Source: Micromonospora phaseoli (GTDB taxonomy: Bacteria > Actinomycetota > Actinomycetes > Mycobacteriales > Micromonosporaceae). Taken from it: DNA of 64,000 nucleotides. Shown one piece after another: positions 1-64,000 of the stretch; positions within the stretch are counted from its first letter, which is position 1, and each line of letters starts with the position of its first letter. The notes beneath the pieces were generated by a model, which saw only the letters and a program-made list of their open reading frames with translations, searched no databases and was not told where the DNA came from. Where the stretch lies: NCBI RefSeq assembly GCF_900109115.1, contig NZ_FNYV01000001.1, forward strand, positions 509,003-573,002, written 5' to 3'. Made by a program: the position numbers and the translations under genes.

Positions 1-521
1 GCCTGCGGGCGACGGAGTACCTGATCGGTCTGGGGCATCGGCGGATCGGTTTCATCGCCGGTCCGCCGCAGTTGATGTGCAGCCGGGCGCGGATGGACGG
101 CTACCGGGCCGCCCTGGAGGCCGCCGGGCTCTCCTTCGACGAGGACCTGGTCTGCCCCGGGGACTTCTACCACGAGGCGGGCTTCACCGGTGGGGGGCGG
201 TTGCTGGGGTTGACCGACCCGCCGACGGCGATCTTCGCGTCGAGTGACCAGATGGCGCTGGGTGTGTACGAGGCGGTGCGTCAGCGGGGGTTGCGGGTGC
301 CGGACGACATCAGTGTGGTGGGTTTCGACGACCTGCCGGAGGTGCGGTGGTGTTCGCCGCCGTTGACCACGGTGCGGCAGCCGTTGGCGGAGATGGGGAT
401 GTTGGCGGCTCGTACGGTGTTGCGGCTGGCCAGGGGCGAGAAGGTGGAGAGTCCTCGGCTGGAGCTGGCCACCGAACTCGTCGTCCGCGACAGCGCCGCC
501 GCCCCGGTCGCCCGACGTTAA
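1..521 (+). CDS. LacI/GalR-family transcriptional regulator, 3' part (5' end outside window)
   Basis: The reading frame is open from base 3 and ends at a TAA at 519-521. The visible 172 residues are the effector-binding half of a LacI/GalR regulator: the GHRRIGFIAG strand, then the PTAIFASSDQMALGVYEA helix region and VPDDISVVGFDD, which are hallmark positions of the periplasmic-binding-like domain. The DNA-binding N-terminus lies left of the window. Such proteins repress sugar-uptake or glycoside-hydrolase genes and release DNA on binding a sugar; the ligand cannot be read here. A TTCCGGAA-centred box follows the stop codon. Confidence 0.93.
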   Translation, partial: LRATEYLIGLGHRRIGFIAGPPQLMCSRARMDGYRAALEAAGLSFDEDLVCPGDFYHEAGFTGGGRLLGLTDPPTAIFASSDQMALGVYEAVRQRGLRVPDDISVVGFDDLPEVRWCSPPLTTVRQPLAEMGMLAARTVLRLARGEKVESPRLELATELVVRDSAAAPVARR

Positions 522-530
522 ACTATCGAT

Positions 531-544
531 ACTTTTCCGGAAGT
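531..544. promoter_or_regulatory. Possible LacI-type operator after the regulator gene
   Basis: The 14 bases contain the 8-bp palindrome TTCCGGAA and, overlapping it, ACTT-N6-AAGT, in an AT-rich spot 10 bases after the LacI stop codon. CG-centred palindromes of this kind are usual LacI-family sites. It could control the next gene or be a relic; symmetry is imperfect. Confidence 0.3.
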
Positions 545-778
545 TGTTGACGTCCTCACGGCGGACGGCCGACGATTGGATTCGCCAACCTTCGATGAAG
601 GAGCTGGCTGGTGGTGCCCGCCGTGCCCGCGGCGCCGCCCGGCCGTGTCCGGCGGACTCGTTCTGCGTCCGCCGGACACGGTGCCGGTCCGTCGACCACG
701 GCCGGATCTGTCCTCAGCAGATCTGCTGAGGGTGAAACGGCATTCTGCACCGGGTCGACCATGGGCAGGATGAGGCAG

Positions 779-1795
779 ATGAGACTCCTCATGCTGGGCG
801 GAACTGGATTCGTGGGCGGGGCGACGGTCGCCGAGGCGGTCCACCGAGGCTGGTCGGTGACGGTGTTCAACCGGGGACGGCACGGGGCGCCTCCGGCGGG
901 CGTACGGCGGCTGGTGGGTGACCGGACGACGCCCGGCGGGCTCGCCGCGCTGGCCGACGGAGAGTGGGACCTCGTCGTCGACACCTGGGACGGCGCGCCC
1001 CAGGCCGCGCGGACGGCGGCGCAGGCGTTGTCCGCGCGGGTAGGGCACTACGTCTACGTCTCCAGCGGCTCGGTCTACGCGCCCCCGGTGGCGACCGGCG
1101 TCACCGAGCAGGCCCCGCTGGTGGACGCCGACCCGGACGCCCTCGACGGCGACTACCCGACCCTGAAGGCGGGTGCGGAGAAGGCCCTGCGGGCGGTCTT
1201 CGGTGACCGGGTGCTGCTCGCCCGGGCCGGGCTGATCCTCGGCCCCGGGGAGGACATCGGCCGGTTGCCATGGTGGCTGCACCGCATCACCCGGGGCGGC
1301 GACGTGCTCGTGCCCGGCCCCGCCGACCTGCCGGTGCAGTACGTCGACGTCCGCGACCTGGCCGTCTTCCTGCTGGACGCCGCGACCGCGGGCCTGGGCG
1401 GACCGGTCAACGTGGTGAGCCGGCCCGGCCACACCACCATGGGGGAGTTGCTGACCGCCTGCGTGACGGCCACCGGCGCCGCCGCCCGGTTGCACTGGGT
1501 CGACCCGGAGCGCCTGCTCGCGGCGGGCGTGGAGCCCTGGAACGATCTGCCCGTCTGGATCCCGGCGGGGCACGAGTACCGGTGGATGCAGCAGATCGAT
1601 GTAGGCCGCGCCCACACCGCTGGGCTGACCTGTCGGCCGGTGGCCGACACCGTGGCCGACACCTGGGCCTGGCTGCGGCAGGTAGGCGGCGTGCCGGCTC
1701 GCGCCGGTCGTCCGGCCCGGGAACCGATCGGCCTCGACCCGGCGCGGGAGACCGAGCTGCTCGGCGCGCTCGGCGAACCGGCGACGTCCGCCTGA
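779..1795 (+). CDS. NAD-dependent epimerase/dehydratase-like (atypical SDR)
   Basis: 338 residues from the chosen ATG. The protein opens with a Rossmann nucleotide loop (MLGGTGFVGGATV), carries YVYVSSGSVYAP in the active-site strand and LLARAGLILGPGED further on, typical of the extended/atypical SDR group that includes sugar-nucleotide epimerases and CSP41-like proteins. The usual YxxxK is not clear: DYPTLKAGAEKAL is the nearest match, so substrate and reaction are unknown. In-frame ATGs also occur at 761 and 770; 779 was chosen because GGATGAGG lies just upstream and the Rossmann strand begins there. Confidence 0.85.
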   Translation: MRLLMLGGTGFVGGATVAEAVHRGWSVTVFNRGRHGAPPAGVRRLVGDRTTPGGLAALADGEWDLVVDTWDGAPQAARTAAQALSARVGHYVYVSSGSVYAPPVATGVTEQAPLVDADPDALDGDYPTLKAGAEKALRAVFGDRVLLARAGLILGPGEDIGRLPWWLHRITRGGDVLVPGPADLPVQYVDVRDLAVFLLDAATAGLGGPVNVVSRPGHTTMGELLTACVTATGAAARLHWVDPERLLAAGVEPWNDLPVWIPAGHEYRWMQQIDVGRAHTAGLTCRPVADTVADTWAWLRQVGGVPARAGRPAREPIGLDPARETELLGALGEPATSA

Positions 1796-1803
1796 CGTCC
1801 GCC

Positions 1804-1839
1804 TGACGCGGGCCTGCGCGCTGCCGCGCCGGCGCGTCA
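1804..1839. terminator. Possible bidirectional hairpin between convergent genes
   Basis: TGACGCG at 1804-1810 pairs with CGCGTCA at 1833-1839, and the loop is itself GC-rich. It sits between the epimerase-like gene and the convergent nitroreductase and includes the latter's stop codon. There is no U-tract. Confidence 0.35.
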
Positions 1840-2811
1840 CGCCAGGTGTACGGGCAGGTCCAGCACCTCGTCGACCGGGCGGCGGGGGGTGGGCCAGCCG
1901 GGCTGGCCGTACCCGATCCGCATCACCATCTGCGGTGTACCGAACCGGCCCAGTGACATCCGAAGCTGCTCCCGGGCCGACGGCACCTCGATCGGCTGGG
2001 ACAGCATCGACACCGACAGCCCGGCGTCGGTGGCGGTCAGCAGCATCCGCTGCAACGCCTGACCGGCGACGACCTGGTCGACGGCGGTGTTGCCGGCCGA
2101 ACCGAGCACCGCGACCAGCGGCTCCGGCTCGAAGTCGCGGCCGGGCGCCCGCTGCACGCCGCCGAAGCCGCGGGACGGCAGCAGGTCCTGCGGCTCGGCC
2201 TGCACGCCCCCGGCGGCGGCGGGAATCCCGTCGGGGGCGTGCTCGGCGCGTACCCACGCCTCCCGCTCCGCCCCGTAGGCGGGGTCACGTTCGAGGACCC
2301 GGTGCGCGCCGTGCGCGATCTCGGCGAACGCGTTGACCGCGCTCACCCCGATCAGCAGCTCCAGCCAGCAGTGCTCGGCGCGAGCCGCCTCACCGAGCCG
2401 CCAGCGGGCGTCGGCGGGGACCGGGTCCGGCCAGAACGGGGCGCGGTTGCTGAACCGGCGGGGGATGGCCGAGTAGAGGTCCTGCTCGGCGGGGGAGGGC
2501 CGCCGTGGCAGGTCCGGCAGTAGCCGGGCCAGCACGTCGGGCTCCGCCGGGTAGGGGCGCAGCCGCACCGTCGCCGGCGCACCCGCCGCCGCGAGGGCCA
2601 GACGCAGGTTGAACAGCGCCGCCCCGCAGGCGACGCGGGCGCCCCAGCCGCTCGGATCGGTGGCGGGCAGCCGCCGGGTCGGGTCGACGAGCACCTCGAT
2701 CCCGCCGTCGCGCAGCCGGAACCGCCACGGCTGGACGTTGTGCAGGGACGGTGCCCGGATCGCATCGGTCGCGGCGGACCGCAGCTGCTCGACGGTGTAG
2801 CCGTTTTCCAT
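1837..2811 (-). CDS. Acg-family FMN-binding nitroreductase-like protein
   Basis: 324 residues. The N-terminus (APSLHNVQPWRFRL, then ATDPSGWGARVACGAALFNLRLAL) matches the Acg family, named after M. tuberculosis Rv2032, a nitroreductase-fold protein induced through DosR under hypoxia or NO. Family members bind or sequester flavin; a catalytic substrate is not established. A second family member lies at 5535-6539, and the DevR/DevS-type pair lies between them. A weak copy of the candidate DevR box (reverse complement of 2841-2857, core CCGTTGG) precedes the start. The ATG at 2811 begins at the usual family N-terminus. Confidence 0.9.
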   Translation of the reverse strand: MENGYTVEQLRSAATDAIRAPSLHNVQPWRFRLRDGGIEVLVDPTRRLPATDPSGWGARVACGAALFNLRLALAAAGAPATVRLRPYPAEPDVLARLLPDLPRRPSPAEQDLYSAIPRRFSNRAPFWPDPVPADARWRLGEAARAEHCWLELLIGVSAVNAFAEIAHGAHRVLERDPAYGAEREAWVRAEHAPDGIPAAAGGVQAEPQDLLPSRGFGGVQRAPGRDFEPEPLVAVLGSAGNTAVDQVVAGQALQRMLLTATDAGLSVSMLSQPIEVPSAREQLRMSLGRFGTPQMVMRIGYGQPGWPTPRRPVDEVLDLPVHLA

Positions 2812-2937
2812 GGTCGTGCCCCCTCGCGCTCACCTGGTACAGCCCAACGGTGCCCCCGCCGCTCCCCGGCCGAGCAGGGCCACACGTCCCGAACCCCCAG
2901 GACACCCGCCCCACCCACCCCACCCCGCCCACCCCCT

Positions 2938-3000
2938 TGTTGATCAAGAAGTTTTGGTCGGGATCCGGCCCGATACCAGACGCAAAGTTCTTGATCAACA
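2938..3000. repeat. Palindromic intergenic repeat, copy 1
   Basis: TGTTGATCAAGAA at 2938-2950 is the exact reverse complement of 2988-3000. The arms are flanked by a C-rich tract on the left and a G-rich tract on the right that extend the potential stem. A related element is at 29584-29644. This copy lies between the divergent nitroreductase and devR-like genes, just left of the candidate operator at 3020. Confidence 0.75.
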
Positions 3001-3019
3001 GGGTTGGGGGGTGGGGGTT

Positions 3020-3034
3020 GGGACCTTTGGCCCG
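3020..3034. promoter_or_regulatory. Candidate DevR/OsdR-type operator upstream of the response regulator
   Basis: GGGACCTTTGGCCCG is an imperfect inverted repeat (GGACC-N3-GGCCC) 35 bases before the devR-like start. It keeps the GGGAC half-site of the mycobacterial DosR box and closely matches boxes at 6657-6671 and (reverse complement) 12063-12077 in this island. Autoregulation is inferred from position. Confidence 0.5.
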
Positions 3035-3069
3035 TGTGAGGGGTGGCGGGGAGCGGGTAGAAACAGGGG

Positions 3070-3708
3070 ATGATCCGGGTGTTTCTGCTTGACGACCACG
3101 AGGTCGTCCGTCGTGGCCTCGCCGACCTGCTGCACGCCAGTGGCGACATCGAGGTGGTCGGTGAGTCCGGCTCCGCACCGGAGGCGGCCCGCCGGATTCC
3201 GGCACTGCGGCCCGACGTGGCGATCCTCGACGCCCGGCTGCCCGACGGCAACGGCATCGACGTCTGCCGGGACATCCGGGCCGTGGACTCCTCGATCAAG
3301 GGGCTGATCCTCACCTCGTACGAGGACGACGAGGCGCTGTTCGCGGCCATCATGGCCGGGGCCTCCGGGTACGTGCTCAAGCAGATCCGCGGCACCGACC
3401 TGGTCGACGCGGTACGCCGGGTGGCGGCGGGTCAGTCGCTGCTCGACCCGGCGATCACCACACGGGTGCTGGAACGCATCCGCAGCGGTGTGGAGCAGCC
3501 CCGCGAGCTGCAGGCGCTCACCGAGCAGGAGCGGCGGATCCTGGAGTACGTCGCCGAGGGGCTGACCAACCGGGAGATCGCCGGCAAGATGTTCCTGGCC
3601 GAGAAGACGGTCAAGAACTACGTCTCCAGCGTGCTGGCCAAGCTGGGCCTGGAACGGCGTACCCAGGCAGCCGTGCTGGCCACTCGCCTGCTGGGCAAGA
3701 ACCGCTGA
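3070..3708 (+). CDS. DevR/DosR-type response regulator (NarL/FixJ family)
   Basis: 212 residues. The receiver domain has the acidic pair D8/D9, phospho-acceptor D54 in AILDARLPDGNG, T82 and K104 at the usual sites. The C-terminal LuxR-type helix-turn-helix (about residues 147-200) includes MFLAEKTVKNYVS, nearly identical to my memory of M. tuberculosis DevR/DosR. This is the likely master regulator of the surrounding low-oxygen stress genes. Its kinase is the convergent gene at 3755-5476; in M. tuberculosis the two are co-directional. The ATG is preceded closely by CAGGGG, so translation may not use a standard ribosome-binding site. Confidence 0.93.
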   Translation: MIRVFLLDDHEVVRRGLADLLHASGDIEVVGESGSAPEAARRIPALRPDVAILDARLPDGNGIDVCRDIRAVDSSIKGLILTSYEDDEALFAAIMAGASGYVLKQIRGTDLVDAVRRVAAGQSLLDPAITTRVLERIRSGVEQPRELQALTEQERRILEYVAEGLTNREIAGKMFLAEKTVKNYVSSVLAKLGLERRTQAAVLATRLLGKNR

Positions 3709-3754
3709 CGTCCGCCCGTCCGGCGCGCCAGCCGAGGGCTGCCAGTTACGGCGG

Positions 3755-5485
<1,731 letters not shown>

Positions 5486-5534
5486 CTAGCGGGCGGGCCG
5501 CCCGGACAGAACGCCCAGCGGTGTGCGGTTGCGG

Positions 5535-6539
5535 TCAGGCGCCACCGTCCACCGCCGAGGTGTCCACCACCTGCTCGCGCGGCAGTCGGGAGGTGTGCGG
5601 CGGTCCGGCGTGGTCCGGGTCCGCGACGCCGATGCGCAGGGCGAGGTACGGGTGGCCCATCCCGGCCAGCACCTGGCGCAGGATCTGCCGGGTGCCGGGG
5701 ACCTCCACCACCCCACTGAGCGGCACCATGGAGATGCCCAGCCGGGTGCCCACCAGCCAGGCGGCCGAGAGCGCCTCGCCGGCCCGCAGCCAACTGGTCG
5801 GCGTGTCCTCGTCGCCGTACAGCACCCCGTACGATGCCGCCTGATCATGCCCCGGACCGGCCGGCAGGGTGCCGGGGCGGCGGAAGTCCCGCCCCGGCAC
5901 GGTGGTCTGCGGCGGCTGCTCGGGCAGCACCTCCGGGCTGAGCCCGACGCCGCCGGTGCGGCCGGTCCAGTAGTCCAGCTCCGCACGCAGCTGCGAATCG
6001 TCCGCCTCGACCGTGGCGGCGTGCGAGGCGGCGGCCGCCAACTGCAGCACCTGGTCGCGGTCGAGGATCTCCAACCGGGCGCCCTCCCCGGCGGTGGCCT
6101 CCGCGATCGCGTTCAGCTGCTCCTCCCCGACCGGCTCGTCGCTGACCGGCCGCCGGTCGGTGTGCCGCACCTGCATGCACTGCACCATCCGCATCGCGTC
6201 CGGGTCGACCCCGGTGGAGCGGAGGTCGGTCAGCCGGGCGAGCAGTTCGGGCTGGGCCGGGTCGGGCATCCGCTGCACGGTCGCCGCCCACCCCTCGGCG
6301 GCCAGCGCCAGCCGGGCGTGGTGCAGCGCCGCCCCGCAGCTCAGCGTGATCAGCTCGCCCTCCGGATCGGTCGCCGCCAACTGGCGGTCGCGGACCACCC
6401 GCAACTCCAGCGCGTCGGGAAGCACCCGCCAGCGCCACGGCTGGCTGTTGTGCACCGACGGCGCGTGACCGGCCATCGCGGCGGCCTCCGCGAGGGCGGT
6501 GGTCAGCGGGCGGTGGGTAGCCGGCGTCTGTTGGCTCAT
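5535..6539 (-). CDS. Second Acg-family nitroreductase-like protein
   Basis: 334 residues from the ATG at 6537-6539, which has AAAGG seven bases upstream. It shares the family signature with the gene at 1837 (APSVHNSQPWRWRV, then CGAALHHARLAL) but is clearly diverged, so the pair is not a recent duplication. It lies 58 bases downstream of the kinase start in the same direction and faces the P-type ATPase across a divergent promoter region that holds a candidate DevR box. The longer in-frame extension to 6785 is low-complexity and overlaps that promoter, so it was not used. Confidence 0.88.
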   Translation of the reverse strand: MSQQTPATHRPLTTALAEAAAMAGHAPSVHNSQPWRWRVLPDALELRVVRDRQLAATDPEGELITLSCGAALHHARLALAAEGWAATVQRMPDPAQPELLARLTDLRSTGVDPDAMRMVQCMQVRHTDRRPVSDEPVGEEQLNAIAEATAGEGARLEILDRDQVLQLAAAASHAATVEADDSQLRAELDYWTGRTGGVGLSPEVLPEQPPQTTVPGRDFRRPGTLPAGPGHDQAASYGVLYGDEDTPTSWLRAGEALSAAWLVGTRLGISMVPLSGVVEVPGTRQILRQVLAGMGHPYLALRIGVADPDHAGPPHTSRLPREQVVDTSAVDGGA

Positions 6540-6656
6540 CCTCACGACCTTTCCGTCTCTGCCCATCGTGCCGCACCTCGGTACGGCCGTGGGCCGGTCC
6601 GGTTCATCGTGCGCCATCGGCAGGCCGCCCGCACGTCCCGGATGCCCCGCGTCGGC

Positions 6657-6671
6657 GGGCACTTGGGCCCG
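6657..6671. promoter_or_regulatory. Candidate DevR-type operator in a divergent promoter region
   Basis: GGGCACTTGGGCCCG agrees with the box at 3020-3034 at 12 of 15 positions and lies 54 bases before the P-type ATPase start, between it and the divergent nitroreductase. A second, weaker repeat (CGGCC-GTG-GGCCG) is at 6584-6596. It may serve both genes. Confidence 0.42.
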
Positions 6672-6724
6672 CATTCTGACCGGAGCGCCCGACACCGCTC
6701 CCCGGAGGTTGGGACGATTCGCGG

Positions 6725-8653
6725 GTGACAGAGCCGTCGGCCGCGGGTGGACCGGATCGCGACGCGCCCGAGTGCCTGCCGGCACGGCCGGCGCGGCCCG
6801 AACCCGAGCGGCCTGCTCGGCGCCGCCGGTGGTTGCTGTTCACGCCGCTGACCGGTCTCACCGCGCTGGTGCTGGCCGGCGCGGCGGTACGGCTGTCCGG
6901 GCAGCCCGGTGCCGCCGACGCGGTATGGGCGCTGGCGACCGTGATCGCGCTGCTGCCGGCCGCCGCCTCGGTGCTGCGTGACCTCTGGCGTCGGCGGTTC
7001 GGGGTGGACGTGATCGCGGTACTGGCGCTGGCCGGCGCGCTCGGCGTCGGCGAGTATCTGGCCGGTGCGGTGATCGCGCTGATGCTGGCCACCGGCCGGA
7101 CCCTGGAGGCGTACGCGCAGCGCCGGGCGACCCGTGACCTGCGTGCCCTGCTCGCTCGGGCCCCCCGTACCGCGCGGCGACGTACCGCCGACGGCGGCGT
7201 GGAGGTGGTGCCGTCAGACCGGGTGGCGGTGGCCGACCGGCTGCTGGTCGGCCCCGGCGACGTGGTGGCGGTCGACGGGGTGGCCGAGTCGCCGGCCACG
7301 CTGGACGAGTCGGTGGTCACCGGCGAGTCCCGGCTGGTGGAGCGGGCGGCGGGCGAGAAGGTGGCCAGTGGCGTGGTCAACGCGGGCGCCGGGTTCGGGT
7401 TGCGGGCCACCGAGAGCGCCGGTCGCAGCACGTACGCCGGGATCGTCCGGTTGGCCGAGGAGGCGACCGCCCGCAAGGCCCCGACGGTGCGGTTGGCCGA
7501 CCGGTACGCCGCCGCCTTCGTGCCGTTCACCCTCGCTCTGTCGGGCCTGGGCTGGGCGGTGTCCGGGGAGTTCGTCCGGGCGGTGGCGGTGCTGGTGGTG
7601 GCCACCCCGTGCCCGCTGCTGCTGGCCACCCCCATCGCCATCGTCTCCGGTTTGTCGCGGGTGGCCCGGCGGGGGGTGCTGGTGCGCGACGGCGCATCGC
7701 TGGAGACGCTGGGGCGGGCACGCACCCTGCTGGTGGACAAGACCGGCACCCTCACCGCCGGCCGTCCCCGGGTCGCCGAGATCGTCGTGGCGCCGGGCGG
7801 CGAACCCGACGAGGTGCTGCGTCTGGCCGCCTCGGTGGAGCAGTTGTCTCCGCACGTGCTGGCGGCGGCCCTGGTACGCCACGCCCATGACCAGAGGGTT
7901 CGGCTGGACACACCGACAGAGGTGACCGAGGAGCCCGGCCGGGGAGTCAGCGGGCGGGTGGCCGGGCGGCGGATCCGGGTCGGGCAGCTGGGTGGGGAAC
8001 CGCCGCAGTGGGCCGGGCAGGCCCGCTCCCGGGCGCAGGATGCGGGGCATTCCGTGGTCTGGGTGACCGACGACGCCGGGCCGCTCGGCGCGGTGCTGCT
8101 GGAGGATCCGGTACGCCCCGACGCCCGCCGCGCGGTGGACCGGCTGCGCGCGGCCGGGCTGGCCCGGATCGTGATGGTCACCGGGGACCGGCCGGAGGTC
8201 GCCCGGCGGGTCGGCGAGGCCGTCGGCGTGGACGAGGTGCTGGCCCGGTGCACGCCGCAGGAGAAGGTGAGCCGGGTACGTGCCGAGGCGGGGCGGGCGG
8301 TCACGGTGATGGTCGGCGACGGGGTGAACGACGCGCCTGCACTGGCGGAGGCCCACGTGGGCGTGGCTATGGGTGCCACCGGGGCGACCGCCTCGGCCGA
8401 CGTCGCCGACGCCGTGCTGACCGTCGACCGGCTCGATCCGCTCGCCGACGCGGTCGAGGTGGCCCGGTACGCCCGCCGGATCGCCGTGCAGAGCGCCACG
8501 GTGGGGATGGGCCTGGCGGTGCTCGCGATGGGATTCGCGGCGGCCGGCCGGCTACCCCCGGTGGCCGGGGCGTTCCTTCAGGAGGGGATCGACGTGCTGG
8601 TGATCCTCAACGCGCTGCGCGCGCTCGGCGGTGGCCCGCGGCGGCCGGCCTGA
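6725..8653 (+). CDS. P1B-type heavy-metal-translocating ATPase
   Basis: 642 residues from a GTG. It has the P-type ATPase landmarks: actuator TGES, a transmembrane CPC motif (ATPCPLLLATP), phosphorylation loop DKTGTLT (Asp near residue 338), MVTGDRP and GDGVNDAPALAEA. There is no N-terminal metal-binding (HMA) domain. The usual His-Pro dipeptide of the nucleotide-binding domain reads SPHVLA, so Pro is replaced by Val. The exported metal cannot be assigned; CPC fits Cu, Zn, Cd or Pb types. M. tuberculosis also has a P-type ATPase (CtpF) in its DosR regulon, which supports co-regulation here. Confidence 0.92.
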   Translation: MTEPSAAGGPDRDAPECLPARPARPEPERPARRRRWLLFTPLTGLTALVLAGAAVRLSGQPGAADAVWALATVIALLPAAASVLRDLWRRRFGVDVIAVLALAGALGVGEYLAGAVIALMLATGRTLEAYAQRRATRDLRALLARAPRTARRRTADGGVEVVPSDRVAVADRLLVGPGDVVAVDGVAESPATLDESVVTGESRLVERAAGEKVASGVVNAGAGFGLRATESAGRSTYAGIVRLAEEATARKAPTVRLADRYAAAFVPFTLALSGLGWAVSGEFVRAVAVLVVATPCPLLLATPIAIVSGLSRVARRGVLVRDGASLETLGRARTLLVDKTGTLTAGRPRVAEIVVAPGGEPDEVLRLAASVEQLSPHVLAAALVRHAHDQRVRLDTPTEVTEEPGRGVSGRVAGRRIRVGQLGGEPPQWAGQARSRAQDAGHSVVWVTDDAGPLGAVLLEDPVRPDARRAVDRLRAAGLARIVMVTGDRPEVARRVGEAVGVDEVLARCTPQEKVSRVRAEAGRAVTVMVGDGVNDAPALAEAHVGVAMGATGATASADVADAVLTVDRLDPLADAVEVARYARRIAVQSATVGMGLAVLAMGFAAAGRLPPVAGAFLQEGIDVLVILNALRALGGGPRRPA

Positions 8654-8707
8654 TCCCGGCCCGCGGCGGCCGGCCTGATCCGGGCCGGCCGACGCGGTCG
8701 GGATCAG
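8650..8707. terminator. Hairpin between convergent ATPase and stress-protein genes
   Basis: CTGATCCCG (8650-8658) pairs with CGGGATCAG (8699-8707) and encloses a second GGCCGGCC palindromic pair. It covers the stop codons of both flanking convergent genes. No U-tract, as is common in high-GC hosts. Confidence 0.6.
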
Positions 8708-9579
8708 CGTTCCCGGACCACCGCCACCGGGCAGTGCGCGTGCTGGATGAGCTGCTGGCTGACCGAGCCGAGCAGCATTCCGCGCAGCCCGCCGCGCCCC
8801 CGGGTGCCGACGACGATCAGCTGGGCGTTGCGGCTGGCGTCGATCAGCAGGCCGGCCGGCGCGGCGGCGGCCGTCTCGACGCTGACCTCGACGTCCGGGA
8901 AGGTTCCCTGCCAGCGGTGCAGCGCTTCGTCCAGATCGGCGCGCTGGTCGGCCAGCGCCGCGTCGCGGGCCTGCTCGCCGGTGAGGCTCCACTGGTCACG
9001 GCGGGGCTGCCAGGCGCGCACCACGTGCAGCGGCACCCGGCGCAGCGACGCCTGCTCGACGGCGAAGCCGAGGGCCAGCAGCGAAGGTTCCGAACCGTCC
9101 ACGCCGACCGCGACGTGCCCGGTGCGGGCACCCGCGGCCGAGTCGCTGCGCACCACGACCACCGGGCAGTGCGCGTGCGCGGTGACGGTGACGGCGGTCG
9201 AGCCGGCGAGCAGACCGGCGAAGCCGCCGTGCCCGCGGCTGCCCAGCACCAGCAGGCCGGCCTGCGCCGAGATCTCCTCCAGGACCAGGGCGGGCGGCCC
9301 GTCGAGCACATCCCCGCGTACGGTCAGCTCGGGGTGCGCAGCGGCGGCGTCGGCCGCCGCCTTGCCGACCAGCTCCTCGACCTGCCGCCGGGCCTGCTCG
9401 TCGGGCCACATTCCCGGCGTCACGCCCGGCCCGACCCAGCCGGCCACGGTGAGCCATTCGAAGACGTACGCCAGTCGGACCGCGCGGTCGTCCTGCCGGG
9501 CCTGTTGCAGCGCCCACTGCAGCGCCGCCGTGGCGTCCGGTGAGCCGTCGTAGCCCACCACGATCTCCGTGTCACTCAT
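8704..9579 (-). CDS. Tandem-domain universal stress protein
   Basis: 291 residues with two UspA domains. Each ends with a well-kept ATP-binding loop: [15 protein letters not shown] near residue 115 and [17 protein letters not shown] near residue 260, both followed by HAHCPV. ATP-binding Usps of this form are typical of actinobacterial hypoxia regulons. The ATG overlaps the stop codon of the phosphoketolase gene (ATGA), so the two are one transcript and translationally coupled. Confidence 0.93.
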
Positions 9580-11972
9580 GACGGTGCTCCCTCGTCGGTT
9601 TCACGTATCCAACGCCATTCGGCGACCTTGGGGTCGTCCTCGCCGTACCGGCGGGTGTAGTCGCGGGCCGCCTGGCGGGCGTCGGTCATCTCCTGCCGCA
9701 GGTGCGCGGCGCGGGCGGCCAGGCCGGGCACCCGGTCGATCACGTCGATCACCAGGTGGAAGCGGTCCAGGTCGTTGAGCATCACCATGTCGAAGGGCGT
9801 GGTGGTGGTGCCCTCCTCCTTGTACCCACGGACGTGCAGGTTGTCGTGGTTGGTGCGGCGGTAGGTGAGGCGGTGGACCAGCCACGGGTAGCCGTGGTAG
9901 GCGAAGATGATCGGCTTGTCCTGGGTGAACAGGGTGTCGAACTCGGAGTCCGGCAGGCCGTGCGGGTGTTCGCTCGGCGGCTGGAGCCGCATCAGGTCGA
10001 CCACGTTGATCACCCGTACCTTCAGCTCCGGCAGGTGCCGACGCAGCAGGTCCGCCGCGGCGAGGGTCTCCAGCGTCGGCACGTCTCCGGCGCAGGCGAG
10101 GACGACGTCCGGTTCGCTGCCGTCGTCGGTGCCGGCCCAGTCCCAGATGCCCACGCCGCGTCGGCAGTGTGCGATGGCCTCGTCCATGGTCAGCCAGCTG
10201 GGGGCGGCCTGCTTACCGGCCACCACCACGTTGATGTAGTGCCGGCTGCGCAGGCAGTGGTCCATGGTGGAGAGCAGGGTGTTGGCGTCCGGGGGCAGGT
10301 AGACCCGGACGACTTCGGCCTTCTTGTTCATCACGTGGTCGATGAAGCCCGGGTCCTGGTGGGAGAAGCCGTTGTGGTCCTGCCGCCACACGTGGCTGGA
10401 GAGCAGATAGTTCAGCGACGCCACCGGCATCCGCCACGGGATGTCCCGGGTCACCTTCAGCCATTTGGCGTGCTGGTTGACCATGGCGTCGACGATGTGG
10501 ATGAACGCCTCGTAGCTGGTGAAGATGCCGTGCCGACCGGTCAGCAGGTAGGCCTCGAGCCAGCCCTGGCAGAGGTGCTCGGAGAGGACCTCCATCACCC
10601 GCCCGTCGGGGGAGAGATGGTCGTCGCCGGGGACCGTACCCGCCATCCAGACCCGGTCGGTGACCTCGAAGGCCGCCTGGAGCCGGTTCGAGGCGACCTC
10701 GTCCGGTCCGAAGAGGCGGAAGGTCTGCGGGTTGGCGGCGATGACGTCGCGTACCCACTTGCCGAGTTCACCGGTGGCGCTGGTGACGGTCGAGCCCGGG
10801 TGCGGCACGTCGACGGCGTAGTCCCGGAAGTCGGGCAGGTTGAGGTCCCGCAGCAGCACGCCGCCGTTGGCCACCGGGTTGGCGCTCATCCGGCGTTCTC
10901 CGGTGGGCGGCAGCGCGGCGAGTTCGGCGACCGGGGCGCCGGTGGCGTCGAACAGCTCCTCCGGCCGGTAGCTGCGCAGCCAACGCTCCAGTTCGGCCAC
11001 GTGATCCGGGTTGTCGCGGACCCCGGACAGGGGTACCTGGTGGGCGCGGTAGGTCCCCTCGACCTGTTTGCCGTCCACCTTGCTGGGGCCGGTCCAGCCC
11101 TTCGGGGTACGCAGGACGATCATCGGCCAGCGGGGACGTTCGGCGGGCGCTCCCGAGCGGGCGCGGCGCTGGATCGCGGCGATCTCGTCCAGCGCCCGGT
11201 CGAGGGTGGCGGCGAGCGCCCGGTGTACCTCGGCCGGTTCGTCACCAGCCACCACGTACGGCTGGTAGCCGTTGCCGCGCATCAGGTCGAGCAGGTCGGA
11301 CTCGGGGATCCGGTCCAGCACGGTCGGGTTGGCGATCTTGTACCCGTTGAGGTGCAGGATGGGCAGCACGGCGCCGTCGCGGGCGGGGTTGAGGAAGACG
11401 TTGGACAGCCAGCTGCCGGCCAGTGGCCCGGTCTCCGCCTCCCCGTCCCCGATGACGCAGGCGACCAGCAGGTCCGGGTTGTCGAACGCGGCACCGTAGG
11501 CGTGGCTGAGCGCGTACCCCAGCTCGCCGCCCTCGTGGATCGAGCCCGGCACCTCGGCCGCCACGTGGCTGGGGATACCGCCGGGGAAGGAGAACTGACG
11601 GAACAGCCGGGCCATGCCGGCCTCGTCGCGGCCGGTGCCGGGGTACCGCTCGCTCCAGGTGCCCTCCAACCAGGTGTTGGCCACGAGCGCCGGGCCGCCG
11701 TGCCCCGGGCCGGTGATGTAGATGGCCGACAGGTCGCGGGCGACGATGACCCGGTTGAGGTGGGCGTAGATCAGGTTCAGGCCGGGTGACGTGCCCCAGT
11801 GCCCCAGCAGCCGCGGCTTGATGTGCTCGGCGGACAGCGGTTCGCGCAGCAGCGGGTTGTCCAGCAGGTAGATCTGCCCGACGGTGAGATAGTTCGCGGC
11901 CCGCCAGTAGGCGTCCAGCCGGCGCAGTTCGTCATCGGTCAGGGTGCTCTGCGGGTCTATCGCGGTGTCCAT
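9576..11972 (-). CDS. xfp: Xylulose-5-phosphate/fructose-6-phosphate phosphoketolase
   Basis: 798 residues, the full family length. It cleaves xylulose 5-phosphate (and often fructose 6-phosphate) with phosphate to acetyl phosphate plus an aldose phosphate, using thiamine diphosphate. The TPP-binding signature [14 protein letters not shown], the N-terminal [15 protein letters not shown] and the [13 protein letters not shown]-like segment ([13 protein letters not shown]) are intact. In a hypoxia cluster it would give acetyl phosphate and ATP with little respiration. First gene of an operon with the downstream Usp; a candidate DevR box lies about 90 bases upstream. Confidence 0.97.
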
Positions 11973-12062
11973 ACTGCGTGAGCCTCTCCCGGGTCGGTGA
12001 ATCCTGCATCCGCAACGCGCGGTTTCCTGTATCAGCTTGGCCCAGATCGGCGGTCATGGATC

Positions 12063-12077
12063 AGGGCCGTTGGTCCT
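12063..12077. promoter_or_regulatory. Candidate DevR-type operator upstream of the phosphoketolase operon
   Basis: AGGGCCGTTGGTCCT is an inverted repeat GGGCC-N3-GGTCC. Its reverse complement shares GGACC-N3-GGCCC with the box before the devR-like gene. It lies 91 bases upstream of the phosphoketolase ATG. Confidence 0.5.
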
Positions 12078-12090
12078 ACCGGCTCGGGTG

Positions 12091-12921
12091 TCACGACCTG
12101 TTGCGGCTCGGTGGGCCGGAGACGCCACGGACCACGATCACCGGGGCCGGTGCGTGATAGAGAAGCGACTGGCTGACCGCCCCGAGCATGCCGCGCCACG
12201 GCTCTTCGCCCCGGGCGGCGACCACCACCAGCTGCGCCGATCGCGACTGGTCGACCAGCACTTCACCGGGCTCGCCCCGGATGACGTGGCACTCAACGGC
12301 GGTGTCGTGGTGGCCGAGGCGGTAGCGGGACACCAGCTCGCCGAGTCGCTCGGTGGCCTCCTCGATCGCCTCGTCGGAGTTGACCACCCAGATCGCCAGC
12401 AGCCGCGAGCTGTGCCGGGCGGCGCAGGCGAACGCCCAGCTCAGGGCGACCTCGGCGGACGCCGAGCCGTCCACCCCGACCAGTACCGGACCGGCTGGCG
12501 GCGGGTCCCGCCGGGCGACCAGCACCGGGCAGTCGGCGCGGGCGGCCACCTGCACCGCAGGGCTGTCGGCCGGGATGCATCGGTCGCAGTGCGCCATCCC
12601 GCCGTCACCGACGACCACCAGGAAGGCCACCTCGGACCTGCGGACGAGGTTCGCCACGGCGGAACCCTCGGCGATCTCGGTGGTGACCGGTAGGCCCGGC
12701 TCGCTCTCGTTGACCGCCGCGACGGCCTGCGCGATCAACTGCTCGGCATCGGTGCGGGAGCCGGATACGGCCGGCGCGTCGAACGCGGCCCAGTTGAACG
12801 CGTGCAGCAGGTGCAGTGCGCGTCCGTGGGCGGCGGCCACCTGGGCGGCGAGCCGGACCACCGGCAGCGCGTCGTCGGGACCGACCCCGACCAGCACCGG
12901 CGCGTCGCTGGCTGCGGCCAT
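12091..12921 (-). CDS. Tandem universal stress protein, degenerate ATP loops
   Basis: 276 residues with two Usp-like domains. The glycine-rich ATP loops are eroded (GDGGMAHCDRCIPADS and ARGEEPWRGMLGAVS), so it may belong to the non-ATP-binding Usp class. Start ATG at 12921 has GGAGGTGA seven bases upstream. It reads in the same direction as the phosphoketolase operon but is separated by 118 bases that hold a candidate operator, so it probably has its own promoter. Confidence 0.88.
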   Translation of the reverse strand: MAAASDAPVLVGVGPDDALPVVRLAAQVAAAHGRALHLLHAFNWAAFDAPAVSGSRTDAEQLIAQAVAAVNESEPGLPVTTEIAEGSAVANLVRRSEVAFLVVVGDGGMAHCDRCIPADSPAVQVAARADCPVLVARRDPPPAGPVLVGVDGSASAEVALSWAFACAARHSSRLLAIWVVNSDEAIEEATERLGELVSRYRLGHHDTAVECHVIRGEPGEVLVDQSRSAQLVVVAARGEEPWRGMLGAVSQSLLYHAPAPVIVVRGVSGPPSRNRS

Positions 12922-13077
12922 CTGGCATCACCTCCGCCGCTGTCGCGCCCGGCCTGTTTCCGAGGCTAGTCGCGGCGGTACGCGCTCGGGGCGGGATCGG
13001 CGCTCACCTCGACTTGTGGGCTCACCTCGACAGGCTCGTTGTGCCATCCGCTCCACGGCCCACTCGACCACGGTCGC

Positions 13078-13120
13078 GTCAACATAGGTTGACAGATGTG
13101 TGGCGTCAATGTAGGTTGAC
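13078..13120 (+). promoter_or_regulatory. Promoter with twin 16-bp palindromic operators; leaderless start
   Basis: GTCAACATAGGTTGAC (13078-13093) and GTCAATGTAGGTTGAC (13105-13120) are both GTCAA-N6-TTGAC palindromes, 27 bp centre to centre. They embed a near-ideal promoter: -35 TTGACA at 13089-13094, 17-bp spacer, -10 TAGGTT at 13112-13117. The predicted start of transcription falls on the ATG at 13124, so the mRNA should be leaderless and a bound repressor would cover both promoter elements. Confidence 0.7.
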
Positions 13121-13123
13121 GGC

Positions 13124-13360
13124 ATGAGTCAGGCGACGGAACTCGCGGCCGCGGCCGGCAGCACCGACCCCCGGGTCGGCCTGCGCGCGGTTCGCGCCCT
13201 GCGCCGGCTCCTCGAACGGCTTGAGGTGGTCCAGGTGGACAACGCCCGACGGCAGGGCTGGTCCTGGCAGGAGATCGCCGACGCCCTCGAGGTCAGCCGG
13301 CAGGCGGTCCACAAGAAGCACGCCGGACGACCGGCGGTCGAATCCTCCTGGGAGGCGTGA
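13124..13360 (+). CDS. Small HTH DNA-binding protein
   Basis: 78 residues. The middle is a helix-turn-helix (residues about 48-68, WSWQEIADALEVSRQAVHKK) of the kind seen in sigma-region-4-like and short actinobacterial regulators. It overlaps the Clp-N gene at TGATG and is transcribed from the promoter holding the twin palindromes, so it is the likely repressor of its own operon. Its effector is unknown. No ribosome-binding site is needed if the transcript is leaderless as predicted. Confidence 0.85.
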   Translation: MSQATELAAAAGSTDPRVGLRAVRALRRLLERLEVVQVDNARRQGWSWQEIADALEVSRQAVHKKHAGRPAVESSWEA

Positions 13361-13953
13361 TGTTCGAACGGTTCACCGACCGCGCCCGCGGCGTCGTGCG
13401 GCAGGCCCGCGCCGAGGCCCGCGCCGAAGGCGAGCGGCCTGTCGGCACCGAGCATCTGCTGCTCGCCATCCTCGGCGGCGACGGCGACGGCGAGGATGTC
13501 GGCCTGGCGGTCCGGGTGCTCCGCGACGTCGGCGTCACCGCCGAAGACCTGCGCGAGCGCATCCGTCGACACGCTGAGACCGGCCGCAGCGGCCTGGGCG
13601 AGGCCGACGCCGCCGCACTGCGCGAGATCGGCATTGACCTGTCGGCCATCGTGGCCAGGATCGAGGAATCCTTCGGCCCGGACGCGCTGCGCGAGGCCAT
13701 GCCGGCGCCGCGCCGCCGCTGGGGCCGACGACGGCACGTCGGTGGCCCGTTCTCGCCCCGGGCGAAGAAGGTGCTGGAGCTGTCCCTGCGTGAGGCGGTG
13801 CGGCTGCGCCACAAGCACATCGGCACCGAGCACATCCTGCTCGGACTGCTGCGCGAGGGCAACGGCCTCGCCGCGCTGGTGCTCACCGAGGCCGGCGTCG
13901 ACCTGGCCGACACGCGTCGCCGAGTGGAGGCCGCCCTGCGGACCGCCGCCTGA
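13360..13953 (+). CDS. Clp N-domain protein (ClpC N-domain-like, no ATPase)
   Basis: 197 residues with two Clp_N-type repeats: RFTDRARGVVRQAR...GTEHLLLAIL near the start and PFSPRAKKVLELS...GTEHILLGLLREG near residues 125-165. The AAA+ modules of ClpC/ClpB are absent, so this is a free-standing substrate or adaptor-binding domain. Possible roles are a Clp adaptor or, fused functionally with the upstream HTH protein, sensing misfolded protein; neither is shown. The ATG at 13360 overlaps the preceding stop codon. Confidence 0.87.
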   Translation: MFERFTDRARGVVRQARAEARAEGERPVGTEHLLLAILGGDGDGEDVGLAVRVLRDVGVTAEDLRERIRRHAETGRSGLGEADAAALREIGIDLSAIVARIEESFGPDALREAMPAPRRRWGRRRHVGGPFSPRAKKVLELSLREAVRLRHKHIGTEHILLGLLREGNGLAALVLTEAGVDLADTRRRVEAALRTAA

Positions 13954-14053
13954 GGGCTCGCCGTGCCCGGCGGGCCGCCGTTCTAAACGTCGTCGACCGA
14001 CGCCGCCCGGGTGAACCGACCCACATCGGCGTCGGGTCGCCCAACCCCGCACC

Positions 14054-15067
14054 GTGCTGCACACTGACGCCGTGGAAGCTGGACGGCAGGAAGGGCCGCT
14101 GCGTAGCGCAGTGGTAGTCAACCCGGTCAAGGTGACCGATCCCGACGCGTTGCGCCGCACCGTCGGCGACACGCTCGCCGCGGCCGGCTGGCCCGAGCCG
14201 CTCTGGTTCGAGACGACCGTGGACGATCCCGGTCGCGGCCAGACCGAGCAGGCCCTCGCCGCCGGCGTGGACGTGGTCTTCGCCTGCGGCGGCGACGGCA
14301 CCGTGATGGCCTGCGTCAGCGCCCTGGTCGGCACCGAGGTGGCGCTCGCCGTGCTGCCCCAGGGCACCGGCAACCTGCTCGCGGCCAACCTGGGACTCTC
14401 CGACGACCTGGCCGCCGGGCTGGCGGTGGCCGTGGAGCGCGGACGGCGGCTGCTGGACGTCGGCGAGGTGGATGGACACCACTTCGCGGTGATGGCCGGC
14501 ATGGGCTTCGACGCCCAGATGCTGGACGCCACCAGCGAGACGACCAAACGGCGGATCGGCTGGCCGGCGTACGTGGTGGGTGCCGCACGGCACCTGCGGG
14601 ACCGGCCGATGAGGGTGTGGATCCGGCTCGACGACCAGCCGCCGCTGCGCCGCCGGGCCCGCTCGGTGCTGGTCGCCAACGTCGGCCGGCTCCAGGGCGG
14701 GTTGACGCTGCTCACCGAGGCCGAGCCGGATGACGGCTACCTTGACGTCGCCGTGCTCACCCCACGGACGCTGCGGCACTGGCTCGCCCTCGGCTGGGCG
14801 GTGCTGCGCCGTAGCGACCGGGTCCCGCGGCTGGAGGTGTACCGCGCCCGCCGGGTGGAGATAACCAGCAACCGAACTCAGCCGCGCGAGTTGGACGGCG
14901 ACCTGATCGAGCCCGGCCGCGAACTGCGGGTGCAGATTCGCCGGCGGGCGCTGTGGCTGTGTGTACCACGGCCGGCACAGGCAGCCGACCTGGCCGACGA
15001 CGCGGCTGCCGCCGCCAAGCGAGGCGAGCGCCTCGTAGAGCAGGGTCACGGTGAGCGCGAGGAGTGA
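14054..15067 (+). CDS. Diacylglycerol kinase-like lipid kinase (YegS/BmrU family)
   Basis: 337 residues if the GTG at 14054 is used (14072 is an alternative; neither has a clear ribosome-binding site). The catalytic-domain signature GGDGT is in FACGGDGTVMACVSAL, followed by LPQGTGNLLAANLGL, characteristic of the DAGK_cat fold that phosphorylates diacylglycerol, sphingoid bases or other lipids at the membrane. The last residues, GHGEREE and the stop codon, are encoded by the first copy of a repeated element that begins at 15051, so the natural C-terminus was altered by that repeat. Confidence 0.9.
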   Translation: MLHTDAVEAGRQEGPLRSAVVVNPVKVTDPDALRRTVGDTLAAAGWPEPLWFETTVDDPGRGQTEQALAAGVDVVFACGGDGTVMACVSALVGTEVALAVLPQGTGNLLAANLGLSDDLAAGLAVAVERGRRLLDVGEVDGHHFAVMAGMGFDAQMLDATSETTKRRIGWPAYVVGAARHLRDRPMRVWIRLDDQPPLRRRARSVLVANVGRLQGGLTLLTEAEPDDGYLDVAVLTPRTLRHWLALGWAVLRRSDRVPRLEVYRARRVEITSNRTQPRELDGDLIEPGRELRVQIRRRALWLCVPRPAQAADLADDAAAAAKRGERLVEQGHGEREE

Positions 15068-15163
15068 GCTTGCGAGCCCCGCAGTCGCGAACGGAAGGGC
15101 TGCCCCGGTGAGCGCGAGGAGTGAGCTTGCGAGCCCCGCAGTCGCGAACGGAAGGCTGCACCC
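15051..15163 (+). repeat. Two tandem 57-bp copies of a Micromonosporaceae repeat (VSARSELASPAVANG)
   Basis: GTGAGCGCGAGGAGTGAGC begins copies at 15051 and 15108; they are nearly identical over about 50 bases, ending in GTCGCGAACGGAAGG. Read from its GTG a copy encodes VSARSELASPAVANG, a string I recall at annotated N-termini in Micromonospora and Salinispora. The first copy supplies the end of the lipid-kinase gene, and the second ends just before the GTG of the next gene. Confidence 0.8.
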
Positions 15164-16180
15164 GTGAGTAGTACCCGGATCGTGCCGGAGACCCGGCTGA
15201 TGTCCGACGAGCAGCTCTGTGCCGACCACGCGTGGCAGACGCTGCGCCGGGAGGGCGGCTGGCATCTGCTGCGCGACGCCTTCACCCGGTTCCGCTACGG
15301 CGACGGGTTCAGCCACTCCCGGGCCTTCGCGTTCCAGCTCTGCCTCGCCGTGGTGCCCTTCCTGATCGCGCTGACCGGGCTGATCTCCGAGCTGGGCGTG
15401 GCGGAGGGCGGCGAGGTGGTCGCCGACACCGTGCTGGCGCTGACCCCCGGCGCCAGCCAACAGATGGTCGCCGACCTGCTCGGCGAGGGCGAAGGCACGG
15501 GCGCCGAGCAGGTCGAGGAGATCGGCGAGGTGGCGCTCACCCTGGGCCTGCTCACCGGTCTGGTGGCGCTGACCAGCACCATGGCGCAGATCGAACGGGG
15601 TGCCAACCGGATCTACGGCGTCGAGCGGGACCGCCCGGCCCTGTGGAAGTACCTGCGGGCCGCCGTCCTCGCCGTCACCGCGGGCCTGCCGGCGCTGGCC
15701 GGCTTCCTCATCCTGGTCGGCGGTGGGCCGTTGGGTGACTCGGTCGAACGCCACTACGCCTGGGGTGACCTCGCCAGCACGGTCTGGGACGTGGTGCGCT
15801 GGCCACTCAGTCTCGCGCTGACGGTGCTCGCCGTGGCGGTGCTGTTCCGCCACGCGCCCCGACGCCACCAGCCGGGCCTGTCCTGGCTCCTCTTCGGCGC
15901 CGGCATCGCCACCGCCCTGTGGTGGCTGGCCAGCCTGCTGCTCGCCGGCTACGTGCGGTTCAGCGAGGACTTCGGGCAGACCTACGGTGCGCTGACCGGG
16001 ATCATGGCGCTGCTGCTCTGGGCAAACCTCACCGGAATGGCGCTCTTCGGCGGGCTCGCCTTCGCCGCTCAACTGGAGGCGGTGCGCATCGGCGTGCAGG
16101 AGCCGGCGAGGCCGGACCTGTGGGAACCGAACCCGCAGCGGGTCCCCGTGCACGACACCGGCGAGATGACCGCGCTCTAG
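15164..16180 (+). CDS. YihY/BrkB-family inner membrane protein
   Basis: 338 residues, the usual family length, with about six hydrophobic segments; family landmarks include FSHSRAFAFQLCLAVVPFLIAL near residue 50 and FGQTYGALTGIMALLLWANLTGMALFGG near residue 270. Function of the family is uncertain; older annotation as ribonuclease BN is not accepted for it. The GTG start lies at the end of the tandem repeat; no ordinary ribosome-binding site is visible. Its C-terminus is hydrophilic. Confidence 0.9.
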   Translation: MSSTRIVPETRLMSDEQLCADHAWQTLRREGGWHLLRDAFTRFRYGDGFSHSRAFAFQLCLAVVPFLIALTGLISELGVAEGGEVVADTVLALTPGASQQMVADLLGEGEGTGAEQVEEIGEVALTLGLLTGLVALTSTMAQIERGANRIYGVERDRPALWKYLRAAVLAVTAGLPALAGFLILVGGGPLGDSVERHYAWGDLASTVWDVVRWPLSLALTVLAVAVLFRHAPRRHQPGLSWLLFGAGIATALWWLASLLLAGYVRFSEDFGQTYGALTGIMALLLWANLTGMALFGGLAFAAQLEAVRIGVQEPARPDLWEPNPQRVPVHDTGEMTAL

Positions 16181-16283
16181 ATCCGCGCGTCGCGGGTGTA
16201 CTCAGGCGCCCGATCGGGTACAGCGCGTCGCCAGAGGCGCCGTCCGCGGGTATCGCGGCACGCCGGAGGCGAAGGAGGCTGCG

Positions 16284-17774
16284 GTGGGCGCGGTGCGGGA
16301 CACATTGCGACGACCCCTCGGGCATTTCACCGAACGTACGCTCGCCGGCTTGGCGCTCGTGCTCGGTGCCGGGGTCGGCTTCGGACTGGTGCTGGTGCTG
16401 GTGCGCGTGAAGTGGTCGCCGCTGTACGACGTGGACCATGGCGTCGCGCGGTGGCTCAACGACCAGGTGGCGCCGATCGGCCCACTGGTCACGGTGCTCA
16501 ACGCGATCACCGACCTCGGCGGACGCTCGGTCATCATCTGGCTGGTCACCGTGGCCGTGGTCGGGCTGCTGATCCGCCGGCAGGGCCGGCTCGCGGTCTT
16601 CCTGATCGCCACCGGTGCGGGCGCGCTGATCCTCGACCCGTCGCTCAAGACGCTGGTCGACAGGTTGCGCCCCGAGGTCGACGTGCCGATCGGCGCGTAC
16701 GCGGGACAGAGCTTTCCCAGCGGGCACGCCCTCGGGTCGCTGGTCGCCTACGGGGCGCTGCTGCTGGTGTTCCTGCCGGCGATGGCCCCTCGCTGGCGCC
16801 GGCCGGCGATGATCGGAGTCGGCGCCGTCGTCTTCCTGATCGGGTTCACCCGGGTCGCGCTGGGCGTGCACTTCCTCTCCGACGTGATCGGTGCCTGGCT
16901 GCTCGGCGCGGCCTGGCTCGGCGTCACCGCGTACGCCTTCCGGCTCTGGCGTCTGGAGCGGGGCCGGCCGGCGACGCCGCTGACGGAGGGGCTGGAGCCG
17001 GAGGCCGCGCACGAGGTGGCGCCCGCGCCGGACGAGGAGAAGCTGCTGCCGCACGCCCGCGCCGGTATCGCCGAGATCATGGTCGGCTGGGTGCTGGTCT
17101 TCGGCGCCCTCTACGGCTTCGGCATGTTCGTCAGCTACTACGCCGACGGCACCTTCCTCGCCCGGCTCGACGAGACGGTGCCGGCCTGGTTCGCCGAACA
17201 CGGGACTGCTTCCCTCGACGACCTGAGCTGGTGGTGGAGCAAGGCCGGCGACACCCACGCCATCATGCTCATCTCGCTGATCTTCTGCCCGCTGGTGCTG
17301 GCGATCTGGCGGCGCTGGCGGCCACTGCTGTTCGTGGCGTTGACCATGTTCGGGGAGCTGACCCTCTTCCTCGCCACCGCCGCGGCGGTGGACCGGCCGC
17401 GTCCGCCGGTGGAGAACCTGGATGGTCCGATGCCGACCTCCTCGTTCCCCTCCGGCCACATCGCCGCCACCCTCTGCCTGTGGGTCGCCATCGCCGTGAT
17501 CGTCTTCCCGCGCACCGACCGTTGGTGGCGGTGGATCTTCGTAGCGCTCGCCGTGGTCATGCCGGTCGGGGTGGCGGTCTCCCGGATGTACCGGGGCATG
17601 CACCACCCCACGGACTTCATGGGCGCGATCCTGCTGACCACGGCATGGATCGGACTGCTCTACTGGGTGATCCGCCCCAACGAGGACGTCGACGAGGGCA
17701 ACCAGCCGGCCATCGAGTCGGAGGACGTGGACACCCTCGACGACGAGTTGGCCCGGGCCGGACGACCGGGCTGA
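16284..17774 (+). CDS. Double PAP2-family membrane phosphatase
   Basis: 496 residues with two PAP2 (lipid phosphatase) units in tandem. Unit 1 has KTLVDRLRP, SFPSGHALGS and RVALGVHFLSDVIGA; unit 2 has AVDRPRPP, SSFPSGHIAAT and SRMYRGMHHPTDFMGA, so both catalytic His/Arg sets look intact. A charged linker (about 225-250) joins them. Likely substrates are lipid phosphates such as phosphatidic acid or undecaprenyl diphosphate, which fits the lipid kinase two genes upstream, but specificity is not shown. GAAGGAGG lies five bases before the GTG. Confidence 0.9.
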   Translation: MGAVRDTLRRPLGHFTERTLAGLALVLGAGVGFGLVLVLVRVKWSPLYDVDHGVARWLNDQVAPIGPLVTVLNAITDLGGRSVIIWLVTVAVVGLLIRRQGRLAVFLIATGAGALILDPSLKTLVDRLRPEVDVPIGAYAGQSFPSGHALGSLVAYGALLLVFLPAMAPRWRRPAMIGVGAVVFLIGFTRVALGVHFLSDVIGAWLLGAAWLGVTAYAFRLWRLERGRPATPLTEGLEPEAAHEVAPAPDEEKLLPHARAGIAEIMVGWVLVFGALYGFGMFVSYYADGTFLARLDETVPAWFAEHGTASLDDLSWWWSKAGDTHAIMLISLIFCPLVLAIWRRWRPLLFVALTMFGELTLFLATAAAVDRPRPPVENLDGPMPTSSFPSGHIAATLCLWVAIAVIVFPRTDRWWRWIFVALAVVMPVGVAVSRMYRGMHHPTDFMGAILLTTAWIGLLYWVIRPNEDVDEGNQPAIESEDVDTLDDELARAGRPG

Positions 17775-17781
17775 GCCGGCC

Positions 17782-18570
17782 GTGCTGCGGGTGATGACCT
17801 GGAACATCCGTACCGGCGGGCAGGACCGTGGTGGTCCCGACCGGCGCGACCGGGTGGCCCAGGTCGTCGCCGAGCAGCGGCCGGACGTGCTCGCGGTCCA
17901 GGAACTGCGTGGCCTCGACGTACCGGGGTTCGCCGCCCGCGTCGGGCTGCGGCCGTATCTGGCCAACTCCTGGCTGGGGCAGCCGGTCGCGGTGCTGGTG
18001 CGCCCGGCCTGGCCGGTGTTGACCGCCGGGCCGGTCCGCCGGCCGTTCCACCACGCGGCGCAGCGGGTGGTGGTCGGCACCGACGCCGGGCCGCTGACCG
18101 TGCTCGGCACCCACCTCTGTCCGTACTCGGGGACCCGCCGGCTGGTCGAGGCGGGCTGGGCGGCCGCCGCGCTGCGTCGCTCCCGTGCCGGCCCGGCACT
18201 GCTCGCCGGCGACCTGAACACCCTCGACCCGTACGACGAGCACGTCGAGCGGGTCGGCCGGTTGCCGCCCGGGTACCGCCGCCGGCACCTGCGCTCCGAC
18301 GGGCGGACGGTGGACAGCCGCGCGGTGGCCCGGCTGCTCGCCACCGGGCTGGTCGACCTCGGCGCCGCCACCGGGCCGACCGCGCCGACCGGACACGGCG
18401 GGGCGGAGTTCGCCGACATGCGCCTGGACTACCTGCTCGGCACCGGCGCGCTGGCCGCCCGTCTCACCCGCGTCCGGGTGGTCCGCGACGCCGAGACCGA
18501 ACTCGCCTCCGACCACTATCCGGTGCTGGCGGAGTTCGACCTGTCGCCGCCCCCGCTCCCTCCCCGCTGA
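17782..18570 (+). CDS. Endonuclease/exonuclease/phosphatase (EEP) family hydrolase
   Basis: 262 residues. EEP-fold metal and catalytic motifs occur in order: TWNIRTGG, AVQELRG, GTHLCPY, AGDLNTLDP and the terminal ASDHYPVLAEF. Members cleave phosphodiesters in DNA, sphingomyelin or inositol phosphates; the substrate cannot be told. No signal peptide, so cytosolic. It starts seven bases after the PAP2 gene, indicating an operon with it. Confidence 0.87.
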   Translation: MLRVMTWNIRTGGQDRGGPDRRDRVAQVVAEQRPDVLAVQELRGLDVPGFAARVGLRPYLANSWLGQPVAVLVRPAWPVLTAGPVRRPFHHAAQRVVVGTDAGPLTVLGTHLCPYSGTRRLVEAGWAAAALRRSRAGPALLAGDLNTLDPYDEHVERVGRLPPGYRRRHLRSDGRTVDSRAVARLLATGLVDLGAATGPTAPTGHGGAEFADMRLDYLLGTGALAARLTRVRVVRDAETELASDHYPVLAEFDLSPPPLPPR

Positions 18571-18695
18571 CCGGTGGGTCCTGGCCGAACCGCGTCTGTT
18601 CGAGGGCTACCCCGCGCGGTACTGACCGAAAGACAGCACAGGCGGACTTGGCGGATCACCCGATCAGGGGCCGGGGACGGCTAGCCTCTTCGGTC

Positions 18696-19529
18696 GTGAT
18701 CGAATCGTCGCCGCCTCGGCGGGCTGAGCGGGCGTCCGGCACCTCGTCGCCGGTGACGTTGCTGGCGCGGGGGATCGCACTGGTGGTGGTGCTGCCGGTG
18801 CGGCTGGTCTGGGAAGCGCTGGTGGCCACCGGCCGTGGCCTGTCCCGCTGGGTGTTCGCCCCGACGATGCGGTTCCTGGATCGTTGGCTGCTGCGCCCGT
18901 TCGGTTGGTTGCTGCGCCACCTGCTCTGGATTCCGCTGCGCTGGTCGCTGCGGGCCGCCGGATGGCTCTGGCAAACCCTGGTCTGGCTGCCGCTGACCTG
19001 GGCGTGGCGCAACCTGGTCTGGTCGCCGTTGACCTGGCTGTGGCGCAGTCTGGTCCGGCTCTGGCGCGGCACCCTGTGGCCTCCGCTGCGGTGGTGCGGC
19101 CAGCTCCTCGGGAGGCTGCTGCGTGGCTGCGGCCTGGCCCTGGCCTGGTTGCTGCGGGTCATGGTCCTGGTGCCGCTCTACTACCTGCTGTGGGTGCCGC
19201 TGGTCTGGCTGGTCCGGGTGCTCACCCCGGCCGGGCGGTTGGTCGGCCGGGGGCTCGCCACTCTGGCCGGTCTGGTGGTCGTCGTGCTCGGCTGGGCCTG
19301 GCGGGCGGCTGGCCGTGTCCTGTGGTGGTGCTGGGCGCTCACCGGGCGTCCGATGCTGTGGGCCGGGCGCTGGGTGTGGCGGCACGCCGTCGTACCGGCG
19401 GGCCGGGCGGTCGGCGCTGCCTGGCGGGCGACCGTTTCACCGGCCGCCCGGTGGCTGCGCCGGGGCGTCCTCGACCCGGCCCGTCAGGCGACCCGCGAGG
19501 CACTGAGCGTCCTCGGCGTGCGCCGCTGA
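18696..19529 (+). CDS. Tryptophan-rich repetitive hydrophobic protein, unknown function
   Basis: 277 residues from a GTG that follows a TAGCCT box by eight bases (leaderless). About 1 residue in 9 is Trp. The centre is built from degenerate 11-13-residue units such as TLVWLPLTWAWR, NLVWSPLTWLWR and TLWPPLRW, which put Trp/Leu and Arg at regular spacing. One continuous stretch from about residue 30 to 235 is hydrophobic or amphipathic, broken by regular Arg. A membrane-lying repetitive scaffold is plausible, but I do not recognise a family. Its stop codon lies inside the first unit of a 19-bp tandem repeat. Confidence 0.75.
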   Translation: MIESSPPRRAERASGTSSPVTLLARGIALVVVLPVRLVWEALVATGRGLSRWVFAPTMRFLDRWLLRPFGWLLRHLLWIPLRWSLRAAGWLWQTLVWLPLTWAWRNLVWSPLTWLWRSLVRLWRGTLWPPLRWCGQLLGRLLRGCGLALAWLLRVMVLVPLYYLLWVPLVWLVRVLTPAGRLVGRGLATLAGLVVVVLGWAWRAAGRVLWWCWALTGRPMLWAGRWVWRHAVVPAGRAVGAAWRATVSPAARWLRRGVLDPARQATREALSVLGVRR

Positions 19530-19614
19530 TCGTGGCGTGCGCCGCTGATCGTGGCGTGCGCCGCTGATCGTGGCGTGCGCCGCTGATCGTGGCGTGCGCC
19601 GCTGATCGTGGCGC
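19518..19614 (+). repeat. Five 19-bp tandem repeats at the end of a gene
   Basis: The unit GCGTGCGCCGCTGATCGTG recurs five times with exact 19-bp period. The first unit includes the last codons and TGA of the Trp-rich protein gene, so the array grew by copying the gene's 3' end. The array ends directly before a small gene on the other strand. Confidence 0.9.
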
Positions 19615-19617
19615 GCG

Positions 19618-19737
19618 TCAGACGAGCAGGTTGAGCAGGACGGTCAGGACGATCGAGGCGACGATCGAGAAGAGGATCATCAGGAGGCAGCCGACGCCGC
19701 CGCCGGCGGGGCGGATCTCCGTGTTGCCGATGCGCAT
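19618..19737 (-). CDS. 39-residue single-span membrane peptide
   Basis: A short gene on the minus strand: MRIGNTEIRPAGGG, then one hydrophobic span of about 24 residues (CLLMILFSIVASIVLTVLLNLLV) up to the stop. AGAAGGA lies eight bases before the ATG. It begins 15 bases after the alpha/beta hydrolase stop codon and is probably the last gene of that operon. Function unknown. Confidence 0.65.
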   Translation of the reverse strand: MRIGNTEIRPAGGGVGCLLMILFSIVASIVLTVLLNLLV

Positions 19738-19752
19738 GGTCTCGTCCTTCTG

Positions 19753-20634
19753 TCAGCTCGTCGGGATGCTCGTACCGAGCAGGGCCCGGACGGTGTCGGC
19801 GACCTGCCGCGGTGCCGTGGTCGCGACGTTGTGTGCCGCGCCGGGCACCACCACGGTTCGGGCCCGGGGCACCAGCTGGGTGACCCGCGCCCGCCAGGCC
19901 GTCGGCACGAGGGGATCGCGTGCGCCCGTGACCACCACAGTGGGGGCGGCGATCCGGGTGAGGTCGTCCTCGACTCGGTTGTGGATCGAGTGCGACAAGG
20001 TGGCCCACACCCGCCACGGACGGGCGTCGACCACGTCGCGTAGCAGAACGGGGGCCTGCCAGAGCGCCTCTCGGGTGGTGTCGACCAGCCAGCGGCCCAC
20101 CTGGGCCCGCCGCGAGCGGGCCTGCGGATCGCTGGTCGGCCCGGCCAGCACCACCGCGCGTACCCTGCCCGGGTGGCGTGCGGCGAGCGCGGCGGCGACC
20201 TCCGCGCCGAACGAGTGGCCCACCACGCAGACCGGTGGCAGCCGGTACGCGGTGAGCAGGGCAGCCAGGTGGTCGGAGTGCTGCTGGGCGTCGTAGGCGC
20301 GCGGAGGGCGGGCACTGAGACCGAAGCCGGGCAGGTCCGGCGCGTACACCGGGTGGGTGCCGGCCAGTGTCACCGCCAGCGGTGTCAGGTAGCGGTGCGA
20401 CACGGCCAGCCCGTGCACCAGTAGCACCGGCAGGGTCGACTGGCCGAGGTCGTCGCTTCGGCGCACGTGGGTGCGCAGACCGTCGACCGTGCGCCACTCG
20501 CTGGTCAGACCGGTCGCGGCCCGTGGCGCGGACAGGGCGAGACGCAGCAGCGTCGGGCCGGAACGGCTGGCGGCGGCACCGCACTCCGTGGTCCGTAGCG
20601 AGGTGGCCGGGTGCCGCCCGCCAGACCGGATCAC
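19753..20634 (-). CDS. Alpha/beta-fold hydrolase
   Basis: 293 residues. LLVHGLAVSH is the oxyanion region, VVGHSFGAEVA carries the nucleophile elbow Ser, TGARDPLVP the acid and PGAAHNVATT the catalytic His. The GTG start at 20634 overlaps the TGA of the upstream LLM oxidoreductase (GTGA), so the two are translationally coupled. Substrate unknown. The much longer open frame to 21567 runs antiparallel-free through the LLM gene in another frame and is not used. Confidence 0.87.
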   Translation of the reverse strand: MIRSGGRHPATSLRTTECGAAASRSGPTLLRLALSAPRAATGLTSEWRTVDGLRTHVRRSDDLGQSTLPVLLVHGLAVSHRYLTPLAVTLAGTHPVYAPDLPGFGLSARPPRAYDAQQHSDHLAALLTAYRLPPVCVVGHSFGAEVAAALAARHPGRVRAVVLAGPTSDPQARSRRAQVGRWLVDTTREALWQAPVLLRDVVDARPWRVWATLSHSIHNRVEDDLTRIAAPTVVVTGARDPLVPTAWRARVTQLVPRARTVVVPGAAHNVATTAPRQVADTVRALLGTSIPTS

Positions 20635-21593
20635 AGCTCGCGCAGCCGGGGCAGCAGCTGCTCCTGAGCCCAGTCCAGGAACATCGGCTGGCTGTCGCCG
20701 CCGATCTGCACCAGCGCCACGTGGGTGAAGCCGGCGTCGACGAACTTCCCGAACGCCTCGACGTGCCGGTCGATGTCGGGGCCGCAGGAGATGCCCTGCG
20801 CCACGTCGTCCTCGCGGACGAACTGGGTGGCGGCGGTGAACGAGTCGGGTCCGGGCAGGTCGGTGTTGACCTTCCAGCCCAGGCCGAACCAGCGGAACTG
20901 GTCGTGGGCGATCTTGCGGCATTCGGCCTCGTCCGGGCCGTAACAGATGGCCACCTGCCCGTAGCGGGGCCGCCCGGCGCCGCCGGCCTGCTCGTACATC
21001 TCCACGAGGTGCGGTTCCGGATCGGTGGCGATCATCCCGTCGGCGTACTCGGCGGCGAGGGTGGCCGACTGCCGGCCGGACGCGGCCACCGCCATCGGCA
21101 CCGGTGTGTCGGGCCGGTCCCACACGTACGCGTCCGGCACGTCGTAGTGGTTGCCGGAGAAGGTCAGCGTCTCCCCGTTCAGCAGCGGCCGGATGATCTG
21201 CAACGCCTCCTCGAACATCTCGTGGCGCTGCTGCACGTGCGGCCAGCCGCCGACGACGTGCTCGTTGAGGTTCTCCCCGGCGCCGAGGCCGAGGGTGAAC
21301 CGGCCGTCGGAGAGCACCCCGAGGGTGGCGGCCTTCTGCGCCACCACCGCCGGGTGGTAGCGGCGGATCGGGCAGGTAACGAAGGACATCAGCTCCGCGC
21401 GGGAGGTGGCGTGCGCGACCGCGCCCAGCACCGACCAGGCGTACGGTGAGTGACCCTGCGACTCCAGCCAGGGATAGTAGTGGTCGGACATGACGAGGTG
21501 GTCGAAACCGGCCGCCTCCGCCCGCACCGCGTAGTCGACGAGTTCCTTGGGGCCTGCCTGTTCGCACATCAGGGTGTAGCCGACGCTGACCAT
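20631..21593 (-). CDS. LLM-class F420-dependent oxidoreductase
   Basis: 320 residues. It resembles the bacterial-luciferase-like, F420-using subgroup related to glucose-6-phosphate dehydrogenase (TIGR03557-like): FDHLVMSDHYYPW, then LGAVAHATSRAELMSFV and LGLGAGENLNEHV. F420 use is inferred from the subgroup; the substrate is unknown. The ATG at 21593 has GGAAGGAG eight bases upstream; an in-frame ATG at 21653 adds a low-complexity leader. First gene of a three-gene operon. Confidence 0.88.
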   Translation of the reverse strand: MVSVGYTLMCEQAGPKELVDYAVRAEAAGFDHLVMSDHYYPWLESQGHSPYAWSVLGAVAHATSRAELMSFVTCPIRRYHPAVVAQKAATLGVLSDGRFTLGLGAGENLNEHVVGGWPHVQQRHEMFEEALQIIRPLLNGETLTFSGNHYDVPDAYVWDRPDTPVPMAVAASGRQSATLAAEYADGMIATDPEPHLVEMYEQAGGAGRPRYGQVAICYGPDEAECRKIAHDQFRWFGLGWKVNTDLPGPDSFTAATQFVREDDVAQGISCGPDIDRHVEAFGKFVDAGFTHVALVQIGGDSQPMFLDWAQEQLLPRLREL

Positions 21594-21700
21594 GGACGTC
21601 TCCTTCCGATGCCCCGACGGACCGTTCCGGATACCCGCGCCCGGTTCGGTCAACCCTGCCCGATGCTTGACGGTTCGCCGGATGCCTGCCTACCGTCTAC

Positions 21701-21813
21701 CTGAACCGGTTCAGACGCCGGCATGGTGCACATCCTGTGGTGGGGATGTTCGCCCCCGTGACGACTTGTTATTTCTGGGTCGTCACGGGCCGCCGGTCTA
21801 CTGAACCGGTTGC
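21701..21813. promoter_or_regulatory. Twin AACCGGTT operators around a perfect hairpin
   Basis: CTGAACCGGTTCAG (21701-21714) is a perfect 14-bp palindrome; a half-degenerate copy CTGAACCGGTTGC starts at 21801, exactly 100 bases on. Between them CCCGTGACGAC (21755-21765) and its exact complement (21779-21789) form an 11-bp stem with a 13-base AT-rich loop. CG-centred AACCGGTT palindromes are typical of LacI-family regulators. The 357-base gap separates the LLM operon from the mannanase and holds no gene. Confidence 0.6.
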
Positions 21814-21950
21814 TTTCGTAAAGCCATCGGCATACGCTGATGCCTGCCTCGCCGGGCCACGGTCAGCGGCTGTTGGGCTGCAGCCGCACCACACCTGCCA
21901 CCACCTGATCCCCCTGGGCACGGGAAAGAGACCCTTCCTGCGAGGAATCC

Positions 21951-23357
21951 ATGAGAAAACTGTTCGCGGGCGTCGGCGCCGTCCTGCTGGCGACCGTCGC
22001 CGCAGTGTTCGCCTTCGGTCCGCCGGCGCACGCCGCGACCGGCTTCACGGTCAGCGGCGGCAAGCTCTTCGACGCCAACGGCAGCGAGTTCATCATGCGC
22101 GGTGTCAACCACGCGCACACCTGGTACGCGACTCAGACCAGTTCCTTTGCCAACGTCAAGGCGCTCGGCGCCAACTCGGTGCGGGTCGTGCTGTCCAGCG
22201 GTGACCGGTGGACCCGCAACAGCGCCGCCGACGTCAGCAACGTGATCCAGCTGTGCAAGGCCAACCGGCTGATCTGTGTGCTGGAGGTGCACGACACCAC
22301 CGGGTACGGCGAGCAGAGCGGCGCGATCACCCTCGACCGCGCGGTCGACTACTGGCTCAGCATCGCCAGCGCCTTGAACGGCCAGGAAGCGTACGTGATC
22401 GTCAACATCGGCAACGAGCCGTACGGCAACCAGAACTACTCCTCCTGGGCCACCGACACCTCCAACGCGATCCGTCGCCTGCGCAACGGAGGCATCGAAC
22501 ACACCATCATGGTGGACGCGCCGAACTGGGGTCAGGACTGGTCCTTCACCATGCGTGACAACGCGCCGACGGTGTTCAACGCCGACCCGGCCCGCAACAC
22601 GGTCTTCTCGATCCACATGTACGGCGTCTTCGACACCGCCGCCGAGATCAGTGACTACCTGGGGCGCTTCCGCAGCCGGGGACTGCCCATCGTGGTCGGC
22701 GAGTTCGGCCACAACCACTCCGACGGTGACCCCGACGAGGATGCCATCCTCTCGTACACCCAGGCCAACGGCATCGGCTGGCTGGGCTGGTCGTGGAGCG
22801 GCAACAGCGGTGGCGTCGAGTACCTCGACATGGCCACCAACTTCAACCCGAACCAGCTGACCAGTTGGGGCACGCGGTTGTTCAACGGCACCAACGGCAT
22901 CCGGCAGACCTCGCGGCAGGCCAGCGTCTACGACAGCGTCCCGCCGCCCACCACGCCGCCGCCGACGACGCCTCCGCCCACCACCCCGCCGCCCACGACC
23001 CCGCCGCCCACGACGCCTCCGCCCACCACGCCTCCGCCGACGACCCCGCCGCCGGGCGCCGGTTGCACGGCGACGTACTCGATCGTCGGCCAGTGGCAGG
23101 GCGGATTCCAGGGTGACGTGCGGGTGACCGCCGGCAGCAGCGCCATCACCGGCTGGACGGTTCGTTGGACGTTCGCCAACGGCCAGTCGGTGAGCCAGTC
23201 CTGGAACGCCGCTGTCACCAGCAGCGGATCAACCGTGACCGCCCGCAACGTCGACTACAACGGCCGGCTCGGCTCCGGGGCCAGCACCAACTTCGGCTTC
23301 ATCGGCAGTTGGAACGGCACCAATTCCGCCCCCACCCCCACCTGCACCGCCAGCTGA
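21951..23357 (+). CDS. Secreted GH5 beta-mannanase with CBM2
   Basis: 468 residues: signal peptide 1-28 (cleavage after AHA), GH5 domain about 30-316, a linker about 326-362 with seven TPPP-type repeats, and a C-terminal CBM2 about 365-468 starting GCTATYSIVGQW. The acid/base is E156 in VNIGNEP and the nucleophile E251 in IVVGEFGH. The GH5 sequence (RGVNHAHTWYA, SVRVVLSSGDRW) resembles subfamily 8 endo-1,4-beta-mannanases; cellulase activity is the less likely alternative. GAGGA lies six bases before the ATG. Probably controlled by the upstream AACCGGTT operators. Confidence 0.93.
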   Translation: MRKLFAGVGAVLLATVAAVFAFGPPAHAATGFTVSGGKLFDANGSEFIMRGVNHAHTWYATQTSSFANVKALGANSVRVVLSSGDRWTRNSAADVSNVIQLCKANRLICVLEVHDTTGYGEQSGAITLDRAVDYWLSIASALNGQEAYVIVNIGNEPYGNQNYSSWATDTSNAIRRLRNGGIEHTIMVDAPNWGQDWSFTMRDNAPTVFNADPARNTVFSIHMYGVFDTAAEISDYLGRFRSRGLPIVVGEFGHNHSDGDPDEDAILSYTQANGIGWLGWSWSGNSGGVEYLDMATNFNPNQLTSWGTRLFNGTNGIRQTSRQASVYDSVPPPTTPPPTTPPPTTPPPTTPPPTTPPPTTPPPTTPPPGAGCTATYSIVGQWQGGFQGDVRVTAGSSAITGWTVRWTFANGQSVSQSWNAAVTSSGSTVTARNVDYNGRLGSGASTNFGFIGSWNGTNSAPTPTCTAS

Positions 23358-23374
23358 ACCCCGCTGACCCCACC

Positions 23375-23404
23375 GGTGGCCGGGTCCCCACGGACCCGGC
23401 CACC
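23375..23404. terminator. Strong hairpin between convergent mannanase and sigma-factor genes
   Basis: GGTGGCCGGGTCC (23375-23387) and its exact complement (23392-23404) form a 13-bp stem with a CCAC loop, 18 bases after the mannanase stop codon. Confidence 0.7.
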
Positions 23405-23467
23405 ACCAGTCGTACCCCGCCGCGCAGGCCCGCTCCCGCTGTGCGCGCCGGCCTGTGCGGTGGCGGC

Positions 23468-24709
23468 TCAGCTGAGGCGGGCGGCTCGCATGAGGAGGTA
23501 GCGCTGCTCGGGAAGGCTGGCGGTCAGCGCGGCGGCGGAACGGTACTGGGCGACCGCGCGATCGTGGTCACCGGCCATCTCGTACAGGTGGGCGCGGGCG
23601 GCGTGCAGGCGGTGATGGTCCACCAGCCGGGCCTCGTCGTCCAGCGTGGCGAGGGCGGCCAGGCCGGCCGCCGGCCCGTGCACCATCGCGGTGGCGACGG
23701 CCCGGTTGAGGGCCACCACCGGGCTGGCCGACAGGCCCTCCAGCACCTCGTAGAGCGCGAGGATCTGTGCCCAGTCCGTCTTCTCGGCCGTCGGTGCCTC
23801 GTCATGCAGGGCGGCGATGGCGGCCTGCACCTGGTAGGGGCCGATCGGCCCCCGGGGCAGGGCCCAGGTGACCAGGGCGACCCCCTCGGCGATCGCCTTC
23901 GTGTCCCACCGGTCCCGATCCTGCTCGGCGAGGGGGATCAGTTCGCCGGACGCACCGGTGCGCGCCGCACTGCGGGCCTGCGTGAGCAGCATCAGCGCCA
24001 GCAGCCCGGCAAGCTCGCTGTCGTCCGGCAGCCGGTCACGCAGGGCCCGGACCAGCCGGATCGCCTCGTGCGCCAGGTCGACCCGGTGCAGCCGGTCCCC
24101 GGCACTGGCCACGTGTCCCTCGGTGAAGACCAGGTAGAGCACGTGCAGCACCGAGGCCAGTCGGGCCGGCAGTTCGGCCGCCGCGGGCATCCGGAACGGC
24201 GTACCGGAATCCCGGATGCGTTGCTTGGCGCGGCCGATCCGCTGCGCCATGGTGGGCTCCGGCACCAGGAACGCCCGCGCGATCTCGGCGGTGCTCAGGC
24301 CGCCGACGGCCCGCAGGGTGAGCGCGATCGCCGACGCGGGGGAGAGCGCCGGGTGACAGCAGAGCAGGAACAGCACCAGGGTGTCGTCGCGCTCCGCGAC
24401 CAGCTGCGCGTCCGCCGCCGGTACGCTGCGCCGGTCTGCCGGCTCCCACCGCGCGGCCCGCTCCTCCCGGGCCCGCCGGGCCTGCTCGGCCCGCACCATC
24501 TCAACCATCCGCCGGTACGCGACCTGGATCAGCCAGCCGCGCGGATTGTCCGGTACGCCGTCGCGGGGCCAGCCGGTGGCGGCGGCCAGCAGCGCCTCCT
24601 GGGTCGCGTCCTCGGCGGTGGCGAAGTCACCGAACCGGCGGGCGAGCACACCGAGGACCTGCGGCGCCAGTTCGCGCAGCAGGTCCTCGGTCAGTGGGTC
24701 GTTCGTCAC
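23468..24709 (-). CDS. ECF sigma factor with C-terminal TPR-like domain (ECF42/SigJ-like group)
   Basis: 413 residues. Sigma region 2 (RRFGDFATAEDATQEALLAA...NPRGWLIQVAYRR), region 4 (TLRAVGGLSTAEIARAFLVPEPTMAQRI) and a 200-residue C-terminal extension with helical repeats, as in the ECF42-type group. Those factors are usually encoded with YCII/DGPF-domain proteins, exactly as here: the GTG start overlaps the stop codon of the YCII gene (GTGA). No anti-sigma gene is adjacent; the C-terminal extension is thought to control activity in this group. Confidence 0.93.
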   Translation of the reverse strand: MTNDPLTEDLLRELAPQVLGVLARRFGDFATAEDATQEALLAAATGWPRDGVPDNPRGWLIQVAYRRMVEMVRAEQARRAREERAARWEPADRRSVPAADAQLVAERDDTLVLFLLCCHPALSPASAIALTLRAVGGLSTAEIARAFLVPEPTMAQRIGRAKQRIRDSGTPFRMPAAAELPARLASVLHVLYLVFTEGHVASAGDRLHRVDLAHEAIRLVRALRDRLPDDSELAGLLALMLLTQARSAARTGASGELIPLAEQDRDRWDTKAIAEGVALVTWALPRGPIGPYQVQAAIAALHDEAPTAEKTDWAQILALYEVLEGLSASPVVALNRAVATAMVHGPAAGLAALATLDDEARLVDHHRLHAARAHLYEMAGDHDRAVAQYRSAAALTASLPEQRYLLMRAARLS

Positions 24710-25107
24710 ACGTCCTGCGGCGGTGCGGACATCACCGGGTGCACCTCGATCGGCATGTTCAGCGGCTTGCCACCCGGACCGGGGGCGGTGGAGATCCAGG
24801 CGGCGATCTCCACCGCCCGCTCCGGAGTGTCGGTGTCGACGATCCAGTAGCCGGCGAGAAACTCCTTCGTCTCGGCGAACGGGCCTTCGGTCACCACCGG
24901 GGTGCCACCGGCACCGGCGCGTACGATCCGGGCCTGCGCCGGCCCGGCGAGCCCCTGCCCGTCGACGAACTCGCCGTCGGCGACCAGCTTCGCGCCGACC
25001 TCGCCCATGAAGCCGATGTGCGCGTGAAGCTCCTCCGGCTTCCAGGTGTGGAGCTGCGGGAAGTCGCCCCCGGCGGCGCTGAACTGCATCAGCAGCATGT
25101 ATTTCAC
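24706..25107 (-). CDS. YCII/DGPF-domain protein
   Basis: 133 residues from a GTG with GAGGAGA upstream. It starts KYMLLMQFSAAGG and contains VTEGPFAETKEFLAGYWIVD, the DGPF-type core (here EGPF). Family members are small dimeric proteins with a His/Asp pair and unknown substrate, found next to ECF sigma factors. Coupled to the sigma gene by a 4-base overlap. Confidence 0.92.
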   Translation of the reverse strand: MKYMLLMQFSAAGGDFPQLHTWKPEELHAHIGFMGEVGAKLVADGEFVDGQGLAGPAQARIVRAGAGGTPVVTEGPFAETKEFLAGYWIVDTDTPERAVEIAAWISTAPGPGGKPLNMPIEVHPVMSAPPQDV

Positions 25108-25182
25108 GGCTGTCTCCTCACGACTGCGCACCATTGTCGGTGCCTTCACGAGCAGGTCGAAGCCGCCGAGCCGGTTCTCGAC

Positions 25183-25205
25183 AACTTTGCGGAGAAAGTT
25201 CTCCG
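25183..25205. promoter_or_regulatory. Overlapping palindromes in a divergent promoter region
   Basis: AACTTT-N6-AAAGTT (25183-25200) and CGGAGAA-AG-TTCTCCG (25190-25205) overlap in the 219-base region between the divergent YCII-sigma operon and the spo0M-like gene. Each is a perfect inverted repeat, so an operator is likely; the binding protein is unknown. Confidence 0.45.
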
Positions 25206-25326
25206 GTCATCCGTCCGGCTCGGCTACGGAGAGTTTTCAGCGACCTCACAGCCCCACTCGATAAAGTGCCGCCGTCAGCGTCCGCTCCTCAGAGGAGTAC
25301 GGGCACCAGACCCCGCAGGAGTACCG

Positions 25327-26364
25327 ATGGTCTTCAAGAAGATGTTGAGCGCGTTGGGTGTGGGCGGTCCGAGTGTGGACACCGTCCTGGCCAACCCGAA
25401 TACCAGGCCCGGGCTGGCCCTCGACGGTCAGGTGAACCTGCTCGGCGGGGAGGCGCCGGCGAGCATCGAGCAGATCGCCATCGGCTTGGTGACCCGGGTC
25501 GAGATCGGTGAGCAGGCCGGCGTGATGGAGTTCCACCGGCAGGTGGTCAGCGGCCCACTGCAACTCGCCGCTAAGCAGGCGCTGTCCATCCCGTTCCAGC
25601 TGCCGATGCCGTGGGAGACGCCGATCACCGCGGTGTACGGCCAGCGTCTGCACGGCATGTCGCTGGGACTGCGCACCGAGCTGGCGGTCGCCCGCGCGGT
25701 CGACAAGGGTGACCTGGACGAGATCAACGTGCACCCGCTGCCGGTGCAGGAGCGGATCCTGGAGGCGTTCCTCCAGCTCGGTTTCCGGTTCAAGAAGGCT
25801 GACCTGGAGCGCGGCCTGATCCACGGGGTGCAGCAGATGCTGCCGTTCTACCAGGAGATCGAGTTCTTCGCCGCACCGCAGTACGCGCAGACCATCAACG
25901 AACTCGAACTGACCTTCGTCACCAACCCGCACGGCGTGGATGTGGTGCTGGAGTGCGACAAGCGCGGCGGGTTCATGGTCCCCGGCCAGGATGTCTTCGG
26001 GCGCTACCAGGTCGCGCACACCGACGCGGAGCGCTCCGACTGGATGCAGGTGGTCGACGGCTGGTTGCAGGAGACGATCGGGCGCTTCGGCAGTCTGCGC
26101 TCCCAGGCGTTCGGCCCGCAGGGCTACGGCGCGCCCGGCTACGGCCCGCAGGGCTACGGTGCTGCGCAGAAGTTCGGCCACCCGCAGCGGCGCGGCGGGG
26201 TCGGCATGGGCGGGGTCGTCGCCGGCGCGGCGCTGGGCGCAGCGGGCGGTATGCTCGCCGGCCACATGATCGGCAACGCCTTCGACGGTGCTGACGAGGA
26301 GGTCGCCGAGGCCGCCGGTGACTTCGGTGGTGGCGAGGACTTCGGCGGCTTCGAGGAGTTCTAG
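25327..26364 (+). CDS. Spo0M-like sporulation protein
   Basis: 345 residues. The first 240 match the Spo0M family (VFKKMLSALGVGGPSVDTVL, then YGQRLHGMSLGLRTELAVARAVDKGDLDEI), an arrestin-like fold linked to sporulation control in Bacillus. The C-terminus adds a GYG/GPQ-rich linker, a glycine-rich hydrophobic segment (VVAGAALGAAGGMLAGHMIG) and an acidic GG-rich tail, a layout common in actinobacteria. GGAG lies eight bases before the ATG. Followed by a strong terminator. Confidence 0.9.
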   Translation: MVFKKMLSALGVGGPSVDTVLANPNTRPGLALDGQVNLLGGEAPASIEQIAIGLVTRVEIGEQAGVMEFHRQVVSGPLQLAAKQALSIPFQLPMPWETPITAVYGQRLHGMSLGLRTELAVARAVDKGDLDEINVHPLPVQERILEAFLQLGFRFKKADLERGLIHGVQQMLPFYQEIEFFAAPQYAQTINELELTFVTNPHGVDVVLECDKRGGFMVPGQDVFGRYQVAHTDAERSDWMQVVDGWLQETIGRFGSLRSQAFGPQGYGAPGYGPQGYGAAQKFGHPQRRGGVGMGGVVAGAALGAAGGMLAGHMIGNAFDGADEEVAEAAGDFGGGEDFGGFEEF

Positions 26365-26373
26365 ACATATCAA

Positions 26374-26409
26374 ACGGTGGCCCTCCGGGACTTCCCGGAG
26401 GGCCACCGT
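26374..26409. terminator. 16-bp stem bidirectional terminator
   Basis: ACGGTGGCCCTCCGGG (26374-26389) pairs perfectly with 26394-26409 around an ACTT loop, nine bases after the spo0M-like stop codon and before the convergent membrane-protein gene. Confidence 0.85.
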
Positions 26410-26442
26410 CGTACGCGGGCCTACTGGCTCCGCCTGTGCGGA

Positions 26443-26820
26443 TCAACGCCCGCGCTTACGCTCCTCGCCGGAGTGCCGCTGGCTACCGGCCTTGGCGAGA
26501 CCACGGCTACCCAGGTAACCGAGGGTCAGCAGGGTGATGAAGAACCACGCCTGGCCCGGGTTGTTCAGGTTCAGCCCGTAGTCGGTGGTGCCACGCCAGA
26601 ACGCGGCGATGACCACGGCGGTGACGGCGGCGGCGTAGATCCAGAACTCCGTCGTCAGGAACGACTGCTTGGTCTCCGTACCCGGTGCCGGCATCTGCTC
26701 CCGGTGCCCGTCATGCATCATCGGCATCTGACGGGTGGGTGCGTCCTGCATGGACGCGCGATTCTGCACGTCCTGCGCCGGGCGGTTCATCGGCCTGGTG
26801 GATGCAGCCTGCGTGCTCAT
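26443..26820 (-). CDS. Small two-span membrane protein
   Basis: 125 residues: a polar, Met/Gln-rich N-terminus of about 50 residues, two hydrophobic spans (WIYAAAVTAVVIAAFW and WFFITLLTLGYLG) with a short loop, and a basic tail. GAGGAGG lies four bases before the ATG. This short layout is common in actinobacteria, but no function is known. Confidence 0.8.
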   Translation of the reverse strand: MSTQAASTRPMNRPAQDVQNRASMQDAPTRQMPMMHDGHREQMPAPGTETKQSFLTTEFWIYAAAVTAVVIAAFWRGTTDYGLNLNNPGQAWFFITLLTLGYLGSRGLAKAGSQRHSGEERKRGR

Positions 26821-26949
26821 CTGTCCTCCTCGGATGTGATGAGGCGTAACCTGCGACCCTCGCCCCGCTACCGCGTGTCGGCCACGGCACGGTTCGCGTC
26901 CTCGGCGGGGGCACCAGGGGTCTACCCGGGGGTCGCGGGCAGTAACCCG

Positions 26950-28992
26950 CTACCGCAGACCGTTGCGGATGGCCACGCCGACGAGCAGTTCCGGGTCGTC
27001 GGTGATGATGCCGTCGACGCCGAGGTCGATGACCCGCTGCATCACCGTGGCGTCATTGACGGTGTACGGCACGACCTTCAGCCCGTACCGCGTCTGCAGG
27101 GTGCGTACGTCCGGTCCGTGGAAGTATGCCGGGTTCTGCCGCAGGTACCAGTCCGGTTCGGTGACGGTGCCCTGCGCCGGATCGTGCACCTGCCAGTTCG
27201 CCGAAATGGTCGAGGCGCCGGCCGACCGGGTGAGCTTGCCCAGGTTCCGGTGCTTCCACCAGTCCAGGTCGGCGGTCCACGGGCTGCGTACCGACCGGTC
27301 GCCGTACACCGCCTGCAGCGAGCACTCGTCCGCGAGGGTGACGCACTCCGCCGGACCGTACTGCCACACCAGGGCCACCGTCTCGATCCGCCGGTCCAGC
27401 TGCCGGGCGTAGGTGATGGTGCGCCAGTCGAAGGACTGGATGGTGGCGCGGCCGGTCAGGCCGGCCCGCTGGATCGCGGTGACCAGCTTGCGGGTGAAGC
27501 TGCGGTACGGCTCGGTGTCGTCGACCAGCGGGCTGATCTTCGTCTCGATGTTGAACCGGACGTCCGCGCGACCGCTGGCCCTCGCCAGCGCGAAGACCTC
27601 GTCCAGGGTCGGAATCTGGGCGCCCGGGACCGGCACCTGCGCGGGCATGTCCGGCGCGGTCTTCGTGCCGCAGTCGAGCGTCTTGAGCTGCGCGAGGCTC
27701 AGCTGGTGCACCAGCCTGCCCACGTACGGAAACTCCGGGTCGCGGGGTCTGGCCGGGGCGGTGTCGGTGCAGTGTGCGCCGTTGACCGTACGGTCGTGCA
27801 GCACCACCAGCTTGCCGTCGGAGGTGACCCCGGTGTCCAGTTCGAGCGTGGAGATCGCCCGGTTCGCCAGCGCGTTCGCGAAGGCGGGCAGGGTGTTCTC
27901 CGGCCGGCTGGCCCGGCCACCCCGGTGCGCCTGGATGTCGAACGGCGAGGCGTACGCCTTGGGCAGCCGGTAGCCGCGCTGCGTGAGCAGGCCGCGCAGC
28001 CGGTCCGGGTAGTCCGTGATGATGCCGTCCACCCCGTCGTCGACGAGCTTCGCCATGGTCGGCGCGTCATTCACCGTCCACGGGATCACCTTGATCCCGT
28101 TGCGGTGGGCGTGCGTGACCATCTGCTTCGTCACGTACGGGCGGTAGTCGGGATCGGTGACCGTGCCGTTCTGCGGGAAGCCGTGCACCGGTGAGAAGGC
28201 GGTGGCGCCGAAGCTGCGGATCGCGGCGATCGGGTCGCCGTCGAAGTCGTCGATGTCCATGCCGCCCAGCCACGGTGACGCGCCCGGCTGTCCCACCTGG
28301 AGGAAGTCGTAGTTGGTCAGCGCCACCAGCGGCAGACGCGGCTCGACCCGGCGCATCCGCATCAGCGCGCCCCAGTCGAAGCTCTGGATGGTCACCTGCC
28401 TCAACAGCCCGGCGGCCCGGATCTCCCTGGCCGTGACCTGCACGAACTGCTCGCGCGGGGCGGTCTCGCTCGGCGCGCCGGCCTCCACCTTGGTCTCGAT
28501 GTTGAGCGTCACATCGTCCGCGCGGTACCGCTTGACCAGGTCGAACACCTCGCGCAGCAGGGGCATCCGGGCACCCGGGACGGCGAGTTGCCCGGGCCGG
28601 TCGGGCAGCGTCTGCGAGCCGCAGTCGAGAGTGCGCACCTGGGCCAGGCTGAGCGTGTTGACGTACTTCCCGACGTACGGGAACTCGGGGTCGCCCGGCG
28701 TGACGGCGGCGGTGTCGGCGCACTTCGCCGCGCTGACCCGCCGGTCGTGCGTGACCACGGCCTGGCCGTCCTCGGTGATCTGGACGTCCAGTTCGAGGGT
28801 GCTCACCCCGAGTTGGAGGGCGTTGCCGAACGATGCGAGGGTGCTCTCCACCCGCAGCCCGAGTCCGCCGCGGTGGGCCTGTAGGTCGAAGTCCCGGTCT
28901 GGTCGCGGGCGTGCCGCGGCAGGTGCCGCCAGCATGGTCGTCACGATCGTCGCGGCCAGGGCCGCGACGGCGGTACGGCGTACGGTGCGCAC
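26950..28992 (-). CDS. Secreted glycerophosphodiester phosphodiesterase with two GDPD domains
   Basis: 680 residues. A signal peptide (about 1-30, ending AAPAAA) is followed by two GDPD domains. The second has the canonical HRGGRASRPENT active-site loop; in the first it reads HRGGLGLRVEST, keeping the Glu but losing the PENT context. Both end with a GVDGIITD motif. The enzyme should hydrolyse glycerophosphodiesters or related polyol phosphates outside the cell. The GTG at 28992 has AAGGAGAGG upstream. Two-domain forms of this size are uncommon compared with the single-domain family. Confidence 0.9.
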   Translation of the reverse strand: MRTVRRTAVAALAATIVTTMLAAPAAARPRPDRDFDLQAHRGGLGLRVESTLASFGNALQLGVSTLELDVQITEDGQAVVTHDRRVSAAKCADTAAVTPGDPEFPYVGKYVNTLSLAQVRTLDCGSQTLPDRPGQLAVPGARMPLLREVFDLVKRYRADDVTLNIETKVEAGAPSETAPREQFVQVTAREIRAAGLLRQVTIQSFDWGALMRMRRVEPRLPLVALTNYDFLQVGQPGASPWLGGMDIDDFDGDPIAAIRSFGATAFSPVHGFPQNGTVTDPDYRPYVTKQMVTHAHRNGIKVIPWTVNDAPTMAKLVDDGVDGIITDYPDRLRGLLTQRGYRLPKAYASPFDIQAHRGGRASRPENTLPAFANALANRAISTLELDTGVTSDGKLVVLHDRTVNGAHCTDTAPARPRDPEFPYVGRLVHQLSLAQLKTLDCGTKTAPDMPAQVPVPGAQIPTLDEVFALARASGRADVRFNIETKISPLVDDTEPYRSFTRKLVTAIQRAGLTGRATIQSFDWRTITYARQLDRRIETVALVWQYGPAECVTLADECSLQAVYGDRSVRSPWTADLDWWKHRNLGKLTRSAGASTISANWQVHDPAQGTVTEPDWYLRQNPAYFHGPDVRTLQTRYGLKVVPYTVNDATVMQRVIDLGVDGIITDDPELLVGVAIRNGLR

Positions 28993-29164
28993 GCTGTCCT
29001 CTCCTTCCCGCGGGGATCTCCCGCCGAATCCGCTGCACAGCATCGGCAGCCGGCACGGCGGGCAGGCAAGCGCAGTGCGTCGGACCGGTGAACCGGGGAT
29101 GCGGGTTTGCCGCGCCGGTCACCGGGCACGCACCGTGACCGACCCTTCTGCGAGGTGATGGATC

Positions 29165-29566
29165 GTGCGTGAGGACGACATGCGACAGGACGCCGCCCGT
29201 CGGGCCGAGGATCGGATCGCCGGCGGGGTGTACGGCGAGGGCGCCCTGGACGAGGTGACCGTGCCGCCGACCGATGTGGAGAGTGAGCTGCAGCGCCAGG
29301 ACCCGGATGATCCGGCTGACGTGCCGATCGACCCGACCGTGCTGCGCGACGGCGGGCCGACCCGTGGGCAGGGCGCGATCACCACGACCGGCGGCACCGC
29401 CGGTCCGGCCAGCGCCCGCCGGGTGGCCCGACAGCCGGAGCGTCACCGGGGCAAGGTCGCCCCGACCACCACCGGCGACGCCACCACCGGCGGCCTGAGC
29501 ACCCCGGCCGGCGGCAGCACCAGCGACCAGTCCGCCCCCGCCACCCACCTGGGCAGCTTCGAGTAA
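29165..29566 (+). CDS. Disordered hypothetical protein
   Basis: 133 residues, almost wholly polar and Thr/Gly/Pro/Asp-rich, with no predicted membrane span and little predicted order. GAGGTG lies about nine bases before the GTG. Third codon positions are strongly GC-rich in this frame, supporting translation. I do not recognise a family. Confidence 0.65.
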   Translation: MREDDMRQDAARRAEDRIAGGVYGEGALDEVTVPPTDVESELQRQDPDDPADVPIDPTVLRDGGPTRGQGAITTTGGTAGPASARRVARQPERHRGKVAPTTTGDATTGGLSTPAGGSTSDQSAPATHLGSFE

Positions 29567-29583
29567 ACGCCCCACCCGCCCCA

Positions 29584-29644
29584 GTTGATCAAGAAGTTCT
29601 GGTCGGGATCAAGAGATCAAATTGGCCAGAACTTCTTGATCAAC
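29584..29644. repeat. Palindromic intergenic repeat, copy 2
   Basis: GTTGATCAAGAAGTTCTGG (29584-29602) is the exact reverse complement of 29626-29644; C-rich and G-rich flanks continue the pairing. It shares the GTTGATCAAGAAGTT core with 2938-3000. It sits between two convergent genes, where it could also terminate both. Confidence 0.8.
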
Positions 29645-29662
29645 ACGGGGTGGGGTGGGTGG

Positions 29663-31951
29663 TCAGGGGGTGGGGGTGAGGGTGGTCAGGTGTTGGGTGG
29701 CTCGGGTCAGGGCCACGTAGAGGTCGCTGCGGCCTCGGGGTGACTCGGCGACGATGCGGTCGGGGTCGACCACGACGACCGAGTCGAATTCCAGGCCCTT
29801 GGCCTCGGCGACGGTCAGCACCACGACCCGGCTCTCCAGGTCCGGTTGCTCACCGACGGCCGCCTCCGGTAGCGCCCGGGTCAGGGTGGCGCCGAGGTCG
29901 TCGACCCGGCCGGCCGGGACGATCACGCCGAGCCGCCCGTCGGTCAGGCCGGCCGCCTCCGCCGTGGCGACCTCGACCAACTCCGCCGCCAGCCGCGCCG
30001 CCGGCACCGCACGGGTCTGCGGCGCGAAGCCGCTGGAGCGTACGGCGCGCGGCGGGCGCAGCGTCGGGTCGATCTCGGCGAGCACACCAGCGGCGACCGC
30101 CATGATCTCGGCGGGGGTGCGGTAGCTGACGGTCAGCTCGGTCAGCCGCCAGCGGTCCGCCACGTACGGCGCCAGCGCATCGGCCCACGACGGTGTGCCG
30201 GCCAGCGCCCCGGTCTGCGCCACGTCACCCACGATGGTCATCGAACGGCTCGGGCAGCGGCGCATGAGCAGCCGCCAGGCCATCGGCGACAACTCCTGCG
30301 CCTCGTCGACGATGACGTGGCCGAACGCCCAGCCCCGGTCGGCCGCCGCCCGCTGCGCGGTGGTCAGCCGATCCGTCTCCTCCTGCCGTTCCAGCAGCCG
30401 ATCGGCGTCGATCAGGTCGGTCACGCCGAGGATCTCGCCACCCTCGGCCTCGTCCTCGACGTCGATCGACCGGGAACCCCGGGCGATCTCCAGCACACCC
30501 TCGGCGTACTCGCGTTGGACGGCACGGATCCGCTCCCGGCGGGCGGCGGCGGCCCGGTCGTCCTCACCGAGCAGCTCCGCCGCCTCGTCCAGCAGCGGCA
30601 CGTCCGCCGGTGTCCAGCCACCCGGCTCGCGGTGCAGGGCGGCCCGCTCCTCGGCGGTGAGCTGCGGCCCGGCGGTGGCGATCCGGTCGGTCGAGGCGTA
30701 CAGGTCGGCGAGCAGGCGCTGCGGGGTGAGCAACGGCCACAGCTCGTCCAGCGCGGCCCGGACCTGCGGCTCCTCGCCCAGCTCGCGGCGGATCTCGGCG
30801 AGGTCCGCCTCCTCCAGCAGGTTCTCCCCGCCGAGCGGGTCGGCGCCGATCCGGTCGGCCACCTGACCGGCCAGCGCATGGATGACCTCGATGTCGAAGA
30901 CGGCGCGGGCCAGATTGTGCGGCCGGCCACTGCGCCGGGCCCGGTCGCGCGCCGCCTGCACGGTCCGCGGGTCGAGCACGAGGATCTCTCGCTGCGGCAG
31001 CTCGATCTCCAGCGGCTCGTCGGGCACCTGTTGCCGATCGCGTACGGCGTTGGCCAGCACCTCGACCATCGCAGACCGCCCCTTCAGGGCGGCGGTGGTG
31101 GCGGGCTCGGTCCGGCGGGCGCTGACCCCCGGGAAGAGATCTCCCTGGGTACGCAGCAGCACGCCGGTCTCGGCCAGCGCCGGCAGCACCTGCGAGATGT
31201 AGCGCAGGAAGGTGAGGTTCGGACCGACCAGCAGCACACCACGGGTGGAGAGCTCCCGGCGGTGGGTGTAGAGCAGGTACGCGGCGCGGTGCAGCGCCAC
31301 CGCGGTCTTGCCGGTGCCGGGGCCGCCCTGCACCACCAGCACACCGGGCAGGTCGGCGCGGATGATCCGGTCCTGTTCGACCTGGATGGTCTCGACGATG
31401 TCGCGCATCCGGCCGGTGCGCCCCGCGTTGAGCGCGGCCAGCAGCGACGCCTCGCCGGTCAGCTCCTCGTGGGCGGTGGGGGAGGCGGTGGCCAGGTCGA
31501 GCACCTCGTCGTTGACGCCCACCACTTTGCGTTGCCGGGTACGCAGGTGCCGGCGTCGTCTAATGCCCTGCGGATTGGCGGCGGTGGCGAGGTAGAAGGC
31601 TCGGGCGGCCGGGGCACGCCAGTCCATCAGCAGCGGCTCGTAGTCACCGTCGGTGTCGAAGATGCCGATCCGGCCGATGTAGTGGCGGTCACCGCCGTCG
31701 GTGTCCAACCGGCCGAAACACAGCCCGTTCTCCACCGCCGAGAACTGCTCCACCTGCTCGGCGTACATGCGTACCGTGCCGTCCCGCTGGGAACGGGCCT
31801 GCAATGTGCCGCCGGTCGCCCGCAGTTGCTCGGTGAGCCGCTGCGACGCCTGCTCCCGCAGGTCGTCCAGGCGCTGGTAGAGCATCGAGACGTACTCCTG
31901 CTCGCGGCCGATCTCGTCGTCGGACGGCGAACCGCCGGAGTGCCTTGACAA
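29663..31951 (-). CDS. HelD/HelR-like RNA polymerase-associated helicase
   Basis: 762 residues of UvrD-like superfamily 1 in the HelD arrangement: an N-terminal coiled coil (about 10-65), Walker A GGPGTGKTA near 208, a long inserted middle domain, DEAQELSP near 546 and VSYRTPAEIM and VALTRATQHL near the end. HelD proteins free stalled RNA polymerase from DNA, and some actinobacterial members (HelR) protect it from rifamycins. The start is TTG with GGGAG five bases upstream. A strong promoter of opposite direction overlaps the start codon region. Confidence 0.9.
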   Translation of the reverse strand: MSRHSGGSPSDDEIGREQEYVSMLYQRLDDLREQASQRLTEQLRATGGTLQARSQRDGTVRMYAEQVEQFSAVENGLCFGRLDTDGGDRHYIGRIGIFDTDGDYEPLLMDWRAPAARAFYLATAANPQGIRRRRHLRTRQRKVVGVNDEVLDLATASPTAHEELTGEASLLAALNAGRTGRMRDIVETIQVEQDRIIRADLPGVLVVQGGPGTGKTAVALHRAAYLLYTHRRELSTRGVLLVGPNLTFLRYISQVLPALAETGVLLRTQGDLFPGVSARRTEPATTAALKGRSAMVEVLANAVRDRQQVPDEPLEIELPQREILVLDPRTVQAARDRARRSGRPHNLARAVFDIEVIHALAGQVADRIGADPLGGENLLEEADLAEIRRELGEEPQVRAALDELWPLLTPQRLLADLYASTDRIATAGPQLTAEERAALHREPGGWTPADVPLLDEAAELLGEDDRAAAARRERIRAVQREYAEGVLEIARGSRSIDVEDEAEGGEILGVTDLIDADRLLERQEETDRLTTAQRAAADRGWAFGHVIVDEAQELSPMAWRLLMRRCPSRSMTIVGDVAQTGALAGTPSWADALAPYVADRWRLTELTVSYRTPAEIMAVAAGVLAEIDPTLRPPRAVRSSGFAPQTRAVPAARLAAELVEVATAEAAGLTDGRLGVIVPAGRVDDLGATLTRALPEAAVGEQPDLESRVVVLTVAEAKGLEFDSVVVVDPDRIVAESPRGRSDLYVALTRATQHLTTLTPTP

Positions 31952-31974
31952 TCGGTCTCCCGGTTGGCTAGAAT
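31945..31974 (+). promoter_or_regulatory. Near-consensus promoter divergent from helD, antisense to its start
   Basis: TTGACA (31945-31950), 18-bp spacer, TAGAAT (31969-31974) on the plus strand. It is the strongest housekeeping-type promoter match I found in the window. Transcription would begin near 31981 and meet a terminator hairpin at once. The -35 box overlaps the TTG start codon of the helD-like gene. Confidence 0.65.
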
Positions 31975-31982
31975 TCGCATTC

Positions 31983-32011
31983 AGAACGGCTTTTCAGAGC
32001 CGTTCTTTTTT
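31983..32011 (+). terminator. Intrinsic terminator with U-tract, no upstream gene
   Basis: AGAACGGCT (31983-31991) pairs exactly with 31998-32006 around a TTTCAG loop and is followed by a run of six T. It has the polarity of a plus-strand terminator. No plus-strand gene ends here; it lies about two bases after the predicted start site of the promoter at 31945-31974. U-tract terminators are rare in such high-GC DNA. Confidence 0.75.
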
Positions 32012-32103
32012 GTGCCTGAACTGCCAAAGATACCGGGCGGCGAACGGCGCGGCCAGGCGAGGCCGATCCTGACACAGCCTCCACCCGACCTCGACCGTCA
32101 CTG

Positions 32104-33936
32104 TCAGCGACGCTCGGTGCAGACCTCGCCGGAGCGGGCGATGGTGTCGGTGGACCAGGCGACCGCCACGGTGAAGCAGTAGTCGAGGCTGCGGTTGAGG
32201 CCGTAGACGACGAAGCTGTCGGTGCCGGCCGGTAGGTCGGCGAAGGCGTTCTGCGGCTGTCCCGTCCGGCCACCGGCGACGATCACCGGTCCCTCCGCCC
32301 CGGCCGGGTACGTCCACCGCAACGCCACGCTGTCCCGGTTGTCGCGCAGCGAGAGCCCGGTGGGCGGGGCGCCGGGGGAGACCGGTGGCGCATCGGAGGC
32401 GGCGGCCGTCGGGGCGGTCGAGTCGCCGGGGACGCCGCTCGCGGCCGGGGGCGCCGGATCGTCACCGCCGACGCGGGAGACCCCGGCGATGACCGCGGCG
32501 GCACCGAGCAGCACCACGATGACTCCCGCGGCGACGATCGGCACCAGCCGGTTCGGCCGGTTCGGTGGCGGCGGGGTGGCGGCGCGGCGTACCGGGACCG
32601 GAAGCAGCCGCGACGGTGACTGCGGGCGGGCGGGCTCGACTTCCCGACGCAGCCGGTACACCCCGGGCGCCTGCGGTGGGCCGGTCAGCCCGACCACGTT
32701 CGGTGGTACGGGAGCGCCGGTCGGCGGCTCGGCGGGATACGGATCCGGCTCGGGCTGCCCCACCCACCAGTCCTCCGGTGGCCCGGCCGGGCCGTCGGCC
32801 GGCTGCCGGGGCGTGGGGACCGCATGTGCCGCACCGGCGGGGGAGTGAGCCGCCGGCTGGTATCCCTGGCTCGGGTGGTAGCCCTCGGCGGGATGCTGCT
32901 GCTCGTCGGCGTGGTGGGTCACCGGCCACTGCTGGCCGCCGTCGTCGGGACCGGACCAGCTCGCCGGCCCCTCGCCCGAGGTGGCCCGGTCCGGCTCCGA
33001 GGGCGCCGACCACGCGGCCCGGGAGTCGGCCGTCGCGGGCGGGAACTCCCCTGGCGTGGGCGGGAACTCGGCCGTCGCGGGTGGGAACTCGGCCGGTGCG
33101 GCCCAGCTCGGCTCGGCGGCACGCCAGGCGGACTGCGTCTCGTCGCCGGCGGGTGGGGTGCGGGCGGGTGGGGCGTCGCCGGCGGGTGGGACCCGGGCGG
33201 ACGGTACGACCGGGTCCTCCACACTGACCGGTGGGTTCTCGGCGCAGACGTGATCGGGGCTCGCCGCTGCCCGGGCCAACGTCGCCACCTGGGCGGTCAG
33301 CGGGTCGTCGGAGGCGAGGTGCTGTCGGGCCAACTCGCGGGCCAGGGCCAGGTTGTCGTGGGCCTCGGCGAACTGACCACAGTCGCGTTGCATCGACCCG
33401 AGTCGGGCCAGCATCTTGATGCCGCTCGGATGCCCGTCACCGTAGACCTCGCGGTGCAGCTCCCAGGCGTCCTGCAGGCGGTCGCGGGCGACCTGGCACT
33501 GGCCTCGGGCGTACTCCACGGTGGCCAGGTCGGCGTGGGCGGCGAGCACCCGCAGCGACTCCGGCCCGTCCGACGCGGTCAGTTCGATGATCACTTCTTG
33601 GTACAGCCGGGCGGCCCGGGACCAGCTGCCCACCCGGTGCAGCACCGCCGCCAGGGTGGCCGCGGCGGCCACCGTACGCGGATCGGAGCGGCCGTGCAGA
33701 CCGCCGGTGGCGGCGTACGCGTAGGCGGCCCAACCGCGCGCCGAGTGCGGCTCGCCCAGCGCGAGCAGCACCCGCGCGTGCAGGCTGGCCGCCTCGGCCA
33801 TGTCGGGGCTCGCATTGGCCGGGCGCGGGTCGGCGCCGGTCAGCGCGTCGGCGAGCAGCCGTTGGGCGCCGGCGAGATCGCCGGCGGAAACCAGGTCGTG
33901 CGCCTGATCAGTCAGTTCACCGAAGCCGGAGGGCAC
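32104..33936 (-). CDS. TPR protein with Pro-rich linker, one membrane span and FN3-like tail
   Basis: 610 residues. N-terminal helical TPR-like repeats (about 1-220), a long disordered Pro/Ala/Glu-rich stretch (about 230-440, with EFPPATAEFPPTPGEFPPAT repeats), a basic segment, one transmembrane span (about 466-490, LVPIVAAGVIVVLLGAAAVIAGV) and an extracytoplasmic domain of about 85 residues with fibronectin type III-like features. This suggests a membrane-anchored adaptor. The downstream end is convergent with nothing; helD follows in the same direction. Confidence 0.8.
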   Translation of the reverse strand: MPSGFGELTDQAHDLVSAGDLAGAQRLLADALTGADPRPANASPDMAEAASLHARVLLALGEPHSARGWAAYAYAATGGLHGRSDPRTVAAAATLAAVLHRVGSWSRAARLYQEVIIELTASDGPESLRVLAAHADLATVEYARGQCQVARDRLQDAWELHREVYGDGHPSGIKMLARLGSMQRDCGQFAEAHDNLALARELARQHLASDDPLTAQVATLARAAASPDHVCAENPPVSVEDPVVPSARVPPAGDAPPARTPPAGDETQSAWRAAEPSWAAPAEFPPATAEFPPTPGEFPPATADSRAAWSAPSEPDRATSGEGPASWSGPDDGGQQWPVTHHADEQQHPAEGYHPSQGYQPAAHSPAGAAHAVPTPRQPADGPAGPPEDWWVGQPEPDPYPAEPPTGAPVPPNVVGLTGPPQAPGVYRLRREVEPARPQSPSRLLPVPVRRAATPPPPNRPNRLVPIVAAGVIVVLLGAAAVIAGVSRVGGDDPAPPAASGVPGDSTAPTAAASDAPPVSPGAPPTGLSLRDNRDSVALRWTYPAGAEGPVIVAGGRTGQPQNAFADLPAGTDSFVVYGLNRSLDYCFTVAVAWSTDTIARSGEVCTERR

Positions 33937-34004
33937 GCCCCATCGTGCTCATTCGACGACGTTATGTACAAGACCCGCGCCGGAGTGGTTCGGTCAGGAT
34001 CCGG

Positions 34005-34457
34005 TCAGGGCCTGCTCAGGTGTTCGGTCAGCGCTTCGCTGATTTGGCGTAACTGCTCGACCTGGGTCGGGCGCAGCGCGTCGAACAGATGCCGGCGTAC
34101 CCCCTCGACGTGGCCGGGCGCGGCGGCCGCCAGCTCGGCGAAGCCGGCGTCGGTGAGCAGCGCGATCTGGCCGCGCCGATCGGTCGGGCAGTCCTCGCGG
34201 CGGACCCAGCCGGCCGCCTCCAGTCGGGCCACGGCGTGGGAGAGCCGGCTGCGTGAGGAGCCGCTGGCGTCGGCCAGTTCGCTCATCCGGAGCCGGCGCT
34301 CGGGTGCCTCGGAGAGCCGCACCAGGATCTCGTAGTAGGCGTGCGGCATGCCGGCGTCGCGTTGCAGTTCGCGGTCGAGGGTGTCCATCAACGCCCGTGA
34401 GGCGGTCAGGAACGCCCGCCAGGTGCGCTGTTCGTCCGGGGTGAGCCAGCGGGTCAT
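34005..34457 (-). CDS. MarR-family transcriptional regulator
   Basis: 150 residues from the MTRW start (34469 is an alternative). Winged helix: MSELADASGSSRSRLSHAVARLEAAGWVRRE, then DRRGQIALLTDAG, the MarR wing. It faces the VOC-domain gene; the perfect palindrome at 34479-34492 lies between them and is the probable operator for both. The ligand is unknown; phenolic acids are common for the family. Confidence 0.92.
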   Translation of the reverse strand: MTRWLTPDEQRTWRAFLTASRALMDTLDRELQRDAGMPHAYYEILVRLSEAPERRLRMSELADASGSSRSRLSHAVARLEAAGWVRREDCPTDRRGQIALLTDAGFAELAAAAPGHVEGVRRHLFDALRPTQVEQLRQISEALTEHLSRP

Positions 34458-34478
34458 GACCACCATCATACGGTGATG

Positions 34479-34492
34479 GTTGAACGTTCAAC
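34479..34492. promoter_or_regulatory. 14-bp perfect palindrome, MarR-type operator
   Basis: GTTGAACGTTCAAC is fully self-complementary. It lies 22 bases upstream of the MarR start and 23 bases upstream of the VOC gene, just before the latter's TACCCT -10 box. Confidence 0.75.
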
Positions 34493-34515
34493 TAAAGCGG
34501 GCTACCCTTGGCGTC

Positions 34516-35037
34516 ATGGGAATCCATCGCCTCAACCACGCCGTCCTCTACGTCAGTGATCTCGACCGCAGCGTCGCCTTCTACCGCGACGTGCTGGGCT
34601 TCCGTCGGGTGCCGATGACCCCGGAGGGGTTCGATGGCGCCGCCTTCCTCCAGGCACCCGGCTCCACCAACGACCACGACCTCGGTCTGTTCGCCATCGG
34701 CGCGGGCGCCGGCCGGTCGACCGCCGGCCGGGCCACCGTCGGGCTCTACCACCTGGCCTGGGAGGTGGACACGCTCGACGAACTGGCCGCCACCGCCCGC
34801 CGGCTGGCCGGGGCGGGCGCGCTGGTCGGCACCTCCGACCACGGCACCACCAAGAGCCTCTACGGCCAGGATCCGGACGGGCTGGAGTTCGAGGTGGTCT
34901 GGCTGGTGCCGGCCGACCGGTTGGACGACAGCGCGCTCGCCGCCCGCACCAGGATCGGCCGGCTGGACCTGGCCGCTGAGGTCCGGCGCTACGGCGGGGA
35001 CACCCGCGGCGGCGTCGGGATCTCGGTGCCGGCCTGA
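34516..35037 (+). CDS. Vicinal-oxygen-chelate (glyoxalase/extradiol dioxygenase-like) protein
   Basis: 173 residues. The N-terminal betaalphabetabetabeta unit starts GIHRLNHAVLYVSDLDRSVAFYRDVLGF; a second unit follows with GLYHLAWEVDTLDELAATARRL and PDGLEFEVVWL. Metal-ligand positions His, His and Glu are plausible, so a ring-cleaving dioxygenase or resistance lyase fits; the substrate is unknown. TACCCT at 34503-34508 lies seven bases before the ATG, giving a leaderless transcript. Divergent from its likely regulator, the MarR gene. Confidence 0.9.
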   Translation: MGIHRLNHAVLYVSDLDRSVAFYRDVLGFRRVPMTPEGFDGAAFLQAPGSTNDHDLGLFAIGAGAGRSTAGRATVGLYHLAWEVDTLDELAATARRLAGAGALVGTSDHGTTKSLYGQDPDGLEFEVVWLVPADRLDDSALAARTRIGRLDLAAEVRRYGGDTRGGVGISVPA

Positions 35038-35082
35038 CCGGTACCGTCCGGCCCGGGCAGCCGGTTGCGGTAGAACAGCAGG

Positions 35083-35946
35083 ATGCCGACCGACGCCGTA
35101 GCGCACGAACTGTTCCTCCGACACCTGGACAGCTGGGTGCCGGCCGCGCTGCGCCGCGCCCGGCGGGCCACCGTCGTCCTCGGGTACGACGGTGGCGACC
35201 CGCGGCTGGCCGAGGAGACCCTGCGGCTGGCCGGTGAGCACGCCACGCGGCTGCGCGGCGGCCGGCTCACCGTGCTGGTGCTCGCCGACGGCACCGAAGA
35301 GCTGCCGGCCCGGCTCGGCACCGCCGAGGCGGGACTGCCGGCCGACGTGGCCGTACACCTGATGCCCGGTGACGCCAGCCGACTGCCGGTCGCGCTGCGG
35401 GCGGCCGGCGCCGCCGGTGCGCCGGTGCTGTCCTACCTGGAAGTCGACGGCCCGGTGAACCTGGCGGCGCTGACCGCCGCCGCCGCGACCGGCCGGCCGG
35501 CCGAGGCGCTGGTGGTCGCCGGCGCGGGCACCCCGCTGCGGCCGGCGCTGGCCGATGCCGGGTTCCCGCTGACCACCGACGTGGAACTGGTCGACGTCGA
35601 CCGACGGATCGGCTTCGGCACCGGCTCGGACCGCAGCCTGGAGGCCATCAAGGAGAGTGTGTGGGCGGCCGGGCTGCGGTGCCGCGATCCGCAGGGCCTA
35701 CCGCTGTCGCCCGGACCGGAGGTGGATCCGCAGCCGCTGGGCCGCGCCCTGCTGGACGAGTTGACCCGACACGGCCCGCGTACGGTCACCGAGCTGCGCC
35801 GCTTCGCCGTCACCGGAACCGCGTACCGGGCCGTGGACGCGGCGCGGGCACTGGCCGCGCTGCTCGACGCGGGTGCGGTGACCCGGTCACCGGAGCACGG
35901 GCGGCTCGGCGGCGACGTCCTGGTCACACCCGCCCGGTCAACCTGA
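35083..35946 (+). CDS. Conserved-looking hypothetical protein
   Basis: 287 residues, soluble, no signal peptide. Alternating strands and helices with VVLGYDGGDPR and LTVLVLADGTEELP suggest a nucleotide-binding-like alpha/beta N-terminal domain; the C-terminal 90 residues look like a winged helix (LLDELTRHGPRTVTELRRF...ALAALLDAGAVTRS). I do not recognise the family. TAGAAC ends six bases before the ATG, a leaderless-type start. Confidence 0.78.
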   Translation: MPTDAVAHELFLRHLDSWVPAALRRARRATVVLGYDGGDPRLAEETLRLAGEHATRLRGGRLTVLVLADGTEELPARLGTAEAGLPADVAVHLMPGDASRLPVALRAAGAAGAPVLSYLEVDGPVNLAALTAAAATGRPAEALVVAGAGTPLRPALADAGFPLTTDVELVDVDRRIGFGTGSDRSLEAIKESVWAAGLRCRDPQGLPLSPGPEVDPQPLGRALLDELTRHGPRTVTELRRFAVTGTAYRAVDAARALAALLDAGAVTRSPEHGRLGGDVLVTPARST

Positions 35947-35996
35947 CCACCAGCGAGACAACGTTGGCGATCCGATCGCAGCCTTCGGCCCGCAAC

Positions 35997-36036
35997 GTCG
36001 AGCGGGGCGCCGGTGAACTCCGGCGCCCCGCTCGAC
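35997..36036. terminator. 17-bp stem terminator
   Basis: GTCGAGCGGGGCGCCGG (35997-36013) pairs perfectly with 36020-36036 around a TGAACT loop. It lies between the hypothetical gene ending at 35946 and the convergent small gene at 36046. Confidence 0.85.
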
Positions 36037-36045
36037 CTCGGGACA

Positions 36046-36225
36046 TCACGTCCCGGACTTGTCCTGCTTCCAGTGCAGGGGGCCGGGCAGGTCGACCCGG
36101 TGTGCCTTTGCTCGGGAGTTCCAGGACCACCGACCGATCTTGATGCTCCAGGACGAGAAGCCGTTCTGCGTGAAGTGCAGGATCAGCGGCCCAAACTTCT
36201 TGCGCTTGCGCAACATGACACCCAT
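36046..36225 (-). CDS. Small basic DUF4236-like protein
   Basis: 59 residues. It begins GVMLRKRKKFGPLILHFTQNG and is rich in Lys, Arg, Trp and Ser; the layout resembles DUF4236-type small proteins (RKSFKxGP...). AAGGGAG lies six bases before the ATG. Function unknown. GC at third positions is lower than in its neighbours. Confidence 0.65.
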   Translation of the reverse strand: MGVMLRKRKKFGPLILHFTQNGFSSWSIKIGRWSWNSRAKAHRVDLPGPLHWKQDKSGT

Positions 36226-36311
36226 CGCGGGCTCCCTTCGTCGTGTCCCCCTGCGGGCTCGAAGATGCCCTGAACGCCGATTCGGCAAACCAGGGCAGTC
36301 CGCAGTGGAAG

Positions 36312-36767
36312 TCAGCGGGGTTCCCAGGCGTCGGGCACTGTGGTCAGCCGCCGGACGTGGGCGGGCAGCCGGCCGCCGACCAGGTCCGCCAGGCTTACCT
36401 CGTCGACCACCCGGCGCAGCGCCGCGCGGACCGCCACCCAGAACTCCGGCAGGTGCTGGGCCACCCCTTCGTACCTCGTCTCCTCCGGCCGCATCCCGCG
36501 GACGCCGGCCAGCGGCCCCTCCACCGCCCGCAGCACCGCCCCGATGGTCACCTCGCCGGGCGGCCGGGCCAGCGCGTAGCCACCCTCGGCACCCCGTTGG
36601 GCCCGGACGATGCCGGCCCGGCGCAGGTCGGCCAGGACCGCTTCGAGGAACTTGCGGGGCATGTCCTGCTCCACGGAGATGGCCTGAGTGGAAAGCAGTG
36701 ACGGGTACGCGGCGGCGAGGCTCAGCGCTGCCCGTACCGCGTAGTCGCCACGCGCGGAGATCTGCAC
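36312..36767 (-). CDS. Rrf2-family transcriptional regulator
   Basis: 151 residues from a GTG at the usual family N-terminus (QISARGDYAVRAALSLA). Winged helix: ISVEQDMPRKFLEAVLADLRRAGIVRAQRGAEGGYALARP. The Cys residues that bind Fe-S clusters in IscR, NsrR and RsrR are absent, so it is probably not an Fe-S sensor. An ATG at 36791 would add eight residues; GGAGGA is only one base from the GTG, so the true start is uncertain. Confidence 0.87.
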   Translation of the reverse strand: MQISARGDYAVRAALSLAAAYPSLLSTQAISVEQDMPRKFLEAVLADLRRAGIVRAQRGAEGGYALARPPGEVTIGAVLRAVEGPLAGVRGMRPEETRYEGVAQHLPEFWVAVRAALRRVVDEVSLADLVGGRLPAHVRRLTTVPDAWEPR

Positions 36768-36847
36768 TCCTCCATCATGCCGAACCCGCACCGGCCGGTG
36801 CGCCTGCCGGCCGACTCAGCACCCGCCCGGCGCTACCGAGATCCCCG

Positions 36848-37744
36848 TCATCTCCGGTGGGCGTCGCTGCGCGCGTCGACGGGTGGGCGGGGGCGCACCA
36901 TCGGAGCCGGTGCGGGTTGCTCCCGGGCGGCCCGGAACGCCCCCGGGCTGACCCCGACCTCACGGGTGAAGAAGCGGCCGAAGTTGGTCGGCTCGCTGAA
37001 GCCGAGCTGCCGGCCGATCCGGGCGATCGGCTCGTCGGTGGCGGCGAGCAGCCGGCTGGCCTGGAGCGCGACCCGCTCGTCCACCACCTGCTTGGCGCTG
37101 CGCCCGCTCACCGCCAGGCAGGCTCGGGTGAGGGTACGCACCGAGCAGCCCAGCCGGTCGGCGTAGTCCTCGACCCGCCGGGTGTGTTGGTAGCCGCGCT
37201 CCACCTCCCGGCGCAACCGGTGGAAGGTGTCCTCCTCCGGACGCGCCACCCGCCCCGCCCCGGACGGCAGCATGCCGAGTCGCAGCAGCAGCACGCTCAA
37301 CTGGTGCCGCAGCAGGCTGCGGGCGGCCGGGGTGCCCTGATGCCGGCGGGAGTCGACGGTCAGTTGGCTCACCTCGTTGATGACCGCGTCCTCGTCCTCG
37401 CCGGCGAGCTGAACCCAGGTCGGCACGTCGTCGTCGACGTCCAGCCCGTGCAGCGCCTCCGGATGCCAGCGGACCACCGTGGCGGTCAGCCTGGGCACCG
37501 CGCAGCGCAACACCTGCCCGGCCCGTACCCGCAGCAGGGTGCCGGGCCGACAGGGCAGTGCACGGAAGTCCACCTCGGCGAGACCGTGACCACCCGTGGT
37601 CAACACGATCAACTCGCGGTCGAGCAGCACGTGGCGCCGCCACTCAGGGTCAGAAGTAAGGTCACACAGCGTGACTGTATCGATCTCGGCCGGACCGGCT
37701 CCGGCGGCGGGCAGGGCCGTGGCGAGGTGACCGGGAGGGACCAT
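36848..37744 (-). CDS. AraC-family transcriptional regulator
   Basis: 298 residues: an N-terminal cupin-like effector domain and two C-terminal helix-turn-helices (VEDYADRLGCSVRTLTRACLAVSGRS and PIARIGRQLGFSEPTNFGRFFTREVGVSPGAFR). Divergent from the SDR gene at 37994. A GTG at 37747 directly precedes the ATG. The effector is unknown. Confidence 0.88.
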   Translation of the reverse strand: MVPPGHLATALPAAGAGPAEIDTVTLCDLTSDPEWRRHVLLDRELIVLTTGGHGLAEVDFRALPCRPGTLLRVRAGQVLRCAVPRLTATVVRWHPEALHGLDVDDDVPTWVQLAGEDEDAVINEVSQLTVDSRRHQGTPAARSLLRHQLSVLLLRLGMLPSGAGRVARPEEDTFHRLRREVERGYQHTRRVEDYADRLGCSVRTLTRACLAVSGRSAKQVVDERVALQASRLLAATDEPIARIGRQLGFSEPTNFGRFFTREVGVSPGAFRAAREQPAPAPMVRPRPPVDARSDAHRR

Positions 37745-37895
37745 CACCTGCGACGTTAGCCCGCAACGGGCCCGGACGCATCTCTGCGGTCGCCGTGGCG
37801 TCCCACCGTCCCCGGTCTGCCGGTCCAGTTCCGCTGCCGCCCCGGAGTGGCTTCCGGCGAGCGGGGTTGTCCCCGGCGCGACCGGACGGTTACGT

Positions 37896-37907
37896 TACCG
37901 AGCGGTA
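37896..37907. promoter_or_regulatory. TACCG-N2-CGGTA palindrome upstream of the SDR gene
   Basis: A perfect 12-bp inverted repeat lies 87 bases before the SDR start. TACCGNNCGGTA sites are typical of TetR-type regulators of lipid genes, though no TetR gene is adjacent; the divergent AraC protein could instead act nearby. Confidence 0.4.
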
Positions 37908-37993
37908 GTGATCTGGTCGTCGTGGCGCCCGAGCGGTCAGTGGCGACGGCCCCGACAACCGGCCAGGTCCGGCCGGTCCGTGAGGGGATGGGC

Positions 37994-38770
37994 ATGCAGG
38001 ATCTGTTCTCGGTCGACGGCAAAACCGTCCTGATTACCGGTGGTTCGCGGGGAATCGGGTTGATGATCGCCCGTGGCTTCGTCGCCGCCGGCGCACACGT
38101 CATCATCTCCTCGCGCAAGGCGGACGTCTGCGAGGCCGTCGCGAAGGAGTTGTCCGCCCACGGCAGCTGCGAGGCGATCCCCGCCGACCTCGGCGCTGAC
38201 GAGGGCGCGCAGCAGCTCGCCGCGGCGGTCCGGGACCGGTACGACCGGCTCGACGTGCTGGTCAACAATGCCGGCGCGACCTGGGGCGCGCCGCTGGAGG
38301 GTTATCCCGAGAGCGCCTTCGACAAGCTGTGGGCGGTCAACGTGAAGGCCGTCTTCCGGCTCACCACCGCACTGCTGCCCGCCCTGCGGGCCGCCGCCGC
38401 CCCCGACGACCCGGCGCGCGTGATCAACATCGGCTCGATCGACGGCATCCGCGTCCCGTCCATGGAGGTGTACGCGTACTCGGCCACCAAGGCGGCGGTG
38501 CACATGCTGACCCGCAGCCTGGCCCACCAGCTGGCCGGCGAGCAGATCACCGTCAACGCCATCGCGCCGGGACCGTTCGAGAGCAAGATGATGGCCTTCG
38601 CGCTGGACGACGCGGACTCCCGGGCGGCCATCGAGACCCAGGTGCCGCTCGGCCGGATCGGCCGCCCCGAGGACATGGCCGGCACGGCGATCTACCTGGC
38701 GTCCCGGGCCGGCGCCTACCTGACCGGCGCGGTGATCCCCGTCGACGGCGGCATCACCACCCACGGCTGA
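37994..38770 (+). CDS. Classical short-chain dehydrogenase/reductase (FabG-like)
   Basis: 258 residues. Rossmann motif TGGSRGIG, NNAG in LVNNAGATWG, catalytic YSATK near residue 161-165, and C-terminal LTGAVIPVDGGITTHG. NADPH or NADH-dependent ketone/alcohol conversion; substrate unknown. The ATG at 37994 is favoured because GAGGGG lies six bases upstream; ATG 37988 has no spacing, and the frame open from 37847 lacks coding character. Confidence 0.92.
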   Translation: MQDLFSVDGKTVLITGGSRGIGLMIARGFVAAGAHVIISSRKADVCEAVAKELSAHGSCEAIPADLGADEGAQQLAAAVRDRYDRLDVLVNNAGATWGAPLEGYPESAFDKLWAVNVKAVFRLTTALLPALRAAAAPDDPARVINIGSIDGIRVPSMEVYAYSATKAAVHMLTRSLAHQLAGEQITVNAIAPGPFESKMMAFALDDADSRAAIETQVPLGRIGRPEDMAGTAIYLASRAGAYLTGAVIPVDGGITTHG

Positions 38771-38911
38771 TCCGGCGATCCACCGGTGCGGCGGCTGGGC
38801 CGGGTCTGGGCCGGGTCGCCTGGTGGGGCGGTCGAGGCTGTCCGCGTACTTCTGGACAGGCCGGGGCCGCGCGGACTCGGCAGTGCCGCGCGGCCCGGTG
38901 GTTCGCGGAGG

Positions 38912-39343
38912 TCAGCGACCGGCGAGCAGCCGGTTCACCGCCGTGTCGACGTCCAGGTGCTCGGCCTCGCGACCGCGCGGGACGACGACGTAGGTCCGCC
39001 GCAGGAAGCGCACCAGCACGCTGCGCGGCACCTCGAACAGGGCGTTGCCGTCCGGCGACGACAGCGCCAGCGCGACGAAATCGCCGCGCGGGGTGGCCCA
39101 GGGCCAGACCCGCACGTCTCCGATGCCCGCCGGCTCGTCGAGCCCGGTGACCAGCAGTTCGCGGGCGAAGGACCAGCTCACCGCCTCGCCGCCGGCCGAT
39201 TCGGCATGAAACAGGACGTGGACCGCATACGGGTCAGCAGGGTCGTAGCGCAGACTGGCGCGCACCGGCAAGGCGGTGGCGTCAGGTGCGACTAGCCTCA
39301 GCGACGTCTCGACCTCGACGGTCGTCGGTCGAATGACACTCAT
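38912..39343 (-). CDS. SsgA-family sporulation/cell-division protein (SsgB-like)
   Basis: 143 residues. SsgA-like-protein signature: LRYDPADPYAVHVLFHAE, then WSFARELLVTGL, GDVRVWP and LSSPDGNALFEVPRSVLVRFL. SsgB marks septum sites and recruits FtsZ in sporulating actinomycetes; the sequence fits SsgB better than SsgA, but paralogues are hard to separate. GGGGAG lies eight bases before the ATG. Confidence 0.92.
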   Translation of the reverse strand: MSVIRPTTVEVETSLRLVAPDATALPVRASLRYDPADPYAVHVLFHAESAGGEAVSWSFARELLVTGLDEPAGIGDVRVWPWATPRGDFVALALSSPDGNALFEVPRSVLVRFLRRTYVVVPRGREAEHLDVDTAVNRLLAGR

Positions 39344-39915
39344 GAACGTTCTCCCCCCGGCACCGCTGCGGAACGCGCGTGTCCCGCTTTTCCCATACTC
39401 AGCCGCTACTCCTGGCTACGCTCCGCCATGCGCTGACTTCACCCAGTGGTGGGAAGGGAGTCGGAAGGACCACGTGAACGTGAAAATTCATCTAGGATTT
39501 CCGGTTCTGCCCAGTGGGTTCATTCCGCCCGGCATCGGGTTTGTTGAGTGCTCGACTTACTCCGGTAACGTCCAGTCGGCCGTTGCAGTGACGGGCCCGC
39601 GCAACACTGGGGGGTGAAATGGTCAAGAAGCGATCCTCAGTGGAGCCGATGACCGCCCGGGATCCGTCGAACGTCACGGGTCGCGCAACCGAACAGCGGG
39701 GGTACGGGGTGCCGAAGGAGCAGGGCGATCGGCGTGGCCGTTCGGTGGTCGATCGCGGCCGGGCGGGCCAACGCGGCCAGGTGGCCGGGGGTCGGCCCGG
39801 ACGGAAGGGACGCGGCCATGCCGAGGGGAATGGATCCACCGGACGGGGTAAACCGTTAGGGCAGGGTGATCACGGTGGGGTGACCGGAGCCGCGGAGCGT
39901 CAGGGGGGTGTAGCC
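39344..39915. other. 572-base non-coding stretch
   Basis: It holds the SsgB-like promoter side and a locally AT-rich patch (39475-39580) that could carry promoters. An ATG at 39619 with a good ribosome-binding site opens the frame of the next gene, but the added 99 codons are Gly/Arg-rich with weak third-position bias. Confidence 0.5.
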
Positions 39916-40332
39916 GTGTCAGAGCGCCGCGAACCGCCGCTCTGGCGGCAGCGGATATCCACCACCCTTGCGCTGATCCGCGCCAATCCCACCGGGCGCG
40001 TCGCACTCAAGATCATGATAGGGGTGCTCGGTGCCCTCGTGGTCACCATCGGCATCGCGCTCATCCCGCTGCCCGGTCCCGGCTGGCTGCTCGTTATCGC
40101 CGGCCTGGGCATCTGGGCCGTGGAGTTCCACTGGGCCAAGCGGCTCCTCGCCTTCACCCGCCGCCACGTCCACGGCTGGACGGCCTGGGTCAAGAAACAG
40201 TCGCTCGCCGTACGCCTGGTGATCGGCTCGGTCGGCCTCGTCTTCGTCGGCGCCGTCGCCCTGATGTCGATCAAGTACAGCCTGGGCATCGACGTGATCG
40301 CCCAGGTGCTGCGCTACCTCGCCACGAACTGA
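39916..40332 (+). CDS. PGPGW-family transmembrane protein (TIGR02611-like)
   Basis: 138 residues. Two hydrophobic spans surround LIPLPGPGWLLVIAGLGIWAVEF, the PGPGW motif, followed by a basic amphipathic segment and a third span near the end. Function unknown. The GTG at 39916 is preceded by CAGGGGGG; a start at 39619 remains possible. Confidence 0.87.
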   Translation: MSERREPPLWRQRISTTLALIRANPTGRVALKIMIGVLGALVVTIGIALIPLPGPGWLLVIAGLGIWAVEFHWAKRLLAFTRRHVHGWTAWVKKQSLAVRLVIGSVGLVFVGAVALMSIKYSLGIDVIAQVLRYLATN

Positions 40333-40382
40333 CCCCGGGTTCGCGCTCCGATCGCCGGATCGGGTAGAGTCGTCCGCGCTGA

Positions 40383-40457
40383 GGGCGATTAGCTCAGCGG
40401 GAGAGCGCTTCGTTCACACCGAAGAGGTCACTGGTTCGATCCCAGTATCGCCCACCA
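40383..40457 (+). tRNA. tRNA-Val (anticodon CAC), CCA encoded
   Basis: Acceptor GGGCGAT pairs with ATCGCCC; the anticodon stem CTTCG/CGAAG encloses loop TTCACAC, giving anticodon CAC (Val, GTG codons). The T-loop GTTCGAT is standard and the discriminator A is followed by CCA in the DNA. The 3' 43 nt serve as the left attachment site of an integrated element. Confidence 0.97.
40413..40455. repeat. attL: 3' part of tRNA-Val
   Basis: The 43 bases from the anticodon loop to the first C of CCA are identical to 53007-53049. The repeat spans anticodon stem, variable loop, T arm and acceptor 3' strand, which is the standard integration target of tyrosine integrases. Confidence 0.93.
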
Positions 40458-40474
40458 TCGATATGTGCAGGTCA

Positions 40475-40509
40475 GAAGCTCGTTACCGGAAGGGTCGGTA
40501 ACGAGCTTC
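40475..40509. terminator. Hairpin 18 bases after tRNA-Val
   Basis: GAAGCTCGTTACCG (40475-40488) pairs perfectly with 40496-40509 around GAAGGGT. Being inside the island, it now ends the tRNA transcript with element-derived sequence. Confidence 0.75.
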
Positions 40510-40529
40510 CTCGCTGTCACCCCTTAAAT

Positions 40530-40551
40530 TGGGAGCAGTTTGGGAGCAGGC
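40530..40551. repeat. Left double GGGAGCA motif (possible integrase arm site)
   Basis: Two TGGGAGCAG copies 11 bases apart; the same arrangement recurs at 52871-52892 with 18 of 22 bases identical. Placement near both element ends suggests arm-type binding sites, though remnants of coding sequence are possible. Confidence 0.5.
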
Positions 40552-40731
40552 TGGCGATGACGCGGGCCGGGCGAATCGACGCAGCCGGCGACATGATCGG
40601 TGCCTGGCGGCGCTGGGCGCCTGTGGTGGCCCGGTTCTCATTCCGCACGTGCCACCTCGTGCCGAGCTACACGACATCAGACGACGGCGAGGCGGCGGAT
40701 CGGTGACCACTCAGGTTGGTTGGATGGCCGA

Positions 40732-41118
40732 ATGGACTACCGAAAGCTCTTCGCGGACGTGCATCGGCGCCCGGGGATGTTCACGCTGGACGGTTCGTTC
40801 CACGACTTCACGGTCTTTATCCGGGGCTGTGATGCCGGCAACGACTGGCAGCTGCTTGCAGGCTTCAGGGAGTGGCTGGTGACCCGCTGCGGGCGCGGAG
40901 ACAACCTGATCTGGGAGGCGCTGGTGCTGCACCAGGCGTTCCCGGATGGGCAACCGCAGCGCGAGCAGCTTGAGGCGGAGGTCGAGCTCAACCGGGTGGC
41001 TGTCGAAGCGCTGTTTCGGCTGCTTGATGAGTATCTGCAGCGACGAACAGAGCATGGCGGCCTGGCTGACATCTTCGATGAGTACGTGACCTGGCGAAAG
41101 GCACAGAGCTGGTCGTGA
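40732..41118 (+). CDS. Hypothetical protein
   Basis: 128 residues, acidic and soluble. It begins MDYRKLFADVHRRPGMFTLDGSFHDF and has a helical C-terminal half. I do not recognise a named family. No strong ribosome-binding site precedes the ATG. First gene inside the island after attL. Confidence 0.7.
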   Translation: MDYRKLFADVHRRPGMFTLDGSFHDFTVFIRGCDAGNDWQLLAGFREWLVTRCGRGDNLIWEALVLHQAFPDGQPQREQLEAEVELNRVAVEALFRLLDEYLQRRTEHGGLADIFDEYVTWRKAQSWS

Positions 41119-41287
41119 TTTATGCAGCGGCGGTGTCTTGCCGCGCCGCGAATGCCTTGCAGGGTCGTATCGCTGGCCGGTGGCCAGGCAGTGATACAGA
41201 CAGCCGAGGAGCCGGTTGAACAGGTTGCGTAATGCGGCGGGGTGCCGGTCGCGTGGGCGGCGAGAACTCAGGCCGGTGCGCGGCCGG
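41119..41287 (-). pseudogene. IS110-like transposase C-terminal remnant
   Basis: Read from about 41262 down, one frame gives HPAALRNLFNRLLGCLYHCL and then ATGQRYD, which resembles the C-terminal Ser-region of IS110-family transposases (ALRxLxNRLVGxLHGCL). There is no N-terminal half or intact frame, and no obvious insertion ends. Assignment rests on a short match. Confidence 0.45.
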
Positions 41288-41841
41288 ATGCACCAGCACC
41301 GGCCACAGATAGTGCACCGCTGCGAGATTAGCGATCGCGACCAACCATCGGGCGCTGGGATTGCGGTTCAGCCCGCACTCGATCGCTTCCGTATCCAGTC
41401 GGATCAACTGCGAGGTGCTGACCGCCTTGACCGTACGCGGAACACCCGAGTTCATCGCGCGAGTCTCTTCCCCCTCCCGAGACGACCTCAGACGCAGGCG
41501 GACGCCTGCTTCTGCGAAACGCCGCCACCCTGTCCCAAAGTGGGTTCGCCACCCGCCGGGGGGGGCGAGCCCACTTCGCGCTTCAGGATGGACAAATGCC
41601 ATGATGGCGCGGCCCACAAGCATTTCCTGAGCGCCCCACCGTCCTCGTCCGTCTGGACGATCGAGGGCATCCGCGGACTGGGCGCGGTTACCGACGTCGC
41701 CACCACCGGAGAGCTCTTCGGCAGGTCCCGAAGGCGTCGACCTTCGAAGGTTCAGGTCATCGCCCCGGGATGCGCGCTCGCTCATGCCGATGACCGGATG
41801 TAGGGGATTCAACCGGACGGAAGTGCCGAGCAGCGACGGAT
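41288..41841. other. Gene-free stretch with an inverted repeat
   Basis: No convincing gene. AAGTGGGTTCGCC (41538-41550) pairs at 12 of 13 positions with 41564-41576 across a G-rich loop. Open frames on both strands lack coding bias; probably decayed sequence linked to the transposase remnant. Confidence 0.5.
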
Positions 41842-42297
41842 CTACGGGCCGCTCGGCGATGCGGTTGTCGGTGCTTCGTCGCGACGAGGCAGCCGGTCAG
41901 GCTCAGGCAGGGAACGAAACAATGCCGGCAATGCGCCAAACACGAGCAGAAGGCCGCCCAGCTCGCTGATCCCGACCCATGCGATGCCGTCATGCTCCTC
42001 AGGTGCGCGGTTGGTGGGAGAGCCGACCCAGTCTCTGATTTGCCAGACGCCCACGTGGACGGCGTCCTCGCCACTGCTGGCATGCAGGTCGCCCAACCGT
42101 GACGAGGACTCCGCCAAAATGTGCACCCCTAGCTCCTCGTGCATCTCACGCGCGAGGGCCTGTAGTTCCGACTCACCCGCTTCGACGTGCCCCCCGGGCA
42201 GATCCCAGAGGTCCGGGTATGCCCGGCGGGTCGGGCTGCGGTGTACCAGCAGGACCGCGCCGTTCTCCACGAGTGCGCCGCAAACGACGACATGCAT
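41842..42297 (-). CDS. NUDIX hydrolase
   Basis: 151 residues. The complete Nudix box runs from G36 to V58 (G36, E42, R50-E51, E54-E55, G57). These enzymes split nucleoside diphosphates linked to another group, such as ADP-ribose or oxidised nucleotides; specificity is not readable. Start at the MHVVVCGAL codon; an upstream in-frame extension to 42348 is not needed. Divergent from the methyltransferase. Confidence 0.9.
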   Translation of the reverse strand: MHVVVCGALVENGAVLLVHRSPTRRAYPDLWDLPGGHVEAGESELQALAREMHEELGVHILAESSSRLGDLHASSGEDAVHVGVWQIRDWVGSPTNRAPEEHDGIAWVGISELGGLLLVFGALPALFRSLPEPDRLPRRDEAPTTASPSGP

Positions 42298-42497
42298 GAC
42301 GGGATTGGAGCACAGGGATAGGACAAGCTCGCTCCAGCCAGAGGGCACGCGCAGACATCCGGCTCTGCCGTGATCGGGTCGTTACACAATGCAACTTCGG
42401 CTGTGGGTGGAGTCGAACGTTCCCTTCTGTGTTCAGCTCGGCGTCCTGAGGTAGATTCGCCGCCGCGACGGCCGACGACGGGGAGGGCCAGCGGGGG

Positions 42498-43157
42498 ATG
42501 GACGCCAGTACCGAGGAACTGCGGGACGCGCACAATGTGCTGTCGGAGTGGTATGCGGAGAACCTGGTCGGGGTGCTGGAGAGCATGCCGGTCGAGCGGG
42601 CGATGCTCGACCTGTTCGCCGAGCTGACCTCGGCCGTGGGTGCGGAGGTCGCGGACGTGGGCTGCGGCACCGGGCGACTTCTTCCGTACCTCGCGGGCCG
42701 GGGCCTGTCGCCGCGCGGGGTGGATCTGTCGCCAGGGATGGTGGAGGTGGCGCGGCGGGAGCATCCGGGTTTCGAGTACGACGTCGCCGATCTGCGGGAG
42801 CTGCCGTTCGGGGACGCGTCGCTGGCCGGGGTGGTGTGCTGGTATTCGTTGATCTTCCTGGCGCCGGACGCCCGGGTACGGGCGTTCGCCGAGCTGGCCC
42901 GAGTCGTGCGGCCGGGCGGCTACCTGGTGGCGGCGTTCAAGCACGGCGACGGGACCGGGCATCGTAACGGTCCCGGTAGCCGCGTCGGCAGTCTTGGCAT
43001 CGACTTCGATCGGTACTGGCTCTCGGCCCGGGAAATGGAGGACCGCTTCACCGCCGCCGGTTTCGCCCTGGTTTTCCAGGGCAGCACCCCACCCGAAGAG
43101 GCAGAGCCCCCGTACGGGTACATGCTGGTCCGCAGGACCGGCTCCGCGAACGCGTAG
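42498..43157 (+). CDS. Class I SAM-dependent methyltransferase
   Basis: 219 residues. Motif I VADVGCGTGRLLPYLA, motif II acidic GVDLSPGMVEVARR, then DLRELPFGDASLAGVVCWYSLIFL and ELARVVRPGGYLVAAF. Substrate unknown. GGGGAGGG lies about ten bases before the ATG. Its GC bias is closer to the chromosome than most of the island. Confidence 0.9.
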   Translation: MDASTEELRDAHNVLSEWYAENLVGVLESMPVERAMLDLFAELTSAVGAEVADVGCGTGRLLPYLAGRGLSPRGVDLSPGMVEVARREHPGFEYDVADLRELPFGDASLAGVVCWYSLIFLAPDARVRAFAELARVVRPGGYLVAAFKHGDGTGHRNGPGSRVGSLGIDFDRYWLSAREMEDRFTAAGFALVFQGSTPPEEAEPPYGYMLVRRTGSANA

Positions 43158-43443
43158 TGCGCGGATTTGCCGCGGAGCGTGCGCGCCGGCCATCGCGGGT
43201 CGCGCGGCGTGATCCTCGAGCGGGTGGCGTCGGCGCACACTCGTGCGAGAGTGGTATGCCTCCCGACTTGTCGTCGACCAGAGGCACTGAGTCTCTCAGT
43301 CGTCAACAGCGCGCGGCTCTCTGTCGCTGGGTACGTGCCAACGTGCTTCGTGAACCGCAGTACCGAACATCAGTTGGAGGCCACCCCGGACACAGGCGGC
43401 GGCGGGAGCCTCGTTTGTGGACGCCTGACGGTAGCCTCATATT

Positions 43444-44385
43444 GTGATCAACAACGCGAGGGTGGCAGTCGTCGGTGTAGGCAACAACACGTCGGCACTG
43501 GTACAGGGAATCAACCTCTATCGCAGCACCGGTAGCTTGGTTGGCGTCCATCAGCCCCGGTTGAACGGGCTGGGCGTTGGCGATATCGACCTCGTCGCAG
43601 CCTTTGCCCTCTCCGAAGGCAAGGTCGGCAAGGATCTCCACCACGCGATCTTCGCGCCGCCGAACAACTTCCCTCGCTTGGATGCGGACCTTGCCCCATC
43701 GGGCGTGAACGTGCAGCGAGGGCTGACGGACTCGACAGAGATCCAGCGGGTGACAGAGGCGCTGAGGGGTTCAGAGGTTCTGCTCTACTCCGCGCCGAGT
43801 GGCCGGCCCGATACCGCGCGAGCCTATGCGGAGGCCGCCCTGCTAGCGGGTGTGGCATTCGTCAACACCACTGCAGACCCGATCGCACGGGACTCGTCGC
43901 TGCTCAAGCGCTTCGAGCAAGCAGGTCTACCGCTCATCGGCGATGACCTGGCCAGCCAGTTCGGTACCTCCGTCGTTCACAAAGCCTTGCTGCATCTGCT
44001 GCAGGAGCGCGGCTTGACCTTGGTCAGCTCTTATCAGGTCAACCTGGGAGGGACCGAAGACTTCCGCAACCTAACCGAGAACTCCAACGGCAAGAAGCGG
44101 TCCAAGATGAACGCTCTGGGCTCCGATAAGGTCGAACTGGCTCCCCTGGGGTACCTGCCTCACCTGAAATCACACAAAGTTGCTCACATCAACATCGAGG
44201 CACAGGGATGGGGCGAAACGGCGGTGAGCTTGGACATCCGGCTCAAGGTCCACGACCCGAGCGGCGCCGCCGGTGTCAACATCGATCTCATCCGCACTGC
44301 CGTTACCGCTCTGCGGTCAGGTCGCGGTGGCTACACGGCCGAAGCGACGCGGCATCTGAAGTCTCCGCCCGGGACGCCGGTCTGA
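43444..44385 (+). CDS. Myo-inositol-1-phosphate synthase-like protein, short form
   Basis: 313 residues, about 50 shorter than typical actinobacterial Ino1. The NAD-binding start VAVVGVGNNTSALVQGINLY and the later LVSSYQVNLGGTEDFRNL match the family, and KKRSKMNAL keeps catalytic-type Lys residues. The conserved DDIKSQ segment reads DDLASQ, losing its Lys, so activity on glucose 6-phosphate is uncertain. A TAGCCT box ends six bases before the GTG (leaderless). GC is lower than the genome average, consistent with acquisition on the island. Confidence 0.82.
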   Translation: MINNARVAVVGVGNNTSALVQGINLYRSTGSLVGVHQPRLNGLGVGDIDLVAAFALSEGKVGKDLHHAIFAPPNNFPRLDADLAPSGVNVQRGLTDSTEIQRVTEALRGSEVLLYSAPSGRPDTARAYAEAALLAGVAFVNTTADPIARDSSLLKRFEQAGLPLIGDDLASQFGTSVVHKALLHLLQERGLTLVSSYQVNLGGTEDFRNLTENSNGKKRSKMNALGSDKVELAPLGYLPHLKSHKVAHINIEAQGWGETAVSLDIRLKVHDPSGAAGVNIDLIRTAVTALRSGRGGYTAEATRHLKSPPGTPV

Positions 44386-44689
44386 CTCCGTGACTTCGCG
44401 GGGGCGAATACCGAACGCGCCGCGGCTTACGCCGCGCGGGGCACTGTGGCCGCACGCATCCGAATTGCCGCGTACCGCTCGCTACCGGGTCCGTGTCTGG
44501 GCCGCCCTTCGGGCGGCACGTGGCCGCTCCCAATCCCGCCAGCTACACCGCACCGCGCGGGGGTTCCAACAGTGCACGGATCTAGCCGCAGATCGTGCGG
44601 CGGGAGCTTTCGATCTGTCCGGATGAAGTAGCTGCGCGGTTGGCGACGGTGGGCCGGCACGCCGTCGTCTGGTGTGCCAGGATCCTGCT
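44386..44689. other. Gene-free stretch with hairpin and GATCTGC-type palindrome
   Basis: No gene. GCCGCCC-TTC-GGGCGGC forms a short hairpin near 44500-44516, a possible terminator for the synthase-like gene, and GATCTAGCCGCAGATC is at 44579-44594. Confidence 0.5.
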
Positions 44690-45199
44690 GTGGTCGTGAT
44701 CGAGATTGTGATGGGTGACATCACGCGGGAGCACGTGGACGCCATCGTCACGGCCGCGAACGAGTCGCTACTCGGCGGTGGTGGCGTCGACGGCGCGGTC
44801 CACCGCGCTGCCGGGCCTCGCCTGGCGCAGGCTGGAGGTGCGATCGGCCCCTGCGAGCCGGGAGACGCAGTGGCTACCCCGGCGTTCGACCTCGACCCAC
44901 CGGTGCGGCACATCATCCATGCTGTCGGGCCGATCTGGGAAGGCGGCGATCACGGTGAGGCCGACCTTCTGGCCTCCTGCTACTGCAGGAGCCTGCAGGT
45001 CGCCGACGAACTCGGCGCCCGCAGCATCGCCTTCCCGGCCATCGCCACCGGCGTGTACGGCTTCCCCGCCGACCAGGCCGCCCGGATCGCCGTAGCAACG
45101 ATCAGGTCCACTTCGACAAACGTCCAACTTGCAAGACTCGTCGCATTCGACGACGACACCCGAAAGCACCTACAAGCCGCAGTGACAGCCACTGGCTGA
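44690..45199 (+). CDS. Macrodomain protein (O-acetyl-ADP-ribose deacetylase-like)
   Basis: 169 residues. [40 protein letters not shown] is split here as the ADP-ribose loop (residues about 3-42), followed by HIIHAVGP and [13 protein letters not shown], the second phosphate loop. MacroD-type members hydrolyse O-acetyl-ADP-ribose or remove ADP-ribose from proteins. The usual Asn of VNAAN is Thr (VTAAN). GTG 44690 follows a CAGGAT box by seven bases; GTG 44672 and 44696 are alternatives. Confidence 0.9.
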
Positions 45200-45266
45200 C
45201 CCATCTGGATCTGCCGCAGATCGTCGAGTTGTCGCCCGGCGCGAATCGTGGATCGATGCAGGGAAG

Positions 45267-45770
45267 TCAGGCGTCCCACCATCGTGTGCTCCCGGATCCC
45301 ACCTCGTAGTGCCACCAGCCGCTGTTCTGGCCACGTTCCAGCACCAGCTTGATGGCGGCGAAGTCCGCGTCGGCCGGAATATTGAACGCCACCAGCGGCA
45401 ACTGCTCGCTGAAGACTTCACCGCCGAGATTGAAAGCCGCGAACTCGGCGTGCACGGCCCGCGCCGACCGGCCGAGTGGCCCAGCGGGATTCGGAAGCAC
45501 TCGCACCGTGCAGTTGCCGGAGGCCTGGACCTGTTCCACAGACCAGAACCACCCGTCGGCGTCCGTCACGAAACGTATGATGTCATCCTCAGCCACTCCG
45601 TCCTGCAGGAACGGTACGTTGCGGACCTGGGCCAGATCCTCGCCAACCCGTGTTGCCCACAACCCTTCCGTATCGAATGGCAACCAGCCCTCGCGCGGGA
45701 TGAACCGGAACCAGACCTTGATGTCCTCGGCTTCCCGCTGAGCATGGACGTCGACCGAACCCGATGCCAT
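45267..45770 (-). CDS. DUF4265-domain protein
   Basis: 167 residues from MASGSVDV (an in-frame extension to 45986 runs into repeated sequence and is not used). KVWFRFIPREGWLPFDTEGLWA and FLQDGVAEDDIIRFVTDADG match the DUF4265 family of unknown function, often encoded near contact-dependent or polymorphic toxin loci. Convergent with the macrodomain gene. Confidence 0.8.
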   Translation of the reverse strand: MASGSVDVHAQREAEDIKVWFRFIPREGWLPFDTEGLWATRVGEDLAQVRNVPFLQDGVAEDDIIRFVTDADGWFWSVEQVQASGNCTVRVLPNPAGPLGRSARAVHAEFAAFNLGGEVFSEQLPLVAFNIPADADFAAIKLVLERGQNSGWWHYEVGSGSTRWWDA

Positions 45771-45872
45771 GTGAGGCCCCATCTTCGAGAAGCCGACGCA
45801 ATACTCGAACACTACTCGCCGGCCGCCGCCCAACGGCTTTCGCGGCCAGCGCCACGATGCACGCTTCTGCCA

Positions 45873-45970
45873 GCCGACAGCGCGCGCTGTCTCAGCACAC
45901 CGGTCATGCTGAGTACCCATCAGTTCCGGCGCTGTTCCTTCGTGAACGCGCCGAAGCGACGTGCCAAAAC
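45873..45970. repeat. 98-bp direct repeat, copy 1
   Basis: Starting GCCGAC and containing GCGCTGTCTCAGCACACCGG, this stretch recurs at 52752-52848 with clear similarity along its length (most differences are single bases). It lies in the 310-base gene-free gap upstream of the DUF4265 gene. Confidence 0.75.
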
Positions 45971-46080
45971 GCGAGCCGCCACGCACGGATCTGCCGCAGA
46001 TGGCGTGCTGCCGGCGCCGCCCGTAGCAAGCGCTCGCGGCTTTGCCGAGATCCGTGTGTTCCGAAGATCAGGTGGAACCG

Positions 46081-46605
46081 ATGGTGGCGGCATCAGGTCT
46101 CATAGACGTGGTGACCCGACTTCGACTTGCCTCGGTGTTGGTGTGGGCGTCCCTGGCGACCCTGACGGCGGCATGTGGGGCCGCCGCCAATGAACCATCC
46201 AACGCAAGATCAGGTGAAATCTCTGAGCCCCAGTCGAGTACATCGACACCGCTGATCGCGGGCGGCGATGCTGCTGTCTGGAGTCTGGGTCCGGACCAGA
46301 GCCTTCAGAGATCGTCCACGAAGTTCATTGCCCTCGTCTCGCGACTCGGCTGCAACAGCGGGGTCACGGGGCAGGTCCTGGCGCCGGAAATTCACAAGAG
46401 CGAGTCTGAGGTCGTCGTGGCTTTCAGCGTCGCTCCGAAGCAGCCCGGTGCCGCAGCGTGCCCCGGCAACGATCAGGTTCCCTATGAGGTCGATCTCGGT
46501 GAGCCGCTGCGGGACAGAGCGTTGGCTGATGGCCAGTGCCTGCCTGGCGGGGGAGCGGTGACCACATCGTTCTGCGCCACCGGCCCCACGCGCTTCAGGC
46601 CGTGA
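46081..46605 (+). CDS. Secreted or lipoprotein-like hypothetical protein
   Basis: 174 residues. An N-terminal hydrophobic segment ends in ATLTAACG, a lipobox-like site, followed by a Ser/Thr-rich stretch. Four further Cys in the mature part could form disulfides. AGGTGG lies five bases before the ATG. No family recognised. Confidence 0.65.
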   Translation: MVAASGLIDVVTRLRLASVLVWASLATLTAACGAAANEPSNARSGEISEPQSSTSTPLIAGGDAAVWSLGPDQSLQRSSTKFIALVSRLGCNSGVTGQVLAPEIHKSESEVVVAFSVAPKQPGAAACPGNDQVPYEVDLGEPLRDRALADGQCLPGGGAVTTSFCATGPTRFRP

Positions 46606-46770
46606 TGCCCATCCGGCCGTGTTTCCTCCTGGCGTCTCCCACCGCACTGACATGCCGCGAGAAGGCGCAGCGCCGGGTGGCCGTTTCGTGGGCTGCCGCT
46701 CCTGTCGTGGCGAACTGGCGGGTGGTTGCGGGTGGAACGTCCGCCAGCGTGGTCAAGAGCACGAAGCTGG

Positions 46771-48240
46771 TTAGTGGTTCTTCCGGACCGCTTGCCACGC
46801 CGCGCAGAGCAGCGCGAGTATCCGGTAGAGCGCGTAGATCGCCCAGACGGTCGCCACAGGCACACCGATGAGGATGACCGCGTCGCCCAGGTAGTGGGTG
46901 CTCTCCAGCATCCAGCCGCCGGCAAGCAGGACTGAGCCCACGACGACGGCCCAGGGCAGGATGCGGCCGGCTTTGGTCAGGGACATCCACAGGCGGGCGT
47001 ACTCGGCGCCGTCCGGCTCCGTCGGGTCGCCGACCTGGGACCGCAGGGCGAGGCTGTCGATGTCCCGGGCGGCGGTCCGGTCGGTGTCATGTGGCGACTA
47101 GTGCAGTACTGCCGACAGGCCGTGCAGGTCGTCGTGGTGGCGAAGCCGTCCGGTGCGTGGATCGCTGAGTAGCGCCACGGTGTGCGGGAACCCGAGCAGC
47201 CACGCCCTGCCGTAGCCGCGTTTCGCCCCCGGTGGCAGCACCACGACTGTGCCGCCATGCATGTCGTCGCGGTCAGTGCGGTCGCCGATCACGCGAACGA
47301 GTTCCGTGCCGGCGATCGTCACCTCGATGTCGACGAGGTCGGTGGCATCGCTGAACAGCGTGACGAACTGGGCGTACGCGGCGACGACCGCGAACAGGCC
47401 CAGTACCGCGACCGCGGCGCCGAGCACCTCGTGCAGCCGGGCCGTGACGCCGGTGAGCAGCAACGCGGGGACGACGGCGAACAGGTACCAGCCGACGAAC
47501 ACCAGGAAGCGCCGCCGGTTCAGCCAGCGCTGCGTCCGCACGCCCTGCGCGCCAGGTGGAAAGGCGGGGAGAGTCCTCCCACCGTTCAGCCGTTGCCGGG
47601 CGTCCTCGCTCAGCAGCATCAGGTTGAGGCGGTGGACCCGAACCTCGAGGCGGTCACCGGCCAGACTCGCCAGGTCGCGGACGAACTGCTTCTCCTCGAT
47701 TTTCGGGTCGGTCAGGTCGAACAGCCGATCGCCGGTCGCCCGTCCACGGTGGCTCGCAGGTCACTCGGCACATTTAGACTGACGCCCAGCTCTGGTACCA
47801 GGTAGAGCGCGGGGCCCGCCCGGCGGTGGCCCCGCCCTTCGATCTGCCGGTTTTTAACCACCACCGCTGAGACTTCGGCCCATCGCAGGTCACGTCGGTA
47901 CCGGCCGATCCGCACCGTCCAGCCGTGTCGGTCGACATCAACCTGAAACCGCTGCAACCCGTGATGAAGAAAACTGGCCGCCGTGAGCAGGACGATCAGC
48001 GAGAGCACGCCAGCGCAGAGCCGCCCGGACATCGAGGCGCGGACAGTGGACTGCAGGCTGAACAGATAACCGACGGACCCCAGCAGCAACGCCGCGACAA
48101 CCACCGCGAACACGCGAGAGCCGACTGGACGGCGCAGATACACCCACACATCATCAACGAACCAGGCAACTCAACCACGGCCTCGTCCTCGGTGAACCGC
48201 ACGGAAGCCCGGCGCCGAAAGCCAAAGTAGTCGACCTCAC
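46771..48240 (-). pseudogene. Membrane protein gene broken by two frameshifts and an amber codon
   Basis: Four open pieces join into one protein of roughly 480 residues: about 48240-48165 (VDYFGFRRRASVRFTEDEAVVELPG), 48149-47740 (two spans, then a PH-like domain), 47735-47101 (LFDLTDPKIEEKQFVRDLASL, two spans, a second strand-rich domain) and 47097-46771 (SPHDTDRTAARDIDSLALR and two spans). Frameshifts fall near 48160 and 47735; the last two pieces are in the same frame, separated only by TAG at 47098-47100. Coding bias stays high across each break. The true 5' end is unclear. Confidence 0.7.
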
Positions 48241-48293
48241 GTCCGAGTTCTTCACTCTCATCAGCCCGTGCGGCTTCCGACTTCGCGGCACCG

Positions 48294-48620
48294 TCACCAG
48301 GCGGGCGACGAGTCGTGCAGGAATATCTTGAAGGCGGGCCCTGGTCGCGAGGGTCGCCAACTGGCGGCCAGAGCCTGACGGACACCGAGAGCCACCATCG
48401 CGGGTAGCACCGGCTGGCTCGGCAATCCGAACCAGTTGCCGGGATGGGCGCAGGGCAGCGATGCGACCAGCAGGGCGCCTGGCTGTTCCGCCTGCTCGAC
48501 AACGAAGGTCAGCGGAGACCAGCCATTGGCTTGACAGTAGGTCGGTCTACGCCGAACCGACCAGCGGAAGGCGACGCCATCTACGGTGATGTGTCGTGAA
48601 CCCTTGATAGTCAGCGTCAT
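48294..48620 (-). CDS. Hypothetical protein
   Basis: 108 residues, starting TLTIKGSRHITVDGVAFRW, with a strand-rich N-terminus. AGAGG lies six bases before the ATG. It lies directly upstream of the broken membrane-protein gene. Family not recognised; the C-terminus (IFLHDSSPAW) may be altered. Confidence 0.6.
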   Translation of the reverse strand: MTLTIKGSRHITVDGVAFRWSVRRRPTYCQANGWSPLTFVVEQAEQPGALLVASLPCAHPGNWFGLPSQPVLPAMVALGVRQALAASWRPSRPGPAFKIFLHDSSPAW

Positions 48621-48817
48621 CCGTACCTCTGCCGGTCCCGACCACGTCCGCGAGCACCATAGCGAGTATCCGACGTTCCTGCGCTATCTACTTGAGCACC
48701 CGGATGACGCGCAGGTGTCCGGACCTGGCCGCCGATCGAGCGCGGCATGGCCCTCGGGGCCACTCGATCACGTGCGCGCTCATGGCGGCGTACCGCGCTG
48801 TACCGAGCGTGTCTGGC

Positions 48818-49432
48818 TCATCCGCCGCGCCGTACGAAACCGGCCACCGAGGCCGGCAATTCATCCTGCGGCATGTCCTCACAGCCGGGACGGACGAAGT
48901 CGAACAGAAGCACGACGCGGTCACTGGTGCCGTAGTTCCACGCCTCATGCGTGACGGTGTCGTCGAAGACGAAGGTCTTCCCTTCGCGCCACTGCCGGGT
49001 CTCATCACCCACTCGCAGCGCGCAGTCCTGCGGCACGACGAGTCCGAGATGCACGCGGTAAACGGTGGTAACCCATCCCTGGTGTGGCTTGATGTGGGTG
49101 CCAGGAGCCATCCGAGAGAACCCAGCGGTCGTCAGGTGAGGGATCTTCGCCAACGCGGAGGCGGTGTTCGGGCATGCTCCGAGCGCCTCCTCGATCCGCT
49201 CCCCGAAGGCGACAAGTCCATAGACGCTCCAGCCCTGCCCGTACATCTCGCGTTGGACCCACGGCTGGTAGGTCTCAAGCGGCAGAGCAAGGCACTCATC
49301 CCGGACGGCATCCCACCGTGCCCGAAGGTCAGCCAGGAAGGGGAACTGCCGCTGGTCCACGAACATGAGAAACCATGATGCACCAACGTCGGGTGGTGTG
49401 GGCAACGACGCCGCTGCGTGGAGCCAAATCAT
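48818..49432 (-). CDS. Aspartyl/asparaginyl beta-hydroxylase-like protein
   Basis: 204 residues. THIKPHQGWVTTVYRVHLGL followed by FVFDDTVTHEAWNYG matches the double-stranded beta-helix Fe(II)/2-oxoglutarate hydroxylase family, with His ligands in both motifs. Bacterial members hydroxylate amino acids, peptides or lipids; substrate unknown. AAGGG lies seven bases before the ATG at 49432; a start at MFVDQRQF is also possible. Confidence 0.8.
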   Translation of the reverse strand: MIWLHAAASLPTPPDVGASWFLMFVDQRQFPFLADLRARWDAVRDECLALPLETYQPWVQREMYGQGWSVYGLVAFGERIEEALGACPNTASALAKIPHLTTAGFSRMAPGTHIKPHQGWVTTVYRVHLGLVVPQDCALRVGDETRQWREGKTFVFDDTVTHEAWNYGTSDRVVLLFDFVRPGCEDMPQDELPASVAGFVRRGG

Positions 49433-49592
49433 GGTGGGCCCTTGTTCGGACCTCCACCGATAGGCGCACGCTCGTAGCCGATGTGCGTGCACCCGATCTT
49501 GCCAATGAGCGGATGGCCGGGAACTCGCTGCGCGAACCTGTGGAACCATGCTCGTGTGTTGGATTCGGGAGCGTCCGCCGAGGCGAGGTGAC

Positions 49593-50060
49593 ATGGGCAC
49601 TTTTGGACCCGGTCCGTTCGGCAGTGACGGGGCGTTGGACTTCCTTGACGATGTCGCCGAGCGACCGCCGCAGCAGCACGCCGCGGTGCTGCGGCATATG
49701 TTCGGCTACGTCCTTGCCAACCGCGACCTCCTCTGGCGGGAATTCTTTCCCGATCAAGTAGTCGCGGTGGCAGCCTTCGTGGCCGCGGCTCTCCCCGGCG
49801 GGGAGCACCTACAGCACCGTCTTGCGCAAGTGTCCGACTCGAGCGCGGTGAAACTGCCTGAGCCTATGGCGGGCCTCGCCGCATGCGCGCTCGAAGCGCT
49901 GCACTTCGTGGCCAGTCCCGGCGGGCCCTGGCATCAAGGCTGGACCACCGAAACCGACCGGTTAGAGGCACAGCAGACCATCGATAACCTCATCGCCATC
50001 CTCGGAGCGGCGACAGAGCGTGTGGGCGAGTCAGGGCGCCCAGTTCGGACAAGCCGATGA
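49593..50060 (+). CDS. DUF4259-domain protein
   Basis: 155 residues. It begins MGTFGPGPFGSDGALDFLDDVAE, the diagnostic N-terminus of DUF4259, a helical family of unknown role often seen near toxin-immunity genes. GAGGTG lies four bases before the ATG. Confidence 0.85.
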   Translation: MGTFGPGPFGSDGALDFLDDVAERPPQQHAAVLRHMFGYVLANRDLLWREFFPDQVVAVAAFVAAALPGGEHLQHRLAQVSDSSAVKLPEPMAGLAACALEALHFVASPGGPWHQGWTTETDRLEAQQTIDNLIAILGAATERVGESGRPVRTSR

Positions 50061-50284
50061 GGGGTCATTCCGTTGATCGCCTCGTGCCGCGATGACCTGT
50101 CGTCGGCCGCCGTCGTCGGCCTGCAAAGCTCAACGGTGAGGTCGCCGGCGAACGATCCGACAAGCATCCGCTGGTTTCCGACTGTAAACGGACCTCGACG
50201 AGCTCACCGACCTGGTTGTGGCTGGGTACCACCTCTGACATCGCGGACGTTCCCGCGCGCGGCTACGGCGGGACCGGGGGCCGT

Positions 50285-50467
50285 GTGACCACTGCCAACC
50301 CGGCCCGGGATCACCCGGGGCTCCAACTCGTTCTCAACATGCTGCCCCGGATTGCGGTACGTGAGCTGCACCGACGCGTCGCACTGCTGGATGAGACCGG
50401 CCTGGGCGGCACCGTTGCCGACTCCTTCGCGTCCGCCCGCCTGCCCTGGTGGCAGCGGGGCTGCTGA
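50285..50467 (+). CDS. Small hypothetical protein
   Basis: 60 residues from a GTG preceded by a G-rich tract. Mostly helical, ending SARLPWWQRGC. Third positions are GC-rich, and it lies 40 bases before the next co-directional gene. The 447-base stretch 50061-50507 holds nothing else. Confidence 0.45.
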   Translation: MTTANPARDHPGLQLVLNMLPRIAVRELHRRVALLDETGLGGTVADSFASARLPWWQRGC

Positions 50468-50507
50468 CTACCCGCGCAATGTGATGCCGACGTCACGAGG
50501 TGGCCGT

Positions 50508-51386
50508 ATGACCCCCCGTATCGAATTCGACTACCAGCTCCGCCACCTCGGATGGGCGTACGCCACCATCCGTGACGACGCCGGACAGGAGGCGCACATG
50601 ACCGCGTCGTACCTCACCCCGGCACTCGACGACCTGCTGTACGCCCTCGTCAAGCTCGTGCAGGGATACCAGTACGCCGCAGCGAGCTGGGAAGCCGAAC
50701 CAGGCGAATACCGTTGGATCCTGCGCCGCGGCGGCGAGCACGACGACGCGGTCGAGCTGACCGTCCTGCGGTTCAACAGCCAGTTCCCCAGCCGACCCGA
50801 GCACGAGGGGACTCCGGTTTTCAGTACTGAGACCGACATGACCACGGTGGTGAACACGATCGCCGGTGCGGCTCGACGGCTACTGACTGCCCTCGGCGAG
50901 CGCCGCTATGCCGAGCAGTGGCACGCCGGGCCTTTCCCGCGTATCGAGTTGGAGGCCCTCGAAGACTGGCTGCACAGGAGCCGAAACCAATGCTGGGACC
51001 ACCCGCCGGGCGTGATCCCGCTGCGCGACCGGGTCCCACGGAAGGTCACCACTGACCAACTCCTGGAACTCAACCGCGTCGCGGCCGAACACCACTGGGG
51101 CGCCACGTTCAACCAAGCCGCGATCGCCGACCGCGTCGCTCCCGGCGAGCGACACGTCGTGCTACCGATCCTGGCTAACGGACTCCACGACGGCGATCCA
51201 CCGCCCTACCGCTGCTACGTCTGGTGTAAAGACGCCGACGCCAGGACCCGAACCCTCATCATGCTCGACATCGCCCAGGAGAGCATCGCCGAACTGCCCG
51301 AACTCACCGCCGCACAGCTACGCGGGCTGACCGCAACGCTGCTGGACCAACTGCCCCCGGTCAACCTCGACGCACCAGCTCATTAG
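50508..51386 (+). CDS. Hypothetical protein
   Basis: 292 residues, soluble. The N-terminal 110 residues (IEFDYQLRHLGWAYATIRDD) look like an alpha/beta domain; the rest is helical with several Trp and His. GAGGTGG lies five bases before the ATG. I do not recognise the family. Its last 69 bases overlap a convergent gene. Confidence 0.75.
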   Translation: MTPRIEFDYQLRHLGWAYATIRDDAGQEAHMTASYLTPALDDLLYALVKLVQGYQYAAASWEAEPGEYRWILRRGGEHDDAVELTVLRFNSQFPSRPEHEGTPVFSTETDMTTVVNTIAGAARRLLTALGERRYAEQWHAGPFPRIELEALEDWLHRSRNQCWDHPPGVIPLRDRVPRKVTTDQLLELNRVAAEHHWGATFNQAAIADRVAPGERHVVLPILANGLHDGDPPPYRCYVWCKDADARTRTLIMLDIAQESIAELPELTAAQLRGLTATLLDQLPPVNLDAPAH

Positions 51387-51701
51387 CTGAGCGGGCCGGC
51401 CAAGCCGCCGTCGCAACACACACAGAACGGGTAGGGAAGGTTCGAATGCCCGCCGGAGGCTGAAGGCTCTTAGCTGCGGCTCCATCGCCGCGAAGAGTCG
51501 GGTGGCGTCGGGGCCGTAGGCGTAGAGGACCGCTTCACCGCCGCCGAACTCCTGGCCGTCGAAGTCACCGGCATCAGCGGCCCCGACAGCGTCTGCCAGA
51601 CGGCTTGCGAGGTCGTAGATTGCCTGCCGTTCCTGCTCCTCACCGAAGCCACCGCCTGTCAGGGGGTAGCAAACGATGACGGCATGCTCGGGCGCGCTCA
51701 T
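51318..51701 (-). CDS. Hypothetical protein with an aberrant C-terminus
   Basis: 127 residues. The first 85 residues (SAPEHAVIVCYPLTGGGFG...FGGGEAVLYAYGPDA) look like a normal small protein with AAGGAG six bases before the ATG. The last 40 residues are Leu/Arg/Cys-rich and antisense to the neighbouring gene, suggesting a frameshift near 51440 removed the natural end. Confidence 0.6.
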   Translation of the reverse strand: MSAPEHAVIVCYPLTGGGFGEEQERQAIYDLASRLADAVGAADAGDFDGQEFGGGEAVLYAYGPDATRLFAAMEPQLRAFSLRRAFEPSLPVLCVLRRRLGRPAQLMSWCVEVDRGQLVQQRCGQPA

Positions 51702-51896
51702 GCGGTGCTCCTTCATCGGCTGATGCCAACCCCGTCGGCGGTGCCGGTGACGGCGACCTCACAAGGTCGGCTGACCTGGTTGTTGCGCACCAGTAGGTAC
51801 AGGGATACCAGCATCGGCCACAGGCGCCCAAGATCGACCGCACTATCATGCCGCCGCCGGTGCGCGGCGGTGGATTCTGGCTTCTACGGTGGGGGG

Positions 51897-52484
51897 ATGA
51901 CCAGCATCCCGACCGGCGTCGCCTGGCGGCTCTATCTACGCGCTCTCGCCGAGGCGGGGCTTGACGTCGCGTCCGTCGGCGCCTGGATCGCCGCCGCCGA
52001 ATTGCCCCCGGCCCGCCGGCGCATCGCCCGTGGGGCGTTGGCGGCGGTCACCGTTGCCGTGGCGATCCCGGGGGTCCGTGCCATCCGCGCCGACGTCGCG
52101 GGCACCGCCGAGTCGGTGATCCCGGGCGCCCGCTCAGGGCTGCCGTTCGTGGACGCCGGTATCAGGATCCCCGCCGGTGAGCCGGCCGGAGGGGATGCAT
52201 CAGCGCGGCGGCAGGCTGTCCTGGCCGGTGCCGTCGTGCTGGCCACCGCCGGGGCGGTCTCCGTCGGCGTCGCCGCGGCCGGCCGCCGGCTGGAGCGACG
52301 CTGGCTGGCGCGGCTCGCCCGGCACGGCCACCCGCACCCGCACCGGGCCCTGGGCGTGCGGATGGCCGCGCTGTACGCGGTGGTGGTCGTGCCCAGCCGG
52401 CTGCTCGCCGTCCGGAAAGCCGCGGAGGCCGACCGCCGAGAGAACGTGCCGGGCGGCGCAGACGCCGCCACCGGCACTGGATGA
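51897..52484 (+). CDS. Membrane protein, unknown
   Basis: 195 residues with two or three hydrophobic spans (GALAAVTVAVAIPGV and QAVLAGAVVLATAGAVSVGVAA) and a basic C-terminus. GTGGGGGG precedes the ATG, and TACGGT lies ten bases upstream. Its high GC is more like the chromosome than the rest of the island. Family not recognised. Confidence 0.75.
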   Translation: MTSIPTGVAWRLYLRALAEAGLDVASVGAWIAAAELPPARRRIARGALAAVTVAVAIPGVRAIRADVAGTAESVIPGARSGLPFVDAGIRIPAGEPAGGDASARRQAVLAGAVVLATAGAVSVGVAAAGRRLERRWLARLARHGHPHPHRALGVRMAALYAVVVVPSRLLAVRKAAEADRRENVPGGADAATGTG

Positions 52485-52751
52485 CCGGCTGCGTCTGCGT
52501 GTGGCGCGAGCCGCCGAGGCCGTTGCCGCTACGAGTCGGCCAGTCCGGCCGTACCTCGAGAGAAGACAGTCGGGTTTGCTTCGACCACCCGAGATCACCG
52601 GTCTGACCATGGGTTGCTGCACCGATAGGTGACATCTGAGATGGCTTGCCCGGTGGGTCCAGGCAGACGTGTATCCGATAGGCACAGTCGGTTCCACATG
52701 ACGGAGCCGACAAAGCCGCCGTTGCTGGCGCCGGACGTGCACGGACATGCC

Positions 52752-52848
52752 GCCGACCGTGCGCGCTGTCTCAGCACACCGGTCACGCTGAGTGCCCGTC
52801 AGTCTCGGCGCTGTTGCTTCGGAGACGCGCCGAAGCGACGCGCCAAGA
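52752..52848. repeat. 98-bp direct repeat, copy 2
   Basis: Partner of 45873-45970, same orientation, about 6.9 kb apart. Shares GCGCTGTCTCAGCACACCGG and CGCCGAAGCGACG blocks. Confidence 0.75.
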
Positions 52849-52870
52849 TGCCAGCCGACTACCGGGGATC

Positions 52871-52892
52871 GGGGAGCAACGTGGGAGCAGGC
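52871..52892. repeat. Right double GGGAGCA motif
   Basis: Matches 40530-40551 at 18 of 22 bases, in the same orientation, about 115 bases inside attR. Confidence 0.5.
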
Positions 52893-53006
52893 GGGTGGGC
52901 TGAACGGCCCTGAACCGCGCCCAACGGCATCGAACGGCACTCAACTGCACCCCCCACGACCTGCGGGTTCTTGTTTCTGCAGGTCAGAGTCGGCGCCGCG
53001 TCCCGC

Positions 53007-53049
53007 TTCACACCGAAGAGGTCACTGGTTCGATCCCAGTATCGCCCAC
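53007..53049. repeat. attR: 43-bp copy of the tRNA-Val 3' end
   Basis: Identical to 40413-40455. Upstream bases diverge at once (CCCGC instead of the anticodon stem), so this is not a second tRNA gene. Confidence 0.93.
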
Positions 53050-53377
53050 AAGTCCCCAGGTGCCCCCTGTCCGCAGAATGCGCGGAACAGGGGGCCTCGT
53101 AATTTCTGCTCCGGGGGCCGAGCCCCCGGATGCCCTGCGGTGCGGTGGTCGCGGTGCGGTGATGCGCGCAGGTCGGCAACCTCGCACTGGCTCATGCTCC
53201 TGGCCGCGGGTCTGCCAGGAGCGTTGGAAGTTGCGCGGCTCGATGGGTGTGCCGTGTGCCGCCAGGCTTCGTGGGCCAGTTCGCCGGCATTCCGCCCGAG
53301 CCGAAAACTCGCCCTCAGGTCACGGTGGACACCCCGACGGCCGCCACCATGCCGGTCGTCGCCGTCACCCGCCGACG

Positions 53378-54073
53378 TCAGTCGAACAGCCGGTCGAGTG
53401 CTTCCTGTTCGAGGTCGCGCCAGCGCTGGGAGTCCTTCAGCGCCTTGGCGATCTCCTTCTCGTCGAGGTGGTGGGCGCCCTCCTCGCGGATGCACGCGAC
53501 GCTGAACGGCCCGCCGACCGACGGCGAGGTCCGATCCAGCGCCTCCAGCACCCGTACCACGCCCACCACGCCGTACTCGACGGTGCGCGTGGTCATCCGG
53601 AAGTGGGACAGCAGCGCGCCGGCCTGCTGGGCCATGGGCGCGCCGGAGCCGATGGCGTGGAAGCCCACGTCCTCGTAACGGCCGATGAGCCCGTTGGGGT
53701 TGATCTCCACGATCCACGGCCCGCCCTGGCTGTAGCCGGCCGCGAGCACGTACGCCGACACCCCGCCGCCGTCGTCCTCGCCGGGCACGTCCGGGATGTA
53801 GTTCTCGTAGTGCTTCTTGAAGACGGGCAGGACGCGCTCCTGCAACTCGCCGCCGATGTCGGGTGCTTCGAGGATGGCGGTGGCCGAGTCCTGAAGGAGG
53901 GGGCGCAGGTCGTTGAGTACTCCCCGCGCGCCGCTGCCGCCCCAGGCGGCGCAGGAGCCCAGCGGGTGCAGCTTCTGGGCGGGGAAGCTCAGACCGCGGT
54001 CGCTATCGGTGATCTGGGAGTCCGCGCCGATCACCACCCCGTCGCTGCAGACAACGGCGAGTACGACGGTCAT
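53378..54073 (-). CDS. Proteasome-like Ntn hydrolase
   Basis: 231 residues. After removal of Met the mature protein would have Thr1, Asp17 (in GADSQ) and Lys33 (in AQKLHPLG), the catalytic set of proteasome beta subunits, plus a GSGAPMAQQAG segment like the SGSG region. No propeptide is present, unlike PrcB. It is not the standard actinobacterial 20S beta subunit; it may be a free-standing proteasome homologue. Just outside attR. Confidence 0.8.
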   Translation of the reverse strand: MTVVLAVVCSDGVVIGADSQITDSDRGLSFPAQKLHPLGSCAAWGGSGARGVLNDLRPLLQDSATAILEAPDIGGELQERVLPVFKKHYENYIPDVPGEDDGGGVSAYVLAAGYSQGGPWIVEINPNGLIGRYEDVGFHAIGSGAPMAQQAGALLSHFRMTTRTVEYGVVGVVRVLEALDRTSPSVGGPFSVACIREEGAHHLDEKEIAKALKDSQRWRDLEQEALDRLFD

Positions 54074-54199
54074 GGGATCCTCCTGGGCAGGGATACGGGG
54101 TCGGGCGCGAGGTACCCGGCATCCCGCCTGCCTACACCCCGACAGGTGGCGGCCCGTTCGCTGCCCCGGACGCGAGTCCCGCGCAGGAGGGACTCTCGG

Positions 54200-54727
54200 T
54201 CAGCGGAACGCGGTGACCCAGACCAGGACGGCGGCGAGGGCGAGCAGTTCACAGACACCCACCGCGAGTAGCGGCATCGCCGCCGACGGCAGCCGGGCCG
54301 ACGAGGAGTAGCGGGGCCGCTCCCAGCTGTGGTGTGCCGGGCCGCCGCTGATCGTGGCACCCAGAATCAACGCGAGCACCGCTGCGGTAGTGCCCACGTG
54401 GAGCGGTACGAAGTCTGGATAGGTGCCGTGGAGTGTGTCGATTCCCGCGTACACGATCGTGAAGCCGACGACACCCAGGCCCACACACGCCAGCATCGCG
54501 TACCGGGCTGTTGCGCCCGAAGTCGAGATCAGAATGATCAGGCCGGCGAGCAGGAACGGCCCGCCCACGATGGCCCAGCCGGTGAAGGCGAGGCCGACCG
54601 CTGGGCAGGTTGACCCGGTACACACCAGATCGAGCAGCGCGGCCAGCGTCTCGCCGCTGCGGAACACACTCATGATGACAGCGGTGATGAGAACCGCCGA
54701 GACGACGATGACCCCCGCCGCACTCAT
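54200..54727 (-). CDS. Four- or five-span membrane protein
   Basis: 175 residues from MSAAGVIVV with AGAGGTC six bases upstream. Hydrophobic spans at about 4-24, 45-70, 75-95, 105-125 and 155-175; a loop carries CTGSTCP with two Cys. Function unknown. Confidence 0.75.
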   Translation of the reverse strand: MSAAGVIVVSAVLITAVIMSVFRSGETLAALLDLVCTGSTCPAVGLAFTGWAIVGGPFLLAGLIILISTSGATARYAMLACVGLGVVGFTIVYAGIDTLHGTYPDFVPLHVGTTAAVLALILGATISGGPAHHSWERPRYSSSARLPSAAMPLLAVGVCELLALAAVLVWVTAFR

Positions 54728-55432
54728 CTGAGACCTCTTGCGCCCGGACACCCGTGGCCTCCCTGCGGTCGACACGCCGCCGATCGTAGGGAGAGCCCGC
54801 TCGTCGCCCGGAGAAGCGGGCATGCCGGAGAAATCTGCCTGGCGACTCGCGGGTCGACGTCGGGTCTGCCGTGGCCGTGCCTGACGCGGCGGCGAGAGCC
54901 GCGCTCGGGCCTTGTCGCGTTGTTCACGTCGCAGCCTGAGCCATGGTCAGGACGTGGGTCCGCTGGTGGTGTTCGTCGTGTCTCCTGGCCCGCCGGAAGG
55001 GCGGCTCACGCCGGAGGGCGGAATCGTGATGTACAACACTCCGCCGATACGTCCTCTCGTGCTCGTAGACGTGCTTGGGCCGGCACAGGTGGGAGCCTGG
55101 GATGCCGGTACCCGGCGGGGATTGCCGCACGCTTCCCACCCTGGCAGGTGAGCGAATCCGAGCCATCGTGGACGGTGGAAGGCCGTGTTGGGCCGCTCAT
55201 TGAATTCGGGAGACCGGCACAGCGGCCGGGGCGATCCGAGGGCCGGCGGGACTTGGCCCGCGTCAGCGGCAAGAAGGCCGCTCCGCGTCTCAATGGTCGA
55301 GTCCAGCGATCAGGGACCACCGGGTGCCGACACGTCAATCCGCCGCGACCTCGCGGGCTGAGGGACGTGATGATGCGCTACATGACCGGCTAGAAGTGGC
55401 CTGCCTACGGAACTGGTGCCGTCGAGCCGGAG
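54728..55432. other. 705-base stretch without a convincing gene
   Basis: Short frames on both strands lack ribosome-binding sites and steady coding bias. I see no RNA gene or clear hairpin. Confidence 0.5.
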
Positions 55433-55810
55433 TCAGACATCGAGGAGAGTCTCGTCGTACCAGACATCCTCGTAGTCGGGTGCCAGCACCACGCCCCAAC
55501 CTGGCGGAAGTGCAAGGTACGGCCCAAGTTCGGGCGCGTATTCGTCCAGGTGCTCAATATGCAAGGGTGCGAAGAACTTGTCGTCATCCTGGGGAATGTC
55601 GGGGCCACGCCACACGAACCAGCCGTTACTGTTGCCGGCGACCGGGTGCCGCAGGGCGTTGAGCGGCTCCAACTCGCGTGGACGCGAGAGTGCGAAGCCG
55701 ACCATCGTATGCGGGGTCGGCGGCGATGGCTCGACCGCGAATCGTCGACACACGTCGCGTTGCACCGCCGAAACGCTGAAGCCCGGCAGACGCCGACGCC
55801 AACTGATCAT
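55433..55810 (-). CDS. Hypothetical protein, immunity-protein-like
   Basis: 125 residues. The C-terminal half (GWFVWRGPDIPQDDDKFFAPLHIEHLDE, then LALPPGWGVVLAPDYEDVWYDE) resembles a small family I recall from actinobacteria and associate with immunity-type proteins; that link is from memory only. The start is uncertain: 55705 would give 90 residues. Confidence 0.6.
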   Translation of the reverse strand: MISWRRRLPGFSVSAVQRDVCRRFAVEPSPPTPHTMVGFALSRPRELEPLNALRHPVAGNSNGWFVWRGPDIPQDDDKFFAPLHIEHLDEYAPELGPYLALPPGWGVVLAPDYEDVWYDETLLDV

Positions 55811-56491
55811 GTCGCACATCATGTGAAGTCAAACCGTCGCAGGTCAACCGGACTACGGCACCGGCCGGCTGCCGGCTGGTCTGGGTTGACTTTCTGTACG
55901 TCTATCAAGGCGGCCCGCAACGGGCCGCACGCGCCGCCGCCTGGGCGCGCGTCCGTCGCTCCGCTGGCGCTCCGACTCCGGCCCCGCAACACGCCCGGCG
56001 GCTGGCGCGGAAGCGGGAAGCCCAAGGGGCCGCCGCAGAACGACAGACCACTGACCGGTGAGAGGTGGGCCGGCAGCCGGCCGGGCCGCGCGGCCACGAG
56101 CCCGCGCGGCGTAGGAGAGTGCACGCCGGCCGCATCGGCGAGCTGGCAGCGGTCGCGGGGTTGCGGTTACTGCGCCTCCGTCGGGGGCGCTCGGGCTCCG
56201 AGATGGCACCAACCCCATCGGCGCGTTGCGGTCCGCGGGTGGTTGCGGTAGGCCATCCCGCCTGCCATCGACCCGGGCAAGCCGAGCAGACCACCGCCCG
56301 GCCCGCCAGCGTCCGTACGAGCCGTCAAGGTCCTCTTGACGTGGCGGGCCGGGCGGCAGCCCGCTCCCCCTGAGGGCGGGTCGACGGCAGACGGGATGGC
56401 GGCAGCCGGGGTGAGCGCGGTAGTTGGCTTCGTTACGCCGTGACTGCATTCAGACCTCTTTCACACTCTGCTTATGCCAGCGCCCGGGCCG
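55811..56491. other. 681-base GC-rich stretch without a gene
   Basis: Open frames exist on all strands but read as Arg/Ala/Pro-rich noise. CGTCAAG-GTCCT-CTTGACG near 56323-56341 is a perfect inverted repeat. Possibly the eroded end of an older integrated element. Confidence 0.45.
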
Positions 56492-56770
56492 TCAGCGCGA
56501 CTTGAGGAACTCCGCTAGGGCTTTGATCAGCTTGATGCGGTCGTCGACGGATTCGTGACGGCGGAGTATGACGACCGCTACGAGGGTGGAGATGAGAAGC
56601 GCAGGCAGCGCCAGGAGAGCCGCCACGACTAGACCCAGGAGGGGATTCCCAGTCTCCGAGCCCAGCCAGGCGGCGATGCCTCCTCCGAGCAGGCCCGCAC
56701 CGGGAGTGATCCGCGCGAGCCGCTGCGACGGCGATGCATTCGTGCGCCACGAACGTCCAGGAGTAGGCAC
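56492..56770 (-). CDS. Small two-span membrane protein
   Basis: 92 residues from a GTG with GGAGG five bases upstream. Two hydrophobic spans (PGAGLLGGGIAAWLG and LLGLVVAALLALPALLISTLVAVVIL split by a polar turn) and a charged C-terminal helix. Function unknown. Confidence 0.65.
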   Translation of the reverse strand: MPTPGRSWRTNASPSQRLARITPGAGLLGGGIAAWLGSETGNPLLGLVVAALLALPALLISTLVAVVILRRHESVDDRIKLIKALAEFLKSR

Positions 56771-56801
56771 AGATCCTCCATCAAGATCGTTTCAGGGCAT
56801 G

Positions 56802-56828
56802 AAAAAACCCCGAGGTCCACTCGGGGTT
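56802..56828 (-). terminator. Intrinsic terminator on the minus strand
   Basis: AACCCCGAG (56806-56814) pairs with CTCGGGGTT (56820-56828); on the minus strand it is followed by six U. It would end transcripts from the gene at 57119-57403. The rest of 56771-57118 holds nothing clear. Confidence 0.75.
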
Positions 56829-57118
56829 CTGAAATGGGATTAGCGCTGCTGGAGCTTCACGTCTTAGCCGACAGTTGGCCGCCGCTGATCGTCTCAGCAA
56901 CAACGGCGGGAAGGTCAGCGCGCGGCGGAGCCAGCCGGCCCGCAGCGGCGGTACGGCTTAACCAGCGAGCACTTTTTCAGGTAGTCATGCCGTGGCCGTG
57001 GGCGGTTCTACCTCGCCCCGATTCGACTACAGCCCGGACGCTGTCGCGTTCCGGGCTGCGGGCACACTCCACCTGAAGTTTGGATGTGTGATGACTATGA
57101 CTCGTCGCTCCACGCCTG

Positions 57119-57403
57119 TCAACCTGGCTCGCTCGTGTACTTCCACTTGCAAACAACGCGAGCCGGCCCGCCCTTGGTGAGACGAGTCGTACGCTCCACA
57201 GAGGCAGCCTCGTCGCACCGGTACCAGGTGGTGCCCCGACCTCGACCAGGTACGTGGTAGCGAGTAAGGAGGCCGTAGAGCGGGTCGTCTGGATCGGCGG
57301 CTCGTCGCGCCCAGTCGCGCACCCGAGCGGCGGAGATGTCGGCACCAAGAAGGTCGGCAATTTCGGCGGCGGTGCCGTACTGGTGGCCGTCAATCCAGAT
57401 CAC
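57119..57403 (-). CDS. Small MerR/excisionase-like DNA-binding protein
   Basis: 94 residues. MIWIDGHQYGTAAEIADLLG and ISAARVRDWARR form a winged-helix-like reading head of the type in small actinobacterial MerR/excisionase relatives encoded on mobile elements. TAGGAT ends six bases before the GTG (leaderless). No integrase is nearby. Confidence 0.65.
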   Translation of the reverse strand: MIWIDGHQYGTAAEIADLLGADISAARVRDWARRAADPDDPLYGLLTRYHVPGRGRGTTWYRCDEAASVERTTRLTKGGPARVVCKWKYTSEPG

Positions 57404-57806
57404 GCATCTATCCTATACGCCAGGCGCGGGGATCTTCGTCAGCCCAAAGTCAGCCAGACGCGATAACTATCGACAACCGCTGACATAGGGCAGCAAGATT
57501 CCTTACGCGCCAAGGCCAACCGCCGACACCGATCGGCAAGCGCAGTGTGCACTGAGCCGCCTTTGCGCGGCAGGGGTCAAGCCTCAGCCTGTACCTGACT
57601 CCGTGCCCGATCCGTGCCCGATCCGTGCCCGATGCAGCCGTCAACACCGGCCAACGGAGGTCCATCGCAGCGCTGAATCGGGCTGCCCGAGCATCGACGA
57701 CCAGCTGACACCAGGACCGGGAGCCGCGGCTTAACCCGATCCCAAGCTGAGCGTGCAACGTCGCGTCGGGGCCATCGAGGATGGAGCCTCGCGCTACCCT
57801 GCTGCC
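57404..57806. other. Gene-free stretch with 11-bp tandem repeat
   Basis: Three exact copies of TCCGTGCCCGA occupy 57600-57632; the gap otherwise holds no gene. Similar CGTGCCCG pairs occur at 58411-58430. Confidence 0.55.
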
Positions 57807-58088
57807 GTGTCTGAACCGGAGACGAGCGACCACGGTTGGACGACCCGGCACGCCCGAACGACGCTGCCCTATCGCCTTGCCGTGTGGTACTTGAGATTAG
57901 CGACGGTGAGCTTGCCGCTGGCCTTTATCGACTTTGACCGCCTATGGCCGATCTGGCCATCGGTCATACTTCTGGGCTTCATCTGTGTGTCGCCAGTGCG
58001 CTATTTGGCGTATTTCGAGTGGAAACTTCAACGGGACGATCTCGTAATCATGCTGTGGCGAGACGCTTTCAGCCCAGGCTTCCGCTAG
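57807..58088 (+). CDS. Small membrane protein
   Basis: 93 residues. TACCCT at 57795-57800 ends six bases before the GTG (leaderless). Two hydrophobic spans (VWYLRLATVSLPLAFIDF and IWPSVILLGFICVSPV) and a charged tail. Function unknown. Confidence 0.6.
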   Translation: MSEPETSDHGWTTRHARTTLPYRLAVWYLRLATVSLPLAFIDFDRLWPIWPSVILLGFICVSPVRYLAYFEWKLQRDDLVIMLWRDAFSPGFR

Positions 58089-58609
58089 CCGCTTACGGCG
58101 GGCCGCCTGTTCGCCGTGCACTGCTCCGTGCAATGCCGACATCACGAGTCGCCATCAACCAGGCTGCTGAGTGACTAACCGGGTGACGACCGGCAAGCAC
58201 CCGGCCGGACACAAGTACGGACGTCCGTGGACGGTCCCTACAGCTCGCAGCCCGTATCGGCGCTGGTGCTGCTGCCCTTGAAGTTCCTTCAGGACGAAGC
58301 AGTCGGGCGAGGGCCGAGCCCAGCCCTGGCCTGCTGGCGGCGCGAGCGCCGGCATCGGCCAGGCCGGCCAAGTCCGAACGCGGTGGAGTTGCAACGACGG
58401 AAGCGGGCCGCGTGCCCGACGCGTGCCCGTTCGGTTGGTCAAGAGGGGTCGACAACGGCACACACCGAACCGTCGCCCGCCGCATGGCGTCACGAAGGGA
58501 CCAGGTCGCGCACTGTTGGAGCGGTGCCGAGGACAAGTTCAAGGCACTTTCCAAACTGACGGTGGGGTAGAGGTCGACGGAGCCGCTTCTGGTCAGGGAG
58601 CATGTAGCG
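58089..58609. other. Gene-free stretch with one arm of a duplicated segment
   Basis: No gene. The segment 58166-58250 (GTGACTAACCGGGTGACGAC onward) is repeated imperfectly at 58978-59060. Confidence 0.5.
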
Positions 58610-58982
58610 GTGAGTTTGACCTTGTGGTCCTGTCGGTCGAGCCTCCGCGACGGCAGACGATGTGCGGCAGATGGCCGATCACTGCACCGGCATGGAACAC
58701 CGAGACGGTGAGCTTGACCAGCGGATCGTCTCCTTCTACGAGGAACTGGGTGCGCGCTTCCCAGATCATCCGCCGTACGACCCGGAGTCGCCCTGGATGT
58801 CAGCACCTGTCGGTGTCGGCATCGACCACGTGAGCATGAACATCAGCTACTCACCGCGAGGCAGCGAGGCGGTAGACGTCGTCCTAGACCTGGCGGAGCG
58901 GTACGGCCTGGTTATTTACGACCCTCAGGGTGATGAGGTCACCGGCTTATGCGGGGACTACGAGGTCCCGGTGACCGGGTGA
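58610..58982 (+). pseudogene. Frameshifted small hypothetical gene
   Basis: The main frame from 58662 gives 106 residues (DVRQMADHCTGMEHRDGELDQRIVSFYEELGARFPDHPPYD is its family-like core, split here at residues 1-40; then GIDHVSMNISYSPRGSEAV). The preceding bases encode FDLVVLSVEPPR, which fits the same protein but in another frame; a GTG just before that is in a third. Two small shifts near 58615 and 58650 explain this. The 3' part could still be made from GTG 58662. Confidence 0.5.
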
Positions 58983-59198
58983 CTAACTGAGTGACGACCG
59001 GGACCGACGTCGGCGGACAACCACGGACGTCGGAGGACAGATCTCGCAGCTCAGCTGTCGCGGGGGAGCAGGTCAGGCGGTTGTGTTGGTTGCCTGGGGG
59101 TCAAGGAGTCGCCGGATTGATATCCATAGGAGCATCGGGATGGCAAGCTGGTCGCTCCAGGATAGACAAGCGTGAGGTGCTGCTCTGAGCCAAAGAGT

Positions 59199-59543
59199 TC
59201 ATCGCCGTGGCGAAGACCGTCGCCTGCCGCCCTTCTTGATCAGGGCACCGAAAATGCCGGCGCACACAGCCGAACAGACGCCCATGACTACCGCCGCGAA
59301 TGAATCACTTTTCGGGCCTGACAAAATGCTTACCGATGCAAATCCGAAGATGACGGCAAGACCGGGCAACAAGATGCGCGCCACACCGCGATGATGACGC
59401 CGATTGTGTGCGGCGTTAATGCGACGTTGCTCGGCAGTGAGGTCCTTCTCCCAGAGGGTGCTGAAGGGCCAGTTGGCCACCCAGATTATTGCAGCCAGCC
59501 CTGCAATTATCATCAGCACCGCAACGACGGCTTTGAAGAGCAT
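59199..59543 (-). CDS. Small membrane protein
   Basis: 114 residues with GGAGGTAG before the ATG. An N-terminal span, a polar loop (TLWEKDLTAEQRRINAAHNRRHHRG), two more spans and a very basic tail. Function unknown; low GC for this genome. Confidence 0.7.
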   Translation of the reverse strand: MLFKAVVAVLMIIAGLAAIIWVANWPFSTLWEKDLTAEQRRINAAHNRRHHRGVARILLPGLAVIFGFASVSILSGPKSDSFAAVVMGVCSAVCAGIFGALIKKGGRRRSSPRR

Positions 59544-59958
59544 GCTCTACCTCCAGAAGCCGTCAGTCCATGACAGAACCGAAGGCGTTGGTGAAGGGTC
59601 ATGGTCGGCGGGGACCTGGGTCAGTAGGTGCGGGGTGATAGTGACTGGCAAGCCGACGGCCTGTAAAGCATGGCCGTCGGCTGGTGCGGTCAGGGCTGGT
59701 CCGAGGGATCGCTGGCGCACCCACCACCTCGCAGGGCGGGCTGTCGACAGCAACGGTGACAGCAACGAGGCGGCATGAGGACAGCCGCCGACTGCCGTCC
59801 GCGCATAATGGCCTGAGGTCGCGGATGCGGACGGACACCGCCAGACGAAGTGCTCAGAACTTACAAGCGAGGGGTCAACGGCATGCGACGTTGAGGGTAC
59901 GGTCGATGGGGTGGCGGCCGGGTGAGTTCGCCTGGCCCGGTGAGCTTGGAGCGGCGCT
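59544..59958. other. 415-base intergenic region
   Basis: No gene seen. It must hold the promoters of the divergent membrane protein and XRE-regulator genes. Confidence 0.5.
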
Positions 59959-61155
59959 ATGGCCTCATCCGTCGATCCGCGCTTCGGCGTAGCTCTGCGT
60001 GAGTTTCGGGAGCGGCGTGGTCTGTCGCTTCGGTCCCTGGGGCAGCTCGCTCACCGGAGTAAGAGTCATTTGCACGAGTTGGAAACAGGGCTGAAGGCCC
60101 CGACAGCGGACACGGCGCGCCACCTGGACCAGATTCTCGATGCGGGAGGCGTGCTTGCTGGCCTGGTCGATGCGCCGGTCGACCATGCGGCCGAGGCCGG
60201 CGAGCTGCTTGCGAGAGTCGCCGCCAGTGACGTGAGCAGAGACGCGCTCGACCGGATCGAGCAGGGCGTTGACGACCTTGCCAGTTCCTATCCGACGATG
60301 GCTCCGGCGGACCTTCTACCGTTGGTGCGGCGGCACCTCGCCTATGTGGGCCGGTTGCTGGATGGACGGGTCACGCTTGCTCAACGACGGCGGTTGTTGG
60401 TTGCTGGAGGCTGGCTGGCGGTGCTGCGGGCGACCGTCCACATCGACCTGCGGCAGCGGACTGCTGCGGCTGCTCACTTGCGAGCTGCTCGTGATCTTGC
60501 CGAGCATGCGGAGCATGGCGAGATCCAGGCATGGTGTCTCGAAACCCGGGCCTGGGACGTGTTGACTCAAGGTGACTACCGGACGGCACTCGATCTTTCC
60601 GATCAAGCTCAGCGGGTTGCCCCGAAGGGCAGCTCTGCCCGCATCCAGGCGACAGCTCAGGAGGCCCGTGCCTGGGCGCGGATCGGGGACGTCGGTGCGA
60701 CCCGACGCGCGTTGGACCGGGTTGAGCGGCTGACGGCGAATCTGCCTGTTCCCGAGCGGGCCGAGCACCACTATCGCTACGACCCGGCTAAGGCCGCCGC
60801 GTACACGGCCACGACGTTGGCGTGGGCGGGTGACCCCGGTGCCGAGCAGGTAGCGCGGGCGGTGTTGGCCGAGTTGGATCCGCACGGTGATGGGGGAGCG
60901 AGGCCCCGCCGGTCTGCGTCGGCTCGTCTCGACCTTGGTCTTGCCTTGGTCGCTGCCGGCCAGCCGGATGAGGCGGTAGCCCTGGGAGTGCAGGCGGTGG
61001 CGTCCGGGCGGGTGGTGCCGTCGAACTGGTGGCGGGCTGCGGAGTTGCTGGCGAAGGTGGAGCAGTCGGGGGCACCTGAGGCCGCGACATTGCGTGAACT
61101 GTGCATCGAATACGCCCCGGGACGTCGACCAGCAGCGGACAGCACACCTGGTTAG
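59959..61155 (+). CDS. XRE-family regulator with TPR-like C-terminus
   Basis: 398 residues. The N-terminal helix-turn-helix (about 8-60, FRERRGLSLRSLGQLAHRSKSHLHELETG) is followed by about 320 residues of helical repeats, with ALDLSDQAQRVAPKGSSARIQATAQEARAWAR as a TPR-like unit split around residue 215. This build resembles WhiJ-type and peptide-sensing regulators. It lies 121 bases before three coupled small genes. GGAG lies seven bases before the ATG. Confidence 0.85.
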   Translation: MASSVDPRFGVALREFRERRGLSLRSLGQLAHRSKSHLHELETGLKAPTADTARHLDQILDAGGVLAGLVDAPVDHAAEAGELLARVAASDVSRDALDRIEQGVDDLASSYPTMAPADLLPLVRRHLAYVGRLLDGRVTLAQRRRLLVAGGWLAVLRATVHIDLRQRTAAAAHLRAARDLAEHAEHGEIQAWCLETRAWDVLTQGDYRTALDLSDQAQRVAPKGSSARIQATAQEARAWARIGDVGATRRALDRVERLTANLPVPERAEHHYRYDPAKAAAYTATTLAWAGDPGAEQVARAVLAELDPHGDGGARPRRSASARLDLGLALVAAGQPDEAVALGVQAVASGRVVPSNWWRAAELLAKVEQSGAPEAATLRELCIEYAPGRRPAADSTPG

Positions 61156-61276
61156 CGGACAGTCACCTTCTGGATCGACAACTCGCTCGGCGTGAGGCTT
61201 GGCCTCTGCACTCGGGCGCGGATCGAGGCACATCAGCAGATGGCCCTCCGTGTCCTCAGGAGGGAGGGCCGGACAG

Positions 61277-61648
61277 ATGGCGGTGGCTATTGGACTCCTG
61301 CGGCGAATAGTCAGCCGGTACTTCCCGTCGCCGCCGGCGGCGTCGGGGTTCGGCCAGCGCATCCAGACGATGGAGCAGGATGCCGCCCGGCGGCGGCTCT
61401 TGGACCAGGCGCGAGGCGTACAACAGCATCCGGCAGCGGGCAAGGATACGTCGATGTCGCGGGAGAGGCGCGTCTCGTATGACGAGTACCTGTCGGCCAC
61501 CGCGTTGACGTTTGCCAGGCGGCATCGGCCCGTGTGGTCGTGGCAACTGTGGCGGCGGGTCTGCCGGTGCGGAGCCGACCTGCCGTGCCGTGCTCGGCAC
61601 CGTATCCCGATCAATCGTGGGCACTGGCCCCAGGAGGGCGAGCAGTGA
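61277..61648 (+). CDS. Small basic hypothetical protein A
   Basis: 123 residues from the ATG after AGGGAGGG. The C-terminal half carries YDEYLSATALTFARRHRPVWSWQLWRRVCRCGADLPCRARHRIPI, positions about 75-120, with Cys-x-Cys and a further Cys, so metal binding is possible. Stop codon overlaps the next start (GTGA). Confidence 0.65.
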   Translation: MAVAIGLLRRIVSRYFPSPPAASGFGQRIQTMEQDAARRRLLDQARGVQQHPAAGKDTSMSRERRVSYDEYLSATALTFARRHRPVWSWQLWRRVCRCGADLPCRARHRIPINRGHWPQEGEQ

Positions 61649-61824
61649 CCGGCGGGCCGGAGCGGACGATCCTTGCGGTGCACGTTCGAGGGCTCGATGG
61701 CATGTGCGCTGGCCGCCGGGTGTGGTGGTCGCGGCTGTCGCCGTACCCGTGCTGGCAGGTGGATTGGGCGACCAGCCGGCAGGCCCGCGCGAGCGTGGCC
61801 CGGTTTCTGGGCGGTGTGCGGTGA
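61645..61824 (+). CDS. Small hypothetical protein B
   Basis: 59 residues. GTG overlaps the previous stop by four bases and its own stop overlaps the next GTG. Contains GMCAGRRVWWSRLSPYPCW; function unknown. Confidence 0.6.
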   Translation: MTGGPERTILAVHVRGLDGMCAGRRVWWSRLSPYPCWQVDWATSRQARASVARFLGGVR

Positions 61825-62117
61825 CCACTCACGGTCCGGTGCTGCCGATCTGGAGCTGCGGCGGCTGCGACCTGCCCTGGCCCTGCCCCACGCGCAGGCG
61901 GGAGCTACGCGCGGAGTACGCCGACGCGCCGGTGTCGCTGGCCCTGTACCTCGGCGCTTACCTCGTCCGGGCCGCCGAGGACATGCCGTGGGCACCAGCC
62001 GGCGCACTACACCGGCGCTTCGTCGGCTGGACCAGGCAACCGCCGGAAGTACAGCAGCGAAGTACAGCAACCGTGCCGGTCGAATACGGCCGGGACGAGC
62101 GTCACCGGGCTGGATGA
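61821..62117 (+). CDS. Small Cys-motif hypothetical protein C
   Basis: 98 residues. It has WSCGGCDLPWPCPTRRREL, with three Cys in C-x2-C-x6-C spacing, then a helical stretch (SLALYLGAYLVRAAED). Such short proteins often accompany XRE regulators in actinobacteria; role unknown. Third gene of the coupled set. Confidence 0.65.
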   Translation: MTTHGPVLPIWSCGGCDLPWPCPTRRRELRAEYADAPVSLALYLGAYLVRAAEDMPWAPAGALHRRFVGWTRQPPEVQQRSTATVPVEYGRDERHRAG

Positions 62118-62233
62118 CCTCGTACGACACCGGATCCGACCGGCTTGCCGACAGTCCACACGAGGAGGTCACTGGTCGAGTTCCTCCGCATCGTTCTGCA
62201 ACAAACCTGCACGTCCCTGCTCTTGCGTCGCAA

Positions 62234-62246
62234 GCAAGCGCTTTCC
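62234..62246. promoter_or_regulatory. LacI/Cre-like operator upstream of the pectate lyase
   Basis: CAAGCGCTTTC has the 8-bp palindrome AAGCGCTT (62236-62243), a classic CG-centred LacI-family core, 125 bases before the lyase GTG in an AT-rich patch. Confidence 0.5.
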
Positions 62247-62370
62247 TAGCCTGATGTTACATCGACGTTTCACTCTATTTTCAGGTCGAGAACGTTGACA
62301 CGTGGCCCCATGCGGTGTCGGGCCGTGCAGGCAGAGCCTCGCGCCGCGCTCACCCCCAAGGAGACCAACA

Positions 62371-64000
62371 GTGAGAACTACAGTGCGACACAGGCTCCTG
62401 GCCGGCGGCACCGCCTTGGCCGCCGCAGCCGTGGTGGCTGCGATGCTGCCGATGACCCAGGCGTCGGGCGCGGTCGACGTTTCCGCCGCCGCGTCGGTCG
62501 TCGCCAACGCGACCAACCTCAGTCTCGGGGCCGGTGCCGACGGCTCCAGCAAGGCCAGCGGCACCAGCTACGGCAATGTGATCGACGGCGACCTGGGTAC
62601 CCACTGGTCGCCGAGCGGCTCGACCGGCCGCATCTCGGTCAAGTGGGGCTCCGCCACCACGGTCGCCTCGGTCAACATCCGTGAGGCGGCCGGTGCCGTC
62701 GGGGTCATCGGCTCCTGGCGGCTCGTCAACAACGACACCGGCGCCACCTTGGCCAGTGGTACCGGGGCCGGGGTCATCACCTTCGCCGCCACCTCGCTGC
62801 GCAAAATCAACTTCGAGATCACCGGCGCGACCGGCACGCCGAGGATCGCCGAGTTCGAGACGTACGCCTCCGGCGCGACGACACCGCCGACCACCCCGCC
62901 GCCGACGACCGGGCCGACCACCCCGCCGCCGAGCACACCCCCGCCGACGACCCCGCCGCCGTCGAGCGGCACCTTGTACGTGGCGCCGGCCGGTACTGAC
63001 AGCGCCGCCGGAACGTTGGCGAACCCGACCACGCTCACCTCCGCGATCAGCCGGATCACCGCGGGCGGGACGATCTACCTGCGCGGCGGCACCTACCGCT
63101 ACTCGCAGACCATCACCATCGGTCAGGGCAACAACGGCACGTCGAGCGCCCGCAAGAACATCTTCGCGTACGCGGGTGAGACCCCGATCCTGAACTTCTC
63201 GGCGCAGAGTGAGGATCCGGCGAACCGGGGCCTCGCGCTGGGCGGATCGTACTGGCACATCCGCGGCATCATCGTCGAGCGGGCCGGGGACAACGGCATC
63301 CTGCTCGCCGGCAACAACAACATCATCGAGCGTACGGTGACCCGTCACAACCGGGACTCGGGGCTCCAGCTCTCCCGGCTGATCGCCGACGCGCCCCGCG
63401 ACCAGTGGCCCTCCAACAACCTCGTGGTGAGCACGGTGTCGCACGACAACGTCGACTCCGACGGTGAGGACGCCGACGGGTTCGCCCCGAAGCTAACCGT
63501 CGGCCCCGGCAACGTCTTCCGCTACACCGTGGCCCACAACAACATCGACGACGGCTACGACCTCTACACCAAGAGCGACACCGGGGCGATCGGCGCGGTG
63601 ACCATCGAGTCCTCCCTCGCCTACCGCAACGGCACCCTGAGCAACGGTGGGCAGGCTGGCAACGGCGACCGCAACGGCTTCAAGCTCGGCGGCGAGGACA
63701 TCGCGGTGAACCACACGATCCGGGGCAACATCGCCTACGACAACGGCAAGCACGGGTTCACCTACAACCGCAACCCCGGCACGATGACGGTGTCGAACAA
63801 CGCCAACTTCGGCAACGCCGAGCGCAACTTCAACTTCGACGGCGGCTCCTCGGTGTTCCGGAACAACACCTCGTGCAACGGCGGCTCGAACGACCGGATC
63901 ATCGGCAACTCCGACAGCTCGAACCAGTTCTGGTCCGGCACCAACGGTTCCCGGTGCGCCCAGTACTCCGGCACCCTGGGCTGGTCCTTCGCGTCCGACG
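62371..64000 (+). CDS. Secreted PL9-type pectate lyase with discoidin-like domain (3' end outside window)
   Basis: 543 residues visible; the frame stays open to the window edge. Signal peptide about 1-34 (ends ASGA), a discoidin/F5-8C-like binding domain about 36-165 (NVIDGDLGTHWSP), a Pro/Thr linker about 170-200, then a right-handed parallel beta-helix with Asn-rich rungs. NNIDDGYDLYTKSDTGAIG and the DADGFAPK segment match family 9 pectate lyases, which cut polygalacturonate by Ca-dependent beta-elimination. AAGGAG lies seven bases before the GTG. Confidence 0.9.
   Translation, partial: MRTTVRHRLLAGGTALAAAAVVAAMLPMTQASGAVDVSAAASVVANATNLSLGAGADGSSKASGTSYGNVIDGDLGTHWSPSGSTGRISVKWGSATTVASVNIREAAGAVGVIGSWRLVNNDTGATLASGTGAGVITFAATSLRKINFEITGATGTPRIAEFETYASGATTPPTTPPPTTGPTTPPPSTPPPTTPPPSSGTLYVAPAGTDSAAGTLANPTTLTSAISRITAGGTIYLRGGTYRYSQTITIGQGNNGTSSARKNIFAYAGETPILNFSAQSEDPANRGLALGGSYWHIRGIIVERAGDNGILLAGNNNIIERTVTRHNRDSGLQLSRLIADAPRDQWPSNNLVVSTVSHDNVDSDGEDADGFAPKLTVGPGNVFRYTVAHNNIDDGYDLYTKSDTGAIGAVTIESSLAYRNGTLSNGGQAGNGDRNGFKLGGEDIAVNHTIRGNIAYDNGKHGFTYNRNPGTMTVSNNANFGNAERNFNFDGGSSVFRNNTSCNGGSNDRIIGNSDSSNQFWSGTNGSRCAQYSGTLGWSFASD

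Follow-up and report, generated by a model that had tools for sequence, protein, structure and literature searches.

HelD is an enzyme that frees stuck RNA polymerase. Directly upstream of its gene in Micromonospora phaseoli, two convergent sigma-70-type promoters were found by sequence and conservation: a weak-looking one reading into helD, and a strong-looking one running antisense, with its -35 element placed over the helD start codon and an intrinsic terminator behind it that lies between the two. We consider it probable on balance that this arrangement is a cis-acting switch, in which interference between convergent promoters controls helD in the manner of the Bacillus subtilis rifampicin alarm. 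Both promoter motifs, the terminator, its strand and the fixed spacing are predicted elements that sequence and comparison firmly establish; induction of helD by polymerase inhibitors in Micromonospora would follow by analogy.

The window, that is the whole stretch of 64,000 nucleotides analysed, carries helD on the minus strand (29663-31951; 762 aa, TTG start). Direct reading confirmed the promoter and hairpin described in the first-pass annotation: TTGACA (31945-31950), an 18-bp spacer and TAGAAT (31969-31974) on the plus strand, antisense to helD, followed by a terminator (31983-32011, plus strand) with a 10-bp stem (31983-31992 and 31997-32006), a loop of 4 and a T6 run (32006-32011). The promoter also opposes and overlaps the TTG start as had been claimed, its -35 being the complement of the helD start, namely the TTG codon (31951-31949), the Ser2 codon TCA and part of the flanks (TTG-TCA-A). 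The helD Shine-Dalgarno sequence GGGAGA (31961-31956, minus strand) sits within the antisense spacer. This was the sole promoter-like match on either strand of the 10 kb between 27,000 and 37,000 (shuffles gave 0.2, sd 0.5), and the hairpin was the sole terminator-like match there. Since shuffles gave 1.5 of the latter (sd 1.2), a terminator-like match alone is not rare; it is the combination with a promoter that is. Exact TTGACA-18-TANNNT sites number 10 in the 6.5-Mb genome, and only the helD one has a terminator within 120 bp behind it, a distance that is our own criterion. For the predicted antisense RNA of 33 nt, the folding energy was -14.8 kcal/mol (z -5.64), which none of 200 shuffles equalled. 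The opposing helD promoter, on the minus strand, has TATCTT (32027-32032) as its -10, at a distance of 52 bp from that of the antisense promoter, and a weak -35 region CTGGCC (32051-32056; genus consensus TTGGTC) at spacer 18. Counted as letter match, which is not activity, the antisense promoter agrees with the consensus at 11 of 12 positions, and the sense genus consensus TTGGTC-18-TATCTT at 7 of 12. Upstream of helD, and on its strand, lies a gene (32104-33936) for a TPR-type protein that partially matches an FxSxx-system TPR family (73 bits for a cut-off of 300). Within the window, tRNA alone reached the Rfam gathering score; weak Rfam matches obtained at permissive thresholds were below cut-off and were dropped.

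The product of the gene is, by its sequence, a class II HelD, an RNA polymerase recycling factor. In phmmer searches it scored 620 bits against Mycobacterium smegmatis HelD (6yxu_H), with residues 7-672 and 714-758 aligned, versus 110 bits against the class I HelD of B. subtilis (6wvk_H). Its NCBIfam scores were all below cut-off (HelR_2, 782 for a cut-off of 1100; HelD_MYCSM, 717 for 1051; HelR, 468 for 750). The earlier description of the gene as HelD/HelR-like was thus right as to HelD and not as to HelR: the product falls under both NCBIfam HelR cut-offs, and the HelR of this genome is a paralogue on another contig, C9, which scored 1264 bits for the HelR cut-off of 750. None of the remaining helD paralogues in this genome, on contigs C9, C24 and C25, begins with TTGTCA. 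The stretch upstream of the C24 paralogue has TTGACA on the antisense strand, but without TANNNT at spacer 18.

We then compared the locus across the genus, using 151 genomes (the M. phaseoli genome and 150 others). The N-terminal helD region was examined in 146 of them; G001, G053, G089, G126 and G128 gave weaker matches or lacked the N-terminus and were left out. These sequences are related, and the counts that follow are not independent. The gene start TTGTCA, which gives the antisense TTGACA, was exact in 145 of the 146, and the antisense spacer before TANNNT measured 18 bp in 140 and 17 bp in 4. Among 145 sequences, the three key bases of the antisense -10 were conserved at 97, 99 and 99% and the inner three at 65-83%, and the eight columns downstream of it held merely 0.08-0.50 bits. 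A terminator faced the antisense direction in 143 of 146 genomes and the sense direction in 1, for 28 and 2 of 730 shuffles, respectively, from a shuffler that made few swaps per sequence. Runs of five or more T occurred on the antisense strand in 135 of 146, and runs of five or more A in none. Promoter and hairpin are therefore kept in the alignment of helD upstream regions that the first-pass annotation had asked for (145, 140 and 143 of 146 for the -35, -10 and terminator), and the objection from absent conservation fails.

Such conservation could in principle arise from a chance match, or purely from coding and ribosome-binding constraints, as the start codon and the Shine-Dalgarno sequence, whose GAG columns (-8 to -6) are invariant in the 145 sequences, overlap the antisense -35 and spacer. 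Yet the conserved letters of the -10 are situated upstream of those used for coding and ribosome binding, and the window, opposite-strand and shuffle controls stayed low. In the 32 ORFs of the window, TCA makes up 4.2% of Ser codons and TTG is the start codon of 4, helD included; because both are rare, protein coding does not explain the fixed TTG-TCA letters. We regard this explanation as having a negligible chance of being right. One genus member, L229 (G011), differs by a single base in the antisense -35 and lacks both the U-run and TANNNT at spacer 18, while it keeps the sense TATCTT; it is possibly a natural loss of the switch.

The opposing promoter is equally constant in position. In 144 of 146 genomes, 49-55 bp separated the antisense -10 from a sense -10 (TATCTT or a near variant), and in 107 the distance was 51 or 52 bp; this pattern was defined after inspection of the genus sequences, and plain TANNNT was used outside the genus. 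The column profile of 145 sequences also revealed a weaker TTGGTC-like region at spacer 18, which probably serves as the sense -35. If transcription begins about 7 bases from each -10, the predicted start sites are about 40 bp apart.

We asked which strand of the hairpin is the folded one, using an alignment of 56 of 106 dissimilar segments, chosen for diversity and with Catellatospora and L039 left out. All nine hairpin pairs showed compensatory changes, and 88.1% of the cells paired, falling to 32-63% when the alignment was slid. Both sides had changed in 69 cells, a value matched by none of 500 shuffles, which gave 16.3 (sd 3.5). At pairs 12-17, wobbles fitting the antisense RNA (GU/UG) were present in 22 cells and those fitting the opposite strand (AC/CA) in 3; pair 18-29, at the end, was mixed (7 vs 9), and this pair table leaves out the two outermost pairs. 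The antisense RNA is therefore the folded strand and, with the U-run on the antisense side, the selected object is on sequence grounds the predicted antisense terminator. The reverse idea would be that the hairpin acts in the helD mRNA leader, through stability, translation or attenuation, with the antisense promoter being secondary. The sense leader does contain the inverted repeat and folds at -23.9 kcal/mol (z -2.28), but the wobbles at pairs 12-17 favour the antisense strand, the U-run is on that side as well (135 vs 0 of 146) and the Shine-Dalgarno sequence is outside the hairpin. An action in the leader thus appears very improbable to us.

The first-pass annotation had also proposed that the promoter makes a tiny RNA, and the predicted product, a stable hairpin of about 30 nt, would suit a trans-acting role. 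Between genera, however, compensated changes replace the stem sequence, and loops differ both in length and in sequence, while the promoters, the fold, the U-run and the spacing stay. Since the fold is kept and the RNA sequence is not, these data argue for action in cis, and a functional tiny RNA is most unlikely, slightly more so than a leader element.

The module extends beyond the genus. From 565 confirmed loci, the best 80 serve as our named set, 58 of them from outside Micromonospora; they overlap with our other locus sets (L008 and L093, for example). Of these 58, 45 had TGTCAA at the start and 13 lacked an exact TGTCAA. In the 45, TANNNT was present at spacer 17, 18 and 19 in 6, 18 and 16 loci, and also at 20 in 7. 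A sense TANNNT lay 47-55 bp away in 34 of the 40 loci with spacers of 17-19, and thirteen other 9-bp windows gave 0-4 of 40. The eight Streptomyces loci among the best 80 of 565 read TTGACA-18-TATACT (seven) or TTGACA-18-TACACT (one), with an opposing TATATT in all eight. Two metagenome-assembled genomes, L049 (Streptosporangiaceae) and L055 (Actinobacteria), had a perfect TTGACA-18-TATAAT. By our criterion, 27 of the 67 module loci among the best 80 of 565 have no terminator near the promoter, including all eight Streptomyces and no Micromonospora; a terminator placed between the two promoters thus occurs mainly in Micromonosporaceae. Rfam returned nothing for the eight Streptomyces loci. The S. 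coelicolor sRNA scr2952, which shares its number with the helD paralogue SCO2952, was considered as a Streptomyces antisense RNA and rejected, as it had no match in these loci.

In a class-wide sample of 80 best-hit loci, hand-picked and not random (174 of 216 genomes had matches), 34 loci had an antisense promoter, allowing up to one mismatch in the -35, and 22 of these had a sense -10; the opposite strand gave 3 of 80 and shuffles 1 of 400. By family, the module was present in 17 of 17 loci of f19 (mostly with the -10 letters of the Streptomyces loci), 5 of 5 of f18, 8 of 10 of f17 (exact TTGACA in 1 of the 8) and 4 of 14 of f20. It was not found in this sample in the mycobacteria-like family f2 (0 of 11) or in thirteen smaller families taken together (0 of 23). 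The comparison leaves little doubt that strong selection acts on the predicted promoter geometry, both in Micromonospora and in several further families of Actinobacteria.

Streptomyces locus L079 adjoins ORFs read as thioredoxin-like and glucan-branching-enzyme-like, a neighbourhood that we take to be the SCO5439 position. Judged by protein length, SVEN_5092 (747 aa) is likely the S. venezuelae orthologue and module carrier. Peaks that appear as artefacts in ChIP-seq controls often mark polymerase-dense DNA. According to a WhiA ChIP-seq study (PMC3781837), the untagged control had its single peak upstream of sven5092, a hint at a short, constantly firing and polymerase-dense unit.

The precedent for a switch is the helD gene of B. 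subtilis, in which the fast antisense promoter keeps a slow sense promoter down (Sudzinova et al. 2026, PMC12802891). As described in that article, helD is released once low rifampicin has stalled the antisense promoter, the busier of the two, mutation of the antisense -10 removes both repression and induction, and induction requires a rifampicin-binding polymerase; the start sites are 39 bp apart and a 17-bp shortening abolishes regulation. The same dual-promoter alarm covers pps in the B. subtilis account (PMC12802891). For the three PPDK_N genes of M. phaseoli, which are possible pps relatives, the stretches examined contained neither an RAE core nor a promoter of the TTGAC type; this is a weak test.

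We propose that, in Micromonospora, the strong-looking antisense promoter, its -35 built into the helD start codon, would fire toward the weak-looking helD promoter, and that its polymerase would terminate once about 30 nt have been made, leaving roughly 10 bp to the predicted start site of helD. Interference would then have to be collision or occlusion at the start site, because the antisense RNA should stop before the sense promoter. Repeated short antisense runs may collide with or occlude polymerase at the sense promoter and hold helD low, and the terminator would keep each run short and out of the upstream gene. Following B. subtilis, a rifamycin or another inhibitor would stall the busy antisense promoter, interference would end and the sense promoter would fire, with HelD being made when stalled polymerases need clearing.

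Actinobacteria have another element linked to rifamycin, the RAE, whose core letters (CTTGCNGCAAG) were seen upstream of the C9 HelR paralogue in the form GGGCTTGCGGCAAGACC. No RAE core was present within 400 bp upstream of the 146 genus loci or of the 67 module loci among the best 80 of 565; it was present in 3 of 11 loci of f2, a family in which the module was not found. As no locus in these sets has both module and RAE, they represent, in these sets, two regulatory schemes on different helD genes. PMC12802891 says that the actinobacterial counterparts, helD included, feature the RAE, a 19-bp palindrome. The search described there used B. subtilis motifs in the 300 bp upstream of genes without overlap with other annotation; being restricted in this way, it would tend to miss a -35 inside an ORF.

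The first-pass annotation had suggested interference until polymerase is inhibited, as a drug-sensing switch. The mechanism itself has its demonstration in B. subtilis (PMC12802891) and its geometry is conserved here; drug induction would be by analogy, and a published statement on Streptomyces stands against it. According to PMC8655204, of the five helD genes of S. venezuelae only the RAE-linked HelR gene SVEN_6029 is induced by rifampicin, which argues against drug induction of module-type helD; the likely module carrier there is SVEN_5092. The control peak upstream of sven5092 hints the other way. It is possible, if doubtful, that the convergent pair keeps helD low in a growth-dependent manner and senses polymerase availability or the initiating nucleotide and not a drug, with rifamycin sensing left to RAE genes such as HelR. 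The RAE-like element upstream of HelR in the same genome would agree with this, as would the need of the B. subtilis antisense promoter for more initiating GTP (PMC12802891). Against it, the same promoter order and spacing give rifampicin induction in B. subtilis, and the key features of that alarm are seen in a minimal in vitro system, weaker than in cells (same source). We prefer the drug-responsive interference switch.

The RAE itself was inspected in 35 loci (L243, L245, L312, L313, L316 and L332-L361; 30 of them drawn from the 113 of 200 genomes that gave a match), including the two sites of the M. phaseoli genome, C9:794193 and C16:596215. The latter (G000:C16:596215-596231, L245) has no obvious target gene in the ORF list. 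The palindrome carries overlapping TTGCGG and TTGCCG. Exactly 19 bp from it, NANNNT was found on one side in 35 of 35 loci and on the other in 33 (TANNNT in 30), for at most 8 of 35 at any other spacer of 8-39. For mycobacteria, a review has placed the RAE over the -35 of a second sense promoter (PMC10719064); our set agrees with this on the sense-promoter side and adds an equally spaced -10 opposite. The RAE thus looks like the shared -35 of two divergent promoters with 19-bp spacers. A hairpin behind the RAE antisense -10 was rejected as a general feature: stems of at least 7 were counted at 16 of 35 loci, at 5 of 35 on the sense side and in 90 of 350 shuffles, with a mean z of -0.88.

Taken further, Actinobacteria might sense polymerase inhibition without a dedicated receptor, helD by a convergent pair with the start codon as antisense -35, and RAE genes (HelR and others) by a divergent pair sharing the palindrome as -35, with a 19-bp spacer to each side. 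On this view, a contest between promoters would take place at the RAE in lieu of binding by an unknown transcription factor, and one principle would appear in three forms: in the Bacillus alarm, in the HelD module and at the RAE. We put this forward as speculation that is rather unlikely to hold in full. It would suggest that no factor is needed to explain the RAE, the regulator of which is given as unknown in the literature consulted. More directly, the compact element of about 110 bp offers a reason for the rare TTG-TCA start of helD, and it extends the 2026 Bacillus discovery to rifamycin- and antibiotic-producing bacteria, for which the authors of that work point to the RAE. In our literature search, limited largely to openly available journal articles and judged from titles, abstracts and passages, we recognised no report of convergent promoters at actinobacterial helD.

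Among known systems, RAE-controlled HelR (M. abscessus, S. venezuelae) is similar in that a class II HelD is regulated and a link to rifamycin exists, but the module-type helD loci examined are without the RAE core, and the M. phaseoli product falls below the NCBIfam HelR cut-offs. In convergent-promoter interference generally (phage 186 and icsA, as cited in PMC12802891), a strong promoter likewise suppresses a weak opposing one, whereas the Micromonospora antisense unit would make short strokes that end at a terminator, and its spacing is kept from family to family. The closest system is the B. subtilis alarm. There, convergent promoters upstream of helD set a strong antisense promoter against a weak sense one, as the asymmetry of the motifs would predict for Micromonospora, the antisense spacer is long (19 bp, for 18 in Micromonospora and 19 in 16 of the 45 non-genus loci among the best 80 of 565), the start sites are 39 bp apart (about 40 predicted here) and the antisense transcript ends at an intrinsic terminator (predicted in 143 of 146 here). 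Unlike in B. subtilis, the actinobacterial gene encodes a class II HelD and the antisense -35 is formed by the start codon. The Micromonospora terminator lies between the promoters, giving a predicted antisense RNA of about 30 nt vs about 90 nt; the B. subtilis RNA crosses the sense promoter, whereas the Micromonospora one is predicted to end before it.
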